Shown piece by piece: positions 1 through 64,000 of a stretch of 64,000 bases of DNA. A model generated the notes under the pieces. That model ran no database searches. It had not been told where the DNA came from and saw only the letters and a list, made by a program, of their open reading frames with translations. Within the stretch, counting starts at the first letter, position 1. The number at the start of each line of letters is the position of its first letter. The stretch is from the NCBI RefSeq assembly GCF_014200015.1, contig NZ_JACHOT010000007.1:1-64000 (forward strand), written 5' to 3'. A program made the position numbers and the translations under genes. This DNA comes from Aminobacter niigataensis (GTDB taxonomy: Bacteria; Pseudomonadota; Alphaproteobacteria; Rhizobiales; Rhizobiaceae).

Positions 1-168
1 GCGCCCACCGGCCATGTCGTGTCGGTGCGCGAGGTCAGGCTGTCGGCCGGTGCCGGCTTCATCGTCGCCATCTGCGGTGAGATCATGACCATGCCGGGCC
101 TGCCCAAGGCGCCGTCGTCGGAAAAGATCTTCCTCAACGAGGCAGGTCAGATCGAAGGCCTGTTCTGA
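1..168 (+). CDS. fhs: Formate--tetrahydrofolate ligase, C-terminal end (partial)
   Basis: Only the last 55 codons are present; the reading frame enters from the left edge and ends at TGA 166-168. The tail carries the [11 protein letters not shown] stretch and ends in GLF, typical of the C-terminus of ATP-dependent formate-THF ligase. The enzyme joins formate to tetrahydrofolate in the cytoplasm and feeds the one-carbon pool. Its place directly before a methylated-amine operation gene set fits, because N-demethylation releases C1 units that enter THF chemistry. The identification rests on the short tail only but the motif is distinctive. Confidence 0.88.
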
Positions 169-233
169 GATAAAACTCTCTCCCAAGGCGCTCCTTTCCA
201 CCCCTCCTGTCCCCCAGGCCCGGAGCGCCCTTC

Positions 234-266
234 AAGGCCTGGCACAACGTGCCGGGCCTTTTTTTT
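234..266 (+). terminator. Intrinsic terminator of fhs
   Basis: A strong hairpin (arms aaggcctggcac and gtgccgggcctt, one mismatch, loop aac) is followed directly by a run of eight T. It lies about 65 bases after the fhs stop, so it closes the upstream transcript and separates it from dmmD. Confidence 0.9.
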
Positions 267-494
267 CAATCGCGGATGGGAGCCGGTAAGAAACGCCCAA
301 GCCAGGGCGGGCCATGCCGGACCACCATCCGGCGCATGCTGAAAGGCCTATTAAAAGTTGCCTATCAGTAAAAATTCTTGCACTTGGATATTGCTCTTCG
401 GGCAAGTTTCGAGTCAATATGTCCCCAACAACGTCCGCCTCAAGGCCGGGTCGCCGGAACGAGGCGGGAGGAACTAACTGGAGGAGTACTACCG
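267..494 (+). promoter_or_regulatory. Upstream region of the dmm operon
   Basis: This 228-base stretch between the fhs terminator and dmmD has no convincing gene. It is more AT-rich in its middle (about 345-420), where the promoter should lie. A good ribosome binding site (ggagg, about 479-484) precedes the ATG at 495. I cannot name exact -35 and -10 boxes. Confidence 0.5.
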
Positions 495-1628
495 ATGACA
501 GCTTCATGGCGTTTTTCGACGTTGGCCGATCGCCACCGCGCCCTTGGTTCCAATCTCGAAGACTGGAGCGGCATGGGCACGGCCTGGTCGTACGACAAGG
601 ACGCGAACGAGGAATATGTCGCGATCCGCACCAAGGCCGGCCTGATGGACGTTTCGGGCCTCAAGAAGGTCCACATCACCGGCGCCCACGCCGGGCATGT
701 CATTGACCTGTGCACCACCCGCAATGTCGAGAAGATCTACCCCGGCAAGTCGGTCTATGCCTGCATGCTCAACGACGCCGGCAAGTTTACCGACGACTGC
801 GTCATCTACCGCATGGGCCCGAACTCCTGGATGGTCGTCCATGGCGCCGGTACCGGCCATGAAGAACTGACCCGCGCCTCGATCGGCCGCGACGTGTCGG
901 TCCGCTTCGACGACAATCTGCACGACCTTTCGCTGCAGGGCCCGCTGGCGGTCGACTATCTCGCCAAGCACGTGCCGGGCATCCGCGACCTCAACTACTT
1001 CCACCACATGCAGACCCAGCTGTTCGGCTTCCCGGTGATGATCTCGCGCACCGGCTACACCGGCGAGCGCGGCTACGAAATCTTCTGCCGCGGCCAGGAC
1101 GCCGGCACGATCTGGGACACCATCGTTGCCGAAGGCAAGGAAATGGGCATCATCCCGACCCGCTTCACCACGCTCGACATGCTGCGCGTCGAGAGCTACC
1201 TTCTGTTCTACCCGTACGACAATTCGCAGAAGTACCCGTTCGCAAACGAAGGCCCTGGCGATACGTTGTGGGAGCTTGGCCTCGACTTCACCGTCAGCCC
1301 CGGCAAGACCGGCTTCCGCGGTGCCGAAGAGCACTATCGCCTGAAGGGCAAGGAGCGCTTCAAGATCTTCGGCGTGCTGCTCGACAGCGACAAGGCAGCT
1401 GACGAAGGTGCCGAGATCTGGCGCGATGGCAAGAAGGTCGGTGTCGTGACCTGTGCGATGTATTCGCCGCTGGTGAAGAAGTCGATGGGCATCGCCCGTC
1501 TCGACGTCGACTGCGCCATCGTCGGAACGCCGCTCGAGATCCGCAACGCCAGCGGCACCGTCAAGGCAACCGCACAGTCGCTGCCGTTCGACGATCCGAA
1601 GAAGCTCAAGCGGACGGCAAAGGGCTGA
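495..1628 (+). CDS. dmmD: GcvT-like tetrahydrofolate-binding protein of dimethylamine breakdown (DmmD-like)
   Basis: The 377-residue protein belongs to the aminomethyltransferase (GcvT) family. It shows the GcvT signature regions SGLKKVHITG near residue 53, and SRTGYTGERGYEIFC near 180. In the dmmDABC systems of methylotrophic alphaproteobacteria this subunit is thought to move the methyl carbon released from dimethylamine to THF. I chose ATG 495 because of the close Shine-Dalgarno; the frame is open further upstream without a better start. It is followed after 4 bases by the small DmmA-like gene, and fhs lies upstream, so formaldehyde or methylene transfer to THF is the likely role. DMSP demethylase and sarcosine dehydrogenase-associated GcvT proteins are alternatives; the next three genes argue for the dmm assignment. 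Confidence 0.8.
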   Translation: MTASWRFSTLADRHRALGSNLEDWSGMGTAWSYDKDANEEYVAIRTKAGLMDVSGLKKVHITGAHAGHVIDLCTTRNVEKIYPGKSVYACMLNDAGKFTDDCVIYRMGPNSWMVVHGAGTGHEELTRASIGRDVSVRFDDNLHDLSLQGPLAVDYLAKHVPGIRDLNYFHHMQTQLFGFPVMISRTGYTGERGYEIFCRGQDAGTIWDTIVAEGKEMGIIPTRFTTLDMLRVESYLLFYPYDNSQKYPFANEGPGDTLWELGLDFTVSPGKTGFRGAEEHYRLKGKERFKIFGVLLDSDKAADEGAEIWRDGKKVGVVTCAMYSPLVKKSMGIARLDVDCAIVGTPLEIRNASGTVKATAQSLPFDDPKKLKRTAKG

Positions 1629-1632
1629 GACC

Positions 1633-2241
1633 TTGGACAGTGCACCGGTGAAGACGATCCTTAGTCGCCCGGTCTACGGAACATTGTCACCGCAGGCCGG
1701 CAAGAGCCACCTTCTCATTGCGGACGCCGAAGGGGCGTCCGCGATCCTGGACCTGGCGAAGCAGGCTCCCGCGGACTTCTTCGCCAGTGCACACATTATG
1801 TTCATACCGGGCCGGACCGGAGACAGCTTTCAGGCATCCCTGAAGGCGTTGAAGCCGGCCCAGTATTATGAAGGCCCCTCGATCGCGGCGGCATTGCCGC
1901 GCCTGACATGGACACTTGCCAACGCCCACATGGGCTTGCGTGTCTATCTCGCCGGCACGGAAGGCCTGATCGGCCAGATGATGCAGGCTGCAATCGAAGC
2001 CGGCATCGACCCGGCCTCGATCCAGACCGAACATCGCGGCTCCTGGGCACGCCGGGTGCAGTGCGTGCACTGCAAGGGCATTACCGAAAACGTCACCACC
2101 CAGCCGGCAACCTGCTCGCATTGCGGCCTGCTGCTTCTGGTGCGTGACCACTATTCCAAGCGCCATGCCGCCTTCCAGGGCGTCTGCATCAACGCCGAGG
2201 ATCCGACCGAGATCCCTCAGACAGAGGAGATTTTCCGGTGA
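1633..2241 (+). CDS. dmmA: Dimethylamine monooxygenase small subunit (DmmA-like)
   Basis: A 202-residue protein. The C-terminal part carries two CxxC pairs (CVHCK near residue 140 and CSHCG near 157) followed by RDHYSKRHAAFQGV, the arrangement expected of the DmmA-like C-terminal domain, a probable metal- or cluster-binding knuckle. The frame begins at TTG 1633, four bases after the dmmD stop; GTG 1648 is a second possible start. Its last bases overlap the next gene's GTG start, so the genes are translationally coupled. The role is as a subunit of the haem-dependent dimethylamine monooxygenase; its exact part in electron transfer cannot be read from the sequence. Confidence 0.75.
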   Translation: MDSAPVKTILSRPVYGTLSPQAGKSHLLIADAEGASAILDLAKQAPADFFASAHIMFIPGRTGDSFQASLKALKPAQYYEGPSIAAALPRLTWTLANAHMGLRVYLAGTEGLIGQMMQAAIEAGIDPASIQTEHRGSWARRVQCVHCKGITENVTTQPATCSHCGLLLLVRDHYSKRHAAFQGVCINAEDPTEIPQTEEIFR

Positions 2242-3203
2242 GCGCAGGAACAAACAAGATTAACGTCACCGTGACCGAAGTGGTCGCGGTCAACGAACTG
2301 GTCAAGCGGTTCCATTTCGAACGGACGGACGGCGGCAATCTGCCGACGTTCTCCGGCGGTGCCCATGTCGTCATCGAAATGCGCGACAATGGCACGACCC
2401 GCCTCAACCCCTACTCGCTGATGAGTTCGCCGCTCAACACGCGCGACTACACCATCTCGGTGCGCCGCGACGATGTCGGCCGCGGCGGCTCGCTGTTCAT
2501 GCACAACCGCGTCAAGCGCGGCATGGAAATGGTGATCAGCTATCCGGTGAACCTGTTTTCGCTGGATCTGCGTGCCAAGAAGCACCTGATGATCGCCGGT
2601 GGCATCGGCATCACGCCGTTCCTCGCCCAGACGGCGCAACTGGCGTCGACCGGCGGCAATTTCGAGCTGCACTACACCTGCCGCTCCGAAGCGCTCGGCA
2701 GCTATTCCGAGGTGCTGCGCGAACGCTACGGCAACCGGGTCAGCCTCTATCTCGACGAGCGCAACGAACGCATCCCGCTCGAGCGCCTGCTCGCCACCCA
2801 GCCGCTCGGCACGCATATCTATGTCTGCGGCCCTGCCGGCATGATCAAATGGGTGCGCGACACGGCGGCCACCCATGGCTGGCCGGACGATTCCGTGCAC
2901 TACGAACATTTCGCGGCGCCGCAGCCGGGTACGCCGTTCGACGTCAAGCTGGCGGTGAGCGGCCTGGAGATCCGGGTCGGCGAGCAGCAGAGCCTGCTCG
3001 AAGCGATCGAGGCTGCGGGCGTCGATCCGCCCTATCTCTGCCGCGGCGGTGTCTGCGGCCAGTGCGAGACCAACGTCATTTCCTATGACGGTACATTCAA
3101 GCACAACGACCATTGGCTGAGCGATGAGGAGCACTGCTCGGGCAAGAAGATCATGCCATGCGTCTCGCGTTTCGAGGGCCGCTCGCTGGTTCTCGAACGG
3201 TAG
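2238..3203 (+). CDS. dmmB: Ferredoxin-type oxidoreductase of the dimethylamine monooxygenase (PDR/VanB family)
   Basis: A 321-residue phthalate-dioxygenase-reductase-like protein. The flavin domain has the RLNPYSLMSSP motif near residue 55, the pyridine-nucleotide domain has AGGIGITPFLAQ near 121, and the C-terminal plant-type [2Fe-2S] domain has CRGGVCGQC near 268 with the fourth Cys in IMPCVSRF. It passes electrons from NAD(P)H through flavin and the iron-sulphur cluster to the haem demethylase. It starts with GTG 2238 in a four-base overlap with dmmA. The same family serves Rieske demethylases, but the partner here is the DUF3445 protein next door. Confidence 0.8.
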   Translation: MSAGTNKINVTVTEVVAVNELVKRFHFERTDGGNLPTFSGGAHVVIEMRDNGTTRLNPYSLMSSPLNTRDYTISVRRDDVGRGGSLFMHNRVKRGMEMVISYPVNLFSLDLRAKKHLMIAGGIGITPFLAQTAQLASTGGNFELHYTCRSEALGSYSEVLRERYGNRVSLYLDERNERIPLERLLATQPLGTHIYVCGPAGMIKWVRDTAATHGWPDDSVHYEHFAAPQPGTPFDVKLAVSGLEIRVGEQQSLLEAIEAAGVDPPYLCRGGVCGQCETNVISYDGTFKHNDHWLSDEEHCSGKKIMPCVSRFEGRSLVLER

Positions 3204-3245
3204 CAGATCCCGGGGCGCCCGACGCTCTGGAAGAGGGAGGAATTG

Positions 3246-4286
3246 ATGGGAATAAACTTCAGGAAAGAAACGTTCCGCGACGATTTTACCTTCAGGAACA
3301 GTCCGGAACAGGTCAAACGGTTTCCGTTTCCCTATCATGAAGACGCCTACATGTACTCGGTCAACATCGAGCCGCATGTCGCCGGGCCGAAGAACAGCGT
3401 GTTCGAACATCTGATCGATGTCGACGAGCACTACGTATCCGAAATGCAGGACCGCGCCATGGTGCTTGCGGAGGATCCGCTGCGCTGCCAGTCGCTGCCG
3501 CACATGACACTCGCCGGCTGGGACCTGCTCGAACTCTTGATGACCGAAATGGCCAAGGGCTATCCCGAGCACTTCACCTTGACCCAGGACGGCGACCGCT
3601 GGCGCTGGATCAACCGACCGCTCGGCATCGACGACACCTTCACCTTCGGCGACGTTTCCACCCTGCCCTACGGACCGATGGAATACATCACCCGCCAGAG
3701 CCAGGGCGACTTCGCCATTCTCGACCAGCGTGACGGCAACCTGTGGATGGATGCCGGCATGATCACCACACAGGCCGACTGGTCGCTCGATTTCGACATC
3801 GGCATGAACTTCTTCGAATGGCATGCCCCGGTGCCGCTGGCGCATGAAATGGGTGTCTTCACCCGTGCGCTGAAGTTCCTGACCAACATCCAGCAGGGCC
3901 AGCCGGCGCGGCGCCTGAACTGGACCATGACGATCAACCCGCGGCTCGATACCAGCCCGGAAAACTTCCACAAGTGGGGCAGCGACCGACTGTCGGTCAC
4001 GGCTGAGAATGTCGGCCAGAAAGTGCATCTGCGCGTCGAGCTGCAGACCTTCTTCCGGCTGCCGCGCTCCAACGCTTTGGTCTTCCCGATCCGCTGCTAC
4101 CTGCTCAAGATGGACGAATTGGTGAGCGTGGCGAAATGGGGACGTCGCTTCCATCGCGTGCTGCGCGACCTGCCGGATGAACTCGCCGAGTACAAGGGCC
4201 TGACGCGTTACCGCCAGACCGTCGTCGAGTGGCTGTCGAAATACGACGACGGCGCCCCGACCTCGCCCGGCTTCGGCCCGGAGTAG
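3246..4286 (+). CDS. dmmC: Haem-dependent oxidative N-demethylase, DUF3445 (DmmC-like)
   Basis: A 346-residue protein of the DUF3445 / haem-dependent oxidative N-demethylase family. Recognisable parts are the N-terminal FPFPYHEDAYMYSVNIEPH region, the central VNRPL-type segment (WRWINRPLGIDDTF, about residue 120) and the conserved FFRLPRS near 270. It would oxidise dimethylamine to methylamine plus formaldehyde with O2 and reducing power from the reductase. ATG 3246 was chosen over the adjacent TTG 3243 because of the gagggagg site upstream. It is the last gene of the set and is followed by a strong bidirectional terminator. Confidence in the family is high; the substrate is inferred from gene order. 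Confidence 0.8.
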   Translation: MGINFRKETFRDDFTFRNSPEQVKRFPFPYHEDAYMYSVNIEPHVAGPKNSVFEHLIDVDEHYVSEMQDRAMVLAEDPLRCQSLPHMTLAGWDLLELLMTEMAKGYPEHFTLTQDGDRWRWINRPLGIDDTFTFGDVSTLPYGPMEYITRQSQGDFAILDQRDGNLWMDAGMITTQADWSLDFDIGMNFFEWHAPVPLAHEMGVFTRALKFLTNIQQGQPARRLNWTMTINPRLDTSPENFHKWGSDRLSVTAENVGQKVHLRVELQTFFRLPRSNALVFPIRCYLLKMDELVSVAKWGRRFHRVLRDLPDELAEYKGLTRYRQTVVEWLSKYDDGAPTSPGFGPE

Positions 4287-4323
4287 GCACAGAATGATCG
4301 GCATGGGCTTCGGCCCATGCCCC

Positions 4324-4365
4324 GCAAATGAAAAAGGAGGCGATTTCGCCTCCTTTTTCATTTGC
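4324..4365. terminator. Bidirectional terminator between dmmC and the convergent regulator
   Basis: A perfect 20-base-pair stem (gcaaatgaaaaaggaggcga and its complement) closes on a two-base loop; it carries A-rich and T-rich ends so that it can stop transcripts from both sides. A smaller hairpin, ggcatgggc/gcccatgcc, lies just before it (about 4300-4321). Confidence 0.9.
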
Positions 4366-4396
4366 GGCCTCTCTGTAGCCGGTCGTTCCAGGCAGC

Positions 4397-5092
4397 CTAT
4401 TCGCTGCCACTGCCCTGCGGGTAGGAGATGATCGAGAGATAGCGGATCGGCAAAGTGGTCAGTTCTTCCGGGCCATGCGGTGCATCGGCGTCGAAGAACA
4501 GGCTGTCGCCCGGCGTCATCCGGTAGAGTTTGTTGCTGTGGCGGTAAACGACCTCGCCTTCCAGCATGTAGAGGAACTCCATGCCCTCATGCTGGAACAT
4601 CGGAAACACGTCCGTGTGTTCCGACAGTGTGATGAGATAGGGCTCGACCACCACACCCGCGGTATTGGAGCCGATATGACCCAGGAGGTTGTACTGGTGC
4701 CCTGCGCGAGTGCCGCGGCGTTCGACGTCGACCCCTTCGTTCGCCTTGACGAAGACGGCGTTCCGCTCCTCCTCGAAGCGGCGGAAAAAGGCGGTCAGCG
4801 GCACGCCGAGCGCCCGCGACAGCGATTGCAAAGTGGTCAGCGACGGCGAGGTGATGCCGTTCTCGATCTTCGACAGCATGCCTAGCGAAATGTTGGTCAT
4901 CGCCGCGAGATCGGCAACGGTGATGCCGAGCTTCTTGCGGAAGGCGCGGACCTCGTGGCCGAGTGCCACCTCCAAAACCTTCTCCGGGGTATCGCGTACC
5001 GCGTGCGGATCCTGAAGCAGCGGTGTCGGGCGCGCCTTTGCGGCGACCGCAGCCGATATGTTCTTGCCCTCGGCGACAGCGACGGCTGACAT
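4397..5092 (-). CDS. XRE-family regulator with cupin domain, probable regulator of the dmm operon
   Basis: A 231-residue regulator. An N-terminal XRE helix-turn-helix (about residues 45-105, with ITVADLAAMTNIS and LGMLSKIENG) is followed by a double-stranded beta-helix cupin (about 150-225, ending in PGDSLFFDADAPHGPEEL). XRE-cupin proteins often sense small amines or their oxidation products, as PuuR does. It is convergent with dmmC across a shared terminator. I chose ATG 5092, which has an agaag site; TTG 5131 would add 13 residues. That it regulates dmm is inferred from position only. Confidence 0.8.
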   Translation of the reverse strand: MSAVAVAEGKNISAAVAAKARPTPLLQDPHAVRDTPEKVLEVALGHEVRAFRKKLGITVADLAAMTNISLGMLSKIENGITSPSLTTLQSLSRALGVPLTAFFRRFEEERNAVFVKANEGVDVERRGTRAGHQYNLLGHIGSNTAGVVVEPYLITLSEHTDVFPMFQHEGMEFLYMLEGEVVYRHSNKLYRMTPGDSLFFDADAPHGPEELTTLPIRYLSIISYPQGSGSE

Positions 5093-5296
5093 GCGGTCTT
5101 CTTTCACCCTGATAATCCCCTGCGATGGCAACTCTTGAAATCGACCTTTTCACTAGTGGTAAAATTTTTTTCCAACGATATCAAGTGGCGCTGATCGAAA
5201 TGCAGGCAATATGCCTCTCATTGACTGCATTTCCGGCGGAAAATGCAGCACGACATGCAGCGGATGTGTGGGGTGCCGATCGTCTTGGCTTGCGGC

Positions 5297-6220
5297 TCAG
5301 CCGCGCATCAAAGCCTGAAACTCGGCGGGCGGCAGCAGGGCGCCGTGATGGCCGATGACGGTTGCGGCGACACGGGCTGCAAATTCCGCGGCAAGGCAGT
5401 GATCACCTGAAACGAGATACTTCGCCAGGAACGCGCCGTTGAAGCTGTCGCCGGCACCCGTGGTGTCGAGGACATTCCGGGCGGCGACCGAAGGCACGAA
5501 GACCGTCTCGCCGCCGAAGCGCAACGTAATGCCCTCCGCGCCATCCTTGACCACGAGGTTCTCGACGCCGAGGCTGCCATAGCGAGCGATGGTCGCATCG
5601 ATCGAGGCGTCGCCGAAATGCGTCGCCTCGTCTTCGAAGCTCGGCATGACGATAGTCGCCGCCGCAGCGCCGGCCGAGATCGTCCGGCGCATCGTGTCGG
5701 CATCGTCCCACAGCCGCGGGCGGATGTTGGGGTCGAATGCGACCATCTTGCCGGCAGCCCTGCCCCGCCGGATCTCCGATAGCAGCGTTTCGACTGCGCC
5801 AGGCGAAAGGATCGCCAGCGTGATGCCGGAGAACAGGATCACGTCCGAAGCGTCGATAGCCATGCGAAGGGCTGCGGGATCATCGGCGAGCAACCGAGCG
5901 GCGGATACCGAGCGCCAGTAGGAGAAGCTGCGCTCGCCATCCTTGAGGTGGATCATGTAGAGGCCGGGCGTGCGCTCGGGCACGCGCCTGACGAAGCCGG
6001 TGCCGACCCCCGTGCTCTCGATGAAGGCCAGAAGCTCGTCCGAGATCGTATCGGTGCCGACGGCGGTGAAATAGTCGACCGGCCACGCCGCAGGCAGGAA
6101 GGCACGCATGTAATAGGCGGTGTTGAAGGTATCGCCGGCAAAACCCTTGCGCAACAGGCCGCCCTCGGCCTGCCTGAGTTCGACCATGCATTCCCCGATC
6201 AAGAGAGCGCGTTGCGACAT
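5297..6220 (-). CDS. kdgK: PfkB-family sugar kinase, probable 2-dehydro-3-deoxygluconokinase
   Basis: A 307-residue ribokinase/PfkB protein. The N-terminal GECMVELR and GFAGDTFNTAYYM regions and the C-terminal DTTGAGDSFNGAF motif (ATP site with catalytic Asp) match KDG kinases, which phosphorylate 2-keto-3-deoxygluconate to KDPG for the Entner-Doudoroff pathway. It is the last gene of an apparent operon running down from the binding protein at 10544, 42 bases after the IclR gene. The neighbouring PLP enzyme and RidA suggest its KDG comes from deamination of an amino sugar acid. Another 2-keto-3-deoxy sugar acid is possible. Confidence 0.75.
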   Translation of the reverse strand: MSQRALLIGECMVELRQAEGGLLRKGFAGDTFNTAYYMRAFLPAAWPVDYFTAVGTDTISDELLAFIESTGVGTGFVRRVPERTPGLYMIHLKDGERSFSYWRSVSAARLLADDPAALRMAIDASDVILFSGITLAILSPGAVETLLSEIRRGRAAGKMVAFDPNIRPRLWDDADTMRRTISAGAAAATIVMPSFEDEATHFGDASIDATIARYGSLGVENLVVKDGAEGITLRFGGETVFVPSVAARNVLDTTGAGDSFNGAFLAKYLVSGDHCLAAEFAARVAATVIGHHGALLPPAEFQALMRG

Positions 6221-6262
6221 GCGGTAAGCCTATCCAGTGAGTTCAGGTCAGGGTCGGGTTGG

Positions 6263-7084
6263 TCAACCGCGGCCCGCGGCACGGACGGCGCCTTGCCCGT
6301 CCTCGTCCGCCGTGTGCCCGAGACGGCTCGACAGGTCAACTGCCGCATCCTGCAGGCTCTTGAGATAGCTGGCGTGGTTCTTCAGCCCGTCCTCGCGCGG
6401 CGCCACCAGGCACAGAGTCGCCACGCAGATGCGGCCTGCCTGATAGACCGGCACGGCAAAGCAGTGGGTGAAGGTCTCGACCGCACTGTCGAAGGTGTAG
6501 TAGCCGACGCGGGACGCCTCGCGCACTTCGGCGATGAAGACCGCCGGGTCGAGCCACTGGCCATTGGGCAAGCGGAAATCCTCCTTCGGGATGAAATCGA
6601 GAATTTCCTGGTCGCTCATATGCGCAACCAGCAGACGGCCGGACGCCGTCCACGGGATCGCCACCGGGTCGCCGACATTGGACGAGATGCGGAACGGGCG
6701 GGAGCCCTCCTTCATCTGGGCGACGGTGTATTTGTTGCCCTCGAGCAGGCACATCTGCGCCGTTTCGCGCGTCTCCTCGGCGATGTGGGTCAGCAGCTTG
6801 TCGCACTCGCGCATGAGGTCGAACTGCTCGGCATAGGCCATGCCGAGGAAATAGAGCTTGCGGCCGAGGAATACGCGGCCGTCGTCGCCGCGGTACTCCA
6901 GAACACCCTGCCGCACCAGCAGGTTGACCAGTTCGTAGATCGAGGAGCGCGGCGCGCCGATGCCCGAGGCGATCTCGTTGGGGCGCAACGGCTGACGCTT
7001 CAGGCGCAGGAAATTCAGGATCTCGAAGGCGCGGTCGAGACCGCGCGCCCGCCTGTTGGTCATGTCGTCCGAAACTTCGTCCAT
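6263..7084 (-). CDS. IclR-family transcriptional regulator
   Basis: A 273-residue regulator with an N-terminal winged helix-turn-helix (residues 15-75, RAFEILNFL and LRPNEIASGIGAPRSSIYELVN) and a C-terminal IclR effector domain. IclR proteins commonly control sugar acid and aromatic acid catabolism. It sits inside the operon between ridA and the kinase gene. The start at 7084 has a clear ggggagg site seven bases upstream. The nested palindromes between the divergent transporter and PLP-enzyme genes (10581-10617) are the likely target; that link is inference. Confidence 0.85.
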   Translation of the reverse strand: MDEVSDDMTNRRARGLDRAFEILNFLRLKRQPLRPNEIASGIGAPRSSIYELVNLLVRQGVLEYRGDDGRVFLGRKLYFLGMAYAEQFDLMRECDKLLTHIAEETRETAQMCLLEGNKYTVAQMKEGSRPFRISSNVGDPVAIPWTASGRLLVAHMSDQEILDFIPKEDFRLPNGQWLDPAVFIAEVREASRVGYYTFDSAVETFTHCFAVPVYQAGRICVATLCLVAPREDGLKNHASYLKSLQDAAVDLSSRLGHTADEDGQGAVRAAGRG

Positions 7085-7118
7085 GTACCGCCTCCCCGGG
7101 AACGCCGAGCAAAAAACC

Positions 7119-7511
7119 TTATGCCGTCACGGGTGCCTTGTAGGCGACGCAATCGATCTCGACCTTGCAATCGACCATCATACTCGACTGCACGCAAGCG
7201 CGAGCCGGCGGGTTGGCGCCGAAATACTCGGCGTAGACGCCGTTGAACGACCAGAAGTCCCGGGGGTCGTCGAGCCAGACGCCGACGCGCACGACGTCCT
7301 CCAGGCCGTAGCCGGCTTCGTCGAGGATGGCGATCAGATTTTCCATCGTCTTGCGCGTCTCGGCAATGACCCCGCCGCCGACGATCTCGCCGTTTTCCAT
7401 GGCGACCTGACCGGACACGTGGAGCCAGCCATTGGCCTCGACGGCACGGGCGAAAGGCAACGCCTGCTTGCCTGCCCCGGTCTGGCCGGTGCCGTAGCGC
7501 TTGATCGTCAT
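7119..7511 (-). CDS. RidA-family reactive imine/enamine deaminase
   Basis: A 130-residue YjgF/YER057c/UK114 protein with the family's N-terminal YGTGQTGAGKQALPFARAV, the GQVAMENGEIVGGG region, and C-terminal ARACVQSSMM, including the conserved Arg of RidA enzymes. RidA hydrolyses the imines released by PLP-dependent dehydratases to keto acids and ammonia. Its location in an operon facing a D-3-hydroxyamino-acid-type PLP enzyme suggests it works on that enzyme's product. The start has ggagaa seven bases upstream. Confidence 0.85.
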   Translation of the reverse strand: MTIKRYGTGQTGAGKQALPFARAVEANGWLHVSGQVAMENGEIVGGGVIAETRKTMENLIAILDEAGYGLEDVVRVGVWLDDPRDFWSFNGVYAEYFGANPPARACVQSSMMVDCKVEIDCVAYKAPVTA

Positions 7512-7527
7512 GCTAATTCTCCGAATG

Positions 7528-8298
7528 TCAGTTGAAAGTTGAGGTCTTGAGGAACTCCGCCAGCCGCTCGGTCTGCGGCTTGTGGAACATCTCGCGCGGG
7601 TTGCCCTCTTCGCCGATACGGCCCTGGTTCATGAAGATGACGCGCGAGGACACTTCATAGGCAAATCGCATCTCGTGGGTGACGAGCAGCATGCTCATGC
7701 CGTCGCGGGCGAGGTCCTTGATGACCTGCAGCACCTCGTTGACCAGTTCGGGGTCGAGCGCCGAGGTGACCTCGTCGAACAGCATCAGCTTGGGGTTCAT
7801 GGCAATGGCGCGGGCGATCGCCACGCGCTGCTGCTGGCCGCCGGAAAGCTGGCCGGGGTAGCGGTCGCGGCGTTCGGCGAGGCCGACGCGGTCGAGCCAC
7901 TTCTCCGCCAGGGCGCGTGCCTCGTCGCGGCGCATGCCCTTGACCTTGACCAGGCCGAGCATGACGTTTTCGGCCGCGCTCATGTGGGGGAACAGGTTGA
8001 ACTGCTGGAAGGCCATGCCGGTCATCGCGCGCTGACGGGCGATTTCCTTTTCCTTCTTGCGGCGCCGTGTGCCGCCCGAAGTCTCGTAGCCGATCTCCTC
8101 GCCGTCGATGCGGATCGAGCCGCCCTGGAATTCCTCCAGCATGTTGATGCAGCGGAGCATCGTCGTCTTGCCGGAACCGGACGAGCCGATGATCGAGATG
8201 ACGTCGCCTTGCGCCATGGTGCAGTCGACGCCCTTGAGCACTTCGACGTCGCCGTAGCGCTTATGCAGATCGCGGATTTCGAGAAGGTTGCCGGTCAT
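7528..8298 (-). CDS. Amino acid ABC transporter, ATP-binding protein
   Basis: A 256-residue ATPase of the polar amino acid (GlnQ/HisP) group. Walker A is [12 protein letters not shown], the signature motif [15 protein letters not shown], Walker [13 protein letters not shown] and the switch His is in LLVTHEM. It energises import through the two permeases encoded just before it (8309-9639). It is the only ATPase for this class in the window, so it may also serve the ATPase-less transporter at 13463-15588. Confidence 0.92.
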
Positions 8299-8308
8299 GG
8301 GGTCGGCC

Positions 8309-8971
8309 TCAAGATGGAATGGAGGTTTTGCGTTCGACGTAGCGGCCGAAACGCTCGATGCCGTAGTTGACGGCGAAATAGAGGAAGCCCGCGAAGAAAT
8401 AGAACTCGAGGCTCATGAAGGTGCGCGAGATCAGTTCCTGCGTCCTGAGCAGCAGCTCGGCCACGCCGATGATCGACAGCAGCGTCGAGGCCTTGACCAT
8501 CTCGGCAGCGGTGTTGACCCAGGCGGGCAGCACCTGGCGCAGCGCCTGCGGCCCAAGCACATAGGCGAAGGTCTGCGGGAAAGTCAGCCCGATCGCCTTG
8601 GCGGCTTCCGTCTGGCCCTTGGGGATCGACTGCAGCGCGCCGCGCACGATCTCGCCGACATGCGACGAGCAGAACACTGCAAGTGCCAGCACGCCGGCCT
8701 GGAACGGTCCGAGATCGATGCCTATGGTGCCGAGCACGTAATAGCTCGCCAGAACCAGCACCAGCACCGGCGTACCGCGAATGAAATCGGTGTAGCCGCG
8801 CACCAGCCAGCGCAGCGGCTTGGCGCCGTAGGTCAGCGCCAGGCCGACGCCGACGCCCAGGACCGTGCCGACGAGGATCGCCAGGACCGAGATGGAGACG
8901 GTGACGCCGATGCCCTTGAGGATCGGGATACGGGCAAGCCACAGCGTTTCGAGGAATGCAACGAGATCCAT
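8309..8971 (-). CDS. Amino acid ABC transporter permease (second)
   Basis: A 220-residue HisM/GlnP-type permease with several membrane segments and the EAA loop around [10 protein letters not shown] (about residues 122-131). I placed the start at the ATG seen just after the preceding permease's stop. The frame stays open upstream into the previous gene, but such a start would cause a long overlap. It forms a heterodimeric channel with the 8977-9639 product. Confidence 0.88.
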
Positions 8972-8976
8972 GTCGA

Positions 8977-9639
8977 TCACCTCGGAATGGACATGCGCCG
9001 CTCGAGCTGGCGCAGCAGGGCTGCGAGCACCGAGCAGGTGGCGACATAGAGGCAGCTTGCGACGATCCACGTTTCGATGACGCGGAAGGTCTCGACGTTG
9101 ATCTTGCGTGCCTCGAAGGTGAGTTCCGGCACCGCGATGGCCGCGGCCAGGGACGTGTCCTTGAACAGCGAAATCAGGGTGCTTGAAAGAGACGGCAGCA
9201 CGTTGCGCAGCATCAGCGGCATGACGATCGAATTGCGGATCTGCGACTGCGTCAGGCCGATGGCCAGCCCGGCTTCCTTCAGCCCGTTCGGCACCGCAAG
9301 GAGGCCGCCGCGAAAGACCTCGGCGAGATAGGCGCCCGAATAGAGCGCCAGCGTGGCGACGAAGCTCTCGATCTTGCCGAGGCGGATGCCGAGTTGGGGC
9401 AATGCGAAGAAGGTGAACAGCACCAGCACGAGGATCGGCGTGTTGCGGATGATGGTGACGTAGATGCGCGCGGGATGGCGCAGCATTCCACGCTTCGACA
9501 ACAGGCCGAAGGCGGTGATCAGGCCGAGCACGCAGCCGATGGCGATCGCCACGAAAGCAAGCCCCAGGCTGAGCGCCAGGCCCAGGAGCAGTTGGTCGAA
9601 GCTGCGCCAGACCGCCGAAAAATTGAGGGTGTAACCCAT
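8977..9639 (-). CDS. Amino acid ABC transporter permease (first)
   Basis: A 220-residue inner-membrane permease of the polar amino acid family with the IIRNTPILVLVLFTFF segment (about 63-78) and EAA motif KEAGLAIGLTQSQ (about 121-133). It follows the binding-protein gene after a 68-base gap holding a strong hairpin and directly precedes the second permease with five bases between them. Confidence 0.9.
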   Translation of the reverse strand: MGYTLNFSAVWRSFDQLLLGLALSLGLAFVAIAIGCVLGLITAFGLLSKRGMLRHPARIYVTIIRNTPILVLVLFTFFALPQLGIRLGKIESFVATLALYSGAYLAEVFRGGLLAVPNGLKEAGLAIGLTQSQIRNSIVMPLMLRNVLPSLSSTLISLFKDTSLAAAIAVPELTFEARKINVETFRVIETWIVASCLYVATCSVLAALLRQLERRMSIPR

Positions 9640-9666
9640 GGTGCCGTCAGGTTCCGATCAAAAGGA

Positions 9667-9699
9667 ATGGCGCGGCCGGTGAGACAGGGGCCGCGCCAT
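9667..9699 (-). other. Intergenic hairpin between binding-protein and permease genes
   Basis: Perfect 11-base arms (atggcgcggcc / ggccgcgccat) around an 11-base loop lie between the solute-binding-protein gene and the first permease gene. There is no clean T-run. Such hairpins often protect the upstream mRNA or partly end transcription, giving more binding protein than permease. Confidence 0.65.
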
Positions 9700-9707
9700 C
9701 ATCGAGC

Positions 9708-10544
9708 TTACTTGTACTCGACCGGGAAACCGATCTGCGGCGGGGCAATCTCCTTGCCGAACCAGGTCTTGTAGGAGTTGGCGTAGAAGTCGAACTCGAC
9801 ACCGGTCATCGCCTCATGCAGGGCGGTGTTGACGAAGTTCAGCCAGTCCTGGTCGCCGCGCTTGACGCCGCAGGCATAGGTCTGCGGGTTCCAGCCGTAG
9901 CCGGCGTCCTTGTAGCGGTCCGGGTTCTGCTTCATGTACCAGGCGAGCGACGACTGGTCGGTGGCAACCGCATCGGAACGGCCCGATTCCAGCGCCTGGT
10001 AGATCAGGTCGACGGACTCGTACTGGTCGACCTTCGCCTCCGGCAGTGCCGCATGCACCATCGCCTCGGCATAGACGTTCTGCAGCACAGACACGGTCAC
10101 GCCCGAGCCGGCAGCCTTCAGCGCCGCATAGTCGGCATGCTTGCTGTCGCCCTTCAACATCAGGCCAACGCCTTCGCGGTAGTAGGGAATGGTGAAGGCG
10201 ATCTGCTGGGCGCGCTCGCCGGTCACCGTCATGAACTGGCAGGTCAGGTCGACCTTGTCGGTGGTGATGTTGGGGATGCGCGCATCCGACGACTGGTTGA
10301 CGTATTCGATCTTGTCGGGGTCGCCGAACAGCGCCTTGGCGACGATGCGCCCCATGTCGACGTCGAAGCCCTGGAGCTTGTCGTCGGCGCTCTTGAAGTG
10401 CCACGGCGCGTTCGTGCTGCCGGTGCCCAAGACCAGGTGGCCACGCGCCAGAACCTCATCGAGCCTGCTTTTTTCCTGCGCGCCTGCAGGCACAGCGGCC
10501 GTCAGCGCGGCGGCGGCTGCGGCCGCCAAGAGATAAGCCTTCAT
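9708..10544 (-). CDS. Periplasmic solute-binding protein of amino acid ABC transporter
   Basis: A 278-residue family 3 (HisJ/GlnH-like) binding protein. Residues 1-22 form a signal peptide with an Ala-rich core ending in AGAQE, so it is exported. The ligand domains show GFDVDMGRIVAKALFG (about 60-75) and the middle hinge. It is the first gene of the minus-strand operon and shares a divergent regulatory region with the PLP-enzyme gene. The ligand cannot be read directly; the context suggests a polar amino acid or amino sugar acid. Confidence 0.88.
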   Translation of the reverse strand: MKAYLLAAAAAAALTAAVPAGAQEKSRLDEVLARGHLVLGTGSTNAPWHFKSADDKLQGFDVDMGRIVAKALFGDPDKIEYVNQSSDARIPNITTDKVDLTCQFMTVTGERAQQIAFTIPYYREGVGLMLKGDSKHADYAALKAAGSGVTVSVLQNVYAEAMVHAALPEAKVDQYESVDLIYQALESGRSDAVATDQSSLAWYMKQNPDRYKDAGYGWNPQTYACGVKRGDQDWLNFVNTALHEAMTGVEFDFYANSYKTWFGKEIAPPQIGFPVEYK

Positions 10545-10580
10545 CTCACCAATCCTCCCGGGGAAAATTTCTCTAAAACA

Positions 10581-10617
10581 ATGTCCATTATTGTGGACAT
10601 CTGTCCTGAATAATGGA
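10581..10617. promoter_or_regulatory. Nested inverted repeats, probable operator of the divergent catabolic genes
   Basis: Two overlapping palindromes: 10581-10600 with arms atgtcca/tggacat around ttattg, and 10584-10617 with perfect nine-base arms tccattatt/aataatgga around 16 bases. They lie between the starts of the binding-protein gene (10544) and the PLP-enzyme gene (10705), immediately before a -35-like ttgacg. This fits binding by the IclR protein encoded in the operon. Binding itself is inference. Confidence 0.6.
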
Positions 10618-10646
10618 TTGACGTATCAAAATGCACACGGCATTGT
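10618..10646 (+). promoter_or_regulatory. Possible sigma-70 promoter of the PLP-enzyme gene
   Basis: A ttgacg box at 10618-10623 is followed 17 bases later by cattgt at 10641-10646. The -35 is good and the -10 weak. It abuts the inverted repeats, so a bound regulator would sit next to RNA polymerase. Confidence 0.4.
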
Positions 10647-10704
10647 TTGTCAAGCGGTTCGGAGGCAAGGTCCCCGACGTTCCGATTTGGAGGCAAAGCC
10701 AGGC

Positions 10705-11763
10705 ATGTTCGACAAGATCCAGACGCCCGCCGTATTGGTGGACATCGATGTGGCGAAGCGGAACATCGAACGCTTCCAGGCCTATGCCGACAGCCACGGT
10801 CTGAAGGTCCGGCCGCACATCAAGACGCACAAGCTGCCGGCCATCGCTGAAATGCAGCTCGACGCGGGCGCTGTCGGCATCACCTGCCAGAAGATCTCGG
10901 AAGCGGAAGCCATGGTCGCCGGCAGCGACCGGCTGAACGACGTGCTGATCACCTACAACATCCTGGGCGATGACAAGCTCGCCGCGCTCGTCGCACTCGC
11001 GCGCAAGGTCAGGCTCGCCGTGGTGGCCGACAATGCGACCGTGATCGACGGGCTGTCTGCGGCATTTGCGGATGCAGGCGTCACGCTCGATGTCTTCGTC
11101 GAATGCAACACCGGCGCCGACCGCTGCGGCGTCGGCTCGCCCGAGGCGGCCGCCGAGTTCGCCTCGCGCATCGCCTCAGCGCCGGGCCTGCATTTCGCCG
11201 GGCTGATGACCTATCCGCCGGTCGGCGGCGCGGCCAAGGTCCAGACCTTCATGACCGAGGCCAAGGCGCTGATCGAGGCCAAAGGCATCGCGGTTCCCGC
11301 CATCACCTCGGGCGGTTCGCCCGACATGATGCTGGCGCATCTGGCGCCCGCCACCACCGAGTTCCGCCCCGGCACCTATGTCTACAACGACCGCTCGCTG
11401 GTCGCCGGCGGCGTCTGTAGCTGGGACGATTGCGCGCTGACGGTGCTTGCCACCGTGGTCTCGGTGCCCGCGCCCAACCGCGCCATCATTGATGCCGGTT
11501 CAAAGACGCTGACCTCCGACCTGCTTGGCCTCACCGGCCACGGCCATGTCCTCGGCCGCCCCGACATAGCAATCGACCAGTTGTCGGAGGAACACGGCCG
11601 CCTGCGCTGCGAGGGCGACATCGGCCTCAAGGTCGGCCAGCGTATCCGCGTCGTGCCCAACCATGCCTGCGTCGTCACCAACATGGTCGACGGGGTCCAT
11701 GTCTTCGGCGAGGACCGCGCCCCCGAACTGTGGCCGGTGCCGGCACGCGGCAAGATCATCTGA
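10705..11763 (+). CDS. Fold-type III PLP enzyme, D-threonine aldolase / D-serine dehydratase family
   Basis: A 352-residue alanine-racemase-fold enzyme. Near the N-terminus RPHIKTHK (residues 36-43) holds the Schiff-base lysine (Lys40 by family pattern); the C-terminal NHACVV supplies His320 and Cys322, the metal ligands of D-serine dehydratase and D-threonine aldolase. Family members act on D-3-hydroxy-2-amino acids by aldol cleavage or dehydration. Facing a transporter, RidA and KDG kinase, it may dehydrate a D-amino sugar acid such as D-glucosaminate to 2-keto-3-deoxygluconate. The start is ATG 10705, as upstream extension lacks support. The exact substrate is not shown by the sequence. 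Confidence 0.8.
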   Translation: MFDKIQTPAVLVDIDVAKRNIERFQAYADSHGLKVRPHIKTHKLPAIAEMQLDAGAVGITCQKISEAEAMVAGSDRLNDVLITYNILGDDKLAALVALARKVRLAVVADNATVIDGLSAAFADAGVTLDVFVECNTGADRCGVGSPEAAAEFASRIASAPGLHFAGLMTYPPVGGAAKVQTFMTEAKALIEAKGIAVPAITSGGSPDMMLAHLAPATTEFRPGTYVYNDRSLVAGGVCSWDDCALTVLATVVSVPAPNRAIIDAGSKTLTSDLLGLTGHGHVLGRPDIAIDQLSEEHGRLRCEGDIGLKVGQRIRVVPNHACVVTNMVDGVHVFGEDRAPELWPVPARGKII

Positions 11764-11780
11764 ACCGCACCATCCAAAGA

Positions 11781-11817
11781 AAAGGCCTCCGGGGTGCTGC
11801 ACCCGGGAGGCCTTTTT
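11781..11817. terminator. Terminator after the PLP-enzyme gene
   Basis: A hairpin with arms aaaggcctcccgggtgc-like (one bulge) and its complement gcacccgggaggccttt is followed by a T-run. It lies between the convergent PLP-enzyme and universal stress genes. Confidence 0.85.
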
Positions 11818-11837
11818 GATTTGAGGCTGACCTGCGT

Positions 11838-12287
11838 TTAGCGAACGACCAGCACCGGCACCTTGCTGTTGGTCACCACTTCCACCGTCTGGCTGCCGAG
11901 GATCAGGCGGCCGAGGCCGCGGCGGCCATGCGAGGCCATGACGATAAGGTCGCAGCCACGATCGCTAGCAATCTGGTTGATCGCTTCCGCCGCCCACATC
12001 TCCTCGACATGCACCGCCTCGGCATTGACGCCAAGCTTTTCAGCCTGGGCCTTGGCGGCATTCAGCACTTTGGCGCCATATTCCTCGCCGGCCTTCTGGT
12101 AGGACACGATGTCCTCTGCCGTGGCTACCGGGCCGTACATGCCGGCGGAGGCAAAGATCGGCGCGGGCTCGGTCACGTTCATGATCGTCACCTTGGCACC
12201 GATGCCCTTGGCGAGGCTCAGGCCATGGTCGAGGCCCTTCTGCGCCAGTTCCGAACCGTCGGTGGCGATGAGAATGTGGGTGTACAT
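11838..12287 (-). CDS. Universal stress protein, UspA family
   Basis: A 149-residue single-domain Usp. The N-terminal HILIATDGSE and the C-terminal ASHGRRGLGRLILGSQT show the ATP-binding G-2x-G-9x-G(S/T) pattern of the nucleotide-binding Usp subgroup. Such proteins form dimers in the cytoplasm and are induced by stress. It stands alone, convergent with the PLP-enzyme gene. Confidence 0.9.
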   Translation of the reverse strand: MYTHILIATDGSELAQKGLDHGLSLAKGIGAKVTIMNVTEPAPIFASAGMYGPVATAEDIVSYQKAGEEYGAKVLNAAKAQAEKLGVNAEAVHVEEMWAAEAINQIASDRGCDLIVMASHGRRGLGRLILGSQTVEVVTNSKVPVLVVR

Positions 12288-12393
12288 CAGGCTCTCTCCA
12301 TAAGCTTCGTGTCAATCCAGGCTGCGAACCTCGCCCGGACGTCACGGTCGGGTCAAGGCCAAGCCGGACGCCCCCCATGCCGAGACTGGCTGA

Positions 12394-13308
12394 TCAGTTC
12401 CGGCAGATTTCGGCCGGCAAGCCTTCGGGACTGCGTTTTGCCTCCGCGCCGACGGAGAAGGTCGCGCATTCCAGTGTGTCGGCCATTTTGGCGCCGTTGA
12501 GGTCGAACTCCATCGGCTGCGCGCCACCTGGGAAAACCTGACGCCCCAGAATCCAGGTCAGCTGGTTGCGAACGATTTCAGGATCCATGTCAGGCGAACG
12601 CCTGATCACCGCGTCGACGCCGAACTGAGGGTTCGCCAGGCAGTCGTGCCAGGCCTGGCGGGTGATCGCGTGCAGCTTGCCGGCCAGGCCCGGCTCGTGC
12701 TCCAGCACCGAATTGAGCGCCACAAGCGCGCCTGAATAGATGTCTAGCCCGTTGTCGGCGAAGTAGAGGAAATCGAGGGCGGTGGTGTCATGGCCGCGCA
12801 TCTGCATGGCAAACTTCAGCGTCGCATCGAAGCAGGTCGCAGCCAGCACCGAGCGTGACGCCACCATCCGATCGCGCTCCTCCGGCTGGACGCCGAGATA
12901 GGTGTAGCTGTCGGGGGCATAGCCGTTGCGCTTGAGCAGCAGCGGCAGCAGCCGCGCCGAGGTGTCGCCGTTCGGCCCGCACAGGGTGCTGCCGGGAACG
13001 TCGGCCAGTGTCAGGCGCTTGCCGTCGGAAAGATAGCCGAGGCAGCAGGGCGTGTGCTCATAGATCGGCACGAGGCACGAAATGTCGGTCTCGCCAGTGC
13101 GCAGCGCGCGCTCGAACACCGAGGATACATCACCGAATCCAATATCTGCCTCGCCGTCCACCAAGGCGCGCGTCACCAGCGATGAGCTGAAGCCCTCGAC
13201 GAAGGTACAAGACAGGCCATGGTCACCGAAATAGCCGGCGTCGACGGCGTGCAGAAATGGCGAATTCTGTCCCTGAAACAGGTAGTTAAGCTTGAAACGC
13301 AGTTCCAT
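12394..13308 (-). CDS. NMT1/THI5-like binding protein without signal peptide
   Basis: A 304-residue protein resembling substrate-binding proteins of the NMT1/THI5 type (SBP_bac_9-like): HAVDAGYFGDHGL near residue 21, then GEADIGFGDVSSV near 52. These parts normally bind pyrimidine, sulphonate or amine ligands in the periplasm. The N-terminus, MELRFKLNYLF, has no hydrophobic signal core, and no better upstream start is visible. It is divergent from the next ABC set. It could be a cytoplasmic sensor or enzyme-like THI5 relative rather than a transport component. Confidence 0.65.
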   Translation of the reverse strand: MELRFKLNYLFQGQNSPFLHAVDAGYFGDHGLSCTFVEGFSSSLVTRALVDGEADIGFGDVSSVFERALRTGETDISCLVPIYEHTPCCLGYLSDGKRLTLADVPGSTLCGPNGDTSARLLPLLLKRNGYAPDSYTYLGVQPEERDRMVASRSVLAATCFDATLKFAMQMRGHDTTALDFLYFADNGLDIYSGALVALNSVLEHEPGLAGKLHAITRQAWHDCLANPQFGVDAVIRRSPDMDPEIVRNQLTWILGRQVFPGGAQPMEFDLNGAKMADTLECATFSVGAEAKRSPEGLPAEICRN

Positions 13309-13462
13309 TCCACAAAACCTCGAACTTTCGGAACGGCCGTTCTTGAGAATCAGATTCTCCAGAAACTATTGTATCCAAAGCGATTGCCGTCCTTGGTGGC
13401 TTTAGCAATTTGCGATATAACCCAAACATTCAGTTTTCAAGCAGCCCATTCAAGGAGTGATC

Positions 13463-14266
13463 ATGGGAATTGTGCGGACAGCCCTGCTGGGCCTCATTGC
13501 GGTCTTCGGCGTGAGCGCGGCAAGTGCGCAGGATTACAAGGCCGCCCTCGTGACAGCCGACACCATCACGGTCGGCACGTCGGGCTCGGCTCCGCCTTTC
13601 AGCATGACCAATGCCGCGGGCGAACTCGAAGGCTTCGACATCGACGTCGTCAATCTCGTCGCCAAGCAGTTTGGCCTCACCGCCAAGTTCGAGAAGCTCG
13701 ACTTCGCCGGCCTGCTGCCGGGCCTGAGCGCCGGCCGCTTCGACCTCATCGCCTCGGGCGTGACGCGCACACCAGAGCGCCTGGCGTCGAAGGACTTCTT
13801 CCTGCTGTCGCCCTACATCGTCAACGGTGCCGCCATCACCCGCCGCGAGGCCGACACCGGCATCGCCAGCTGGAAGGACGTCTGCGGCAAGACCATGGGC
13901 GCGGTGCGCGGCGGCGTCTTCCAGAAGGTCGCCAAGGAAAAGCTGCCGGCCGACTGCGTCACCGAAAGCCGCGAATATCCCGGTGCGACCGAGCTGTTCC
14001 TCGACCTCGAGAACCGCCGCATCGACTTCGCCGCGCATGACTTCCTCGGACCGAAATATCTGACCAAGTCGGGCAAGCTGACCGGCACGGTCACGCTCGA
14101 CGACCTGCTGACGACCATCACCCAGAGCGTTGCCGTCAGCAACAAGAACAAGCCGCTGGCCGACGCCATCGACGCCCAGTTCGAGACATGGCGCAAGGAC
14201 GGCACGCTGCAGGGCCTCGCCGACAAGTGGTTCGGCGCGTCGATCGACTGGTCGAAGGCGCAGTAA
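13463..14266 (+). CDS. Amino acid ABC transporter substrate-binding protein
   Basis: A 267-residue family 3 binding protein with a signal peptide (MGIVRTALLG to VSAASAQ, about 23 residues) and the typical GFDIDVVNLVAKQFGL segment. ATG 13463 has aaggag six bases upstream, better than GTG 13457. It heads a three-gene set with two permeases. The nearby racemase and DadA suggest a basic or neutral amino acid, possibly a D-form, as ligand. Confidence 0.88.
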   Translation: MGIVRTALLGLIAVFGVSAASAQDYKAALVTADTITVGTSGSAPPFSMTNAAGELEGFDIDVVNLVAKQFGLTAKFEKLDFAGLLPGLSAGRFDLIASGVTRTPERLASKDFFLLSPYIVNGAAITRREADTGIASWKDVCGKTMGAVRGGVFQKVAKEKLPADCVTESREYPGATELFLDLENRRIDFAAHDFLGPKYLTKSGKLTGTVTLDDLLTTITQSVAVSNKNKPLADAIDAQFETWRKDGTLQGLADKWFGASIDWSKAQ

Positions 14267-14293
14267 ACAGCGTTCCCGGAGGGGCGGCCGGAC

Positions 14294-14938
14294 ATGGAAA
14301 TTGCGATTGCGTGGCTGCCGCGGCTGCTGGTTGCGGCAGTTCTTACGATTGCGCTGTCGGCGGTGATCTTCACCCTGTCGGCAGCGGTCGGCCTCCTGCT
14401 TTCGCTGGTCCATTACGGCCGCGAGAAATCGCTGCCGCGCGCAGGCATCGAGGCGTTCAGCGCCTTCTTCCGCTCGGTGCCGGAACTGGTCGTGCTGTTC
14501 CTGTTCTTTTTCGGCGGGCCTCAGATCGGTGTCGACTTCGGCCCCATCGGCTCGACAATCATCGCCTTCACCCTGGTCGGTATCGCCTTCGACTACCAGG
14601 TGTTCAAGGGCGCGCTGAAGGCCATTCCATTCGGGCAATATGAAGCCGGGCTCGCGCTCGGCCTGCCCAAACCGGTGGTGTTCCTGCGCGTGCTGGTCCC
14701 GCAGATCCTGCCGTTGGCGCGCAAGGGTTGGATCACCTATGCCATCGGCACCGTCAAGCGCATGTCGATCGCGTCGGCAGTGTCGGTCAGCGAGATCCTC
14801 TATGTCACCAAACAGGGCATCGCCGCCACCAACGCGCCCTTCACCTTCCTGACGCTGGCCGTCGGGCTCTACATCCTGATCGTCACGCCGCTGCTTGTGT
14901 TCAACGAGCGCAAGCCCAAGCAAGCGGTGGCACGATGA
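14294..14938 (+). CDS. Amino acid ABC transporter permease
   Basis: A 214-residue permease with membrane spans and the EAA loop YEAGLALGLPKP (about residues 116-127). A ggagggg site precedes ATG 14294. Its stop overlaps the next permease's ATG in the atga arrangement, so the two are coupled. Confidence 0.9.
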   Translation: MEIAIAWLPRLLVAAVLTIALSAVIFTLSAAVGLLLSLVHYGREKSLPRAGIEAFSAFFRSVPELVVLFLFFFGGPQIGVDFGPIGSTIIAFTLVGIAFDYQVFKGALKAIPFGQYEAGLALGLPKPVVFLRVLVPQILPLARKGWITYAIGTVKRMSIASAVSVSEILYVTKQGIAATNAPFTFLTLAVGLYILIVTPLLVFNERKPKQAVAR

Positions 14939-15588
14939 ACATCCTGCTCGATCCGACCTACCAGCGCATGCTGCTTGACGGGCTCGGCATGACGCTGCTG
15001 ATCTCGGTGATCGTCATCATCGTGTCGAACCTTCTGGCGCTGCCGCTTGCCATCTACATGCAGCGGCCCGATGGAGCCTTCCGGCGCCTGATCATCGCCT
15101 ACAGCTTCTTTGCCCGGGCGGCTCCTGTCCTGGCGCTGCTGTTTGCGCTCTATTACGGCCTGCCGCGGCTCGGCATCTACCTAGAGCCGGTGCCCTCGGC
15201 GCTGATCGGCCTGATCTTCGCCTCGACCGCCTACAATCTCGAATTCCTGCGTTCGGGCTTCGAAAGCGTGCCCCAAGGCCAGCTCGATGCCGCAAGGGCG
15301 CTCGGGCTGAAGCCCTTCGCCATCTATTGGAAGGTGATGATCCCGCAGGCCTACCGGCTGGCGGCACCGTCGCTGTTTTCCAATGCCATCCAGATGGTCA
15401 AGGGCAGTTCGCTCGCCAGCCTGGTCGCCATCGACGAACTGACCGCTGCCTCGACCACGATCATCGCCGAGACCTACAAGGCGATCGAAGTGTTGCTGGT
15501 CGTATCGGTGTTCTACCTGCTGATCGCAGCCGTCATCATCGGCCTGCAGTATCTCTACGAATCCCGCCAGCGCCTGAGCCGGCGATAA
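14935..15588 (+). CDS. Amino acid ABC transporter permease (partner)
   Basis: A 217-residue permease, the second half of the channel, with the EAA-type loop QLDAARALGLKPF (about residues 116-128). It starts in a four-base overlap with the preceding permease gene. No ATPase gene follows; the next gene is on the other strand, so this importer must use an ATPase encoded elsewhere. Confidence 0.9.
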   Translation: MNILLDPTYQRMLLDGLGMTLLISVIVIIVSNLLALPLAIYMQRPDGAFRRLIIAYSFFARAAPVLALLFALYYGLPRLGIYLEPVPSALIGLIFASTAYNLEFLRSGFESVPQGQLDAARALGLKPFAIYWKVMIPQAYRLAAPSLFSNAIQMVKGSSLASLVAIDELTAASTTIIAETYKAIEVLLVVSVFYLLIAAVIIGLQYLYESRQRLSRR

Positions 15589-15597
15589 GAGCGGGTT

Positions 15598-17424
15598 TCA
15601 GAGAATACGCTTGCCAAAGGCGGACATGACGAAGTTGACCGCTTCGGCGGCGACGCGCGGCTCGGTGTCACCGCCAAGACCGGAAACATCCATCGACAGC
15701 ATGCCGCCCGAGAGCGCTATCGTTTCCATCGCCTGGTGCGTTTCGCGCACGGTCATGCCGCCCGATCCGCCGCTCCATCCGGCGATTTCGGTTGCCGACG
15801 GCGAATAGCTGACGTGGAACCCGGTCGTTCCCGCGGAGGCGATGCGGATCGCCTCGCGCATCACCTCGCGCATGCCGGAACCGTCGATCTCGGCCATGGT
15901 GAAAGCGCTCACGCGCGAATCCTTGAGGATGCGCACCTCAGCCGGGTCGGCCTCGCGCAGGCCGACCAGCACGACATTTTCGGGCGACAGCTGCGGCTGC
16001 AGCGCACCGGGCTTGTGGTCGAGGCCAAGCGCCCGTGCCAGCACCGAGCTTTCCGGTACGTCGTCGCCGTCTTCGCCTTCGGGCATCAGGGCGGCGATGG
16101 AATCGATCCAGATCAAGCCAAAGGAATGCGTCGCCTCGGCTGCAGCGGCCAACGCTTCGGACGCAGTGTGCCTGTCGGCGCCGGCATGCAGCCTGAGAAG
16201 GCCGGCCGGCGGGTGCTCGGCATCGGCGATCTCGACCACGTCGAACTGCATCTGCTCGAGCCGGGCACCGGCTGAGTGCCGTGCGAACACGGGTCCGGCC
16301 TCTGCGTCGGCAATGATCGAGACCATGCGGCGGCCGGTGAAATCCGCGATGTCGTGCATCGGCGCCTTCTCGACATATTCCGAGGTCATCGCCGTCAGCA
16401 GCGCGCCGTAGTTCATGTGGAAGCTGACACGGTCGCCGACGGAGAGCGGCGGCTCGGCATCTGTGATGTCGAGCACCAGATGGTCGCTCGACGCGCCAAG
16501 CACGCGCACGCCCGGATTGATCGGCACCAGCCCCTCGATCATCGTGTCCTCGCGCCCGATATTGGCGATGCCACGCAGCCTGTCGCCCTCGTCGACGAAA
16601 ACCGGCTGATTGCCGAAGGCGTCGTAGCCGGATTCGCCGATCGGCAGCGACGGCTTGGTCTTGACCTCGATCAGGTCGCCGGCGAGCCTGAAGGCGTTGA
16701 ATTCCAGCTCCCTCCACGGCTCTTCGCGGAAGGTTTCGTAGCCGCCCTGCAGGATCGCCTCGCCGATGCGCAGATTGTTGATGCCGGCAGGCATCTTGCC
16801 TTCGAGCAGGAGCGGCAGCGACGACGAGTTGCCGCCCGACACCCAGTCGAGGCTGATGCCGGCAAGCCGCTCGACCTTGTAGGCATAGGCGACGAGCTGG
16901 CTGAGGTTTTCCTCGCTCGGCATGATGGCGCCGAAGCAGGTCAGGTTGGTGCCTAGGCCGGCGATGCGCACGCCTGGCAGTTCGAGCACGCGCTCGACCG
17001 TCGGCAAAAGGTCGTTCGGCCAGATACCCTCGCGCAGGTCGCCGAGGTCGACCATCAGCATGATGTCGTGGACCCGGCCTATGCGCTGGGCGATGCGCGA
17101 GATCTCGCGGATGATCTCCAGTTCCGACTGCAGGCTGATGTCGACGGTGCGCACCACCTCCTCGACACGCGAGATCGGCGGGCTGCGCAGCAGCATGATC
17201 GGGCAGCCGATGCCGCTTTCGCGCAGGCGGCGGATGTTTTCGAAGCGCGACTCGGCAAGCCCCGCCACACCGCCACGCAGCATGGCACGCGCCACCTGCG
17301 GCATGCCGCAGCTGCCCTTGGTAACGCCGAACACCTTTATGCCGGATTGCGCGCTGCGTTCCACGACTGCGCGGGCGTTGCGCTCGATGCGACCGAGATC
17401 AATGGCGACTTGCGGTCCCGACAT
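15598..17424 (-). CDS. Fusion of ornithine/alanine-racemase-like domain with degenerate arginase-like domain
   Basis: A 608-residue protein with two parts. Residues 1-355 are a fold-type III PLP racemase of the alanine/ornithine racemase group; the PLP lysine is in VFGVTKGSCG (Lys36) and the phosphate region around SGGNSSSLPLL (196-206). Residues 370-608 resemble a ureohydrolase: GADRH at 415-419 replaces GGDHS, WIDSIAA at 439-445 replaces WxDAHAD, VLVGLREADPAE at 485-496 keeps the arginase pattern, SYSPS at 539-543 replaces SFDxD, and GGMTVRET at 555-562 matches GGLTxRE. Most manganese ligands are lost, so this half is probably not a hydrolase. It follows dadA after nine bases. A racemase feeding a D-amino-acid dehydrogenase is the likely scheme. 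Confidence 0.7.
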   Translation of the reverse strand: MSGPQVAIDLGRIERNARAVVERSAQSGIKVFGVTKGSCGMPQVARAMLRGGVAGLAESRFENIRRLRESGIGCPIMLLRSPPISRVEEVVRTVDISLQSELEIIREISRIAQRIGRVHDIMLMVDLGDLREGIWPNDLLPTVERVLELPGVRIAGLGTNLTCFGAIMPSEENLSQLVAYAYKVERLAGISLDWVSGGNSSSLPLLLEGKMPAGINNLRIGEAILQGGYETFREEPWRELEFNAFRLAGDLIEVKTKPSLPIGESGYDAFGNQPVFVDEGDRLRGIANIGREDTMIEGLVPINPGVRVLGASSDHLVLDITDAEPPLSVGDRVSFHMNYGALLTAMTSEYVEKAPMHDIADFTGRRMVSIIADAEAGPVFARHSAGARLEQMQFDVVEIADAEHPPAGLLRLHAGADRHTASEALAAAAEATHSFGLIWIDSIAALMPEGEDGDDVPESSVLARALGLDHKPGALQPQLSPENVVLVGLREADPAEVRILKDSRVSAFTMAEIDGSGMREVMREAIRIASAGTTGFHVSYSPSATEIAGWSGGSGGMTVRETHQAMETIALSGGMLSMDVSGLGGDTEPRVAAEAVNFVMSAFGKRIL

Positions 17425-17433
17425 GGCAGCACC

Positions 17434-18684
17434 TTAGCCCTTGTAGACCAGTCCCGTGGGGTCGATGTCGGGTTTGCGCCCCGCCACTAGGTCGGCAAGG
17501 AATTTGCCGGAACCGCAAGCCATGGTCCAGCCGACATGGCCGTGGCCGGTGTCGAGATAGAGCCCCTTGTAGCGGGCGGGGCCGATAACCGGCACCGAGC
17601 CCGGCATCATCGGCCGCAAGCCGGACCAGACCTCGGCCTTGGCCGGGTCGAAGGCACCGGGGAACAGTTCCTGGCCCGTCTCGAACATCCGCTTGAAGTC
17701 CGACGGCTTGTGGCTGCGGTCGAAGCCGGTGAATTCGGCCGTCGAGGCCATGCGCAGACGGTCGCCGAGGCGCGAATAGGCGACCATCCGGTCCTCATCG
17801 ACGCCGCCCATGGTCGGGCCTTTCGACGGGTCGTCCATGGTGACGGTCGCGGTGTAGCCCTTGACCGGATAGACCGGCAGGTCGATGCCGTTGCGGCGGC
17901 CGAGCAGGCCGCTCTCCGGTCCCATGGCGATGACCACGGCGTCGGCATCGAGACGTCCGGCCGAGGTCTTCACGCCGGTCACGCGGTCGCCTTCGACGAT
18001 CAGGTCCTCGACCGTGGTGTCGAACATGAACTTCGCGCCGAGCTTCTGTTCGGCATAAGCGGCGAGCGCTTCGACGAACATGCGGGAATCGCCTGTCTGG
18101 TCCATCGGCGAATAGACGGCGCCGGCGATGCTGCCCCTGGCTGCGGCCAGCCCGGGTTCGAGCTCGGCCATCCTGCTGCGGTCGACAACCTCGATATCGA
18201 GCCCGTGCTCGGCGAGGAAGCCGTACATCCTGGCACCATGTTCGAGGCTTTCCTGCGAGCGGAAGAAATACATGATGCCGCGGGCGCGCTTGTCGTAGCC
18301 GATGCCTGTCTCGGTCGAGATCTCGTTGATGCACAGGCGCGAATAGAGTGCGAGCCTGAGCTTGGCTTCGGTGTTGATCCTCATCCGGGCATTGGTGCAC
18401 TGGAACAGGAAACGGAAACTCCAGGCATAGAAATACGGATCGAGCCCGAGCCGGACCTTGATGCCGAGGTCGGGCGTGTAGAGTGATTTGATGAAGGTCT
18501 TGAGCGCTGCCGGCGAGGCCCACGCGGTGGCGTCGCCTGGAGACACCAGGCCGGCATTGGAGTAGCTGGTGCCGCGCGCCGCCGCCGGATGGCGCTCGAC
18601 GACCGTGACGTCATGGCCGTCGCGGGACAGATAGAAGGCGGCCGCAGTTCCCACCACGCCCGCCCCGAGAACGAGGATTTTCAT
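17434..18684 (-). CDS. dadA: FAD-dependent D-amino-acid dehydrogenase, DadA type
   Basis: A 416-residue FAD oxidoreductase of the DAO/DadA family. The N-terminal dinucleotide fold is VLGAGVVGTAAAFYLSRDG; SNAGLVSPGDA follows at about 42-52, and the C-terminal LDTGHGHVGWTMACGSG is typical of DadA. It oxidises D-amino acids to keto acids and ammonia, passing electrons to the respiratory chain at the inner membrane. It is the first gene of a two-gene operon with the racemase fusion. The substrate range (D-Ala, D-Orn or other) cannot be told. Confidence 0.87.
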   Translation of the reverse strand: MKILVLGAGVVGTAAAFYLSRDGHDVTVVERHPAAARGTSYSNAGLVSPGDATAWASPAALKTFIKSLYTPDLGIKVRLGLDPYFYAWSFRFLFQCTNARMRINTEAKLRLALYSRLCINEISTETGIGYDKRARGIMYFFRSQESLEHGARMYGFLAEHGLDIEVVDRSRMAELEPGLAAARGSIAGAVYSPMDQTGDSRMFVEALAAYAEQKLGAKFMFDTTVEDLIVEGDRVTGVKTSAGRLDADAVVIAMGPESGLLGRRNGIDLPVYPVKGYTATVTMDDPSKGPTMGGVDEDRMVAYSRLGDRLRMASTAEFTGFDRSHKPSDFKRMFETGQELFPGAFDPAKAEVWSGLRPMMPGSVPVIGPARYKGLYLDTGHGHVGWTMACGSGKFLADLVAGRKPDIDPTGLVYKG

Positions 18685-18818
18685 GTCGCACCCTGGTCGA
18701 CATCAGGCTCTGTCGGGAACCCTTTACCGTCGGGAGCCTGGCTCCTCCTGGCCACCTTTTAGCGCCTGTCGCGGCAGATTTCGAGAGAGCGGCGCAGAAA
18801 TCCACCACTTGGGCCTGG

Positions 18819-19814
18819 TCAGCCCCCGGCGGAGTTCTTGCGCGACAGCTGCTGCTCCCAGTTGAGTGCGTCGTGGACGATCGCATCGAGATCGTCGCGC
18901 TGCGGGTTCCAGCCGAGTTCGCCACGTGCCAGGTCGGAATTGGCGACCACCGAGGCGGCATCGCCAGGGCGGCGCGCACCCATCTCCACCGCGAAATCCG
19001 CGCCATGGACGCGTCGCACGCTGTCGATGACCTCGAGCACCGAATAGCCGTGGCCATAGCCGCAATTGGCGACGAGATTGCCGCCGCCGGCGCGCAGACG
19101 GGCAAGCGCCAGTCGATGCGCGGCGACGAGATCGGAGACGTGGATGTAGTCGCGCACGCAGGTGCCGTCGGGCGTGGCATAGTCGTCGCCGAAGACCTGC
19201 ATCGACGCCCGCTTGCCGAGTGCGGTCTCGCAGGCGACCTTGATCAGGTGGGTAGCGCCCTTGGTCGACTGTCCGGTGCGCCCCTTGGGGTCGGCGCCGG
19301 CGACGTTGAAATAGCGAAGTGCGGTATAGCGCAGCGGGTGCGCGGCGGCGGCGTCGCGCAACATCCACTCGCTCATCAGCTTGGACAGGCCGTAGGGCGA
19401 TTCCGGCGCCAACCGGGCGTCCTCGACCACCGGTTCCATGCCGGCTGCGCCATAGACCGCGGCGGTAGAGGAAAAGATGAAGTGCTTCACCCCCTCGCGC
19501 ACCGCCGTCTCGATCAGGCTGCGAGTCTTGCAGGTGTTGTTCTCGTAGTAGCCGAGCGGATCGGCGACCGATTCCGGCACCACGATCGAACCGGCGAAGT
19601 GGATGATGGCGTCGATACCGTGATCCCGGATCAGCTGGCCGAGCAATTCCTTGTCGGCGACGTCGCCTCGCACCAACGTCGCTTCCGGCGCCACGGCCCA
19701 TTCGAAACCGGTCGACAGCCGGTCGAGCACGACCACCTGTTCGCCCGCATCGAGCAATTCCCACACCATGTGGCTGCCGATATAGCCCGCACCGCCCGTC
19801 ACCAGGACCGCCAT
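18819..19814 (-). CDS. galE: UDP-glucose 4-epimerase
   Basis: A 331-residue short-chain dehydrogenase/reductase of the extended type. The N-terminal TGGAGYIGSH binds NAD; SSTAAVYG and YGLSK hold the catalytic Ser and Tyr-Lys; RYFNVAGAD is a GalE hallmark. It interconverts UDP-glucose and UDP-galactose for surface polysaccharides (ExoB in rhizobia). ATG 19814 has ggggagag upstream; an in-frame TTG two codons earlier is less likely. The 134 bases between it and dadA hold no gene that I recognise. Confidence 0.9.
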   Translation of the reverse strand: MAVLVTGGAGYIGSHMVWELLDAGEQVVVLDRLSTGFEWAVAPEATLVRGDVADKELLGQLIRDHGIDAIIHFAGSIVVPESVADPLGYYENNTCKTRSLIETAVREGVKHFIFSSTAAVYGAAGMEPVVEDARLAPESPYGLSKLMSEWMLRDAAAAHPLRYTALRYFNVAGADPKGRTGQSTKGATHLIKVACETALGKRASMQVFGDDYATPDGTCVRDYIHVSDLVAAHRLALARLRAGGGNLVANCGYGHGYSVLEVIDSVRRVHGADFAVEMGARRPGDAASVVANSDLARGELGWNPQRDDLDAIVHDALNWEQQLSRKNSAGG

Positions 19815-19913
19815 TTGCAACTCTCCCCGTCAATTGCCGCCTGACCTTGTCTAGCGCAAAACAAACGCACAAGGCGAGGTGCGGCGTGCCCGGCCATTCC
19901 GTCGCAGCGGAAT

Positions 19914-19927
19914 TTGATCCACATCAA
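19914..19927. promoter_or_regulatory. FNR/FixK-type box upstream of hemA
   Basis: ttgatccacatcaa is a perfect TTGAT-N4-ATCAA anaerobox, 125 bases before the hemA start. In alphaproteobacteria hemA is known to respond to FnrL or FixK under low oxygen. It may alternatively act on the divergent galE gene. Confidence 0.8.
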
Positions 19928-20051
19928 GGGACTTTTCGGAGTTCTGTGGTCGTTTGAGGGTGTCGAGGGCGTGGCATTTTGACCAAAAACGGTCGATGGA
20001 CGCCGAAGCAGCCGTTGATTATGCTCACGGCTGAAAAATTGGGACGTCCAG

Positions 20052-21329
20052 ATGAACTACCAGCGGTTTTTCGAAGAAGCGATCGACCAAATCCACGCCG
20101 AGCGCCGTTATCGCGTGTTTGCGGATCTGGAGCGCATCGTCGGCAAGTTCCCGCGCGCCATCTGGAGAGCCAACGGCAAGGCCGAGGAAATCACCGTCTG
20201 GTGCTCGAACGACTATCTCGGCATGGGCCAGCATCCCGACGTGGTCGATGCCATGCAGAAGGCGGCCGGCAACATGGGCACCGGTGCCGGCGGCACGCGC
20301 AACATCTCCGGCAACAACCATCCGCTGGTCGAGCTCGAGCTTGAACTCGCCGACCTGCACGGCAAGGAAGCCGGCCTGGTCTTCACCTCGGGCTTCGTCT
20401 CCAACGAGGCCGCGATCTCGACCATCGCCCGGCTGCTGCCGAACTGCCTGATCCTGTCGGACGAACTCAACCACGCCTCGATGATCGAAGGCGTGCGCCG
20501 CTCGGGCGCCGAAAAGAAGATCTTCCGCCACAACGACGTCGCCCATCTCGAAAGCCTGCTGCAGGCGGCGGGCCGCGAGCGCGCCAAGCTGATCGTGTTC
20601 GAGAGCGTCTATTCGATGGACGGCGACATCGCGCCGATCGAGGCGATCGCCGACCTCGCCGAAAAGTACAACGCCATGACCTATATCGACGAGGTCCATG
20701 CGGTCGGCATGTACGGTCCGCGCGGCGGCGGCATCACCGAGCGCGAGGGGCTCGCCCATCGCATCGACATCATCGAGGGCACGCTGGCCAAGGCATTCGG
20801 CACGCTCGGCGGCTACATCACCGGCACCCGCGAAGTCATCGACGCCGTGCGCTCCTACGCACCGGGCTTCATCTTCACCACCGCGCTGCCGCCGGCGATC
20901 GCCGCCGCGACCACTGCGTCGATCCGCCATCTCAAGAACTCGCAGGCCGAGCGCGACGCCCAGCAGCGCCAGGCGACGCACGCCAAGCAGGTGCTTGCCG
21001 ACGCCGGATTGCCGGTCATGGAGTCGCCAACGCATATTGTGCCGATCCTCGTCGGCGATCCGGAACTGTGCAAGATGGCCAGCGACCGCCTGCTCGGCGT
21101 CCACGGCCTCTACATCCAGCCGATCAACTACCCGACGGTGCCGCGCGGCACCGAGCGGCTGCGCATCACGCCGACGCCGTTCCATACCGACGAGCTGATC
21201 GCCGAACTCAAGCTTGCGCTGGTCGAGACGTGGAATGCACTCGGCATTCCCTATCGCGGCGCCGGCCATACCGAGGTTGCGCAGAGCGACCGCATCATCC
21301 CGCTTCTGGTGCCCAAGTCCGGCGGCTGA
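20052..21329 (+). CDS. hemA: 5-aminolevulinate synthase
   Basis: A 425-residue class II PLP alpha-oxoamine synthase that condenses glycine and succinyl-CoA, the first step of haem synthesis in alphaproteobacteria. Landmarks are [10 protein letters not shown] near 50, the glycine-rich [14 protein letters not shown] near 76, [10 protein letters not shown] near 214 and the PLP lysine in [13 protein letters not shown] near 246. Length and both ends match the family. A bidirectional terminator follows. Haem supply links functionally to the haem demethylase at 3246, though the genes are far apart. Confidence 0.96.
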
Positions 21330-21344
21330 GGCCGCCGACCCATT

Positions 21345-21392
21345 CCAAAAGAAAGGCCCGAAACCATGCCGGTTTCGGGCCTTTCTTTTTGG
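21345..21392. terminator. Bidirectional terminator between hemA and the aminotransferase
   Basis: A stem of about 20 base pairs (gaaaggcccgaaacc and its complement, flanked by A- and T-rich ends) lies between two convergent genes. Confidence 0.9.
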
Positions 21393-21406
21393 GTTTCACA
21401 CGGTGG

Positions 21407-22573
21407 CTATTGCGCGTTGATCCACTTCGCCAGCCGGTGCGCGGCTTCCTCGACCTGGTCGAGGCGGCGGTGGAAGCAGAGCCGCAGGAAACCTTCGCCA
21501 CCGGCGCAGAACGCCGTGCCCGGAGCCACCCCGACAGCCGCCTTGTCGACGATGTCGAAGGCGGCGCGCTCTGCATCCTTCATGCCGTCGACGGAGAAGA
21601 ACAGGTAGAAGGCGCCCGGCGGCACGCTGAAGCGGACCTTGCCGGTGTCGCCCAGCACCTTGCAGACGATATCCCTCGCCTTCTGAGCCCGCTCGACCTG
21701 CGAGGCGATGAAACTGTCGCCTTCGTCGAGGGCGGCGATCGCGCCGCGCTGCAGGAACTGCGCCACGCCGGAGCTCGAATACTGGATCAGGTTCTCGAAC
21801 ATGCGGCTGAGCGACGGGTGCGTCTTCAGCCAGCCGACGCGCCAGCCGGTCATCGCCCAGTTCTTGGAGAAGGTGTTGACGAACAGGATCTTGTCCTCGG
21901 GATCCATGATGTCCATGAACGACGCCGCGCGGCCGCCGCCATAGTAGAACAGTGCATAGATTTCGTCGGCGACGATCCACAGATCATGCTTGCGCGCGAG
22001 GTCCAGGATTGCCTGCAGCGTCTCGCGGTCGGCGGTCCAGCCGGTCGGGTTGGACGGCGAATTGACGAAGATCACCCTGGTCCTTGGCGTGATCGCCGCA
22101 GCGATCTTCTCGACGTCGCAGGACCAGCCATTGTCGGTCATGTCGAGCAGGACCGGCACCGGCTTGACGCCGGCAACACCTGCTGCGCCGGCGAAATTCG
22201 GCCAGGCCGGCGCGAGATAAAGTGCCTCGTCGCCCGCCCCTGCCGTCGCCTCCAGCGCCATGGTGATCGCTTGCATGCCGCCAATGGTGACGAGGAATTC
22301 GTCCTCGGAGAAGTCCATGCCGAAATGGCGCTTATGGTAGCGCGATATCGCCTGGCGCAGTTCGGGAATGCCGGCCTGCCATGTATAGAAGGTTTCGCCA
22401 TTGGCGAGGCCGCGCGCCGCCGCCGAACTGATGAAGTCGGGCGTCGGCATGTCACCTTCGCCGGACCACAGCGGGATGAGGCCGGCACGGTCGCGGCCAT
22501 AGTTTGCCACCGCCTCGATGCCGCTGACCGGCGCAAGGCGGGCCTCGGTGCGAACCATATCGATAAGGCTCAT
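21407..22573 (-). CDS. Class I/II PLP aminotransferase
   Basis: A 388-residue fold-type I aminotransferase of the AspC/PatA group. It carries SPSNPTGW near 175, DEIYALFYYG near 204 and the PLP lysine in NTFSKNWAMTGWRVG near 237. Substrate choice is not fixed by these motifs; many relatives are annotated simply as pyridoxal-dependent aminotransferases. An in-frame ATG two codons upstream (22579) is an alternative start. It stands as a single gene between two terminators. Confidence 0.85.
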   Translation of the reverse strand: MSLIDMVRTEARLAPVSGIEAVANYGRDRAGLIPLWSGEGDMPTPDFISSAAARGLANGETFYTWQAGIPELRQAISRYHKRHFGMDFSEDEFLVTIGGMQAITMALEATAGAGDEALYLAPAWPNFAGAAGVAGVKPVPVLLDMTDNGWSCDVEKIAAAITPRTRVIFVNSPSNPTGWTADRETLQAILDLARKHDLWIVADEIYALFYYGGGRAASFMDIMDPEDKILFVNTFSKNWAMTGWRVGWLKTHPSLSRMFENLIQYSSSGVAQFLQRGAIAALDEGDSFIASQVERAQKARDIVCKVLGDTGKVRFSVPPGAFYLFFSVDGMKDAERAAFDIVDKAAVGVAPGTAFCAGGEGFLRLCFHRRLDQVEEAAHRLAKWINAQ

Positions 22574-22644
22574 GATCATCCCGGGTTGACTGATGTTGAC
22601 TGACGGCAGTGGCGGGGAGCCTAGCGCGCCGGCGCAAACGAAAG

Positions 22645-22674
22645 AACCCCCGGTGGTCCAGCCAGCCGGGGGTT
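22645..22674. terminator. Hairpin between aminotransferase and mscL
   Basis: Nine-base perfect arms aacccccgg/ccgggggtt enclose 12 bases and are followed on the plus side by tttt. It lies after mscL on the minus strand, where it most likely ends the transcript. Confidence 0.65.
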
Positions 22675-22696
22675 TTCGAGATGCCAGCGCTTGCGT

Positions 22697-23119
22697 CTAC
22701 TTCTTGGCGAGCAGGTCGCGGATTTCGGTAAGAAGTGCCACGTCGGCCGGCGGCGGCCCTGCCGGTTCGGCTGCCTTTTCCTTTTCCAGGCGCTTGCGCA
22801 TCGTGTTCACGCCCTTGACCATCAGGAAGATGATCCAGGCGAGGATCAGGAAGTTGATGATCACGGTGAAGAAGTTGCCATAGGCGAACACCGCGCCCTG
22901 CTTCTTGGCTTCTTCAAGCGAAACGGCCGTCACTGACGACGACAGCGGCAGGAAGTAATTGGAGAAGTCGAAGCCGCCGAAGATCGCCCCGACGATCGGC
23001 ATGATGATGTCTCCGACCAACGACGAAACAATCAGGCCAAAGGCACCGCCGATGATCACGCCGACGGCGAGATCCATCACATTGCCCTTGGCAATAAACT
23101 CCTGGAATTCCCTGAGCAT
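22697..23119 (-). CDS. mscL: Large-conductance mechanosensitive channel
   Basis: A 140-residue MscL. The N-terminal [25 protein letters not shown] is split here only by description: the amphipathic helix is followed by TM1 (about 15-45) and TM2 (about 77-102), then a charged C-terminal helix. It opens under hypo-osmotic shock to release solutes. ATG 23119 has ggaggg six bases upstream; a second ATG four codons earlier lacks a site. Confidence 0.95.
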
Positions 23120-23329
23120 AGAACCCTCCATGTACGATCTGCGGAAAGGCGAATCGTTCCCAGCATTCGTCGCTAAACGCCGCCACCATAGCAAAAACCG
23201 CCGGTTGCAAAACCCGCGAATGCAAATCGCCATCCGCTGCCCTAGGAGACAAGGATAATAGACTTGTCGGCGCAGCTGTGATTGCCTCACCGCAAAGGCA
23301 ACAGACCTATCCGGGAGTGAGAACTTAGA

Positions 23330-26300
23330 GTGCAGGGCCTGGCCGTCGTCCTCATCGCCATCGCCTATGTGACGCTGCTGTTCGCCATCGCGAGCATCGG
23401 CGATCGAAGGGCTGCGAACTGGGGACCGGGGCGGCCGCGGCCGTTCATCTATGCGCTCAGCCTCGCCATCTATTGTACGTCGTGGACCTTCTTCGGCTCG
23501 GTTGGGCTTGCCTCGGAGCGCGGACTCGAATTCCTTGCCATCTACATCGGCCCGGTGCTGGTCTTCATGTTCGGCTTCCCGCTGCTCAGCCGCATCATCA
23601 AGCTGGCCAAGGCCGAGAAGATCACCTCGATCGCCGACTTCCTGGGCGCGCGCTACGGCAAGAGTTTCGCCGTCGCCTCGATCGCCACCCTGATCGCCAC
23701 TGTCGGCGCCATCCCCTATATCGCGCTCCAGCTCAAGGCGATCTCCGGCTCGGTCAGCCTGATGGTCGAGCACTACACCGGCTCGCCGCCCTCCTTCGAT
23801 CCGTTCGTCAGCGACATCTCGCTGGTCGTGGCGCTGCTTTTGGCGCTGTTTGCCACCCTGTTCGGCACGCGCCATGCCGACGCCACCGAGCACCAGAACG
23901 GCCTGGTGCTGGCGGTCGCGGTTGAATCCATCGTCAAGCTGGTCGCCTTCCTCGCCGTCGGCCTGTTCGTCACCTTCTCGCTGTTCGACGGCCCCGGCGA
24001 CATGTTGCGGAGCTTCGCCGCAACCGAGCAGGTCGGCGATGCCATGGGCTACCGCACCTCGCTCGGTACCTGGCTGGTGGTGACCGTCATCAGCGGCTTT
24101 GCCATCATCATGCTGCCGCGCCAGTTCTACGTGATGATCGTCGAGAACCGTAGCGAGAGCGAACTGCGCACCGCGACCTGGGTTTTCCCGGCCTATCTGG
24201 TGGCGATCAACCTCTTCGTGCTGCCCATCGCATTCGCCGGCCTGTCGACCGTCGGCACGGCCACGACCAGCGACCTCTACGTGCTGTCGCTGCCGTTGTT
24301 CCGGGGCCACGACCTGCTGGCCATGGTCGCTTTCATCGGCGGCCTTTCGGCTGCGACCGCGATGGTCATCGTGGCGAGCGTGGCGCTGTCGATCATGATC
24401 TCCAACGATCTCGTCATTCCGATCTTCGTGCGCCGCCTGATCAAGACCAAGGCCGGCGACACCGAGGACTGGTCGGCGATCATCCTGAACATCCGCCGTG
24501 CCTCGATCTTCATCATCCTGCTGGCCGCCTTCCTCTACTATCGCGAGAGCACCAATAACACGCGACTCGCCTCGATCGGGCTGATGTCCTTTGCGGCGAT
24601 CGCGCAGTTCGCGCCATCCTTCATCGGCGGGCTGATCTGGCGCCGCGCCAATGCGCGGGGTGCAGCACTCGGCATGGCCGCCGGCATCGCCGCCTGGGGC
24701 TACACGCTGATGCTGCCGACGCTGGCGGCGCCCGACACCTCGATCCTCGCCGACGGGCTTTTCGGCATCGACGCGCTGCGGCCCCAGGCGCTGTTCGGCA
24801 CCGCTGCCGAGCCGCTCAATCACGGCGTGCTGTGGAGCCTGGCGATCAACACGCTGTTCTTCGTCTTCGGTTCGCTGTCGCGCGCATCTGTGCCGCTCGA
24901 ACGCATCCAGGCCTCGATCTTCGTGCCGCGCGATTCGAGCCCGATGCCGTCCCTGCGCCGCTTCCGCACCACCATCACCGTCAACGACCTGAAGGACACC
25001 ATCGCCCGCTATCTCGGTGTCGAGCGCACCGAGCGCTCATTCCAGACCTTCCAGAGCGAGAGCGGCAGCAAGCTGAACGGCAACGATCCCGCCGGCATGG
25101 ACGTCATCCGCTTCTCCGAACAGCTGATGGCGAGCGCCGTCGGCTCGTCCTCGGCCCGGCTGATCCTGTCGCTGCTGTTCAAGCGCGGCGACAACTCCGC
25201 CAGGGACACGTTCCGCCTGCTCGACGACGCCACTGAAGCGCTGCAGCACAATCGCGACCTGCTGCAGATCGCACTCGACCAGATGGAACAGGGCATCACC
25301 GTCTTCGACCAGGATTTCCGCCTGATCTGCTGGAACCGGCAATACCGCTCGCTGTTCGACCTACCCGACGACATGGGCCAGGTCGGCGTGTCGATCGACC
25401 GCGTCCTCGCTTATCTGGTGGCGCGCGGCGACATTGCCCATACCTCGCGACTGACCACGCTCAATCGCTTGACCAGCTTCGGCGGCCCTTGGCAGGTTGA
25501 GTTGCAGACCAGCGGCAGGATCATCGAGATGCGATCCAACCCGATGCCTGACGGCGGCATCGTCGCCACCTACACCGACATCTCGGCGCGCGTCGCCGCC
25601 GACCTTGCGCTGAAACGGGCCAACGAGTCGCTGGAACAGCGGGTGAAGAGCCGCACCGCCGAACTGACCCGCGTCAACGAGGAACTGGCCCAGGCACAGA
25701 TGCTCGCCGAGGAAGCCAATCTCGGCAAGACGCGCTTCCTTGCGGCAGCCGGCCACGACATCCTGCAGCCGCTCAATGCCGCGCGGCTCTATTGCTCGTC
25801 GCTGATCGAGAAGGCCGGCAAGGGCAACGCCGGCCAGGCCGCGCGCAACATCGAATCCTCGCTGGAATCGGTCGAAACCATCCTCGGCGCCGTGCTCGAC
25901 ATCTCGCGGCTCGACGCAGGCGCGATGAAGCCCGCCGAAACCGTGTTCCGCCTCGACGGGCTGCTGCGCCAGATCGGCACCGACTTCCTGCCCATGGCGC
26001 GGGCCAAGGACCTCGAACTGGTGATCGTGCCGTCGACGCTTGCCGTGAACACCGACCGGAACCTTCTGCGCCGTCTGATCCAGAACCTGGTTTCCAACGC
26101 CATCAAGTACACCCGCAGCGGTCGCATCGTCGTCGGCGTCAGGCGGCGCGGCGAACTCGCCGAAATACAGGTGATCGACACCGGCATCGGCATTGCCGCC
26201 GACAAGCTCGGCACCGTCTTCCACGAATTCACCCGCCTCGACGACGGCATGCGCGAGGCACAGGGGCTTGGCCTCGGCCTGTCGATCGTCGACCGCATCG

Positions 26301-26824
26301 CGCGCGTCCTGAAGCTCGAAATCCAGATCGAGTCGCACAAGGGCCAGGGCACGCGTTTTTCGGTGATCCTGCGGGTCACCACCGCCGAGGAACAGCCTGC
26401 CACAGCGTCCGCCCGGCCGCGCATCGAGGCGGCCACCGCTCTCAACGGCTTGAACGTCATCTGTATCGACAACGACGCCCGCATCCTCGAAGGCATGCGA
26501 CTGCTGCTCGAAGGCTGGGGCTGCCAGGTCAGGACCTATTCCGGCACGGAGGCGTTCGAGGCCGACCGGAGCGTCGGACCGGCACCCGAGATCATCCTGG
26601 CCGACTATCATCTCGATGGCGAAAACGGCCTCGACGTCATCCGCACCTTGCGCGGCGCCTATGGCGAAGCGACGCCTGCGGTGCTGATCACGGCTGACCG
26701 TTCAAACGAGGTGCGTGCGGCGGCCGACCAGATCGACGTCGCCGTGCTCAACAAGCCGCTGAAGCCGGCCGTGCTGCGTTCGATGATGAACCGGATGCGG
26801 CGCATGGCGCACGCCGCCGAATAA
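23330..26824 (+). CDS. Hybrid sensor kinase with sodium/solute-symporter domain (CrbS-like)
   Basis: A 1164-residue protein. About 500 N-terminal residues form a multi-span SSSF symporter-like domain; then come a PAS domain (about 640-740, [16 protein letters not shown]), a coiled coil (about 745-790), the HisKA H-box [11 protein letters not shown] near 807, HATPase boxes ([10 protein letters not shown] near 922, [15 protein letters not shown]) and a C-terminal receiver with the phospho-Asp in LADYHLD near 1090. This arrangement matches CrbS-type kinases that control acetate use through acs. The start is GTG 23330. The convergent LuxR-type regulator four bases beyond its stop is the probable partner. 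Confidence 0.85.
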
Positions 26825-26827
26825 TGA

Positions 26828-27484
26828 TTACCCAGCCGGGCGCGGCTCGCCGCCGATCTTGGAGAGCAGGATCACGGCCTGCGTGCGGCTGTCGACGCCG
26901 AGCTTCTGCAGGATCGCCGAGACATGCGCCTTGATGGTCGCCTCCGACACGCCAAGCTCATAGGCGATCTGCTTGTTGAGCAGCCCCTCGGCCAACATGC
27001 CGAGCACCCGCGTCTGCTGCGGCGTCAGCGACTGCAGGCGCTTGATGAGGTCGGAAATTTCCGGGTCACGCTCGACGCCGAGGTCGATGTCGCCGGGTGC
27101 CGTGATCTCGCCTGACAGAACCGCTTCGATGGCGCTGCGGATGTCGTCCATGCTCGCCGACTTGGAGATGAAACCGGACGCCCCGAGTTCGAGCGCACGG
27201 CGGATGGTCTCCGGATCGTCGTGCGCCGACACGATGACGACGGGAACCGTGGCGTGGATGCCGCGCAGCGAGATCAGGCCCGACAGTCCGCTGGCGCCAG
27301 GCATCGAAAGATCGAGCAGCACGATGTCGATATCGTCATGGGCCGCGACCAGCGCCTTGACGCTTTCGAAGTCGCCAGCCTCGAGCACGCTCGACACGTC
27401 GCCAAGACCGGCAATGGCCTGCTTGAGAGCACCGCGAAAAAGCGGATGGTCATCCGCGATGACGAACTTGTGGCCTGCTGGCAA
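26828..27484 (-). CDS. LuxR/NarL-family response regulator (CrbR-like)
   Basis: A 218-residue response regulator. The receiver domain has IADDHPLFRG near the start, phospho-Asp in VLLDLSMPG near 58 and KSAS near 109; the C-terminal LuxR helix-turn-helix has LTPQQTRVLGMLAEGLLNKQ near 153 and SEATIKAHVSAILQKL near 180. It starts with TTG 27484, which has a gggaggg site. It is convergent with the SSSF hybrid kinase, the same pairing as CrbS/CrbR. Confidence 0.85.
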   Translation of the reverse strand: MPAGHKFVIADDHPLFRGALKQAIAGLGDVSSVLEAGDFESVKALVAAHDDIDIVLLDLSMPGASGLSGLISLRGIHATVPVVIVSAHDDPETIRRALELGASGFISKSASMDDIRSAIEAVLSGEITAPGDIDLGVERDPEISDLIKRLQSLTPQQTRVLGMLAEGLLNKQIAYELGVSEATIKAHVSAILQKLGVDSRTQAVILLSKIGGEPRPAG

Positions 27485-27637
27485 ATATCCCTCCCGAGGT
27501 CCCGACCGTTCTGTGCGCCTTGGACCGTCGGGCGCGATTATGCGGCCCGGTGCCGGCTTTTCAAGCAGTTAAAGTCAAAACGACAGCGGAAGCACCGGTC
27601 ATGCTCAATTTTCAGGCGCAGGCGGGCGGATTGGCGC

Positions 27638-28072
27638 TCAGGTCTTGTTGGGCGCAAGCTCGGGCTGCTGCGCCTTGTCTTCCTTTTCCATGTCCTTGAC
27701 CATGCCCATGAAGCTGCGGAAAAACCGCTCCATGTAGCCCATGGTCTTTTCGAACTCTTCCTCGCTGGGCAAAGTCGATTCGAGCTTCTGGGTCAGCGAG
27801 TTCTCGAGCTTCACCACGCGCTCCTCGATGGCCTTGACCTCGCCCTGCAGGCGGCCGATCTCGTCCTGCAGCGCCGAGCGTTCGTCGGCTGCGAGCTTGC
27901 ACACCAGCTGGTTGTCGCGCTCCTCGCAGATCGACATCTCGCCGGTCTGCGTGTCCATTCTGACATAACCCTTGTCGGTCTTTTCCATCTGGTAGCGCTG
28001 CGCTTCGGCAGCGAATGCCGATCCGCCACCAAGGCCGGCAAGCAGCGGAACAAGCATCAGTACGGCACGCAT
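27638..28072 (-). CDS. Periplasmic coiled-coil protein of unknown function
   Basis: A 144-residue protein that I do not recognise as a named family. Residues 1-21 form a signal peptide (MRAVLMLVPLL to SAFA). The middle (about 55-100) is a predicted coiled coil, ALQDEIGRLQGEVKAIEERV, and the tail is acidic with PxxE repeats. Two Cys residues (CEERDNQLVCKL) may form a disulphide. ATG 28072 has gagaga upstream; other in-frame ATGs lie four and further codons earlier. Confidence 0.65.
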   Translation of the reverse strand: MRAVLMLVPLLAGLGGGSAFAAEAQRYQMEKTDKGYVRMDTQTGEMSICEERDNQLVCKLAADERSALQDEIGRLQGEVKAIEERVVKLENSLTQKLESTLPSEEEFEKTMGYMERFFRSFMGMVKDMEKEDKAQQPELAPNKT

Positions 28073-28184
28073 GGCTGTCTCCATTGGCAAACGATGCGAA
28101 TTGTCGCGCCGCATTGGGCCCAAATTGCGGTGGGCAAGTTATGCCGCCCTTTCCCGCATCATGCTTTCAGCCTATAGCGCCCAT

Positions 28185-28532
28185 ATGACGAAAACCATCT
28201 ACAAGATCTGTCCCGAACCGATGTGGCGTGAGGCCGAGCGGAGCGGGATTTTCAGTGGCGCGCCGGTGGACCTCGCCGACGGTTTCATCCACTTCTCGAC
28301 CGCCGACCAGGTCGTCGAGACGGCGGCGAAACACTTTGCCGGGCAGGACAACCTGCTCCTGGTGGCCTTCGACGCCGACAGGCTCGGTCCAGCGCTGAAA
28401 TTCGAAATCTCGCGCGGCGGAGCCCTGTTTCCGCATCTTTACGCGCCGCTCGAAACCGCCGCGGCCAAATGGGTCCGCCCCCTGCCTCTGAAGGCCGACG
28501 GCAGCCACGATTTCCCGGAGCTTGAAGCATGA
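28185..28532 (+). CDS. DUF952 family protein
   Basis: A 115-residue DUF952 protein. The IYKICP start, the DGFIHFSTADQV motif near 32-43 and the FPHLYAPL motif near 80-87 are the family marks. Its function is unknown, though the fold resembles ADP-ribosyl or RNA-phosphotransferase-like proteins. It ends in a four-base overlap with pyrD, so the two are coupled, a pairing common in rhizobia. Confidence 0.85.
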   Translation: MTKTIYKICPEPMWREAERSGIFSGAPVDLADGFIHFSTADQVVETAAKHFAGQDNLLLVAFDADRLGPALKFEISRGGALFPHLYAPLETAAAKWVRPLPLKADGSHDFPELEA

Positions 28533-29605
28533 GCGCATTCGACCGGCTCGGCCGCCACCTGCTTTTCAGCTTCGACGCCGAGGCCGCCCACGGCCTGTCG
28601 ATCAAGGCGCTGCGCTGCGGTTTGCCGGTCGGTGGCCGCGCGCCGCGGGACAAGCGCCTGCATGTGAAGGTTGCGGGTCTCGATTTTCCCAATCCGCTCG
28701 GCATGGCCGCCGGCTACGACAAGAATGCCGAGGTGCCCGACGCCCTGCTCGGTCTCGGCTTCGGCTTCGCCGAGGTGGGCACCGTCACGCCCCTGCCCCA
28801 GGCCGGCAATCCCAAGCCACGCATCTTCCGCCTCGTCGAGGACGATGCGGTGATCAACCGGCTCGGCTTCAACAACGAAGGCCATGACGCTGCCGAAAAG
28901 CGTCTTGTCGCCCGTGCCGGACGGCCCGGCATCGTCGGCGTCAACATCGGCGCCAACAAGGACAGCACCAACCGCATCGGCGACTACATCAGCGGCGTAA
29001 AGCGCTTCGCCCGCCATGCCTCCTACCTCACTGTCAACATCTCCTCGCCCAATACGCCGGGCCTGCGCAACATGCAGGCGCGCGAGCAACTGGCCGAGTT
29101 GCTGGCGAGCGTCATGATCGCCCGCGCCGAAGCGGGTCATCCGGTCCCTATCTTCCTCAAGATCGCGCCCGATCTGCACGAGGCAGAGTTGGAGGACATC
29201 GCCGCCGAGGTGACCGATAAGGCGATCGACGGCGTCATCGTCTCCAACACCACGATCACGCGCCCGGCCCTGCGCAGCCCGACCCACACCGGCGAAACGG
29301 GAGGCCTGTCGGGCAAGCCGCTGTTTGCCCGCTCGACGGCGGTGCTGGCCAGGATGCGCAAGCTTATGGGCCCACAGAGCGCCATCATCGGCGTCGGCGG
29401 CGTCGACTCAACCGAGACGGCGCTCGAAAAGATCCGAGCCGGCGCCGATCTCGTCCAGCTCTACACCGGCATGGTCTATGCCGGTCCGTCGTTGCCGGCA
29501 CGCATCGTGCGCGGCATGTCGGACTTCGCCGCTCGCGAAGGGCTCAACAGCATTTCCGAATTGCGCGACAGCAGGCTCGATCAGTGGGCAGCGGCACCGC
29601 TCTGA
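28529..29605 (+). CDS. pyrD: Dihydroorotate dehydrogenase (quinone), class 2
   Basis: A 358-residue membrane-associated, FMN-dependent enzyme that oxidises dihydroorotate to orotate with quinone, in pyrimidine synthesis. Marks are GMAAGYDKNAEVP near 60, NRLGFNNEGHD near 110, VNISSPNTPGLR near 167 (Ser is the class 2 catalytic base) and GVGGVDS near 290. The N-terminal helix for membrane contact is present. The last 25 bases overlap the end of the convergent MATE gene. Confidence 0.95.
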   Translation: MSAFDRLGRHLLFSFDAEAAHGLSIKALRCGLPVGGRAPRDKRLHVKVAGLDFPNPLGMAAGYDKNAEVPDALLGLGFGFAEVGTVTPLPQAGNPKPRIFRLVEDDAVINRLGFNNEGHDAAEKRLVARAGRPGIVGVNIGANKDSTNRIGDYISGVKRFARHASYLTVNISSPNTPGLRNMQAREQLAELLASVMIARAEAGHPVPIFLKIAPDLHEAELEDIAAEVTDKAIDGVIVSNTTITRPALRSPTHTGETGGLSGKPLFARSTAVLARMRKLMGPQSAIIGVGGVDSTETALEKIRAGADLVQLYTGMVYAGPSLPARIVRGMSDFAAREGLNSISELRDSRLDQWAAAPL

Positions 29606-30939
29606 AACGTCGCCCGCGCCCGCGGCCCGAGGATCGCCAGCAGGCAGACGCCACGGACGATCAGCAACAGATGCAGTGCCGCCCATAGGCCGTGGTTGCC
29701 GAAGGCCGGCGCCAGCGTCATCAGCGCCACGACGAACACGACCAGCGACAGCACCATCATGTTGCGCATGTCGCGCGACCATGCGGCGCCGATGAAGATG
29801 CCGTCCATCTGGAAGGCAAGCACGCCGCTCAAGGCCGTAAATGCCGCCCAGGGCAGGAAGGCGATGGCTGCGGCCCGCACGTCTTCGGCGGTCGCAATCA
29901 GCGCTATCAGGTCAGCGCCGAAGACCATCAGGACCGTCGTCATGGTGCCTGCCAACGCAAAGCCCCAGATCGAGCAGAGGTAGACCGCCTTGCGGAACGC
30001 CGGCTCGTAGCGCGCACCGACGGCGCGGCCGGCAAGCTGTTCGGCGGCAGCGGCAAAGCCGTCGAGGAAGAAGCCTGCGGCGATGAAGAAGTTCATCAGC
30101 ACCGCATTGGCGGCAAGCGTGACCGTGCCGAACTGCGCGCCCTGGCGGGTAAATAGGGCAAAGGCGACGAGCAGCGAAAGCGACCGGATCATGATGTCGC
30201 GGTTGAGCACGAACAAGTGCCGGAAGGCGCCTGCGTCGAAGATGCGCCCACGCGCCAGCCGCGGTTGCCGCGCAAAGCGCCGCAACAGCACGACAAACCC
30301 GATCGCCATGCCCGCCGCCTCGCCGGCGACGGCGGCCCAGGCGACGCCCTCGACGCCCCAGCCGAGGGTGAGGCCGAGCAGGAGCGACAGCGCGATGTTG
30401 ACGCCGTTCAGGCTCGCCTGCAGGAAGAGCGCAAAGCTGCCCTCGCCGCGCCCGAGCACATAGCCAAGGATCGCGTAGTTGACGAGCGCGAAGGGCGCAC
30501 CCAGCATGCGGATGCGGACATAGGCGTCGAGCGTCTCGTTGACGCGTGGCTCGGCCGACATGAACCACTGCCCGGCAAGCGACGTCAGCGGCGCCGTCAG
30601 CGCCAGCACGATGCCGGCAATGATGGCGATCACCACCGCGCGCCAGAATACGGCCTGTTCTTCGGATGCATCGTTGCGGCCAAATGCCTGCGCCACCAGT
30701 GCGGTGGTGCCGGCGCGCAGGAAATTGAAGCTGGTGAAGACGACATCGAAGGCGACGGCGCCAGCGGCGAGCCCGCCGAGAAGCGCGGCATCGCCGAACT
30801 GGCCGACCACGCCGGTGCCCACCAAGCCGATGAAGGGCGTCGTCAGATAGGCAAGGGTCATTGGCACGGCAATCGCCAATACCGAGCGGTTGGTGACGGA
30901 AAAAGGCGTCACGCGGCCCTCTGGCGATGCGCTGTCCAA
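29581..30939 (-). CDS. MATE-family multidrug/metabolite exporter (DinF-like)
   Basis: A 452-residue, twelve-span MATE protein with SVLAIAVPMTLAYLTTPFIG near the N-terminus and two repeats of six spans. It exports cationic compounds with H+ or Na+. I chose TTG 30939 because a strong ggaggagg site lies six bases upstream; the resulting length is normal, whereas the longest reading adds 40 unlikely residues. It overlaps the pyrD 3' end and is divergent from the deacetylase gene. Confidence 0.87.
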   Translation of the reverse strand: MDSASPEGRVTPFSVTNRSVLAIAVPMTLAYLTTPFIGLVGTGVVGQFGDAALLGGLAAGAVAFDVVFTSFNFLRAGTTALVAQAFGRNDASEEQAVFWRAVVIAIIAGIVLALTAPLTSLAGQWFMSAEPRVNETLDAYVRIRMLGAPFALVNYAILGYVLGRGEGSFALFLQASLNGVNIALSLLLGLTLGWGVEGVAWAAVAGEAAGMAIGFVVLLRRFARQPRLARGRIFDAGAFRHLFVLNRDIMIRSLSLLVAFALFTRQGAQFGTVTLAANAVLMNFFIAAGFFLDGFAAAAEQLAGRAVGARYEPAFRKAVYLCSIWGFALAGTMTTVLMVFGADLIALIATAEDVRAAAIAFLPWAAFTALSGVLAFQMDGIFIGAAWSRDMRNMMVLSLVVFVVALMTLAPAFGNHGLWAALHLLLIVRGVCLLAILGPRARATFQSGAAAH

Positions 30940-31057
30940 CGAAAATCCTCCTCCGGCCCTAATCTCCCGCTCGGGCACATGCCCCGGTTTCCCCAGCACC
31001 GGCAACCGTTTATGTATCGGGTCCAACCGATTTCGCCCCGCTGGTTCAGCCCCTTCC

Positions 31058-31954
31058 ATGCCGCTTCAGATCGTCAGCCACCCCGACTATGACGCCGGCT
31101 TCGCCCCGGACCACCGCTTTCCGATGGGCAAGTACCGGCTGCTCATGGACCGACTGGATGCCCTGGAACTGACGGCCGGGCTCAATCGGCCGGAACCGAT
31201 TTCGCCGCACTGGCTACGCCTCGCGCATGAGGCCGGCTATGTCGATCAGGTGCTGAGCTGTACCGTGCCGGCTCGCATCGAACGCGAAATCGGCTTCCCC
31301 GTCGGCGAGCGGGTTTCACGCCGCGCCCAGCTTGCCGCAGGCGGCACGCTGCTTGCAGCGCGGCTTGCGCTGCGCCATGGCATCGCCTGCAACGCCGCCG
31401 GCGGCAGCCACCATGCCAGGCGCGCCCAGGGTGCCGGCTTCTGCACCTTCAACGACGTCGCCGTGGCATCGCTGGCGCTGCTCGCGGACAGGCTGGTGGA
31501 AAACATCCTGGTAGTTGACCTCGACGTCCATCAAGGCGACGGCACGGCGGAAATCCTCGCCGGTCATCCCGGTGTCTTCACCTTCTCGATGCATGCCGAG
31601 AAAAACTACCCGGTGCGCAAGGTCACCTCCAGCCTCGACATCGGCCTGCCCGACGGCACCGGCGACGATGCCTATCTGGACATGTTGGCCGACGCTCTGC
31701 CGCACCTCTCACGTCGCGCGCCATGGGACATCGTGTTCTTCAACGCCGGCGTCGATCCTCACCGGGAAGACCGGCTCGGCCGCCTTTCGATGAGCGACGA
31801 AGGCCTGCGCCGTCGCGAACGCATGGTCATTGCGCATTTCCGCGCGGCCGGCATCCCGCTGTGCGGCGTAATCGGAGGCGGCTATTCGCACGACATCGAG
31901 GCCCTGGCCCGCCGCCACGCCATCCTGTTCGAGACGGCCGCCGCCTTCGCCTGA
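31058..31954 (+). CDS. Histone-deacetylase-family amidohydrolase
   Basis: A 298-residue HDAC-fold protein. GGSHHARRAQGAGFCTFND (about 113-131) holds the paired His, VVDLDVHQGDGTAE near 150 the Asp-His zinc ligands, and the C-terminal GGGYSHD the closing loop with Tyr. Bacterial relatives remove acetyl or aminopropyl groups from polyamines or acetoin-like molecules. Start ATG 31058 is the first good one; the longer frame overlaps the MATE start. The substrate is unknown. Confidence 0.87.
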   Translation: MPLQIVSHPDYDAGFAPDHRFPMGKYRLLMDRLDALELTAGLNRPEPISPHWLRLAHEAGYVDQVLSCTVPARIEREIGFPVGERVSRRAQLAAGGTLLAARLALRHGIACNAAGGSHHARRAQGAGFCTFNDVAVASLALLADRLVENILVVDLDVHQGDGTAEILAGHPGVFTFSMHAEKNYPVRKVTSSLDIGLPDGTGDDAYLDMLADALPHLSRRAPWDIVFFNAGVDPHREDRLGRLSMSDEGLRRRERMVIAHFRAAGIPLCGVIGGGYSHDIEALARRHAILFETAAAFA

Positions 31955-31956
31955 GC

Positions 31957-32220
31957 CTATTTGCGGTAGCTGAACAACCTGAGAATGATGAAGGCCGGGA
32001 TGACGATCGCCGCGCCCAGCAGGAAATAGCCGAGGAAGCGGTCGATGGCACGAAAGCCCATGTGCCAGATGTCGAGGAAGAAGTTTCGAATGCCGTAGAG
32101 TACGTCGTAGGGCGACCAGCCGAAGGCGCTCATGACGATGCCGACGAGGAAGGAGATGACCAAGAGCTTGATGAACACCCGGAAGGGGGTGTCCCCGAGA
32201 AAACGCGCCAATCCGGACAA
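31957..32220 (-). CDS. Small membrane protein, DUF6460-like
   Basis: An 87-residue protein with two hydrophobic spans (about 16-35 and 63-82) and the FLGDTPFRVFIKLL start and SPYDVL motif, as in the small integral-membrane DUF6460 family of rhizobia. No function is known. It is convergent with the deacetylase gene, with two bases between them. Confidence 0.75.
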   Translation of the reverse strand: MSGLARFLGDTPFRVFIKLLVISFLVGIVMSAFGWSPYDVLYGIRNFFLDIWHMGFRAIDRFLGYFLLGAAIVIPAFIILRLFSYRK

Positions 32221-32355
32221 GCTCAGTCTCCTGCGATTCTAGCCTCACTGGAATATCGCGTTTGCGGAGCGGACATCAAGGTCGGCTGCACCCATTGCGC
32301 ACTGCTCCGTTTCCCGATTGCCCAACCGCATCTGCGATGCTAACCAAGTGCCCGC

Positions 32356-32429
32356 GCGGGTATGATGTAATGGTAGCTTGTCAGCTTCCCAAGCTGAACG
32401 CGCGGGTTCGATTCCCGCTACCCGCTCCA
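32356..32429 (+). tRNA. tRNA-Gly (anticodon CCC)
   Basis: Folds as a full cloverleaf of 74 bases including the encoded CCA: acceptor arms gcgggta/tacccgc, D arm with gtaatggtag, anticodon stem tcagc/gctga with loop ttcccaa (anticodon CCC), and T arm gcggg-ttcgatt-cccgc. Confidence 0.96.
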
Positions 32430-32444
32430 GGATTTCAGACGAAA

Positions 32445-32475
32445 CAGGCCGGGCGTTCGATCGACGCCCGGCCTG
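32445..32475. terminator. Hairpin after tRNA-Gly
   Basis: Perfect 12-base arms caggccgggcgt/acgcccggcctg around seven bases. It is followed by only a short T-rich stretch. It separates the tRNA from the convergent binding-protein gene. Confidence 0.7.
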
Positions 32476-32491
32476 TTCGCATTTCAGGGCG

Positions 32492-33268
32492 TCAGTCCTG
32501 CGCGCCGTAGATGTCGAAATCGAAATATTTGGCGTTGATCTTGGCGTAGGTGCCGTCCTTGACGATGGCGTCGATGGCCGCGTTCAGCTTCTCGCGCAAC
32601 GGGTCGCCCTTGCGCACGGCGATGCCGGTCAGCGAGTCGGTGCCGTCGAGATCGCCGATCATCTTGCAGCAGTCCTGTCCGGTGGTCTTGATCCAGTCGA
32701 CCAGCACGAACTTGTCGGCGACGACGGCGTCGAGACGGCCGTTGGTCAGGTCGGCGACGGCCTCGTCCTGCGTCGGATAAAGCTTCACCTCGGCGCCTGC
32801 CTTGGCATAATGGTCCTCGGCATAGATGCTCTGGGTCGTCGAAGCCTGCGCACCGACGGTCTTGCCCTTCAGTGCGTCCGGTTCCGCCGAGGTCAGGGCG
32901 GAATCCTTCGGCGCAATCAGCGCCAGGGGCGTGGTGTAGTACTTGTTGGTGAAATCGACCTGCTGCTTGCGCTCGTCGGTGATCGTCATCGAGGCGACGA
33001 TGGCGTCGAACTTGCGGCCCTGGAGCGCCGGGATGATGCCGTCCCAATCCTGGGCGACGATTTCGCACTCGACCTTCATCTGGGCGCACAGCGCATTGGC
33101 GATGTCGACGTCGAAGCCGGCCAGCTTGCCGTCTGCGGTCACGGTGTTGAAGGGCGGATATGCGCCCTCGGTACCAATCTTGAGCTTCTCCTGTGCCGAA
33201 GCTCCGCCAAGGGTCAACAAGAGCGCTGCGAGCGAGGCTGCGCAAGCGAACTTCCGGGTAATCTGCAT
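32492..33268 (-). CDS. Orphan amino acid ABC substrate-binding protein
   Basis: A 258-residue family 3 binding protein close to the lysine/arginine/ornithine type: signal peptide about 1-29 ending in GASAQE, then IGTEGAYPPFN, GFDVDIANALC and the C-terminal INAKYFDFDIYG. Start ATG 33268 has ggagagg upstream. No permease or ATPase gene is beside it, so it must share a transporter encoded elsewhere. Confidence 0.88.
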   Translation of the reverse strand: MQITRKFACAASLAALLLTLGGASAQEKLKIGTEGAYPPFNTVTADGKLAGFDVDIANALCAQMKVECEIVAQDWDGIIPALQGRKFDAIVASMTITDERKQQVDFTNKYYTTPLALIAPKDSALTSAEPDALKGKTVGAQASTTQSIYAEDHYAKAGAEVKLYPTQDEAVADLTNGRLDAVVADKFVLVDWIKTTGQDCCKMIGDLDGTDSLTGIAVRKGDPLREKLNAAIDAIVKDGTYAKINAKYFDFDIYGAQD

Positions 33269-33375
33269 GATCCTCTCCATTTGACGGGCACTCTTTCCGA
33301 GCGTCCCGCCTCCAGCCAAGCACAACGGCCGTAAATGGACAAGCAAACCAAAGGCTATGCTGCGGTGACCGAAGG

Positions 33376-34464
33376 TCAACCCATGCGGAAATGCTTGGAG
33401 AGTTTCAGGCCCTGCGCCTGGTAGTTGGAGCCGAGGTCGGTGCCGTAGAGCGCCTTGGGGCGCGACAGCATGTGCTCGTAGACCAGGCGGCCGACAACCT
33501 GGCCATGCTCCAGGATGAACGGCACTTCGTGGCTGCGCACTTCGAGCACGGCGCGGCTGCCGGTGCCGCCGGCACTGGAATGGCCGAAGCCGGGATCGAA
33601 GAAGCCGGCATAGTGGACGCGGAATTCGCCGACCAGCGGATCGAAGGGCGTCATCTCGGCGGCATAGAGCGGCGGCACATGCACCGCCTCGCGCGACACC
33701 AGGATGTAGAACTCGTCGGGATCGAGCACCAGTTCGCCGGCACCGTGGTCGTAGATCGGCTCCCAGAAATCGACGACGTCCTGGGCGGCGCGCTTGTCGA
33801 CGTCGACAAGGCCGGTGTGGTGCTTGCCGCGATAGCCGACGATGCTGCCCGGTGTGCCGGCGAGATCGATGGAAAGTGCTATGCCGCCGCCGGAAATGTT
33901 GGGTGGATCCATGGCGACAAGCCGGTCGGACAGATGCAGCGCGTGCAGTTCTGCCTCCGACAGCAAGGCATTGCCCTTGCGGAAGCGGATCTGCGACAGG
34001 CGCGAACCCTTGCGCACGACGATCGGAAAGGTGCGCGGGCTGACTTCGAGATAGAGCGGGCCGGTATAGCCGGCGGGGATCTTGTCGAACTCCTGGCCAC
34101 GGTCGGTCATCACGCGGGTGAAGATGTCGAGGCGGCCGGTCGAGCTCTTGGGGTTGGCCGAGGCCGAGATTTCGGCCGGCAGGGCCAGGCTTTCGAGCAG
34201 CGGCACGATGTAGACGCAACCGGTCTCCAGCACCGCACCGTCGCTCAGGTCGATCTCATGCAGCTTGAGGCGGTCGAGCTTGGCCGAGACCAGCGAATTG
34301 GGACCGGGCAGGAAGCTGGCGCGAACGCGAAAAGCCTTGGCGCCGAGGCGCAGATCGAGGCTGGCCGGCTGGATCTGGTCGGCATCGAGCGGCGGCGCCT
34401 TGAGCGCACCCGAGGCAAACAGTGCCGCGATATCCTGATCCGGAAGAATGCCCGACTGCCGCAT
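33376..34464 (-). CDS. dcd: 2'-deoxycytidine 5'-triphosphate deaminase (long form)
   Basis: A 362-residue protein. It carries two dUTPase/Dcd-like halves; the first has PASLDLRLG near 34 and SSTGRLDIFTRVMTDRG near 106, the second PFILEHGQ near 325. Alphaproteobacterial Dcd of this length is known and is about twice the usual 190 residues. It deaminates dCTP to dUTP for thymidylate synthesis. ATG 34464 has a ggag site nine bases upstream. It is divergent from metZ. Confidence 0.88.
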   Translation of the reverse strand: MRQSGILPDQDIAALFASGALKAPPLDADQIQPASLDLRLGAKAFRVRASFLPGPNSLVSAKLDRLKLHEIDLSDGAVLETGCVYIVPLLESLALPAEISASANPKSSTGRLDIFTRVMTDRGQEFDKIPAGYTGPLYLEVSPRTFPIVVRKGSRLSQIRFRKGNALLSEAELHALHLSDRLVAMDPPNISGGGIALSIDLAGTPGSIVGYRGKHHTGLVDVDKRAAQDVVDFWEPIYDHGAGELVLDPDEFYILVSREAVHVPPLYAAEMTPFDPLVGEFRVHYAGFFDPGFGHSSAGGTGSRAVLEVRSHEVPFILEHGQVVGRLVYEHMLSRPKALYGTDLGSNYQAQGLKLSKHFRMG

Positions 34465-34615
34465 TTGCCTCACTCCTTTACAGCGCCGCCGATCCGAACG
34501 GACAGTCGAGGATCGCTGGACCCAGGACCTCGTCAAGGGTCATATGCGTGGCCCAAGACGTTTAGTCGGCCCCGCGATTGACGCAAGCCAGCCATGGGTC
34601 TAAAGGACCTTTATC

Positions 34616-34668
34616 CCGTGGTGATTTGGCCGGTCGGCTTGCAGCCACGTTAAACAAGTCGCTAAAGG
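34616..34668 (+). ncRNA. SAM-II riboswitch
   Basis: The stretch fits the SAM-II (metA) consensus. P1 is cgtgg/ccacg, the loop holds tgatttgg and ggcttgcag, and the 3' part carries ttaaacaagtcgctaaag with its conserved cgctaaagg for the pseudoknot. It lies 63 bases before metZ. It binds S-adenosylmethionine and turns the gene off when SAM is plentiful. Confidence 0.92.
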
Positions 34669-34679
34669 GCCGCGTTTGG

Positions 34680-34712
34680 ACCGGTTTGCGACTTTTCGCG
34701 ACCGGTTTTTTT
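34680..34712 (+). terminator. Terminator following the SAM-II riboswitch
   Basis: A hairpin with arms accggt and gcga paired to tcgc and accggt, followed by a run of seven T, lies between the riboswitch and metZ. It is a ready expression platform for transcription termination. Confidence 0.8.
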
Positions 34713-34730
34713 GTATCTGGATTTTGGCTC

Positions 34731-35924
34731 ATGACCTCCGACAAGCAGCGCAACTGGAACCCGCAGACCACCCTAGTTCACGGCGGAACGCTCCGCTCCG
34801 AATTCGGCGAAACCTCCGAGGCGATCTACCTCACCCAGGGCTATGTCTATGACAGCGCCGAAAGTGCCGAGGCGCGCTTCAAGGGCGAGACCCCCGGTTT
34901 CATCTATTCGCGCTATGCCAACCCGACCGTCGACATGTTCGAAAAGCGCATGTGCATGCTGGAAGGCGCGGAAGACGCCCGCGCCACGGCATCCGGCATG
35001 GCCGCTGTCGCCGCCGCCATCCTGTGCAGCCTGAAGGCCGGCGACCACATCGTCGCCGCCCGCGCCCTGTTCGGCTCGTGCCGCTGGATCGTCGAGACCC
35101 TGGCACCACGCTATGGTATCGAGGCGACGCTGGTCGACGGCACCGTCATCGAGAACTGGGAAAAGGCCGTCCAACCCAACACCAAGCTGTTCTTCCTGGA
35201 AAGCCCGACCAACCCGACGCTCGAAGTGATCGACATCGAGGCGGTCGCAACACTCGCCAACTCGATCGGCGCCCGTGTCGTCGTCGACAACGTCTTCGCC
35301 ACGCCGATGCAGCAGAAGCCGCTCGAACTCGGCGCCCACATCGTCGTCTATTCGGCGACCAAGCACATCGACGGCCAGGGCCGCTGCCTCGGCGGCGTCA
35401 TCCTCTCCGACAAGAAGTGGATCGACGAGAACCTGCACGACTATTTCCGCCATACCGGCCCGAGCCTGTCGCCGTTCAATGCCTGGACGCTGCTCAAGGG
35501 CCTGGAGACGCTGCCGCTGCGCGTGCGCCAGCAGACCGAGACCGCCGGCAAGATCGCCGACTTCCTCGCAGAGCGGCCGGAAGTGTCGCGCCTGATCTAT
35601 CCGGGCCGTGCCGACCACCCGCAGGCCGACATCATCAAGCGGCAGATGAAGGGCGGCTCGACGCTGATCTGCTTCGACGTCAAGGGCGGCAAGAAGGCGG
35701 CCTTCGCCTTCGAAAACGCGTTGCGCATCATCCTGATCTCGAACAATCTCGGCGACTCCAAGAGCCTGATCACGCATCCGGCGACGACGACGCACAAGAA
35801 CCTGACCGACGAGGCGCGCGCCGAACTCGGCATCGACGACGGCACGCTGCGCCTGTCGGTCGGCCTCGAAGACGCCGACGACCTGCTCAACGACATCGGC
35901 GATGCGCTTAAGGCAGCCCGCTGA
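34731..35924 (+). CDS. metZ: O-succinylhomoserine sulfhydrylase
   Basis: A 397-residue Cys/Met-metabolism PLP enzyme (fold type I). Marks are GFIYSRYANPT near 60, the catalytic lysine in VVYSATKHIDGQG near 210 and SLITHPATTTH near 345. It makes homocysteine from O-succinylhomoserine and sulphide in methionine synthesis. ATG 34731 lies just after the SAM-II element and terminator, so the gene is controlled by SAM. O-acetylhomoserine as substrate is also possible. Confidence 0.92.
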   Translation: MTSDKQRNWNPQTTLVHGGTLRSEFGETSEAIYLTQGYVYDSAESAEARFKGETPGFIYSRYANPTVDMFEKRMCMLEGAEDARATASGMAAVAAAILCSLKAGDHIVAARALFGSCRWIVETLAPRYGIEATLVDGTVIENWEKAVQPNTKLFFLESPTNPTLEVIDIEAVATLANSIGARVVVDNVFATPMQQKPLELGAHIVVYSATKHIDGQGRCLGGVILSDKKWIDENLHDYFRHTGPSLSPFNAWTLLKGLETLPLRVRQQTETAGKIADFLAERPEVSRLIYPGRADHPQADIIKRQMKGGSTLICFDVKGGKKAAFAFENALRIILISNNLGDSKSLITHPATTTHKNLTDEARAELGIDDGTLRLSVGLEDADDLLNDIGDALKAAR

Positions 35925-35931
35925 ACGAGTG

Positions 35932-35956
35932 CTGCGCTCCGCAAGGCGGAGCGCAG
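35932..35956 (+). other. Hairpin after metZ
   Basis: Perfect 11-base arms ctgcgctccgc/gcggagcgcag with loop aag, eight bases after the metZ stop. No T-run follows, so it may be a weak terminator or an mRNA stabiliser. Confidence 0.55.
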
Positions 35957-36104
35957 TCCGTACCTCACGGCTAATGCCGCGAGGCGTCGGCAGGGTGAAA
36001 TCCGCCACACCCGCATCACAATCAGCGTGAATGCGTCAAACGAGAGTTGACCCGCCGCGCCAAGCGGCCGACCCTGTCGTCGTGCAGGCCAAGGAGCGCA
36101 GCAT

Positions 36105-36497
36105 ATGTATCGCGCGGTCACCCGCAACATCGCGGTCGAGGTCGAGCCGTTTTACCTGGAGGACCGGTCCGAGCCCTCGGAGAACCGGTATGTCTGGGGT
36201 TATCGCGTGACGATCGAGAACAATTCGGACGAATTCGTCCAGCTGTTGTCGCGCTACTGGCATATCACCGATGCCAGCGGCAAGGTCGAGGAAGTCAGGG
36301 GCCCGGGCGTGGTCGGCGACCAGCCCGAGCTCAATCCCGGCGACAGCTACCAGTACGCTTCAGGCTGCCCGCTCTCGACACCATCGGGCATCATGGTCGG
36401 GCGCTACACCATGCGCAACGAAGCCGGCGAGACGTTCGAAATCGCCATCCCCGCCTTCTCGCTCGACCTTCCCGACGCCCGGCACAGGCTGAACTGA
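36105..36497 (+). CDS. apaG: Co2+/Mg2+ efflux-related protein ApaG
   Basis: A 130-residue ApaG domain protein with [11 protein letters not shown] near 15, [13 protein letters not shown] near 30 and [20 protein letters not shown] near 67. The fold is a fibronectin-like beta sandwich; the role is unclear but links to metal resistance and Ap4A in enterics. ApaG beside metZ and hslO is common in rhizobia. It is convergent with hslO, with four bases between. Confidence 0.92.
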
Positions 36498-36501
36498 CCG
36501 G

Positions 36502-37494
36502 CTATTGGGCCGGTGCGAACTCGGCCGGGTCGAACTCGTATGACTTGGAGCAAAATTCACAGGCCACCCGGATGACGCCGTCCTCGACGCTGTCGTTGAT
36601 CTCCTCGGCCGTGAAGCCTTGCAGGATGCCCTTGATCTTCTGGCTCGAGCACGAGCATTCATCGACAACGCGCACGCCTTCATAAACGCGCGCGCCGTGC
36701 TCGTGAAACAGCCGGTACAGCAGCCTTTCGGTGCCGACAGTCGGGTCGATCAGTTCGGTCGGTTCGATGGTGGCAACCAGCGCCAGCAATTCCTGCCAGG
36801 AATTGTCGTCGGGATGCACGCTGACGTCGCGCTCGTCACCGTCGCCGCCATGCATGTCCTGGATGCGCCGGCGCTCCGGCGAGTCCGGAAGGAACTGGGC
36901 CAGAAGGCCGCCGGCGCGCCAATGTTCGCGCGGGCCGCCCTCGGCGGGCAGGACGAGCTTTGCCACCGACAGGCGCACATCTGTCGGGATCTGCTCCGAC
37001 TGGCGGAAATAGGCACGGGCTGCCTCTTCGAGCGTAATGCCGTTGAGTTCGACGATGCCCTGATAGCGCTGGGTGTGCTCGCCCTGGTCGATGGTCAGCG
37101 CCAGAACGCCGTTGCCGAGTAGGTCCTCGGGCGCGGTCATGCCCGCCTCGATCGCCGCATCGACGCGGTCGGCGTCGAAGCGGGCATAGGCGCGCAGCGA
37201 ATGCGGCGTGGTGAAGTCGGCAACCAGCATGTCCACCGGCCCGTCGGTGCGGGTCTGCAGGATGAACTTGCCCTCGAACTTCAGCGAGGTACCGAGCAGA
37301 ACGGTCACCACGCAGGCCTCGGCAAGAAGCCGGGCCACGGGCTCCGGATAGTCGTGCCGCTCGAGAATCTGGTCGAGCAGCGGCCCAAGCTGCACGGTGC
37401 GGCCGCGCACGTCGAGCGGCTCCACCGCGAATGGAACAACATGGTCGTCGCCTGCGAATCCGAATTCGCCGAGCTTGCGTTCGGTCTCAGTCAC
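36502..37494 (-). CDS. hslO: Redox-regulated chaperone Hsp33
   Basis: A 330-residue Hsp33. The C-terminal zinc centre has CSCSS near 281 and CEFCSKS near 314, matching the C-x-C and C-x-x-C pairs whose oxidation activates the chaperone. It holds unfolded proteins under oxidative stress. The start is GTG 37494. It is downstream of argF, 116 bases apart with a possible hairpin between. Confidence 0.93.
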   Translation of the reverse strand: MTETERKLGEFGFAGDDHVVPFAVEPLDVRGRTVQLGPLLDQILERHDYPEPVARLLAEACVVTVLLGTSLKFEGKFILQTRTDGPVDMLVADFTTPHSLRAYARFDADRVDAAIEAGMTAPEDLLGNGVLALTIDQGEHTQRYQGIVELNGITLEEAARAYFRQSEQIPTDVRLSVAKLVLPAEGGPREHWRAGGLLAQFLPDSPERRRIQDMHGGDGDERDVSVHPDDNSWQELLALVATIEPTELIDPTVGTERLLYRLFHEHGARVYEGVRVVDECSCSSQKIKGILQGFTAEEINDSVEDGVIRVACEFCSKSYEFDPAEFAPAQ

Positions 37495-37575
37495 TGGAAC
37501 TCATCCCGTATAAACAATTCCGCGACCAATCGGCCCTCCGACGGTCGCAGAACATGGCTTTGATGACAATAGATT

Positions 37576-37604
37576 GATCCCGCCCCAGATAGGGTCGCGG
37601 GATC
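37576..37604 (-). terminator. Possible terminator after argF
   Basis: Inverted arms gatcccgc/gcgggatc enclose 13 bases, just downstream of the argF stop on the minus strand. No long T-run follows, so strength is uncertain. Confidence 0.4.
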
Positions 37605-37610
37605 AGCCAT

Positions 37611-38528
37611 TCAAGCGCCCAGGCACCAGGCGAGCACCGCCTTCTGGGCGTGGAGCCGGTTTTCCGCCTCGTCGAAGACCACCGAATGCGGGCCGTCGAT
37701 CACCTCGTCGGTCACTTCCTCGCCGCGATGGGCGGGCAGGCAGTGCATGAACAATGCGTCGGGCTTGGCGAGCTTCATCAGGTCGGCATTGACCTGGTAC
37801 GGCAGGAAGACATTGTGGCCGCGCGCGCGGTGCTCCTGCCCCATCGAAACCCAACAGTCGGTGACAATGGCGTCGACGCCGCGAACCGCGTCCTCGGCCG
37901 AGCGCGTCAGCGTCACCTTGCCGCCGTTGGCGTCGGCCCAGTCGATGTACTTCTGCTCCGGCTCGCTGCCTTCCGGCACCGCCACATTGACGTTGAAGCT
38001 GAAGCGGGCCGAGGCCTCGAGCAGCGAATGCAGCACGTTGTTGCCGTCGCCGGTCCAGGCAAAGGTCTTGCCGCCCACCGGGCCGCGATGTTCCTCAAAG
38101 GTCAGGATATCGGCCATCAGCTGACACGGATGGGTGTCGTCGGTCAGGCCGTTGATGACGGGGATGGTGGCGTTTTCGGTCAGCTCGATCAGCCGCTCAT
38201 GCGCCGTCGTGCGAATCATGATCGCGTCGACATAACGCGACAGCACCTTGGCGGTGTCGGCGATCGACTCCGAGCGGCCGAGCTGCATTTCGGTGCCGGT
38301 CAGCATGATGGTCTCGCCGCCGAGCTGGCGCATGCCGACATCGAACGAGATGCGCGTGCGCGTCGACGGCTTGTCGAAGATCATCGCCAGCACCTTGCCC
38401 TCGAGGGGCTTGGATCGTTCGCCAGCTTTCAGCCGCGCCTTTCGCGCAGCCGCATCGTCCAGAATCCCGCGAAGGTCGCTCCCGGAAAGTGCCGAGAGGT
38501 CGGTGAAATGACGAATTCCGCTGGTCAT
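37611..38528 (-). CDS. argF: Ornithine carbamoyltransferase
   Basis: A 305-residue OTCase. STRTRISF near 54 binds carbamoyl phosphate, [11 protein letters not shown] near 128 and [11 protein letters not shown] near 269 form the ornithine site. It makes citrulline in arginine synthesis. It follows argD after 14 bases and is in the same operon. ATG 38528 gives the usual length. Confidence 0.95.
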
Positions 38529-38542
38529 GTAACGTCCTTGGT

Positions 38543-39736
38543 TTACCCGCCGTTGGCGGCGGCCTTGGAGAGGCTGGCAGCTCCGGCGCGAATGCGCGCC
38601 AGCGCCTCTTGGATCTCTGCGTCGGTGGTCGTCAGCGGCGGCAGAAGACGCAGCACATTTTCGCCTGCCGGCACCGCGAGCAGCTTCTGGTCGCGCAGCG
38701 CCATGTTCACCTTGGTATTGGGCATGGTGCATTTGACGCCAAGCATCAGCCCTGTGCCGCGGATTTCCGAGATTACATCGGGGAACTCGTCGGCGACCGC
38801 GGCAAGGCCCTGCTTCATCAGCAACGCCTTGCGGCTGACCTCTTCGAGGAAGCCTTCTTCGAGCAGCACGTCAAGCACGGCGTTGCCGACCGCCATGGCA
38901 AGCGGATTGCCACCGAAGGTGGTGCCGTGCACGCCAGCCGTCATGCCTTTTGCCGCCTCTTCGGTGGCAAGGCAGGCACCGACCGGGAAGCCGCCGCCGA
39001 TACCCTTGGCGATCGCCATCAGGTCCGGCGATACACCCGCCCACTCATAGGCGTAGAGCTTGCCCGTTCGACCAACGCCGCACTGGACTTCATCAAAAAT
39101 GAGCAGCAGGCCATGCTTGTCGCACAGCTGGCGCAGGCGCTTCAGCGACTGCGTGGGGAACGGACGGATACCGCCCTCGCCCTGCACCGGCTCGAGCAGG
39201 ATCGCCGCCGTCTCGGGTCCGATCAGCTTTTCGGCGGCATCGATGTCGTCGAAGGCGACCTGGTCGAAACCCTCGACCTTCGGACCGAAACCTTCGAGAT
39301 ACTTCGCCTGTCCGCCGGCGGCGATGGTTGCCAGCGTGCGACCGTGGAACGCGCCCTCGAAAGTGATGACGCGGAACCGTTCGGGATGGCCGTTCACATA
39401 CTGGTAGCGGCGCGCGGTCTTGATCGCGCACTCAAGCGCTTCCGCGCCCGAGTTGGTGAAGAACACGCGGTCGGCAAACGAAGTTTCGGCCAGCCGCTCG
39501 CCCAGCCGGCTCTGGCCGGGGATCTGGTAGAGGTTGGAGACGTGCCACAGCTTGGCGGCCTGCTCGGTCAGCGCTGCAACAAGATGCGGATGGCTGTGGC
39601 CCAACGAATTGACAGCAATGCCACCAGCGAAATCGAGATATCGCTCGCCGGTCTCGGTGATCAGCCAAGAACCCTCGCCTCGCTCGAAAGCCAGGGGTAC
39701 GCGAGCAAACGTCTCGTAAAGCGCCGATCCGCTCAT
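38543..39736 (-). CDS. argD: Acetylornithine aminotransferase
   Basis: A 397-residue class III PLP aminotransferase. [15 protein letters not shown] near 94, FEGAFHGRT near 125, [12 protein letters not shown] near 213 and [13 protein letters not shown] near 239 with the PLP lysine are all present. It makes N-acetylornithine in arginine synthesis and heads argD-argF. The ATG at 39736 lies only about 28 bases after an intrinsic terminator in its leader. Confidence 0.94.
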
Positions 39737-39761
39737 TATATGCCTCTCCGGAACCGGAAAA

Positions 39762-39854
39762 TCAAAAAGCCGCCTCAGCGGCGGCCCTGCGGGCTATATC
39801 AGGTTTTTCGGCCACAAAGTCAACGAAAACGTCGCATAGACGCGTGCGTTCCAT
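39762..39854 (-). CDS. Possible 30-residue leader peptide of argD
   Basis: A short frame on the argD strand starts with ATG at 39854 just after ggggagag and stops with TGA inside the T-run of the argD leader terminator. It has four Arg codons in 30, including two adjacent ones shortly before the hairpin. The pattern suggests translation-linked attenuation by arginine supply. Expression is not shown. Confidence 0.4.
39764..39785 (-). terminator. Intrinsic terminator in the argD leader
   Basis: On the minus strand the arms gccgcc/ggcggc around gctga are followed by ttttt, 28 bases before argD. No gene upstream on this strand needs it, as gcrA is divergent, so it is likely an attenuator. Confidence 0.65.
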
Positions 39855-39913
39855 CTCTCCCCTGCCGCTGCAGCGAGGTCGAACTCGGCAAGTTGGGGAA
39901 AACCGTAAAAACC

Positions 39914-39950
39914 GAATCGTGAAGACCCCTGGGACTCTTGTCACAGAGTC
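39914..39950. promoter_or_regulatory. Cluster of three GANTC (CcrM) sites upstream of gcrA
   Basis: gaatc (39914-39918), gactc (39933-39937) and gagtc (39946-39950) lie within 37 bases; the last two face each other as an inverted repeat. GANTC is methylated by CcrM, and GcrA activates promoters carrying it. The cluster lies about 140 bases before gcrA and on the argD leader side. Confidence 0.6.
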
Positions 39951-40089
39951 AGCGCATCGATAACTGTAATTGAGAAATAACTAGATTTCGTGCGGCGGAC
40001 ATATCCATCGAATAGATGTGGTGCCCACCCGGCTTGCCGGGGCGGAAAAGGATTCCGGATTCTGCGCGTTAAATCAGGAGCACGGTCTC

Positions 40090-40608
40090 ATGAATTGGAC
40101 TGACGAGCGGGTCGAACTTCTCAGAAAGCTTTGGTCGGAAGGTCTGAGCGCAAGCCAGATCGCGGCACAATTGGGCGGCGTCAGCCGCAATGCCGTCATC
40201 GGCAAGGTTCACCGGCTGAAGCTGTCGAGCCGCGGCCGCGCGACGGCTGCCCCGGCGCGCCAGAAGAAGACGACCACGGCGACCACCGCGACCAAGACGG
40301 TGCAGCGCACGGCAACCGTGACACGCACGGTTACCGCCAGCATCGGCGCCACCGCGCTCCAGGCGCAGTTCGACGTCGAGCCGGTTGCCCGCCATTATCT
40401 CCGCCCGGTGGAAAACGTCGTCGTGCCGATCTCGCGCCGGCTCCAGCTGGTGCAGCTCAACGAGCGCACCTGCAAGTGGCCGAACGGCGACCCGCTGAGC
40501 GAAGACTTCAACTTCTGCGGCAACGAAGCCGGCGAGAGCGGCCCCTATTGCGGCTATCACTCGAAGATCGCCTTCCAGCCAGCTTCCGAGCGCCGCAGGT
40601 CGCGGTGA
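40090..40608 (+). CDS. gcrA: Cell-cycle regulator GcrA
   Basis: A 172-residue GcrA. The N-terminal WTDERVELLRKLWSEGLSA and the GGVSRNAVIGKVHRL helix-turn-helix (about 15-45) are diagnostic; the middle is Thr-rich, and the C-terminal domain has CKWPNGDP and CGYHS, which contacts sigma-70. GcrA activates cell-cycle promoters that bear methylated GANTC. Start ATG 40090 fits the family N-terminus. Confidence 0.95.
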   Translation: MNWTDERVELLRKLWSEGLSASQIAAQLGGVSRNAVIGKVHRLKLSSRGRATAAPARQKKTTTATTATKTVQRTATVTRTVTASIGATALQAQFDVEPVARHYLRPVENVVVPISRRLQLVQLNERTCKWPNGDPLSEDFNFCGNEAGESGPYCGYHSKIAFQPASERRRSR

Positions 40609-40657
40609 GCGAATAGCGAATAGCGAATAGCGAATAGCGAATAGCGAATAGCGAATA
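40609..40657. repeat. Heptanucleotide tandem array (7 copies of gcgaata)
   Basis: Seven perfect head-to-tail copies of gcgaata start directly at the base after the gcrA stop codon. Three inverted copies lie 50 bases further on, so the two arrays can pair around a terminator. Confidence 0.95.
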
Positions 40658-40669
40658 AAACAAGTTTCA

Positions 40670-40706
40670 GGGCTTCGGGGCGTCAAGGCGACCCGAGGCC
40701 CTTTTT
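40670..40706 (+). terminator. Terminator of gcrA within the repeat structure
   Basis: Arms gggcttcggg/cccgaggccc (one G-T pair) around 16 bases, followed by ttttt, lie between the direct and inverted heptanucleotide arrays. Confidence 0.8.
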
Positions 40707-40707
40707 C

Positions 40708-40735
40708 TATTCGCTACTCCCTATTCGCTATTCGC
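40708..40735. repeat. Inverted copies of the heptanucleotide (3 copies of tattcgc)
   Basis: Copies of tattcgc at 40708, 40722 and 40729 are the complement of the gcgaata array before the terminator. They end just before the corA stop codon. Confidence 0.9.
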
Positions 40736-40742
40736 TCTTCTT

Positions 40743-41756
40743 TCACAGCCAACCGTTCTTCTTGAAGCGCCAATAGAGCACCGAGCAGATCGTTGCGATG
40801 GCGACAAGCACGGTGGGATAGCCGTAACTGAACTGCAACTCCGGCATGTCGGCGAAGTTCATGCCGTAGATGCCGGCAAGGGCGGTCGGAACGGCGAGGA
40901 TGGCCGCCCACGAGGCGAGCTTCTTGGCAATCGCCGTTTCCTGGCTCTGGCCGACGAGAAGGCTCGCCTCGAAGGCGAATGCCAGCACCTCGCGCAAATT
41001 GTCGACCTTCTCCAGCACGGTGCGGATGTGATCGGTGACGTCCCGAAACAGCGGATGCATGGCCGGGCGCAACTGCGGCAGGTCGGCGCTGGTGAGCCTG
41101 CGGCAGACCTCGACCAGCGGGCCGGCGGCATTGCGCAGGCGCAAGAGGTCGCGGCGCAGCATGTAGAGCCGCTCGATGTCCTTTGATGTCATCGGCCGCG
41201 CCAAGACGCCGTCCTCGATGCGGTCGACCTCTTCCTCGATCTGCTCGAGCACCGGCATGTAGTTGTCGACGATGAAGTCGAGGATGGCATAGAGGATGAA
41301 GTCCTCGCCCTTGGCGAGCGCACTGGGGCAACTCTCCCAGTGCTGGCGCACGGCGGCATAGGACGTCGATACGCCGTGGCGAACGCTGACGATGTAGCCC
41401 TTGCCGACAAACATGTGCGTTTCGCCGAAGTTCACCCGCCCCTCGACCAACTGCGCCGTGCGCGCGACGATGAACAGCGCGTCGCCATACTGCTCGATCT
41501 TCGGCCGCTGGTGCGGATGCTCGGCATCCTCGATGGCGAGGTCGTGGAGGTGGAACTGCTGCTGCACGCGCAAGAGCAGTTCGCGGCTGGGTTCGAGCAG
41601 GCCGATCCAGACGACGTGCCCTTCCCTTGCAGCCCAGTCGCCTGCCTCCTCGATGGCGATGTCGGCGATGCGGCGCCCGCCAAGATAGACGCTGGAGGCG
41701 ACGACCCCGTCCTCCAGTTCAGCGCTCTTGTCGAACTTCCTGGCAAATTCGGTCAT
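40743..41756 (-). CDS. corA: Magnesium/cobalt transporter CorA
   Basis: A 337-residue CorA. A long cytoplasmic N-terminal domain is followed by two spans at the C-terminus (about 280-300 and 312-330), and the pore motif GMN is in IYGMNFADMPE near 298. It forms a pentamer that admits Mg2+. It lies downstream of phoU on the same strand, about 74 bases away, convergent with gcrA. Confidence 0.93.
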   Translation of the reverse strand: MTEFARKFDKSAELEDGVVASSVYLGGRRIADIAIEEAGDWAAREGHVVWIGLLEPSRELLLRVQQQFHLHDLAIEDAEHPHQRPKIEQYGDALFIVARTAQLVEGRVNFGETHMFVGKGYIVSVRHGVSTSYAAVRQHWESCPSALAKGEDFILYAILDFIVDNYMPVLEQIEEEVDRIEDGVLARPMTSKDIERLYMLRRDLLRLRNAAGPLVEVCRRLTSADLPQLRPAMHPLFRDVTDHIRTVLEKVDNLREVLAFAFEASLLVGQSQETAIAKKLASWAAILAVPTALAGIYGMNFADMPELQFSYGYPTVLVAIATICSVLYWRFKKNGWL

Positions 41757-41829
41757 GCTGCACCCCTGCGAGGCCGCCTGATCACGTTCCTAGTCTAGAC
41801 CTTCCGCACGCCGGGAAGAAGGGCCTGCC

Positions 41830-42555
41830 TCAGCCGGACTTGCCATCGTCGGTGAGCGTCACGCCGTGGCTCCTGTCTTCCTTGGGCCGTTCCGGCGGCA
41901 TCTGGTCGCCGGTCACGATGTAGTAGATCGTCTCGGCGATGTTGGTGGCATGATCGCCGATGCGCTCGATGTTCTTGGCCACGAACAGAAGGTGCGTGCA
42001 GGGCGTGATGTTGCGCGGATCTTCCATCATGTAGGTCAGAAGCTCGCGGAACAGCGAGGTGTACATGGCGTCGATCTGTTCGTCGCGGTCGCGCACAATG
42101 CCAATGCGCTCGACCGAGCGCGACGCGTAGACGTCGAGCACGTCCTTGAGCTGGGTCAGCGCCAGTTCGGCCAGCGCCTCCAGGCCGCGGAACAGGCTGT
42201 TCGGTTGCCGGCCCTCGGCCACCGCTGCCACACGCTTGGCGATGTTCTTGCCGAGGTCGCCGACGCGTTCGAGATCGGCCGAGATGCGGATCGCGCCGAT
42301 GATCTCGCGCAGGTCGGTCGCCATCGGCTGGCGCCGGGCGATGACCAGGATCGCCTTGTCGTCGATCTCGCGCTCGGCCTCGTCGAGCAGCAGATCGTCC
42401 TGGACGACCTTCTGGGCCAGGGTGTGGTCGGCATTGACGAGCGCATTGATCGCCTGATCGACCATGCGCTCGGCCTGCCCGCCCATTGCAGCAATTTTCC
42501 TCGCCAGAAATTGCAGTTCTTCGTCATAGGCCCGGACAGTGTGTTGCGTAAGCAT
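41830..42555 (-). CDS. phoU: Phosphate signalling protein PhoU
   Basis: A 241-residue protein with two PhoU repeats of three helices; each has the E(D)xxxD-type metal motif (ADLERVGDLGKNIA near 93 and KNIERIGDHATNIAE near 198). It restrains the PhoR kinase when phosphate is ample. ATG 42555 is the first good start. It follows phoR by 140 bases, without the pst genes usually between. Confidence 0.93.
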   Translation of the reverse strand: MLTQHTVRAYDEELQFLARKIAAMGGQAERMVDQAINALVNADHTLAQKVVQDDLLLDEAEREIDDKAILVIARRQPMATDLREIIGAIRISADLERVGDLGKNIAKRVAAVAEGRQPNSLFRGLEALAELALTQLKDVLDVYASRSVERIGIVRDRDEQIDAMYTSLFRELLTYMMEDPRNITPCTHLLFVAKNIERIGDHATNIAETIYYIVTGDQMPPERPKEDRSHGVTLTDDGKSG

Positions 42556-42695
42556 CGGCGAACTTCCTGGAATGTGCGCGGAATCGTGATCCTGAATCCG
42601 CACTCATAGGCTAACGACATGACGGAAAAAAGAAATGGGCAAGGATAGCAACTTGCGAGTTGCCGCCGGACCAGCAAGAAGCGGGCAGATCGCAG

Positions 42696-43973
42696 TCAGG
42701 CGACGGGGAAATGGACGGTGAAGGCCGAGCCCTCGCCCAGCTTCGAGCGGATCGACAGGCGCGCGCCATGCCTGGTCAGGATATGCTTGACGATCGAGAG
42801 GCCCAGCCCCGTACCTTTGTGGGCGCGGCTCGTCTCGACGTCGACCCGATAGAAGCGCTCGGTCACGCGCGGAATATGCTCGTCGGGGATGCCCGGTCCG
42901 AAATCGCGGACCGTCACCTCGATCTCCGGCTGCGTTCCTTCCGCCAACCGCTTCATCGACACCACCACACGACCACCCGACTGGCCGTATTTGCAGGCAT
43001 TTTCCAGAAGGTTCTGGAACACCTGGAACAGCTCGTCGCGATCGCCGTGAACCTCGAGCGGACCTTCGGCGAAATCGCGTTCGATCACCACGCCGGTCCC
43101 GGCTGCCAGGGGCGCAAGCGAGTCGATGACCGCCTCGACTGTCTGGCGCAGGTCGACGCGCACGCCGGGCTTGAGATAGGGCTTCATTTCCAGCCGCGAC
43201 AGCGAAAGCAAGTCGTCGATCAGGCGCGCCATGCGCCCGGTCTGGTTCTGCATGATCTGCAGGAACTGGTCGCGTGCGTTGGGATCGTTGCGGGCCGGTC
43301 CGCGCAGCGTCTCGACGAAACCGGCGATGGAGGCCAGCGGCGTGCGCAGTTCATGGCTGGCATTGGCGATGAAGTCGGCGCGCATGCGGTCGATCCGGCG
43401 CGCCTCGCTCTGATCCTTGAAGGCAAGCACGAAAAGGCCGGTACCGCGGCCAACCGCCGAAGCCGTGACGCGATAGACGCGCTCGAACGGCACCCGCTCG
43501 ACATAGTCGGCCGTCTGCGCCGTTCCCTCGCCGCCAAGTACCGCCTCGATCAGCGCCTGCATCTCGGGAGCGCGGAATTTCAGCAGCACGGGCAGTGGGG
43601 GCCTGATGGCGCCGAAGGCGGTTTCAGCCGCCTCGTTGGCGTGGACCACGGTGCCGTCGCGGCCGAAGATGATCAGCGGCTCGGCGACCGCCGCGGCGAG
43701 TTTTTCGCCCGACAGCCTGTCGAGCGGCGAGCGTTCGACGCGGGCGCTCGCTTCAGCCATGCGACGGGCAGCCGGGGTGCGCGGTGCTATGAGCGCGACC
43801 AGCACGAGCGCGACGATAGTTGCGGCAGTGAACCCACCCGAGGCTCCCCCAAAAAGGCGGACGGCAAGGACGGCAAGGATCGCCGCGGCAAGCATCCAGC
43901 GGTTCTGGTAGAGCCGACCGGCGGTGAGCTTCGCCGTGCGCCTTGTCCTCGTCTGGGTGCTGGTCTCAGCCAT
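42696..43973 (-). CDS. phoR: Phosphate regulon sensor kinase PhoR
   Basis: A 425-residue membrane histidine kinase. Two N-terminal spans (about 25-65) are followed by a PAS domain (about 95-190), HisKA with the H-box NASHELRTPLASI near 205, and HATPase boxes N (ENACKYGQ near 322), G1 (DFGPGIP) and G2 (GTGLGLSI). With phoU alongside, the role in phosphate sensing is likely; the response regulator phoB is not in the window. Confidence 0.88.
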   Translation of the reverse strand: MAETSTQTRTRRTAKLTAGRLYQNRWMLAAAILAVLAVRLFGGASGGFTAATIVALVLVALIAPRTPAARRMAEASARVERSPLDRLSGEKLAAAVAEPLIIFGRDGTVVHANEAAETAFGAIRPPLPVLLKFRAPEMQALIEAVLGGEGTAQTADYVERVPFERVYRVTASAVGRGTGLFVLAFKDQSEARRIDRMRADFIANASHELRTPLASIAGFVETLRGPARNDPNARDQFLQIMQNQTGRMARLIDDLLSLSRLEMKPYLKPGVRVDLRQTVEAVIDSLAPLAAGTGVVIERDFAEGPLEVHGDRDELFQVFQNLLENACKYGQSGGRVVVSMKRLAEGTQPEIEVTVRDFGPGIPDEHIPRVTERFYRVDVETSRAHKGTGLGLSIVKHILTRHGARLSIRSKLGEGSAFTVHFPVA

Positions 43974-44071
43974 ACGAACTTTTCCGCGGCGCGCGCGCCC
44001 TCAAGAAGCCTCTGGACCGCTTCCTAGCCACCCAATAGCATGACTTGCCAAGCTGGAAAGGTGCCGTGACC

Positions 44072-45010
44072 ATGAAAAAAGACAAGGAAAGCAAGAAGGC
44101 TGAAGCCGGCCATGCGGCTCCGACCGCGGATGCGGCACCGAAAGCCGGCCCGGTCGAGATCAAGATCGGCAAGGACGAGCGCACCTTCGACATCAACGAC
44201 CCCAACCTTCCCGACTGGATCGACAAGAAGGCGCTTAAATCAGGGAACTACCCCTACGACGACAAGCTGCCGCAAAAGGAATACGAGCAGACGCTCGAGC
44301 ATTTGCAGGTCGAACTGGTCAAGCTGCAGGCCTGGCTGCAAGCCACCGGCAAGCGGGTGCTGGTGCTGTTCGAGGGGCGCGACGCGGCCGGCAAGGGCGG
44401 CACCATCTCCGCGGTGCGCGAATACATGAACCCGCGCACGGCGCGCAACGTCGCGCTGACCAAGCCCACCGAGACCGAACGCGGCCAATGGTACTTCCAG
44501 CGCTATGTCGCACAGTTCCCGACGGCCGGCGAATTCGTCACCTTCGACCGCTCCTGGTACAACCGGGCAGGCGTCGAGCCGGTGATGGGGTTCTGCACCC
44601 CCGAACAGCACCGGCAGTTTCTCGACGAGACGCCCCATTTCGAACAGATGATCGTCAACGAGGGCATCCACTTCTTCAAGTTCTGGCTCGACATCAGCCA
44701 GGAGATGCAGCTCAAGCGTTTCCATGACCGGCGCCACAGCGCACTGAAGAGCTGGAAGTTCTCGCCGATGGACATCGCCGGCATCAGCAAGTGGGACGAC
44801 TACACCAGGGCGGTCGAACTGATGGTCGACAAGACCCACACCAAACACGCGCCATGGATCGTCGTGCAGGCCAACGACAAGCGGCGCGGACGGATCGCCG
44901 TCATCCGCCACATCCTGCGCGCGCTGGCCTATGACGGCCGCGACCTCGACGAGGTCGGTCGGCCCGACGGCAAGATCATCGCCGAGGGCCTGAAATTCCT
45001 GAAGGATTGA
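44072..45010 (+). CDS. ppk2: Polyphosphate kinase 2
   Basis: A 312-residue PPK2-family protein. The Walker [12 protein letters not shown] near 101, the [13 protein letters not shown] region near 162 and [10 protein letters not shown] near 222 are typical. It uses polyphosphate to phosphorylate nucleoside diphosphates, or the reverse. The first 35 residues are charged and Ala-rich. ATG 44072 was chosen over an upstream ATG. It is divergent from phoR, so it belongs to the local phosphate group. Confidence 0.92.
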
Positions 45011-45013
45011 AGC

Positions 45014-46957
45014 TCAGAACGCACGAGCCTTGCGATGCGGCGTCTTCGCCCAATGGTGCGGACGCCGCCAGAGCTCGTAGAGCGCGCACCATGCCGCCCA
45101 TGACAGCATCGTCCAATAGACCGGCGTGAACAGGCACAGCTTCCAGAAGCCGCGCCGGTCCCTGGGCTTGAGCACTAGCCAGCCGAGGAACAGGAAGGCG
45201 CCATAGCCGAGCAGGATGCTGATGACGTCGAAGGCGACGAGATAGGACTGCCACAGGCTCATCGGCACGTCGAACAGCACCTGTACGGCCAGGCCCAGCA
45301 GCATCGCGATCAGCACCAGATGCAGCAGCGACGACAGCACCATGCCGGCAAACAGGATCTGCGTGACGACGAAAGAAACGAGCGGCAGTTCAGAGGCCAA
45401 GGCGCTTGGCTCGCGCATATGCACCAGCCAGGTCTGTATCCAGCCCTTGAACCAGCGGACGCGCTGATTGTGCCACGCGACAAGGTCCTCGGGGCCATCC
45501 TCGCGGGTCGCGCAGGACAGCGTCTCGCAGCGGTAGCCATGGCGGGCCAGGCGCAGCGCGAGGTCGGCGTCCTCGGTGACGTTGTAGGGGTCCCAGCCAC
45601 CGACCTCGTCGAGCACTTCGCGACGGAAGTGGTTCGACGTGCCGCCCAGCGGCAGCATGATCCGGTTGTGGGCGAGCCAGGGCAAAAGGCCGCGAAACAG
45701 CGCCGCATATTCGAAACCGAACATGTTGGCGATCAGGCCGGCACGCCGGTTTGCGATTTCGAGCGGCGCCTGCAGGCACGCCAGTTCGCGGCCGGATGCC
45801 TCGAAGCGCCGCCAGGCCTCGGCGAGCTGCATCGGGTGAGGCCTGTCTTCGGCGTCGTAGAGCACGACCAGTTCACCGCGCGCCAGCGGCAGGGCATAGG
45901 ACAGGGCCTTGGGCTTGGTGCGTGGCAGCGATGGCGGCACCAGCACGACTTCGACGCAGGCGCGCAAAGGGTGGGCCCTGATCGCCGCGATGGTCTCTGT
46001 ATCGTCCGCCTCGCACACCAGCTTGATCTCGATCTTGCTGCGCGGCCACTGCAGCATGCCGAGCCCGACGAGCAGGTCGGGCACCACGTCGGCCTCGCGG
46101 TAGAGTGCAACCAGCACCGAATAAACCGGCAGGTCGGGCGAAAGCGGCAGCGAGATCGGCATCTGCACAACGGGCGGACGCGCGATCGCGGCGATGGCGC
46201 GCAATGCGGAGCAGGCGATGAAAAAGGAAACCAGCAACAGGTGCAGGGCAAAAAGTGCCAGCATCGGCACGGTGGCGACGGCGAAAGGCAACAACACCGT
46301 CAGCATGCCGAGGCTGTAGGTCTGCCACGGCCAGAACACGTTGCGTGCCGAACAGTCGGGCCTGTTGTCGTGGAGATTGCCCACCGCAAATCGCGTCAGC
46401 ATCGGGCGAGAGCGCTCCAGCAAGGCTTCCCGCAGTAGCGATGGTGCCGCCACCTTGATGCGCAGCCGGAGATCCGGGCTGGCTTGGCAACGCTGCTTCA
46501 GCAGGCGCCAGCCCGCCTGGTCCGGCGCAACAATCCCCGTGTGGCGTCCCGGTGCCTCGCACAGTCTGGCAAATATTGCCCGGCCGGTGCGGTGGAATTG
46601 CGCCCAACAGGCCTCGTCGGTCATCAGCAGCCGTTGCGGATCGATCGAGGTCAGGCATTCGATCTCGATCTCGTCGGCCATCGCCGCAAAAAAGGCCTGC
46701 TCCGGGACCTCGCCGGATGCCAGCAATTCCGTCTGGAAGGTCGTGCCATGGAAGGCCGCGCGCGAAGCGAATGCGAGGCGTTTTGCGAGCGGAAGTCCGA
46801 GCCGATCAAGTGCTGGCTGCAACTCCGGCAAGTTCGCCAGCGCAAGTTCGTAGACACCGTGGCTGTTGTCGTTGGCTTCTGTAAGGAAAGTCTGTTCGGG
46901 AGAGCCGACAGAAAAAGAGGGGCGGATGGCTGCGTGACTGGAGTCCGTCGCAACCAT
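45014..46957 (-). CDS. Membrane glycosyltransferase family 2 with GspE-like N-terminal region
   Basis: A 647-residue processive-type GT2. Residues 45-170 resemble the N-terminal region of GspE/MshE (a possible c-di-GMP-type module). Two spans (about 210-260) lead to the catalytic domain with YDAEDRP near 367, TEDADLALRL near 461 and QRVRW near 498 (the QxxRW product-binding motif); three or four spans follow (about 525-625). It probably makes or exports a surface polysaccharide. ATG 46957 is used; a TTG nine codons earlier exists. The polymer is unknown. Confidence 0.8.
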   Translation of the reverse strand: MVATDSSHAAIRPSFSVGSPEQTFLTEANDNSHGVYELALANLPELQPALDRLGLPLAKRLAFASRAAFHGTTFQTELLASGEVPEQAFFAAMADEIEIECLTSIDPQRLLMTDEACWAQFHRTGRAIFARLCEAPGRHTGIVAPDQAGWRLLKQRCQASPDLRLRIKVAAPSLLREALLERSRPMLTRFAVGNLHDNRPDCSARNVFWPWQTYSLGMLTVLLPFAVATVPMLALFALHLLLVSFFIACSALRAIAAIARPPVVQMPISLPLSPDLPVYSVLVALYREADVVPDLLVGLGMLQWPRSKIEIKLVCEADDTETIAAIRAHPLRACVEVVLVPPSLPRTKPKALSYALPLARGELVVLYDAEDRPHPMQLAEAWRRFEASGRELACLQAPLEIANRRAGLIANMFGFEYAALFRGLLPWLAHNRIMLPLGGTSNHFRREVLDEVGGWDPYNVTEDADLALRLARHGYRCETLSCATREDGPEDLVAWHNQRVRWFKGWIQTWLVHMREPSALASELPLVSFVVTQILFAGMVLSSLLHLVLIAMLLGLAVQVLFDVPMSLWQSYLVAFDVISILLGYGAFLFLGWLVLKPRDRRGFWKLCLFTPVYWTMLSWAAWCALYELWRRPHHWAKTPHRKARAF

Positions 46958-47180
46958 CACGCACCCACGGCCTGCGAGCCGCAAATTTGGATACTTCGAT
47001 AGTCATCGAACCATGCCGCACCGACTGCTTGACGCAGCCTGCACGTTCGCGTGCATCCCCCCCGCGGCGACCGGTCCAGTCTCATTGCAACATCCCCAGT
47101 GCTGCAACTAACCCCGCGGCAATAGTGCATATCGCCACCCCGGACGCTATGCTCCAAACGGGTGAGACTCCCCTCGCTCA

Positions 47181-47196
47181 ATATATCATGATATAT
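47181..47196. promoter_or_regulatory. Perfect 16-base palindrome in a 432-base intergenic region
   Basis: atatatcatgatatat is a perfect inverted repeat in the AT-rich part of the stretch 46958-47389, which otherwise holds no gene I can support. It lies about 200 bases before the binding-protein gene at 47390 and may be an operator for it or for the glycosyltransferase. Confidence 0.5.
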
Positions 47197-47389
47197 CTCT
47201 TGCGAAATTCAGCTGCTTCGGATTGCCCTGCTGCACAATTGCTTTTCCTGGCCGCCTTCACGCGCTAAAGCTCTTGCCAACCATTCACAGTCCAGCGCAT
47301 CCACCCGGATGCGGAAACGCTCTGTGAGAGACGTCGAACCACATCGTCGCTTGCAGGAGCGACGCGTCAGCCAGGGCCGGAGCGCACTC

Positions 47390-48232
47390 ATGAAACCCGC
47401 ACCGCAGTTGCTTGCGTTCGCGTTTTCGCTCGCAGCATTGCTTGGCCCGGCCAAGGCAGCCGAACCGCAAGTGCCGGTGTTGTGGGACAGCAAGGAGCGC
47501 CTGCAGAAGCCCGACCTGTCGACGCTGCCACGGCTGCGCTTCCTGACCACTACCGATTTTCCGCCCTTCAACTTCATCGACAAGAGCGGCAGGCTGTCGG
47601 GGTTCCATATCGACCTCGCTCGCGCGGTCTGCGCCGAACTCGGCATTGCCGAGAAATGCCAGATCCAGGCCCTGCCCTGGGCCGAACTCGACGGCGCGCT
47701 GAATTCGGGCGAAGGCGAGGCCATCATCGCCGGTGTGCCGGCGACCGCGGCGACGCGGGAGAAATACGCCTTCTCGCGGCCCTACCTCCAGTTCCCGGCG
47801 CGCTTTATCATGCGCAAGGCGCAAGCCGTCAGCGAGCCGCTCGTCGACAAGCTGCAAGGCAAGCGCGTCGGCGTGCTTGCCGGCTCGGCGCATGAGCGCG
47901 TGCTCCGCGACTATTTCGGCAGTGTGAAGGTTGTGACCTACACCAAGCCGGATTGGCTCAATGCCGACCTCAAGGACGGCAAGCTGGATGCTGTCTTTGG
48001 CGACGGCATGCGCCTGTCGTTCTGGCTTGCCGGAACGGATGCCGCCGGCTGCTGCCGCTTTGCCGGCGGTCCTTACCTGGCGCCGGAATATCTCGGCACC
48101 GGCCTGGCGATCGCTGCCAAGCCGGACAACGCGGCCCTTGCGACCGCCTTCGACTACGCGCTGCACGAGATCTCGGCCAAGGGCACCTTCGCCGAGCTCT
48201 ATCTCAGGTATTTCCCGGTCAGCTTCTTCTAG
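47390..48232 (+). CDS. Orphan periplasmic binding protein, family 3
   Basis: A 280-residue SBP_bac_3-like protein. A signal peptide (about 1-23, ending in AKAAEP) is followed by LTTTDFPPFNFIDKSGRLSG and FHIDLARAVCAELG. The FFR-type ends fit the family. Two Cys (ELGIAEKC and AAGCCRF) may form a disulphide. No permease or ATPase is near. Start ATG 47390 is chosen because it begins the signal peptide. Confidence 0.85.
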   Translation: MKPAPQLLAFAFSLAALLGPAKAAEPQVPVLWDSKERLQKPDLSTLPRLRFLTTTDFPPFNFIDKSGRLSGFHIDLARAVCAELGIAEKCQIQALPWAELDGALNSGEGEAIIAGVPATAATREKYAFSRPYLQFPARFIMRKAQAVSEPLVDKLQGKRVGVLAGSAHERVLRDYFGSVKVVTYTKPDWLNADLKDGKLDAVFGDGMRLSFWLAGTDAAGCCRFAGGPYLAPEYLGTGLAIAAKPDNAALATAFDYALHEISAKGTFAELYLRYFPVSFF

Positions 48233-48238
48233 CCGCCG

Positions 48239-48652
48239 TCAGGTCAGCGTGCGATGGCGCGCCTTGGTGGCGCGTTCGATCGCTGCAAGCGTCAGGGCGT
48301 CGACGCTAAGGTGCTTGCGCAGAAGCTGCAGCACCCGCACCTCCTCCATGCGCATCTCGAGATCGACCGAGGCGACCTCGAAGGCGGCCGCATAGGCGGT
48401 CTCGTGCAGCCGTTCGGGGATCACCCGCCTTGCCGTGTCGAGGATATCGTCGAGGCCGTTGTCGGCATGCAGCATCATCTGGCAATCCTGCGCCACCGCA
48501 ATCAGGCGCTTGGCGTCGAAATCCAGGAAGATCGGCCATGTCCTGACCACCTCGCCGATCCGCGCCAGCTCGACATCGGTCATGTCGCGGTCCGATGCGG
48601 AGGTGACGACCATCAGGTAGATCAGCGCCTCGTGGGCGGTCGGCATGGGCAT
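48239..48652 (-). CDS. TerB-like protein
   Basis: A 137-residue all-helical protein resembling the tellurite resistance TerB family: LIYLMVVTSASDRDMTDVELARIG near the N-terminus matches the DG/E-type metal loop, and the C-terminal RMEEVRVLQLLRKHL the family end. Function is unknown; no other ter genes are present. ATG 48652 has ggag upstream. Confidence 0.72.
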   Translation of the reverse strand: MPMPTAHEALIYLMVVTSASDRDMTDVELARIGEVVRTWPIFLDFDAKRLIAVAQDCQMMLHADNGLDDILDTARRVIPERLHETAYAAAFEVASVDLEMRMEEVRVLQLLRKHLSVDALTLAAIERATKARHRTLT

Positions 48653-48810
48653 GAAATTCTCCAGAACGGGGTTGAATGCCACCAGAACTTAGGAACGCCG
48701 CGGCCCTCCCGCAACGAAAAATGGGCGGAATCGTTGACGCCCGCAGCATGCACGCATAGAGCATGGCCGTCTTCGGCGGAATTTCCGCCCAAATAAAAAG
48801 GGCTCTCGAC

Positions 48811-50460
48811 ATGACGAGATCAAACTCAATAGATCTCAACCCGGAAATCCTCGCGGCGGCTGCCGAAAGCAAAGCCTGGCCGTTCGAGGAAGCCAAGAAA
48901 ATCGTCGAGCGCTACAAGAAAACCGGCCTTCCCGAGACCGTCCTGTTCGAGACCGGCTACGGCCCTTCGGGCCTGCCGCATATCGGCACGTTCGGCGAGG
49001 TAGCGCGCACCACGATGGTACGCCATGCCTTTCATGTGCTGACCGAAAACAAGGTCAAGACCAGGCTCCTGTGCTTCTCCGACGACATGGACGGCATGCG
49101 CAAGATCCCGGAGAACGTGCCGGACCGCGCCTTCCTCGAGCCGCACCTGCACAAGCCGCTGACTGCCGTACCCAACCCGTTCGGCGGCGACTATGCCAGC
49201 TTCGGCGATCACAACAACGCGATGCTGCGCCGCTTCCTGGACACCTTCGGCTTCGACTACGAGTTCGCCAGCGCGACCGAGTACTACAGGGCAGGCAAGT
49301 TCGACGCGATGCTGCTGCGGGCCGCCGAGCGCTACGACCAGATCATGGCCGTGATGCTGCCGACGCTCGGCGAGGAGCGTCAGGCGACCTATAGCCCGTT
49401 CCTGCCGATCTCGCCGAAGAGCGGCCGCGTGCTCTACGTGCCGATGAAGCACGTCGACGCCAAGGCCGGCACCATCACCTTCGACGACGAAGGCACCGAA
49501 ACCACGCTGTCGGTCACCGGCGGCAAGGTCAAGCTGCAGTGGAAGCCGGATTTCGGCATGCGCTGGGCAGCTCTCAACGTCGATTTCGAGATGTTCGGCA
49601 AGGATCACCAGACCAATGCGGTGATCTACGACCGCATCTGCAACCTGCTCGGCGGGCGGGCGCCGGAGCATTTCGTCTACGAGCTGTTCCTCGACGAGAA
49701 CGGCCAGAAGATCTCCAAGTCCAAGGGCAACGGGCTGACCATTGACGAATGGCTGACCTACGCGCCGACCGAAAGCCTCGGCCTCTACATGTACCAGCGG
49801 CCGCGCCAGGCCAAGAAGCTCTATTTCGACGTCATCCCGAAGGCGGTGGACGAGTACTACAGCTTCCTCTCCGCCTATCCCCGGCAGGCGTGGAAGGAAC
49901 GGCTGGGCAATCCGGTCTGGCACATGCACTCGGGCAACCCGCCCGTCGTCGACATGCCGGTGCCGTTCTCGATGCTGCTCAACCTCGTCAGCGCCTCCAA
50001 CGCGCACGACAAGGGCGTGTTGTGGGGCTTCATCTCGCGCCATGCGCCCGGCGTGACGCCTGAGACGCATCCGGAACTCGACAAGCTGACCGGCTATGCC
50101 GTCCGTTACTTCGACGATTTCGTGAAGCCGACGAAGACCTTCAGGGCGGCCGACGACGTCGAACGTGCGGCACTGGAAGCGCTGGAGAAGGCGCTCAGCG
50201 CGCTGCCGGCTGGTGCCGACGGTGAAGCCATCCAGAACGCCTCGCTCAATGTCGCCCGCCAGATCGAGCGCTACCAGGACCACACCAAGCAGAGCCCGGA
50301 AGGCGGCCCCGGCGTATCCGGCGCCTTCTTCCAGATGATCTACCAGGTTCTGATCGGCCAGGAGCGCGGCCCGCGCTTCGGCTCCTTCGCAGCGCTTTAC
50401 GGCATCGCCGAGACCCGGGCGCTGATCCGCAGCGCGCTGGAAGGCAAGCTGGCAGCGTAG
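48811..50460 (+). CDS. lysK: Lysyl-tRNA synthetase, class I
   Basis: A 549-residue class I LysRS of archaeal type, the only one used in most alphaproteobacteria. The HIGH motif is [12 protein letters not shown] near 52 and the KMSKS motif KISKSKGNG near 302. It charges tRNA-Lys. ATG 48811 was chosen because the N-terminus matches the family. A terminator follows after the stop. Confidence 0.95.
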
Positions 50461-50466
50461 GATCGA

Positions 50467-50497
50467 AAAAAGGCCGGCTGTCGCAGCCGGCCTTTTT
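50467..50497. terminator. Bidirectional terminator between lysK and the nuclease-fold gene
   Basis: Arms aaaaaggccggctg/cagccggccttttt around tcg form a perfect hairpin with A- and T-tracts. It overlaps the stop codon of the convergent gene by one base. Confidence 0.9.
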
Positions 50498-51336
50498 CAT
50501 TGCGGCGAGCTATTGGTATCCGGCTCCGTCGCAGGCGGCGCCTCGACCTCGGGCAGGCTGGTTCCGCTCGGCGACAGCGTCATTTCGATGCGCTCGGGTG
50601 CCGCCCCGAAAATGCCCTTCTTCTCCGCCTCGGCCTTGGCGCCGGCCTCGGCATAGGGGCCGTTGGCGTCCGCCCTGACCCAGCCATTGGCCACCAGCCA
50701 TTCGCCGACATCCTGCTTGCCGACGCGGCACCTGGCGACGATCACGCCGCGCTCGGCATCGGGCGGCACATCGCAGACCACGGCACGCGAGCGCAGGAAA
50801 CTGCGGAACGCCGTGCGGGCACGCACGCCGCAGTTCCACTCCTTGCCCTCGAACGAACATTTCTCGCTCGTTTCGACAGCCGTCACGCCCGATATCGCCA
50901 CGCTGAAACCCTTGGCCTCGATCAGGCCGGCGGCAGAAGCGACTGGCCGGAACAAGGTCGTGCCGTCCCAGTCGTCAGGCATCTTCGGCTTCGGCGGCAG
51001 GGCCAGGCTCAACTCGCTCAATGGCGCCCGCGGCGCCTCGCGCACCAGCCCGCCCTGCTCAAGCGCGGGCGGCACGATTTCATCTGGCGCCACGGCGCGC
51101 GAGATGGCTTCAGGCTCGGCCTGCGGCGCGGACGGCGCAACGGCAGCCGTATTGCCGTCTTCAGGTGGAAGCGCCTCACCTCCATCTTCAGGCGGAAGTG
51201 CCTGCTGGATGTCGGCCTCGTCGATGACGTCGACGGACGGCGCCTCGATGGCGGCCAGCCTCTGCCCGCCCAGCGAGACGAGCAAGGTGGCGATGCCGAA
51301 AGCGGCGGCTGCGATGGCTATGGCTGCGGGGCGCAT
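50497..51336 (-). CDS. Secreted or anchored thermonuclease-fold (SNase-like) protein
   Basis: A 279-residue protein. A hydrophobic N-terminal segment (about 1-25) is followed by a Pro/Ala/Glu-rich linker with a repeated PPEDG, then an SNase-like OB-fold domain (about 125-240) with CGVRARTAFRSFLRSR and VGEWLVANGWVRAD. The classical SNase active residues are not all evident, so activity is uncertain. The adjacent S24 regulator lies six bases upstream on the same strand. Confidence 0.7.
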   Translation of the reverse strand: MRPAAIAIAAAAFGIATLLVSLGGQRLAAIEAPSVDVIDEADIQQALPPEDGGEALPPEDGNTAAVAPSAPQAEPEAISRAVAPDEIVPPALEQGGLVREAPRAPLSELSLALPPKPKMPDDWDGTTLFRPVASAAGLIEAKGFSVAISGVTAVETSEKCSFEGKEWNCGVRARTAFRSFLRSRAVVCDVPPDAERGVIVARCRVGKQDVGEWLVANGWVRADANGPYAEAGAKAEAEKKGIFGAAPERIEMTLSPSGTSLPEVEAPPATEPDTNSSPQ

Positions 51337-51342
51337 GGATCC

Positions 51343-51993
51343 CTACTGGCTCGCCCAGACGATGCGGGCCACCCACTCGACCTCGGCCGTCTGGAAACGC
51401 CTGTTGGGGTGCTCGGGGTTCAGCGAAAGCAGTTCGATCACGCTTTGCGTCTGCCGCTCCAGCACCTTGGCCATGACTTCGCCCGAGATCGTCTTGACCA
51501 CGACGCGGTCGCCCTTGCGCACGGCAGCACCGGGCTCGACGATCAGCACGTCTCCGTTGCGGTAGAGCGGCAGCATCGAGTCGCCCTGCACTTCGAGCGC
51601 GTAGGAGTTGTCGGTGGCGCGCGCCGGAAGCTCTATCAGTTCCCAGCCCTGGCCGGCCGGAAAGCCGGCATCGTCGAAGAAGCCGCCCGCGCCCGCCTGG
51701 GCGAAGCCGAGCAGCGGCACGCCCGCCGCCTGTTCGCGGCCCCTCGCCTTGCCGGCAGCCTTCACCGGCTCGACGAAACCCAAAAACTCCTCGAGCGAGG
51801 AATTGGTGGCGTCGATGATCTTGGCGAGCGACTCCGTCGAGGGCCAGCGCGGCCTGCCATCGACGGACTGGCGCTTGGATTTGTTGAACGCGGTCGAGTC
51901 GAGCCCGGCCTTCTTGGCGAGGCCCGACGCCGAAAGCGAATAACGCTCGGCGAGAGCATCGATCGCGGCCCAGACACGTTCGTGCGAGAGCAT
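51343..51993 (-). CDS. S24-family transcriptional regulator, LexA/CI-like
   Basis: A 216-residue repressor-like protein. An N-terminal helix-turn-helix (about 1-60, LSASGLAKKAGLDSTAFNKS) is joined to an S24 peptidase-like C-terminus with the Ser in QGDSMLPLYRNGD near 135 and the Lys in KGDRVVVKT near 160; the AGAGG stretch near 100 could be the Ala-Gly cleavage site. It may respond to DNA damage or be a domesticated phage repressor, as no other phage genes are seen. Confidence 0.82.
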   Translation of the reverse strand: MLSHERVWAAIDALAERYSLSASGLAKKAGLDSTAFNKSKRQSVDGRPRWPSTESLAKIIDATNSSLEEFLGFVEPVKAAGKARGREQAAGVPLLGFAQAGAGGFFDDAGFPAGQGWELIELPARATDNSYALEVQGDSMLPLYRNGDVLIVEPGAAVRKGDRVVVKTISGEVMAKVLERQTQSVIELLSLNPEHPNRRFQTAEVEWVARIVWASQ

Positions 51994-52104
51994 GGCGCCC
52001 CCTCAAGACAGGAAAAAATACCTTTCGGCATTTAACCACGCCAGTTGCAATTGTCCACCGGCAAAGCAGGCAAACAGACAACGATCAGCCCATCAGAACA
52101 GGCG

Positions 52105-52653
52105 TCAGCGCTCGGACTTCGCCAACGTCCTCAACCCCTTGTGCGAAGCGATGAATATCCGCTCTTCCTCGCTCACGTCGCGCGGCGCTGCCCCGTCGTA
52201 GCCCAGTTCGGCGACCAGGTCGTCGATCTGCACGAAGCGCCTATTGCCGCGGTCATAGACCCCGGCACTGGTCATGATGAGGGCCGCCGTCTCGCCGTTG
52301 TCGAGCACGAAGCGGTGCTTGCCGATGACTTCGGAACCGCTCCAGGTTTCGATCGAGGACACCACCTCGAAGCTGCGCCAGAGCCTGATCTCGCGCACGA
52401 ACACCGTCTGCAGCCCACCGAGCATCGGCGCCCAGCCGCGCTTGCGGGCGAGCTCGATCAGGCCCGAGCGCATGAAGATGTCGATGCGGCCGACATCGGC
52501 CAGCATCATGTAGCGCGCATTGTTGAGATGCATGTTGAAGTCGATGTCGGTCGGCAGGCAGCGGAATGACAACCGGCCCTCATCGCCAAAACGGTAAGGG
52601 CCGCGACGGGATGCCGTCGCGGCCATGCGTGCCAGTCTTGCCCAGACGTACAT
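52105..52653 (-). CDS. Hotdog-fold thioesterase
   Basis: A 182-residue 4HBT-like protein with the DIDFNMHLNNARYM motif near 36-49, the hallmark of the fold. It would hydrolyse acyl-CoA or a related thioester. It is six bases downstream of the FadJ-like gene and is the last gene of the beta-oxidation operon. Confidence 0.85.
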   Translation of the reverse strand: MYVWARLARMAATASRRGPYRFGDEGRLSFRCLPTDIDFNMHLNNARYMMLADVGRIDIFMRSGLIELARKRGWAPMLGGLQTVFVREIRLWRSFEVVSSIETWSGSEVIGKHRFVLDNGETAALIMTSAGVYDRGNRRFVQIDDLVAELGYDGAAPRDVSEEERIFIASHKGLRTLAKSER

Positions 52654-52659
52654 GCTGCG

Positions 52660-54879
52660 TCAGGCCGCCTTCTTTTCCTCGGCCTTGGCGTAGGGATCGA
52701 AGCGCTGGTAGAAGCTCTCGCCCTTCTCGGCCATCTCGATGAGAAGTTTCGGGGCCTTGAACTCGGCGCCGTATTTCTTCTGCAGGTCCTTGGCGATCTT
52801 GACGAACTTCTTGGCGCCGATGCCGTCGATGTAGGACAGCGCACCGCCGGTGTAGGGCGCGAAGCCGAAGGCGAGGATCGAGCCGACATCCGCTTCGCGC
52901 GGGTCGGTGACGATGCCTTCTTCCATCACGCGTGCTGCTTCGAGCGCGATGACCGAAAGCAGGCGCAGCTTGAGTTCCTCGACGTCGACCTTCTCGGGGG
53001 CGAGCTGCGGATAGAGGTCCTTGAGGCCGGGCCACAGCTTCTTCTTGGCGGGCTTTGCCGGATAGTCGTAGAAGCCCTTGGTGTTCTTGCGGCCGAGGCG
53101 GCCATGGGTATCGACCATGGTGTTGATCAGCGCCATCTGGCGCGGATCAACGGCTTTTTCGCCGAGGTCCCTGATGGTCTGCTTCATGATCTTCTGGGCG
53201 AGGTCGACCGCCGTCTCGTCGGTCAGCGCCAGCGGGCCGACCGGCATCCCGGCAGCCTTGGCGGCGTTTTCGATCATCGCCGCCGGCACGCCTTCGATCA
53301 GCATCTTGAAGGCTTCCGACATGTAGCGCAGCACGCAGCGGTTGACGTAGAAGCCGCGCGTGTCGTTGACGACGATCGGCGTCTTCTTGATGGCACGGAC
53401 GAAATCCATCGCAACCGCAAGCGCCTTGTCGCCCGTCTTCTTGCCCATGATGATCTCGACCAGCATCATCTTGTCGACCGGCGAGAAGAAGTGGATGCCA
53501 ATGAAGTTCTTCGGCCTGGCCGAGTTCTTGGCCAGCGAGGTGATCGGGATGGTCGAGGTGTTGGAGGCAAACACCGCCGACGACTTGATCACGGCTTCCG
53601 CCTTCTCGGTCGTGGCTTTCTTGACTTCCGAATCCTCGAATACCGCCTCGACCACGAGGTCGCAGCCGGCGAGATCGGCATAGTCTGCGGAAGGCGTGAT
53701 CAGCGACAGAAGCTTCTCGCGATCCTCGGCCTTGGCGCGGCCCTTCTTGACCTGGTCGGAGATCAGGCTGTCGGAATGCGCCTTGCCCTTGTCGGCCGCT
53801 TCCTGGTCGCGGTCGACAAGCACCACCGGGATGCCGGCCTTGGCCGTCACAAAGGCAATGCCCGCGCCCATGAAGCCGGCGCCGATGATGCCGATCTTCT
53901 TGAACTTGGTGTCGGCAATGCCCTCGGGGCGGCGGGCGCCCTTGTTCAGTTCCTGCAGCGACACGAACAGCGAGCGGATCATCGCCGCAGCTTCCTTGGT
54001 CTGCATGATCTCGGTGAAGTAGCGCTGCTCGATGCGCAGGCCGGTGTCGAACGGCACTAGCAGGCCTTCATAGACGCATTTCAGGATCGCGGTCGCGGCC
54101 GGATAGTTGCCATAGGTCTCCCGGCGCAGGATGGCGATTGCCGGCGGCCAGAGGTTGGCGCCCGCCGCCGAATAGACGGGACCGCCCGGCAACTTGAAGC
54201 CCTTCTCGTCCCACGGCTGGACCGGCTTCAGGCCGTTCCTGATCATCGCCTTGGCGGTCTCGATCAGCTTCTTCGGCTCGGCAATCTCGTGGATCAGGCC
54301 CATGCCCTTCGCCTTCTGCGGCGACAGCGTCTGGCCCGAGGTCAGCATCTGCAGGGCCGACTGCGGATCAGCGAGCCTGGGCACGCGCTGGGTGCCGCCG
54401 GCGCCCGGGAAGATGCCGACCTTCACTTCCGGCAGGGCCATCTTGACCTTGTCGGAGTCCGCCGCGACGCGGCCGTGGCAGGCCAGCGACAGCTCGAAGG
54501 CGCCGCCCATGCAGGTGCCGTTGATCGCCGAAACCCACGGTTTTCCAGAGGTCTCGAGCTTGCGCCACAACGCGCCCATGCGGCCGGCATTGTCGAACAA
54601 GAGCTTCGCCGCCTTTTCCGGGTCCTTGGCCTTTTCCTTGGCGTAGAGCTTCAGCATTTTCTGCAGCATCGTGAGGTCGGCACCGCCCGAGAAAGTCTCC
54701 TTGCCGGAGGTGATGACGGCGCCCTTGATGCCGGCGTCGGCAACGACCTGGTCGATGATCTTGTCGAGCTCGTTCATCACCTCCTCGGTGAAGACGTTCA
54801 TCGAGCGGTCGGGCATGTTCCAGGTCACGAGCGCAATGCCATCGGCATCGGTTTCGACCGTGAAGTTGGTGTAGGTCAT
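52660..54879 (-). CDS. fadJ: Fatty acid oxidation multifunctional protein (enoyl-CoA hydratase / 3-hydroxyacyl-CoA dehydrogenase)
   Basis: A 739-residue fusion. The N-terminal enoyl-CoA hydratase domain (about 1-190) has [12 protein letters not shown] near 61 and [14 protein letters not shown] near 155; the NAD domain has [16 protein letters not shown] near 328, and the C-terminal dehydrogenase HFFSPVDKM near 465. It performs two steps of beta-oxidation and pairs with the thiolase encoded just before it. The operon order acd-acd-fadA-fadJ-thioesterase is typical of alphaproteobacteria. Confidence 0.94.
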
Positions 54880-54901
54880 GTCTGTCTCCTTCCGGGCGAA
54901 A

Positions 54902-56110
54902 TCAAACGCGTTCGATGATCGTTGCGGTGCCCATGCCGGCGCCGATGCACAGCGTCACGAGAGCGGTGTTAAGGTCGCGGCGCTCGAGCTCGTCGAGCAC
55001 GGTGCCGAAGATCATCGCACCGGTGGCGCCCAGCGGGTGGCCCATGGCGATCGCGCCGCCGTTGACGTTGATCCTGTCGTGCGGGATGTCGAAGGCCTGC
55101 ATGTAGCGCAGCACCACCGAGGCGAAGGCTTCGTTCAGCTCGAACAGGTCGATGTCCGAGAGCTTCATCTTGGCGCGCTTGAGCAGCTTCTCGGTGACGT
55201 CGACCGGGCCGGTCAGCATCATCGCCGGCTCGGAGCCGATGTTGGAGAAGGCGCGGATGCGGGCGCGCGGCTTGAGACCAAGCGTCTTGCCGGCCTTCTT
55301 CGAGCCGAGCAGCACTGCGGCGGCACCGTCGACGATACCGGACGAATTGCCGGCATGGTGGACGTGGTTGATTTCTTCCAACTCGGGATAGCGCTGGACG
55401 GCAATCGCGTCGAAGCCGCCCATCTCGCCGGGGATGACGAAGGACGGGTTGAGCTGGCCCAGCGACTGCATGTCGGTGGTCGGGCGCATGTGCTCGTCAT
55501 GGTCGAGGATGGTCAGGCCGTTCTGGTCCTTGACCGGCACGACCGACTTCTTGAAGTAGCCCTTCTCCCAGGCCTTGGCGGCGCGCTTCTGGCTCTCGAC
55601 CGCGTAGCCGTCGACGTCGTCGCGGGAAAAGCCGTACTTGGTGGCGATCAGGTCGGCGGAAACGCCCTGCGGCATGAACCAGGCCGGAATGCCGACCGAG
55701 GGGTCCATGAACCAGGCGCCGCCCGACATGCCCATGCCGACGCGCGACATCGATTCCACGCCACCGGCAATGACGATCTCGTCGGCGCCCTGGGCGATCT
55801 TGGCAGCGCCGAAATTGATGGCGTCGAGACCCGACGCGCAGAAGCGCGAGATCTGCATGCCCGGTGCCTTGTTGTCGTAGCCGGCTTCGAAGGCGGCCGA
55901 GCGCGGGATCACCGAGCCGGCTTCGCCGACAGGATCGACGCAGCCGAAGATGATGTCGTCGACCTGCGCGGTGTCGAGCCCGTTGCGGTCACGCAGCGCT
56001 TCCAGCACCTTGGCGCCGAGGCGTACCGCCGGCACTTCGTGCAGCGATCCATCCTTCTTGCCCTTGCCGCGCGGCGTGCGCACGGCGTCATAGACAAAAG
56101 CGTCAGCCAT
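54902..56110 (-). CDS. fadA: Acetyl-CoA acyltransferase (thiolase)
   Basis: A 402-residue thiolase. The nucleophilic Cys is in [14 protein letters not shown] near 89, the catalytic His in [16 protein letters not shown] near 357 and the second Cys in TLCIGAGMG near 388. It cleaves 3-ketoacyl-CoA in beta-oxidation, and is 22 bases before the FadJ-like gene. Confidence 0.94.
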
Positions 56111-56141
56111 TTTTCTGCTCCTTGGTTTCCGGACCGGCGGC

Positions 56142-57314
56142 TCAGAGCGAGCGCGCGATCAGCAACTTCATGATCTCGTTGGTGCCGCCATAGATGCGCT
56201 GCACGCGGGCATCGCGATACATGCGGGCGATCGGGTATTCATTCATGTAGCCATAGCCGCCAAACAATTGCAGGCATTCGTCGACGATCTTGCACTGCAG
56301 GTCCGACAGCCAATACTTGACCATCGACGCAGTTACCGGATCGAGCCCGCCGGAAATATGACGCGCGACGCAATCGTTGTAGAAGACGCGCCCGATGGTC
56401 GCCTCGGTCTTGAGCTCGGCCAGCTTGAACTGGGTGTTCTGGAAATCGAGGATCGCCTTGCCGAAGGCCTTGCGGTCCTTGACGTAGTCGATGGTCTCGG
56501 CCAGCGCGCGCTCGATCATGGCGATGGCGCCGGTGCCGATCTGCAGCCGCTCCTGCGGCAGCTGCTGCATCAGCTGGACGAAGCCCTGCCCCTCTTCCTG
56601 CCCGAGCAGGTTGGAGGTCGGCACGCGCACGTCGTTGAAAAACAGCTCCGAGGTGTCGTTGGCCTTCAGCCCGATCTTGTCGAGGTTGCGGCCGCGCTCG
56701 AAGCCATCGACCTCGTCGGTCTCGACAACGATCAGCGACGTGCCCTTGGCGCCCTTGGCCGGGTCGGTCTTGGTAACGACGATGATCAGATTGGCATGCT
56801 GGCCGTTGGTGATGAAGGTCTTGGAGCCGTTGATCCGGTACTGGTTGCCATCCTTCTCGGCGCGGGTCTTGACGCCCTGCAGGTCGGAGCCGGCACCCGG
56901 CTCGGTCATGGCGATGGCGCCGATCAGCTCGCCGGTCGCCATCTTCGGCAGCCACTTCTTCTTCTGCTCTTCCGAGCCATAGTGCAGGATGTAGGGGGCG
57001 ACGATCGAATTGTGGAGCGCGATGCCGAAGCCGTCGACGCCGACATGGCCGATCGCCTCGATGATGGCGCTCTCATGGGCGAAAGTGCCGCCCGAGCCGC
57101 CATATTCCTCGGGCATCGAAGCGCAGAGCAGGCCGGCAGCACCCGCCTTCTCCCAGCTCGCGCGGTCGACCATCTCGTTCTTTTCGAACGCGTCGTAGTG
57201 CGGCAGGATTTCCTCGGACATGAAGCGGTGCGCCATGTCGTAGAGCATCGCCACGTCATCCGCCGCCCAGGCGGGTTTGGGGAGTCCGAGAATTTCAGCA
57301 GGAATTGTCGCCAC
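56142..57314 (-). CDS. Acyl-CoA dehydrogenase (short/medium form)
   Basis: A 390-residue FAD enzyme. AMTEPGAGSDLQGVKTRAE near 127, the GSKTFITNGQHA segment near 152 and the C-terminal LQLFGGYGYMNEYPI with the fold's Arg-rich end are typical. GTG 57314 is the start, with ggaggag directly upstream; the upstream in-frame stretch is not needed. It opens beta-oxidation; the preferred chain length is unknown. Confidence 0.92.
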   Translation of the reverse strand: MATIPAEILGLPKPAWAADDVAMLYDMAHRFMSEEILPHYDAFEKNEMVDRASWEKAGAAGLLCASMPEEYGGSGGTFAHESAIIEAIGHVGVDGFGIALHNSIVAPYILHYGSEEQKKKWLPKMATGELIGAIAMTEPGAGSDLQGVKTRAEKDGNQYRINGSKTFITNGQHANLIIVVTKTDPAKGAKGTSLIVVETDEVDGFERGRNLDKIGLKANDTSELFFNDVRVPTSNLLGQEEGQGFVQLMQQLPQERLQIGTGAIAMIERALAETIDYVKDRKAFGKAILDFQNTQFKLAELKTEATIGRVFYNDCVARHISGGLDPVTASMVKYWLSDLQCKIVDECLQLFGGYGYMNEYPIARMYRDARVQRIYGGTNEIMKLLIARSL

Positions 57315-57378
57315 GATCTCCTCCGCGTTTCGGCGCCGCAAACTTGGGACAGCCGCAAACGGCCGTCCGGATAGTCGA

Positions 57379-59175
57379 TCAGAACGCTTCCGCGGCAAGC
57401 GCCATCATCGTTGCCGAACCGGTCGAAAGCCGCGCAAGATGCGCCGCGGTTTCGGGCATGACACGCTCCATGAAGTAAAGGCCGGTCACCAGCTTGGTCT
57501 CGTAGAAATCGGCCGAACCATTGGCGCCTGTCGCAAGCTTGTCCTGAGCCGTCTTGACCATCCTGCCCCACATGTAGCCGAGCGCCACAAGGCCGAAGAG
57601 ATGCATGTAGTCGGTCGAGGCCGCACCCGCATTGTCGGGATTGCTCATGCCGTTCTGCACCAGCCACATGGTCGCCGCCTGCAGGTCGTTGAGGCCCTTC
57701 TTCAGCGCCTTGGTGTAAGGCGCCATCTGCTCGTCGCCGCGATTGGCCTCGCAGAACTCGCCGACGTCCTTGAAGAAAGCCTGCACGGCGCGGCCGCCAT
57801 TGAGGCCGAGCTTGCGGCCGACGAGGTCGAGCGCCTGCACGCCATTGGCGCCCTCATAGATCATGGCGATGCGGGCATCGCGCACGAACTGGCTCATGCC
57901 GTGCTCTTCGATGTAGCCGTGACCGCCGAACACCTGCTGCGCCATGACCGCATGCTCGAAGCCCTTGTCGGTGAGCACGCCCTTCACCACCGGCGTCATC
58001 AGGCCCATATGGTCGTCGGCTGCCCGGCGCTCGGCGTCGTCCTCGGAGCGGTGGGCGACGTCGGAGTTGATCGCCGTCCACAGCACCAGCGCCCGGCCGG
58101 CCTCGTTGAAGGCCTTCATGGTCATCAGCTTGCGGCGGATGTCGGGGTGGACGATGATCGGATCGGCCTTCTTGTCGGGCGCCTTCGGCCCGGTCAGCGA
58201 ACGGCCCTGGATGCGGTCCTTGGCGTAGGCGACAGCGTTCTGGTAGGCGACTTCGGAGACGGCAAGGCCCTGCAGGCCGACGCCGAGACGGGCCTCGTTC
58301 ATCATCGTGAACATCGCCTTCAGGCCGCCATTGGCCTCGCCGAGCAGGAAGCCATGCGCCTCGTCATAGTTCATGACGCAGGTCGAGTTGCCATGGATGC
58401 CCATCTTCTCTTCGATCGAGCCGCAGGAGACCGCGTTGCGGGTGCCGGGGTTGCCCGAGGCGTCGATGTTGAACTTCGGCACGATGAACAGCGAGATACC
58501 CTTCACGCCCTCCGGTGCCCCTTCGATGCGGGCCAGTACCAGATGGATGATGTTGTCCGACATGTCGTGCTCGCCGGCCGAGATGAAGATCTTCTGGCCT
58601 GAAATCTTGTAGGAACCGTCGCCGTTCGGCACCGCCTTGGAGCGCAGCAGGCCCAGATCGGTGCCGCAATGCGGCTCGGTCAGGTTCATGGTCCCGGTCC
58701 AGGCGCCCTCGACCATCTTGGGCAGCCAGGTGGCCTTTTGCTCGTCGGTGCCATGAACCAGTACTGCGGCGATCGCGCCCTGGGTCAGGCCGGGATACAT
58801 CATCAGCGCCATGTTGGCCGCCGACATGTATTCGCCGACCGCCGAGTGGACCGTGTAAGGCAATCCCTGACCGCCAAATTCAGCCGGCACGGCAAGCCCC
58901 ATCCAGCCGCCTTCGCGATACTGGTCGAACGCTTCCTTGAAACCCTTGGGCGTGGTGACAGAGCCGTCGTCGTTACGGACGCAGCCTTCCATGTCGCCGA
59001 CGCGATTGAGCGGATGCATGACGTTTTCGGCGAGCTTGGCGCCCTCGGCGAGAATCGCCTCCAGCACGTCGGGGCTGGCATCGGAAAAGCCGGCAAGGTT
59101 GCTGTAGCGCTCATAGCCGAGCACGTCGTTGAGCACAAAAAGGGTGTCCTGGACCGGCGCGCGGAATATCGGCAT
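57379..59175 (-). CDS. Acyl-CoA dehydrogenase, long form with C-terminal extension
   Basis: A 598-residue enzyme of the FadE5/DmdC-type group. [14 protein letters not shown] near 159, FISAGEHD near 190, and [21 protein letters not shown] near 431 are present, together with the extra N-terminal helices and C-terminal domain typical of ~600-residue members. It is the first gene of the operon; ATG 59175 has ggaggaa upstream and the operator palindrome lies about 75 bases before it. Confidence 0.93.
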
Positions 59176-59250
59176 TGCTCTTCCTCCAGCAAATGTAACC
59201 GGTTCCGGCCAGACGGTATGCGACGGGGAACCGCTTGTCGAACGTCGATT

Positions 59251-59288
59251 AGCAAAAATTGACGTTTGCGTAAACGTCAATTTTTGCT
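59251..59288. promoter_or_regulatory. Long palindrome, operator of the beta-oxidation operon
   Basis: Perfect 17-base arms (agcaaaaattgacgttt and its complement) enclose gcgt. The core, acgtttgcgtaaa (59262-59274), matches the site before the MerR gene at 60020-60032 except for one base. It lies about 75 bases before the long acyl-CoA dehydrogenase gene and fits a LiuR-type MerR operator. Confidence 0.8.
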
Positions 59289-59374
59289 ACAGCCGTTTTT
59301 GGGTGATCGTTGCGTCCAGCGGGACGGAATCGCCGGTTCGAAGAGCACATGGAATCATGTCGCTCCCAAACGCA

Positions 59375-59410
59375 AAACGACCCGGCGAGGTCTCCCTCGC
59401 CGGGTCGTTT
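59375..59410. terminator. Terminator after the MerR gene
   Basis: Perfect 16-base arms aaacgacccggcgagg and its complement around tctc, followed on the minus strand by tttt. Confidence 0.85.
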
Positions 59411-59430
59411 CAGAAAGCAAAGTCGCCTGG

Positions 59431-59886
59431 TTAGCTTGCAGCACTTGCCTGAGGCGCGGTGCGCTCGGCCAGCAGTTGGCGAACGACGTCCATATGGTTG
59501 TTCAGCTCGCCGATCGCCTCGTCGAGCAGCTGGCGCTGCTTCTGCAGGCGGCCGAGCTGCTTGTCCGACTTGTCCAGCGTCAGGCGCAGCTGCTTGGCGT
59601 TGGTACCCGTGGGATCGTAGAGGTCGATCATCTGCTTGACGTCGCGCAGCGAGAAACCGACCTTCCTGCCGAGCAGGATCAGCTTCAGCCGTGCGCGGTC
59701 GCGCCGGGTGTAAAGGCGCGTCGCGCCCTCACGCTTGGGGTTGAGCAGCCCCTTGTCCTCGTAGAAACGCAACGTACGAAGCGTCACGCCGTACTTCTTC
59801 GCCATCTCGCCGATGCGGACATAGTCCTCGCCGGAAAGATTGTTTTCATTGGCCGCTACATCGGCGACCGATACAAGCTTCATCAT
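59431..59886 (-). CDS. MerR-family regulator, LiuR-like
   Basis: A 151-residue MerR protein. The N-terminal winged helix has YVRIGEMAKKYGVTLRTLRFYED near 23-45 and RRDRARLKLI near 62; a C-terminal coiled coil follows. It lacks the Cys-rich metal site of metal-responsive MerR proteins, in line with LiuR, which controls branched-chain and fatty acid breakdown in proteobacteria. Two near-identical operator cores, before its own gene and before the beta-oxidation operon, support that role. Confidence 0.87.
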   Translation of the reverse strand: MMKLVSVADVAANENNLSGEDYVRIGEMAKKYGVTLRTLRFYEDKGLLNPKREGATRLYTRRDRARLKLILLGRKVGFSLRDVKQMIDLYDPTGTNAKQLRLTLDKSDKQLGRLQKQRQLLDEAIGELNNHMDVVRQLLAERTAPQASAAS

Positions 59887-60017
59887 CTGCTTCCGATATC
59901 CCCAATTGCGAGCGCGGCGGCGGTGAGCCGGCCATGCTCTGATGGAAGCCGCAGGGGGCGGGGCTTCCGATCATGGTTTCTATGTAAAGGCACTCAAGAC
60001 GGCGTTCTGCACACGTC

Positions 60018-60032
60018 TTACGTTTACGTAAA
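60018..60032. promoter_or_regulatory. Second MerR/LiuR-type operator, before the regulator gene
   Basis: ttacgtttacgtaaa contains the perfect palindrome tttacgtaaa and the core acgtttacgtaaa. It lies 134 bases upstream of the merR-like start and probably serves autoregulation. The 439-base stretch 59887-60325 holds no gene that I can support otherwise. Confidence 0.7.
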
Positions 60033-60325
60033 TGCTATAGCGATGCGGCCTACCCTACGCAAGGGAAATTTGGTCGCTTTCGGCGCCAGGACGGGAACAC
60101 AACGTCGCACATTCTTAAGCTTGGTTAAGAGGTTGTTTACCACGTTCGGGGAAATGTGCGCATGTCGGTTCTCCCGTGGTCATCATGTATCGAATTGTTC
60201 ACGGTTTCGGAGGGCGGCGAATAGCCCCAGGAAGCCAATTCCCGCGCGGCCCTTCGCGACCCCGATCCCGGCAAGGATTTGAGACAACTGGTTCATAGCC
60301 AGCACTCTTACCAACGGGCGTTTCG

Positions 60326-63300
60326 ATGAACAGCAAGCGGTCCTATCTCGACAGCCTCAACGACGGCAGGCAGCGCCGCCCGCACGCGTCGCTCGACCAG
60401 CTCAACCGGTCTCTCGAAAATCTCGAAGCGCGGCTTGAACGCGCACGCGAGGAAAGTGCCGAACCCTACCGCGACCAGATGCGCCAGGCCCCGGCAGCCG
60501 GCTACACGCCGCGCGGCGAATATGGCCGCAGCGCACCCTACGAACGCCCCTACCACACCATCGTCCGCGACATCGACCGGGTCCGTGGCCAGGAGGACGG
60601 CATCGCCGCCGTCGGCAAGATCGCCGGCGAGTTGCGCGCATTGCGCGAAGAGATGCGCCACCAGATGAGCTCCGGTCTGCAGCGAGAGTTCGACCTCCTG
60701 CGCAAGGACATAGACCGCGCAAGCCAGGCAGGCGTAGCCGGCGCCGAAGCGGTCGAGCTCGGTCACGAACTGGAGCGCCTGTCGGGCGCCATCCATTCGC
60801 TCGCCGAACGCAGCGACGACAGAAGCGTCAACACGCTGCGCCTCGAACTGGAACAGGTCCGCCGCGCGCTCGGCGATCTTGCCCGCGAGGAAACCGTGCT
60901 TTCCGTCGATCGGCGCTGGGACGATTTCGACCGCCGCTGGACCGATTTCGCCGACCGCATGTCGGCGAGCCAGGATCAGCGCGCCGAAGACCCGGCGCTT
61001 GCCGCATTGGCCGGCCGGCTCGAACAGATCAACGACGCCGTCAACAACCTGCCCGAATCGCTATCGCTGCGCAGCATCGAGGAGAAGGTCCGCACGCTGG
61101 CCGGTGCCGTCGACCAGTTCGTGCGCCAGCGCGACAGCCACAGCGACGAGATGTTCGGCCTCATCGACGAGCGCCTCGACGAGATCTCGCGCGCCATCGT
61201 CGCCTCGACGGTCGCGGCCCAGACACCGCATTTCGACCCCGCGCCGTTCGAGCGTATCGAGGTGCGCATCGCCGCGCTTGCCCACCAGATCGAGGAGATC
61301 ACCGCCGACCAGCCGACGGCAGAGATCATCGACCGGCTCAATTTTCTGTCCGAGCGCGTCGACGGCATCGCCGCCCGCAGCGACATCCCCGAGCAGGCAG
61401 TCGAGCGCCTCGGCCAACAGATCTCGCTGATCGCCGACAAGATCGAACGCACGCCTGCAACACCCGACGCCGGCCTCATCTTCCAGGGCATCGAACAGCG
61501 CTTCGACGCACTTGCCGACGTGTTCGAGCGCCGCCAGGGCGATGCCTTCGAACATGGCAATGCGCTGTTCCGCGAACTCGAAAACCGCCTCCAAGATCTC
61601 GGCAATCGCCTCGACCGGCAAGCGGCCCAGCCTGTCGCCGATCAGTCGGGCATCATGGAAGCCATCGACGCCCGCTTCACGGCATTCGCCCAGCGCCTCG
61701 AAACCAACCGTCCGGACCCTGCCACCGAGCAGGCGATGCGCGGGCTCGAAGCCCGCCTCGAAGACATTTCCGGCCGCCTCGAAATGTCGGCGGCACAGGT
61801 GTCGAGCATCGACCCGCAACTGATCCGCGGTCTTGAGGCGCAGGTCAGCGAACTGACGAACCATCTGGCGCGCCCCGGCTCGCCGCTGCCCGAGTTCGAG
61901 GACGTCCGTCCACGCCTCGACGAGATCGAACGCTCCATCGCCGGCAACCACCACGCCCTTGTCGAGGCTGCCCGCCAAGCGGCCGAGAATGCGGTCCGCT
62001 CCTTCACCGGCTCGACCACCGACACCGCTGCCGTCACCGGTCTGGCTGAGGACCTCAAGGCGCTCGAAGCGCTTACCCGCCGTTCCGACGAGCGCAACGG
62101 CAAGACCTTCGAGGCGATCCACGACACGCTGCTCAAGATCGTCGACCGGCTCGGCTCTATCGAAACCGGCGAACCTGCCGCCGTCGACATCCCGCCGGCT
62201 TCCGTCGCCGAATTGCTGTCGCCGAGGATCGTCGAGGCGGAAGCCAAGCTTGCGCTCAGCGAGACGCCGTCGCTGGATCCCGATGAACCTGCACCGCTGC
62301 CCGAAGCCAACGCCACCTTCGGCCGCCGCAATGCAGGCGATGACGAACGCGTCACCCGCAGCCCGGCCCAGGCCGCCGCGGAAGCTGCCGCAGCGGTTGC
62401 AGCGCTCGACGGCGTGCGCGCCGACAAGAAGGATGCAACACCCGCCAGGGCCTCGATGTTCAGCGGCCTGGCCCGCGCCTTCAGCTCCAAGAAGACTAGG
62501 CAGCAACAGCCGGCAGCCGAGGCTGCCGAGCCGGTCATCGAGGACACGGCCCCGAGCGTCATGCTCGACGCGCCGCTTGACCCCAAGATCGCCAACCGTC
62601 CACTGGAGCCCGGCTCCGGCGCCCCCGACCTCAACGCCATCATGCGCCGCGTCCGCGACGAGCGCGGCGAAACGGCCCGGCCGAACGAGACCGATGCGTC
62701 GAAGTCCGACTTCATCGCCGCCGCCCGCCGCGCCGCCCAGGCAGCGGCAGCCGAAGCCGACGCGCTCAAGCGCAGCTCCGATCTCAAAGGCCCGGTGCGT
62801 GCACTGCGCATCGGCGATCTCATCAAGTCGCGCCGCAAGTCGGTGCTGATGGCGGTCGGTGCGGTGATGCTGGCGCTCGCCGGCATGCAACTCGGCAAGG
62901 CCTTCCTCAACGATCCGGTCGAAACGGCAAGCGTCACCGTCGCACCCTCGGCATCCCAGCCGGTCAAGGTCGCTGCCGCAGCGCCGGCCAAGGCCATCGA
63001 AGCCCCCGCAGCCTCGGTTCGCAATGTCGACAAACCCGAAGTCGCCAAGGCACCGGCCGCCGAACCCGACATGGTCGCCGAGACGATCGAAGCGGCCGCA
63101 CCGGCCCAGGTTGCGCTCGACCACAACAGCACGCAGTCCATTCCGGCGCAGCCGACCGTGACCGAGACGTTCAAGCCGACCAGCACGCCTGCCGCCTTCA
63201 TGCCAGAGGCGATCGGCCCGACGGCCCTGCGCGAAGCTGCCAATGCAAGCGACGCCAAGGCGCTGTTCGAGATCGGCTCGCGTTACGCCGAAGCCCGCGG

Positions 63301-64000
63301 CACCAATGCCGACATGAAGGCTGCGGCCCAGTGGTACGAGAAGGCCGCCGAGCTCGGCTTCGCACCGGCGCAATACCGCATCGGCAACCTGTATGAGAAA
63401 GGCAACGGCGTCGACCGCGATGCCGCCAAGGCCAAGACCTGGTACCAGCTCGCCGCGGCCCAGGGCAACGCCAGTGCCATGCACAATCTGGCGGTGCTGT
63501 TTGCCATGGGGGCCGACGGCACCGTCGACAACGACTCTGCGACGCGCTGGTTCGTCAGTGCCGCCGAACTCGGCGTCAAGGACAGCCAGTTCAATCTCGG
63601 CATCCTCGCTGCCAAGGGCGTTGGCATGAAGCAGAACCTCGAGGAGTCCTACAAGTGGTTCGCCATCGTCGCCAAGGGAGGCGACAAGGATGCGGCTGCC
63701 AAGCGCGACGAGATCGCCAAGGCGCTCAACCCCGAGCAGCTCAAGCGTGCCGAAGAGACGACCGCGCTCTGGCAGGCCAAGACGCTCGACCCGGCATCTA
63801 ATGCCGTCGACATCCCGGCCGCATGGCAGGATGCGCCGGCGGCCGTCGACATGAAGAAGGCCATCCACAACGTCCAGGCCATTCTCAACAAGAACGGCTA
63901 CGAAGCCGGCCAGCCTGACGGCATGATGGGCCAGAAGACCAAGGACGCCATCGCCGCGTTCCAGAAGGACAACGCCCTCAAGCCGACCGGCGAGATCGAC
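60326..64000 (+). CDS. podJ: PodJ-like localisation factor (partial, 5' part)
   Basis: The first 1225 codons of a protein that continues past the window; there is no stop in frame to the right edge. A long cytoplasmic part (about 1-830), rich in coiled coils and repeated ERLEDI/RLD-type heptads, is followed by one membrane span (about 838-856, SVLMAVGAVMLALAGMQLG), an acidic linker, three or so SEL1-like repeats (about 975-1110), and the start of a peptidoglycan-binding domain (about 1170 on). This order is that of PodJ, which marks the old cell pole. The start ATG 60326 follows the GcrA-era housekeeping region; no strong ribosome site was identified. Confidence 0.85.
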   Translation, partial: MNSKRSYLDSLNDGRQRRPHASLDQLNRSLENLEARLERAREESAEPYRDQMRQAPAAGYTPRGEYGRSAPYERPYHTIVRDIDRVRGQEDGIAAVGKIAGELRALREEMRHQMSSGLQREFDLLRKDIDRASQAGVAGAEAVELGHELERLSGAIHSLAERSDDRSVNTLRLELEQVRRALGDLAREETVLSVDRRWDDFDRRWTDFADRMSASQDQRAEDPALAALAGRLEQINDAVNNLPESLSLRSIEEKVRTLAGAVDQFVRQRDSHSDEMFGLIDERLDEISRAIVASTVAAQTPHFDPAPFERIEVRIAALAHQIEEITADQPTAEIIDRLNFLSERVDGIAARSDIPEQAVERLGQQISLIADKIERTPATPDAGLIFQGIEQRFDALADVFERRQGDAFEHGNALFRELENRLQDLGNRLDRQAAQPVADQSGIMEAIDARFTAFAQRLETNRPDPATEQAMRGLEARLEDISGRLEMSAAQVSSIDPQLIRGLEAQVSELTNHLARPGSPLPEFEDVRPRLDEIERSIAGNHHALVEAARQAAENAVRSFTGSTTDTAAVTGLAEDLKALEALTRRSDERNGKTFEAIHDTLLKIVDRLGSIETGEPAAVDIPPASVAELLSPRIVEAEAKLALSETPSLDPDEPAPLPEANATFGRRNAGDDERVTRSPAQAAAEAAAAVAALDGVRADKKDATPARASMFSGLARAFSSKKTRQQQPAAEAAEPVIEDTAPSVMLDAPLDPKIANRPLEPGSGAPDLNAIMRRVRDERGETARPNETDASKSDFIAAARRAAQAAAAEADALKRSSDLKGPVRALRIGDLIKSRRKSVLMAVGAVMLALAGMQLGKAFLNDPVETASVTVAPSASQPVKVAAAAPAKAIEAPAASVRNVDKPEVAKAPAAEPDMVAETIEAAAPAQVALDHNSTQSIPAQPTVTETFKPTSTPAAFMPEAIGPTALREAANASDAKALFEIGSRYAEARGTNADMKAAAQWYEKAAELGFAPAQYRIGNLYEKGNGVDRDAAKAKTWYQLAAAQGNASAMHNLAVLFAMGADGTVDNDSATRWFVSAAELGVKDSQFNLGILAAKGVGMKQNLEESYKWFAIVAKGGDKDAAAKRDEIAKALNPEQLKRAEETTALWQAKTLDPASNAVDIPAAWQDAPAAVDMKKAIHNVQAILNKNGYEAGQPDGMMGQKTKDAIAAFQKDNALKPTGEID

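Follow-up and report, generated by a model that had tools for sequence, protein, structure and literature searches.

An ornithine-racemase-like protein fused to a degenerate arginase beside dadA in Rhizobiales: a possible arginine racemase on a dead-arginase scaffold

Racemases of the alanine racemase type are dimers, and arginases are trimers or hexamers. The gene set ord, ortA, ortB, aminomutase and orr is known from Clostridia, and DadA acting on D-ornithine yields 5-amino-2-oxopentanoate, whose cyclic form is reduced to proline. An arginase-like protein without the metal pair has reportedly been found in Trypanosoma brucei, going by the title of one paper. Among described relatives without a metal site, subunit B of metformin hydrolase (MetCb) is presented as a dead, metal-free ureohydrolase with a demonstrated role (PMC11271267), and Oda of Fusobacterium nucleatum as a PLP enzyme for basic amino acids with a C-terminal arginase domain lacking metal ligands (PMC12826042). 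On the side of arginine breakdown, Rid proteins are reported to speed the D-arginine dehydrogenase reaction, whose products are iminoarginine and 2-ketoarginine (PMC5619798), and 2-ketoarginine is converted to 4-guanidinobutyrate and 4-aminobutyrate (PMC2242806). For Sinorhizobium, where arginine breakdown is tied to symbiosis, the metabolites given are 5-guanidino-2-oxopentanoate, 4-guanidinobutyraldehyde and 4-guanidinobutanoate, on which dehydrogenases and a ureohydrolase act (PMC7268258).

The window studied here is a 64,000-nucleotide stretch of DNA from Aminobacter niigataensis. It carries a single reading frame in which an ornithine-racemase-like half is joined to a degenerate arginase, as the initial annotation had proposed from the letters and as Pfam, NCBIfam, a structure model and a ligand alignment now confirm. 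The locus is laid out as follows.

13457..15588, plus strand: amino-acid-type ABC transporter, convergent (binding protein 13457-14266, permeases 14294-14938 and 14938-15588)
15598..17424, minus strand: racemase/pseudo-arginase fusion, open reading frame of 608 aa
15601..16344, minus strand: pseudo-arginase half, residues 361-608, by Pfam, profile search and structure model
16366..17415, minus strand: racemase half, residues 4-353, NCBIfam racem_Orr at 412 bits (cut-off 480)
17317..17319, minus strand: codon of Lys36, invariant in 17/17 aligned fusions
17425..17433, minus strand: gap of 9 bases separating the dadA stop from the start of the fusion, same strand
17434..18684, minus strand: dadA, D-amino acid dehydrogenase, NCBIfam PRK00711 subfamily at 441 bits (cut-off 383), the leading gene of the two

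No promoter was found by a promoter scan of 15400-18950. The fusion is 95% identical to its homologue in A. aganoensis. A further gene of the window, at 10636-11763 near a second amino-acid ABC transporter, has the same PLP fold and a D-serine dehydratase-like domain; its best NCBIfam match is the hydroxy-D-aspartate aldolase BhcC, below the cut-off.

The N-terminal half is a PLP racemase of the alanine racemase fold. Pfam Ala_racemase_N matches residues 8-224 with 101.8 bits (cut-off 24.1), and Lys36 is presumably the PLP lysine. The best Foldseek matches to the full-length model were alanine racemases (E 8.3e-20, rmsd about 5), and the best 50 matches listed were racemase-fold entries only. 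That model has a mean pLDDT of 79.4 and a pTM of 0.58, and therefore does not fix the placement of the two halves relative to each other. The half covers nearly the whole Orr model (NF040742) and falls below its cut-off, but so do unfused Orr proteins from ornithine-type clusters (L118, 407 bits; L020, 439 bits; Geosporobacter Orr reaches 502), and the missed cut-off is therefore no evidence either way. DUF1611-linked racemases gave 358 and 355 bits (two scored) and a type B fusion 341. In the tree, the racemase half groups with unfused Orr, apart from the DUF1611-linked racemases, with support of 100/99, and its nearest unfused Orr is L118, placed there with weak support.

The protein may be an ornithine racemase that turns L-ornithine into D-ornithine for oxidation by DadA, with the arginase half as a remnant of an arginase and ornithine racemase pair. 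racem_Orr is the best family of the racemase half; an unfused Orr at 50% identity (L118), whose cluster also holds ord, ortA, ortB and an OraE-like aminomutase, does not outscore the fusion on the Orr model, while the fusion exceeds the DUF1611-linked racemases; and in a Clostridia contig an intact arginase gene comes after orr. The fusion operons that are annotated or were family-searched nevertheless carry genes for 2-ketoarginine, and we regard an ornithine racemase as possible but rather unlikely.

The C-terminal half has the arginase fold, in keeping with the layout noted at first, and its best matches are bacterial arginases. Pfam Arginase covers residues 365-583 with 62.5 bits (cut-off 22), and the only NCBIfam model listed there, TIGR01229 (rocF), gives 69.5 bits, under its cut-off of 227.6. 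The best solved relative is the arginase of Bacillus caldovelox, found at E 8.2e-18 with the window protein alone and at 1e-46 with a family profile that includes one intact arginase row. Modelled alone (mean pLDDT 84.9), the domain matches solved bacterial arginases with a best E of 5.7e-17 and a TM of 0.80 by query length; the alignment behind this model held one intact arginase row (L020), which limits its independence, and the single-protein search at 8.2e-18 is independent of that row. The half is about 30 residues shorter than an intact arginase. Its diagnostic motifs are these.

15742..15762, minus strand: GGMTVRE, residues 555-561, Arg560 and Glu561 invariant in 29/29 fusions
15796..15810, minus strand: SYSPS, residues 539-543, replacing SFDxD, both Asp gone
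15874..15888, minus strand: IDGSG, residues 513-517, Asp514 invariant in 29/29 fusions
16090..16104, minus strand: DSIAA, residues 441-445, replacing DAHxD, first Asp kept, His and second Asp gone
16168..16182, minus strand: GADRH, residues 415-419, replacing GGDHS, the Mn-ligand His being Arg418

The three replacements read initially as loss of manganese ligands are all present, and five of the six ligands are gone from the window protein, the first Asp of DSIAA being the one that stays. Across 26 fusions aligned with one intact arginase (the nearly identical L012, L099 and L101 and the incomplete L018 were set aside), the six positions are kept in 4, 26, 1, 0, 0 and 0 rows. The first His is retained solely in the Taklimakanibacter group (L017, L090-L092; 4/26), and decay of the metal site was therefore graded. 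Residues of the substrate pocket fared similarly: equivalents of Asn130, Ser137, Asn139, His141 and Glu277 are kept in 0, 1, 0, 0 and 0 of 26, in an alignment that gaps make uncertain near Asn130-His141, while those of Asp183 and Glu186 are kept in 13/26 and 22/26. In contrast, Asp514, Arg560 and Glu561, which we take to be Asp204, Arg255 and Glu256 of human arginase in residue number and role, occur in 26/26 fusions and in 12/12 intact arginases; Glu256 and Asp204 are said, in the title of one paper, to bear on oligomers of the human enzyme. Of the supporting motifs singled out at the start, GGMTVRET thus holds in its Arg and Glu throughout, whereas the Asp of VGLREADPAE (human Asp183) is kept in only half of the rows. 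A second alignment, built from 29 fusions together with 12 intact arginases, shows 12 columns conserved across the two groups and 5 specific to the fusions (Leu437, Thr509, Arg519, Gly535 and Lys605). The last four are each kept in 28 or 29 of 29 fusions, and the Thr509 column is Asp in 11/12 intact arginases.

Two readings of this pattern were weighed. The pseudo-arginase might be an allosteric sensor of arginine, ornithine or a pathway product that controls the racemase: the half is under selection, Thr509, Arg519, Gly535 and Lys605 could form a new site, and part of the old pocket persists in the Glu186 and, less often, Asp183 equivalents. The rest of that pocket is gone, with Glu277, His141 and Asn130 absent from every row and Ser137 present in one, so that binding of arginine or ornithine at the old site, as once suggested, is not supported, and a sensor seems to us improbable, if still worth considering. 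The reading favoured here is that the pseudo-arginase may serve as an assembly scaffold, because the oligomer residues are kept whereas the metal ligands and most of the substrate pocket are lost; the conserved interface residues may instead have been kept for folding.

Thirty distinct fusion loci were counted (the window, L008-L018, L022, L023, L025-L027, L029, L090-L093, L099-L102, L104 and L106-L108), with same-record duplicates dropped and near-identical strains retained; L018 is cut by a contig end and visible to residue 279 only. Fusions occur in 9/397 genomes of the order (Rhizobiales), in 12/247 of the window's family (three of these belong to type B, and one is spread across two contigs) and in 1/20, 5/69 and 3/5 genomes of three further families of the order, the order and family sets overlapping. 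None was found outside the order at 1e-40 in 385 class and 349 phylum genomes, in most of which at most 3 candidates per genome were scored; within these draws the fusions belong to the window's own family only, and the other 1e-40 matches end by residue 369. Among 72,556 plasmid records there were 3 full-length matches, from Shinella, Sinorhizobium sp. RAC02 and a record labelled Roseateles, which agrees in length and in match position with contig 2 of G1310, a genome of the window's family. No Firmicutes fusion appeared in the plasmid records or in a search reaching close relatives only. Two candidates were rejected: an apparent triple fusion at L070 proved to be two genes, the first part of its 962-residue frame being out of frame with the ureohydrolase gene, and an apparent Clostridia fusion at L020, matching over residues 4-607, likewise resolves into orr and a separate, intact arginase gene.

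Type B (L106-L108 and L029) is a second subfamily, 37-41% identical to the window protein, and L106-L108 have lost a stretch from the middle of the pseudo-arginase. In a tree with 5 other ureohydrolases (L003, L005 and L006 of the six in the window genome, missed by the motif pattern used for selection, were left out), the pseudo-arginases form one clade (100/99), and the tree singles out no intact arginase as their nearest; the Arg-Glu motif was found in 1/5 of those ureohydrolases by an unaligned pattern scan. The unfused Orr L118 is placed inside the fusion group, though weakly (84/48), and the tree therefore does not settle a single origin of the fusion. The L118 cluster itself (1813-8261; ord, ortA, ortB, OraE-like aminomutase, orr) comes from an alphaproteobacterium that belongs to the window's order. 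As a separate observation, 14/16 unfused relatives examined adjoin a DUF1611/DgcN-like gene, five by family search (L074, L076, L081, L087, L088) and nine by similarity (L095, L109-L116), the exceptions being Geosporobacter L019 and L094/L118. This adjacency hints that the name ornithine racemase also covers enzymes of a different D-amino-acid pathway. Twelve such rows form a separate clade in the racemase tree.

We compared substitution rates in the two halves by simple Nei-Gojobori counts over 13 close pairs, some of which share sequences. dN/dS was 0.06-0.15 in the arginase half and 0.04-0.16 in the racemase half; dN was higher in the arginase half in 13/13 pairs and dN/dS in 11/13. The arginase half evolves faster, yet it is far from the value of about 1 expected for a relic, and with 30 distinct loci this makes the fusion a conserved family and not a decaying gene. 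The faster rate, the missing residues and the report that the decarboxylase domain of the Fusobacterium enzyme restored growth on its own (PMC12826042) all point towards a functionless C-terminal half, but given these ratios such a relic is very unlikely.

Gene neighbourhoods were surveyed at all 30 loci at 1e-20, with flanks of up to 10 kb, shorter in some. The adjacency to dadA seen across the 9-base gap in the window recurs in 23/30 loci, at 6-355 bases. The loci without adjacent dadA are L100-L102, with galE in its place, and the type B loci L029 and L106-L108; for six of these seven, the genomes have a DadA at 1e-60 whose identity is only 39-46%, and G1133 has none. L100-L102 (L123-L125) represent three genomes of one genus in which the fusion is kept and the best DadA is 43-44% identical. 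Fusion-linked DadA proteins share 67-68% identity among three genomes compared, against 34-46% for other copies (ten genomes searched), and by identity appear to be a distinct lineage. Close copies of the convergent ABC transporter adjoin the fusion in L008, L009 and L128 and are absent at the other 26 fusion loci.

Further genes accompany the fusion in some relatives. A 5-guanidino-2-oxopentanoate decarboxylase (AruI-like) lies 1.6-5.5 kb away in 9/30 loci, all nine scoring 564-776 bits against an NCBIfam cut-off of 500; none was found within 10 kb (less where flanks are shorter) at the other 21, the window included. RidA directly follows the fusion in 4/30 loci, and other neighbours are an aldehyde dehydrogenase (8/30), an ATP-grasp protein (9/30) and a C45 hydrolase (9/30). 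The L073 operon combines an agmatinase-type ureohydrolase, the decarboxylase (731 bits), an aldehyde dehydrogenase, a biotin carboxylase-like protein (771 bits), a C45 hydrolase and DadA. On the Shinella plasmid the order is permease, Usp, agmatinase, decarboxylase, aldehyde dehydrogenase, biotin carboxylase, C45 peptidase, D-amino acid dehydrogenase, fusion and RidA, the fusion there being automatically named 'alanine racemase'. The biotin carboxylase-like ATP-grasp protein and the C45 autoproteolytic hydrolase occur together in 9/30 loci and in Shinella (L017, L071-L073, L122, L126, L127, L129, L130, L173) and have no role assigned in the route considered below.

At the window locus and in its closest relatives, dadA (and galE) alone of the gene set surveyed is present. 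The window genome has a decarboxylase of 767 bits on another contig, beside an amino-acid transporter; this unlinked paralogue shares 47% identity with the operon enzyme, and the route there is therefore inferred from relatives. A decarboxylase above the cut-off is present in 21/23 fusion genomes and in 19/39 genomes lacking a fusion match (Fisher p 0.0008, a value that ignores kinship, the 39 having been picked by hand). G095 and G1065, the latter with a split copy, are the two fusion genomes without one, and a related enzyme below the cut-off occurs in all 62 genomes.

A ureohydrolase gene lies within 10 kb in 9/30 loci and is clustered with the fusion in 8, the L119 copy being 7 kb away with no visible cluster; at L070 and L120 (type B) it adjoins the fusion, without dadA. 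The pseudo-arginase might thus dock an active ureohydrolase of the pathway, in the way MetCb partners MetCa, and hold the pathway together: the clustering extends to Shinella, and MetCb is described as a metal-free binding partner (PMC11271267). Against this, the three neighbours that were family-searched (L073, L120, L016) exceed the agmatinase and not the arginase cut-off, and no ureohydrolase was found within 10 kb at 21/30 loci, the window included. Docking of this kind is, in our judgement, quite unlikely.

The linked decarboxylase, ureohydrolase and RidA point to a route from L-arginine through D-arginine and 2-ketoarginine to 4-guanidinobutyrate, whose missing first step, L-arginine to D-arginine, would fit the racemase. 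Arginine now looks a likelier substrate than ornithine, because nine loci carry the 2-ketoarginine decarboxylase beside the fusion. With a little less than even confidence, we therefore prefer an arginine racemase feeding DadA, with the dead arginase half kept as a structural part of the assembly. The racemase half would convert L-arginine to D-arginine, and DadA would oxidise this to iminoarginine and 2-ketoarginine; the latter would lose its carboxyl group, be oxidised to 4-guanidinobutyrate and finally be hydrolysed to GABA and urea. The enzymes for these later steps share the operon in some relatives, and some of them are encoded elsewhere in the window genome. The C-terminal half, arginase-derived and with its metal site gone, is not expected to cleave arginine. 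Most probably it still associates in arginase fashion and would link racemase dimers into a larger assembly, for which, given racemase dimers and arginase trimers or hexamers, a D3 hexamer of three racemase dimers is the simplest prediction. Inactivation of the arginase would also spare the enzyme's own substrate. As to history, we infer that an orr and arginase pair was fused and later switched to arginine, which would have required the arginase to be switched off; both activities meet as separate genes in the Clostridia contig, and the trees do not prove this course. The fuller account, in which a dedicated arginine racemase opens a D-arginine route to 2-ketoarginine in soil bacteria akin to rhizobia while a captured, inactivated arginase joins the dimers into hexamers and spares the substrate, is offered more tentatively. 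What the data show directly is the fusion, its fold, the ligand loss, the selection and the gene context; substrate, reaction, assembly and history are proposed on that basis.

Of the initial interpretation, the fusion, the coupling to dadA and a conversion from L to D followed by oxidation, for 'ornithine, arginine or a relative', are upheld, and a binding site for either amino acid in the former pocket is less well supported. If the preferred account is right, the racemase and D-amino acid dehydrogenase would be a new entry into arginine catabolism in relatives of Sinorhizobium, and the name 'alanine racemase' in Shinella would need correction.

Compared with known systems, the racemase half shares with Orr (NF040742) almost the full model length and a clade, whereas the fusion scores under 480, carries a pseudo-arginase and has 2-ketoarginine genes in those of its clusters that hold more genes besides dadA. 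With RocF (TIGR01229) and the solved Bacillus and Thermus arginases it has in common the fold and three oligomer-linked residues; unlike them it retains 1/6 metal ligands, lacks the general base and the guanidinium Glu, and is shorter. The protein reported from Trypanosoma brucei is likewise an arginase relative without the metal pair, from a different kingdom. DauA of Pseudomonas and the cyanobacterial and Sinorhizobium routes are described with the same post-oxidation intermediates, 2-ketoarginine arising there from D-arginine, from an L-arginine oxidase or dehydrogenase, or from a transaminase (PMC5619798, PMC2242806, PMC7268258); 'racemase' and 'D-arginine' have 0 occurrences in the main text of PMC7268258. 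MetCb offers the ureohydrolase fold as a non-catalytic partner, as the fusion does, but as a separate subunit partnering an active ureohydrolase and not fused to a racemase (PMC11271267). Outside the window, at G000:C5:176929-178798, two adjacent ureohydrolases (L005, L006) match the metformin hydrolase subunits over full length (subunit B, E 4e-223; subunit A, the chain so named, E 9.9e-243), and the window genome could be that of a bacterium able to degrade metformin.

The closest parallel is Oda, likewise a PLP enzyme for basic amino acids with a C-terminal arginase domain without metal ligands, but an ornithine decarboxylase, with two replaced ligands named for it against five in the fusion (PMC12826042). 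The N-terminus of the fusion matches racemase families in Pfam and NCBIfam and no decarboxylase family, which sets it apart from the Oda type. The earlier impression that no protein of this kind had been described thus gives way for PLP enzymes with a dead arginase, of which Oda is one; a racemase version was not found in the open-licence PMC literature. The fusion is a second, apparently independent, PLP enzyme in which an inactive arginase has been retained, and the role of such a domain can now be tested in two systems.
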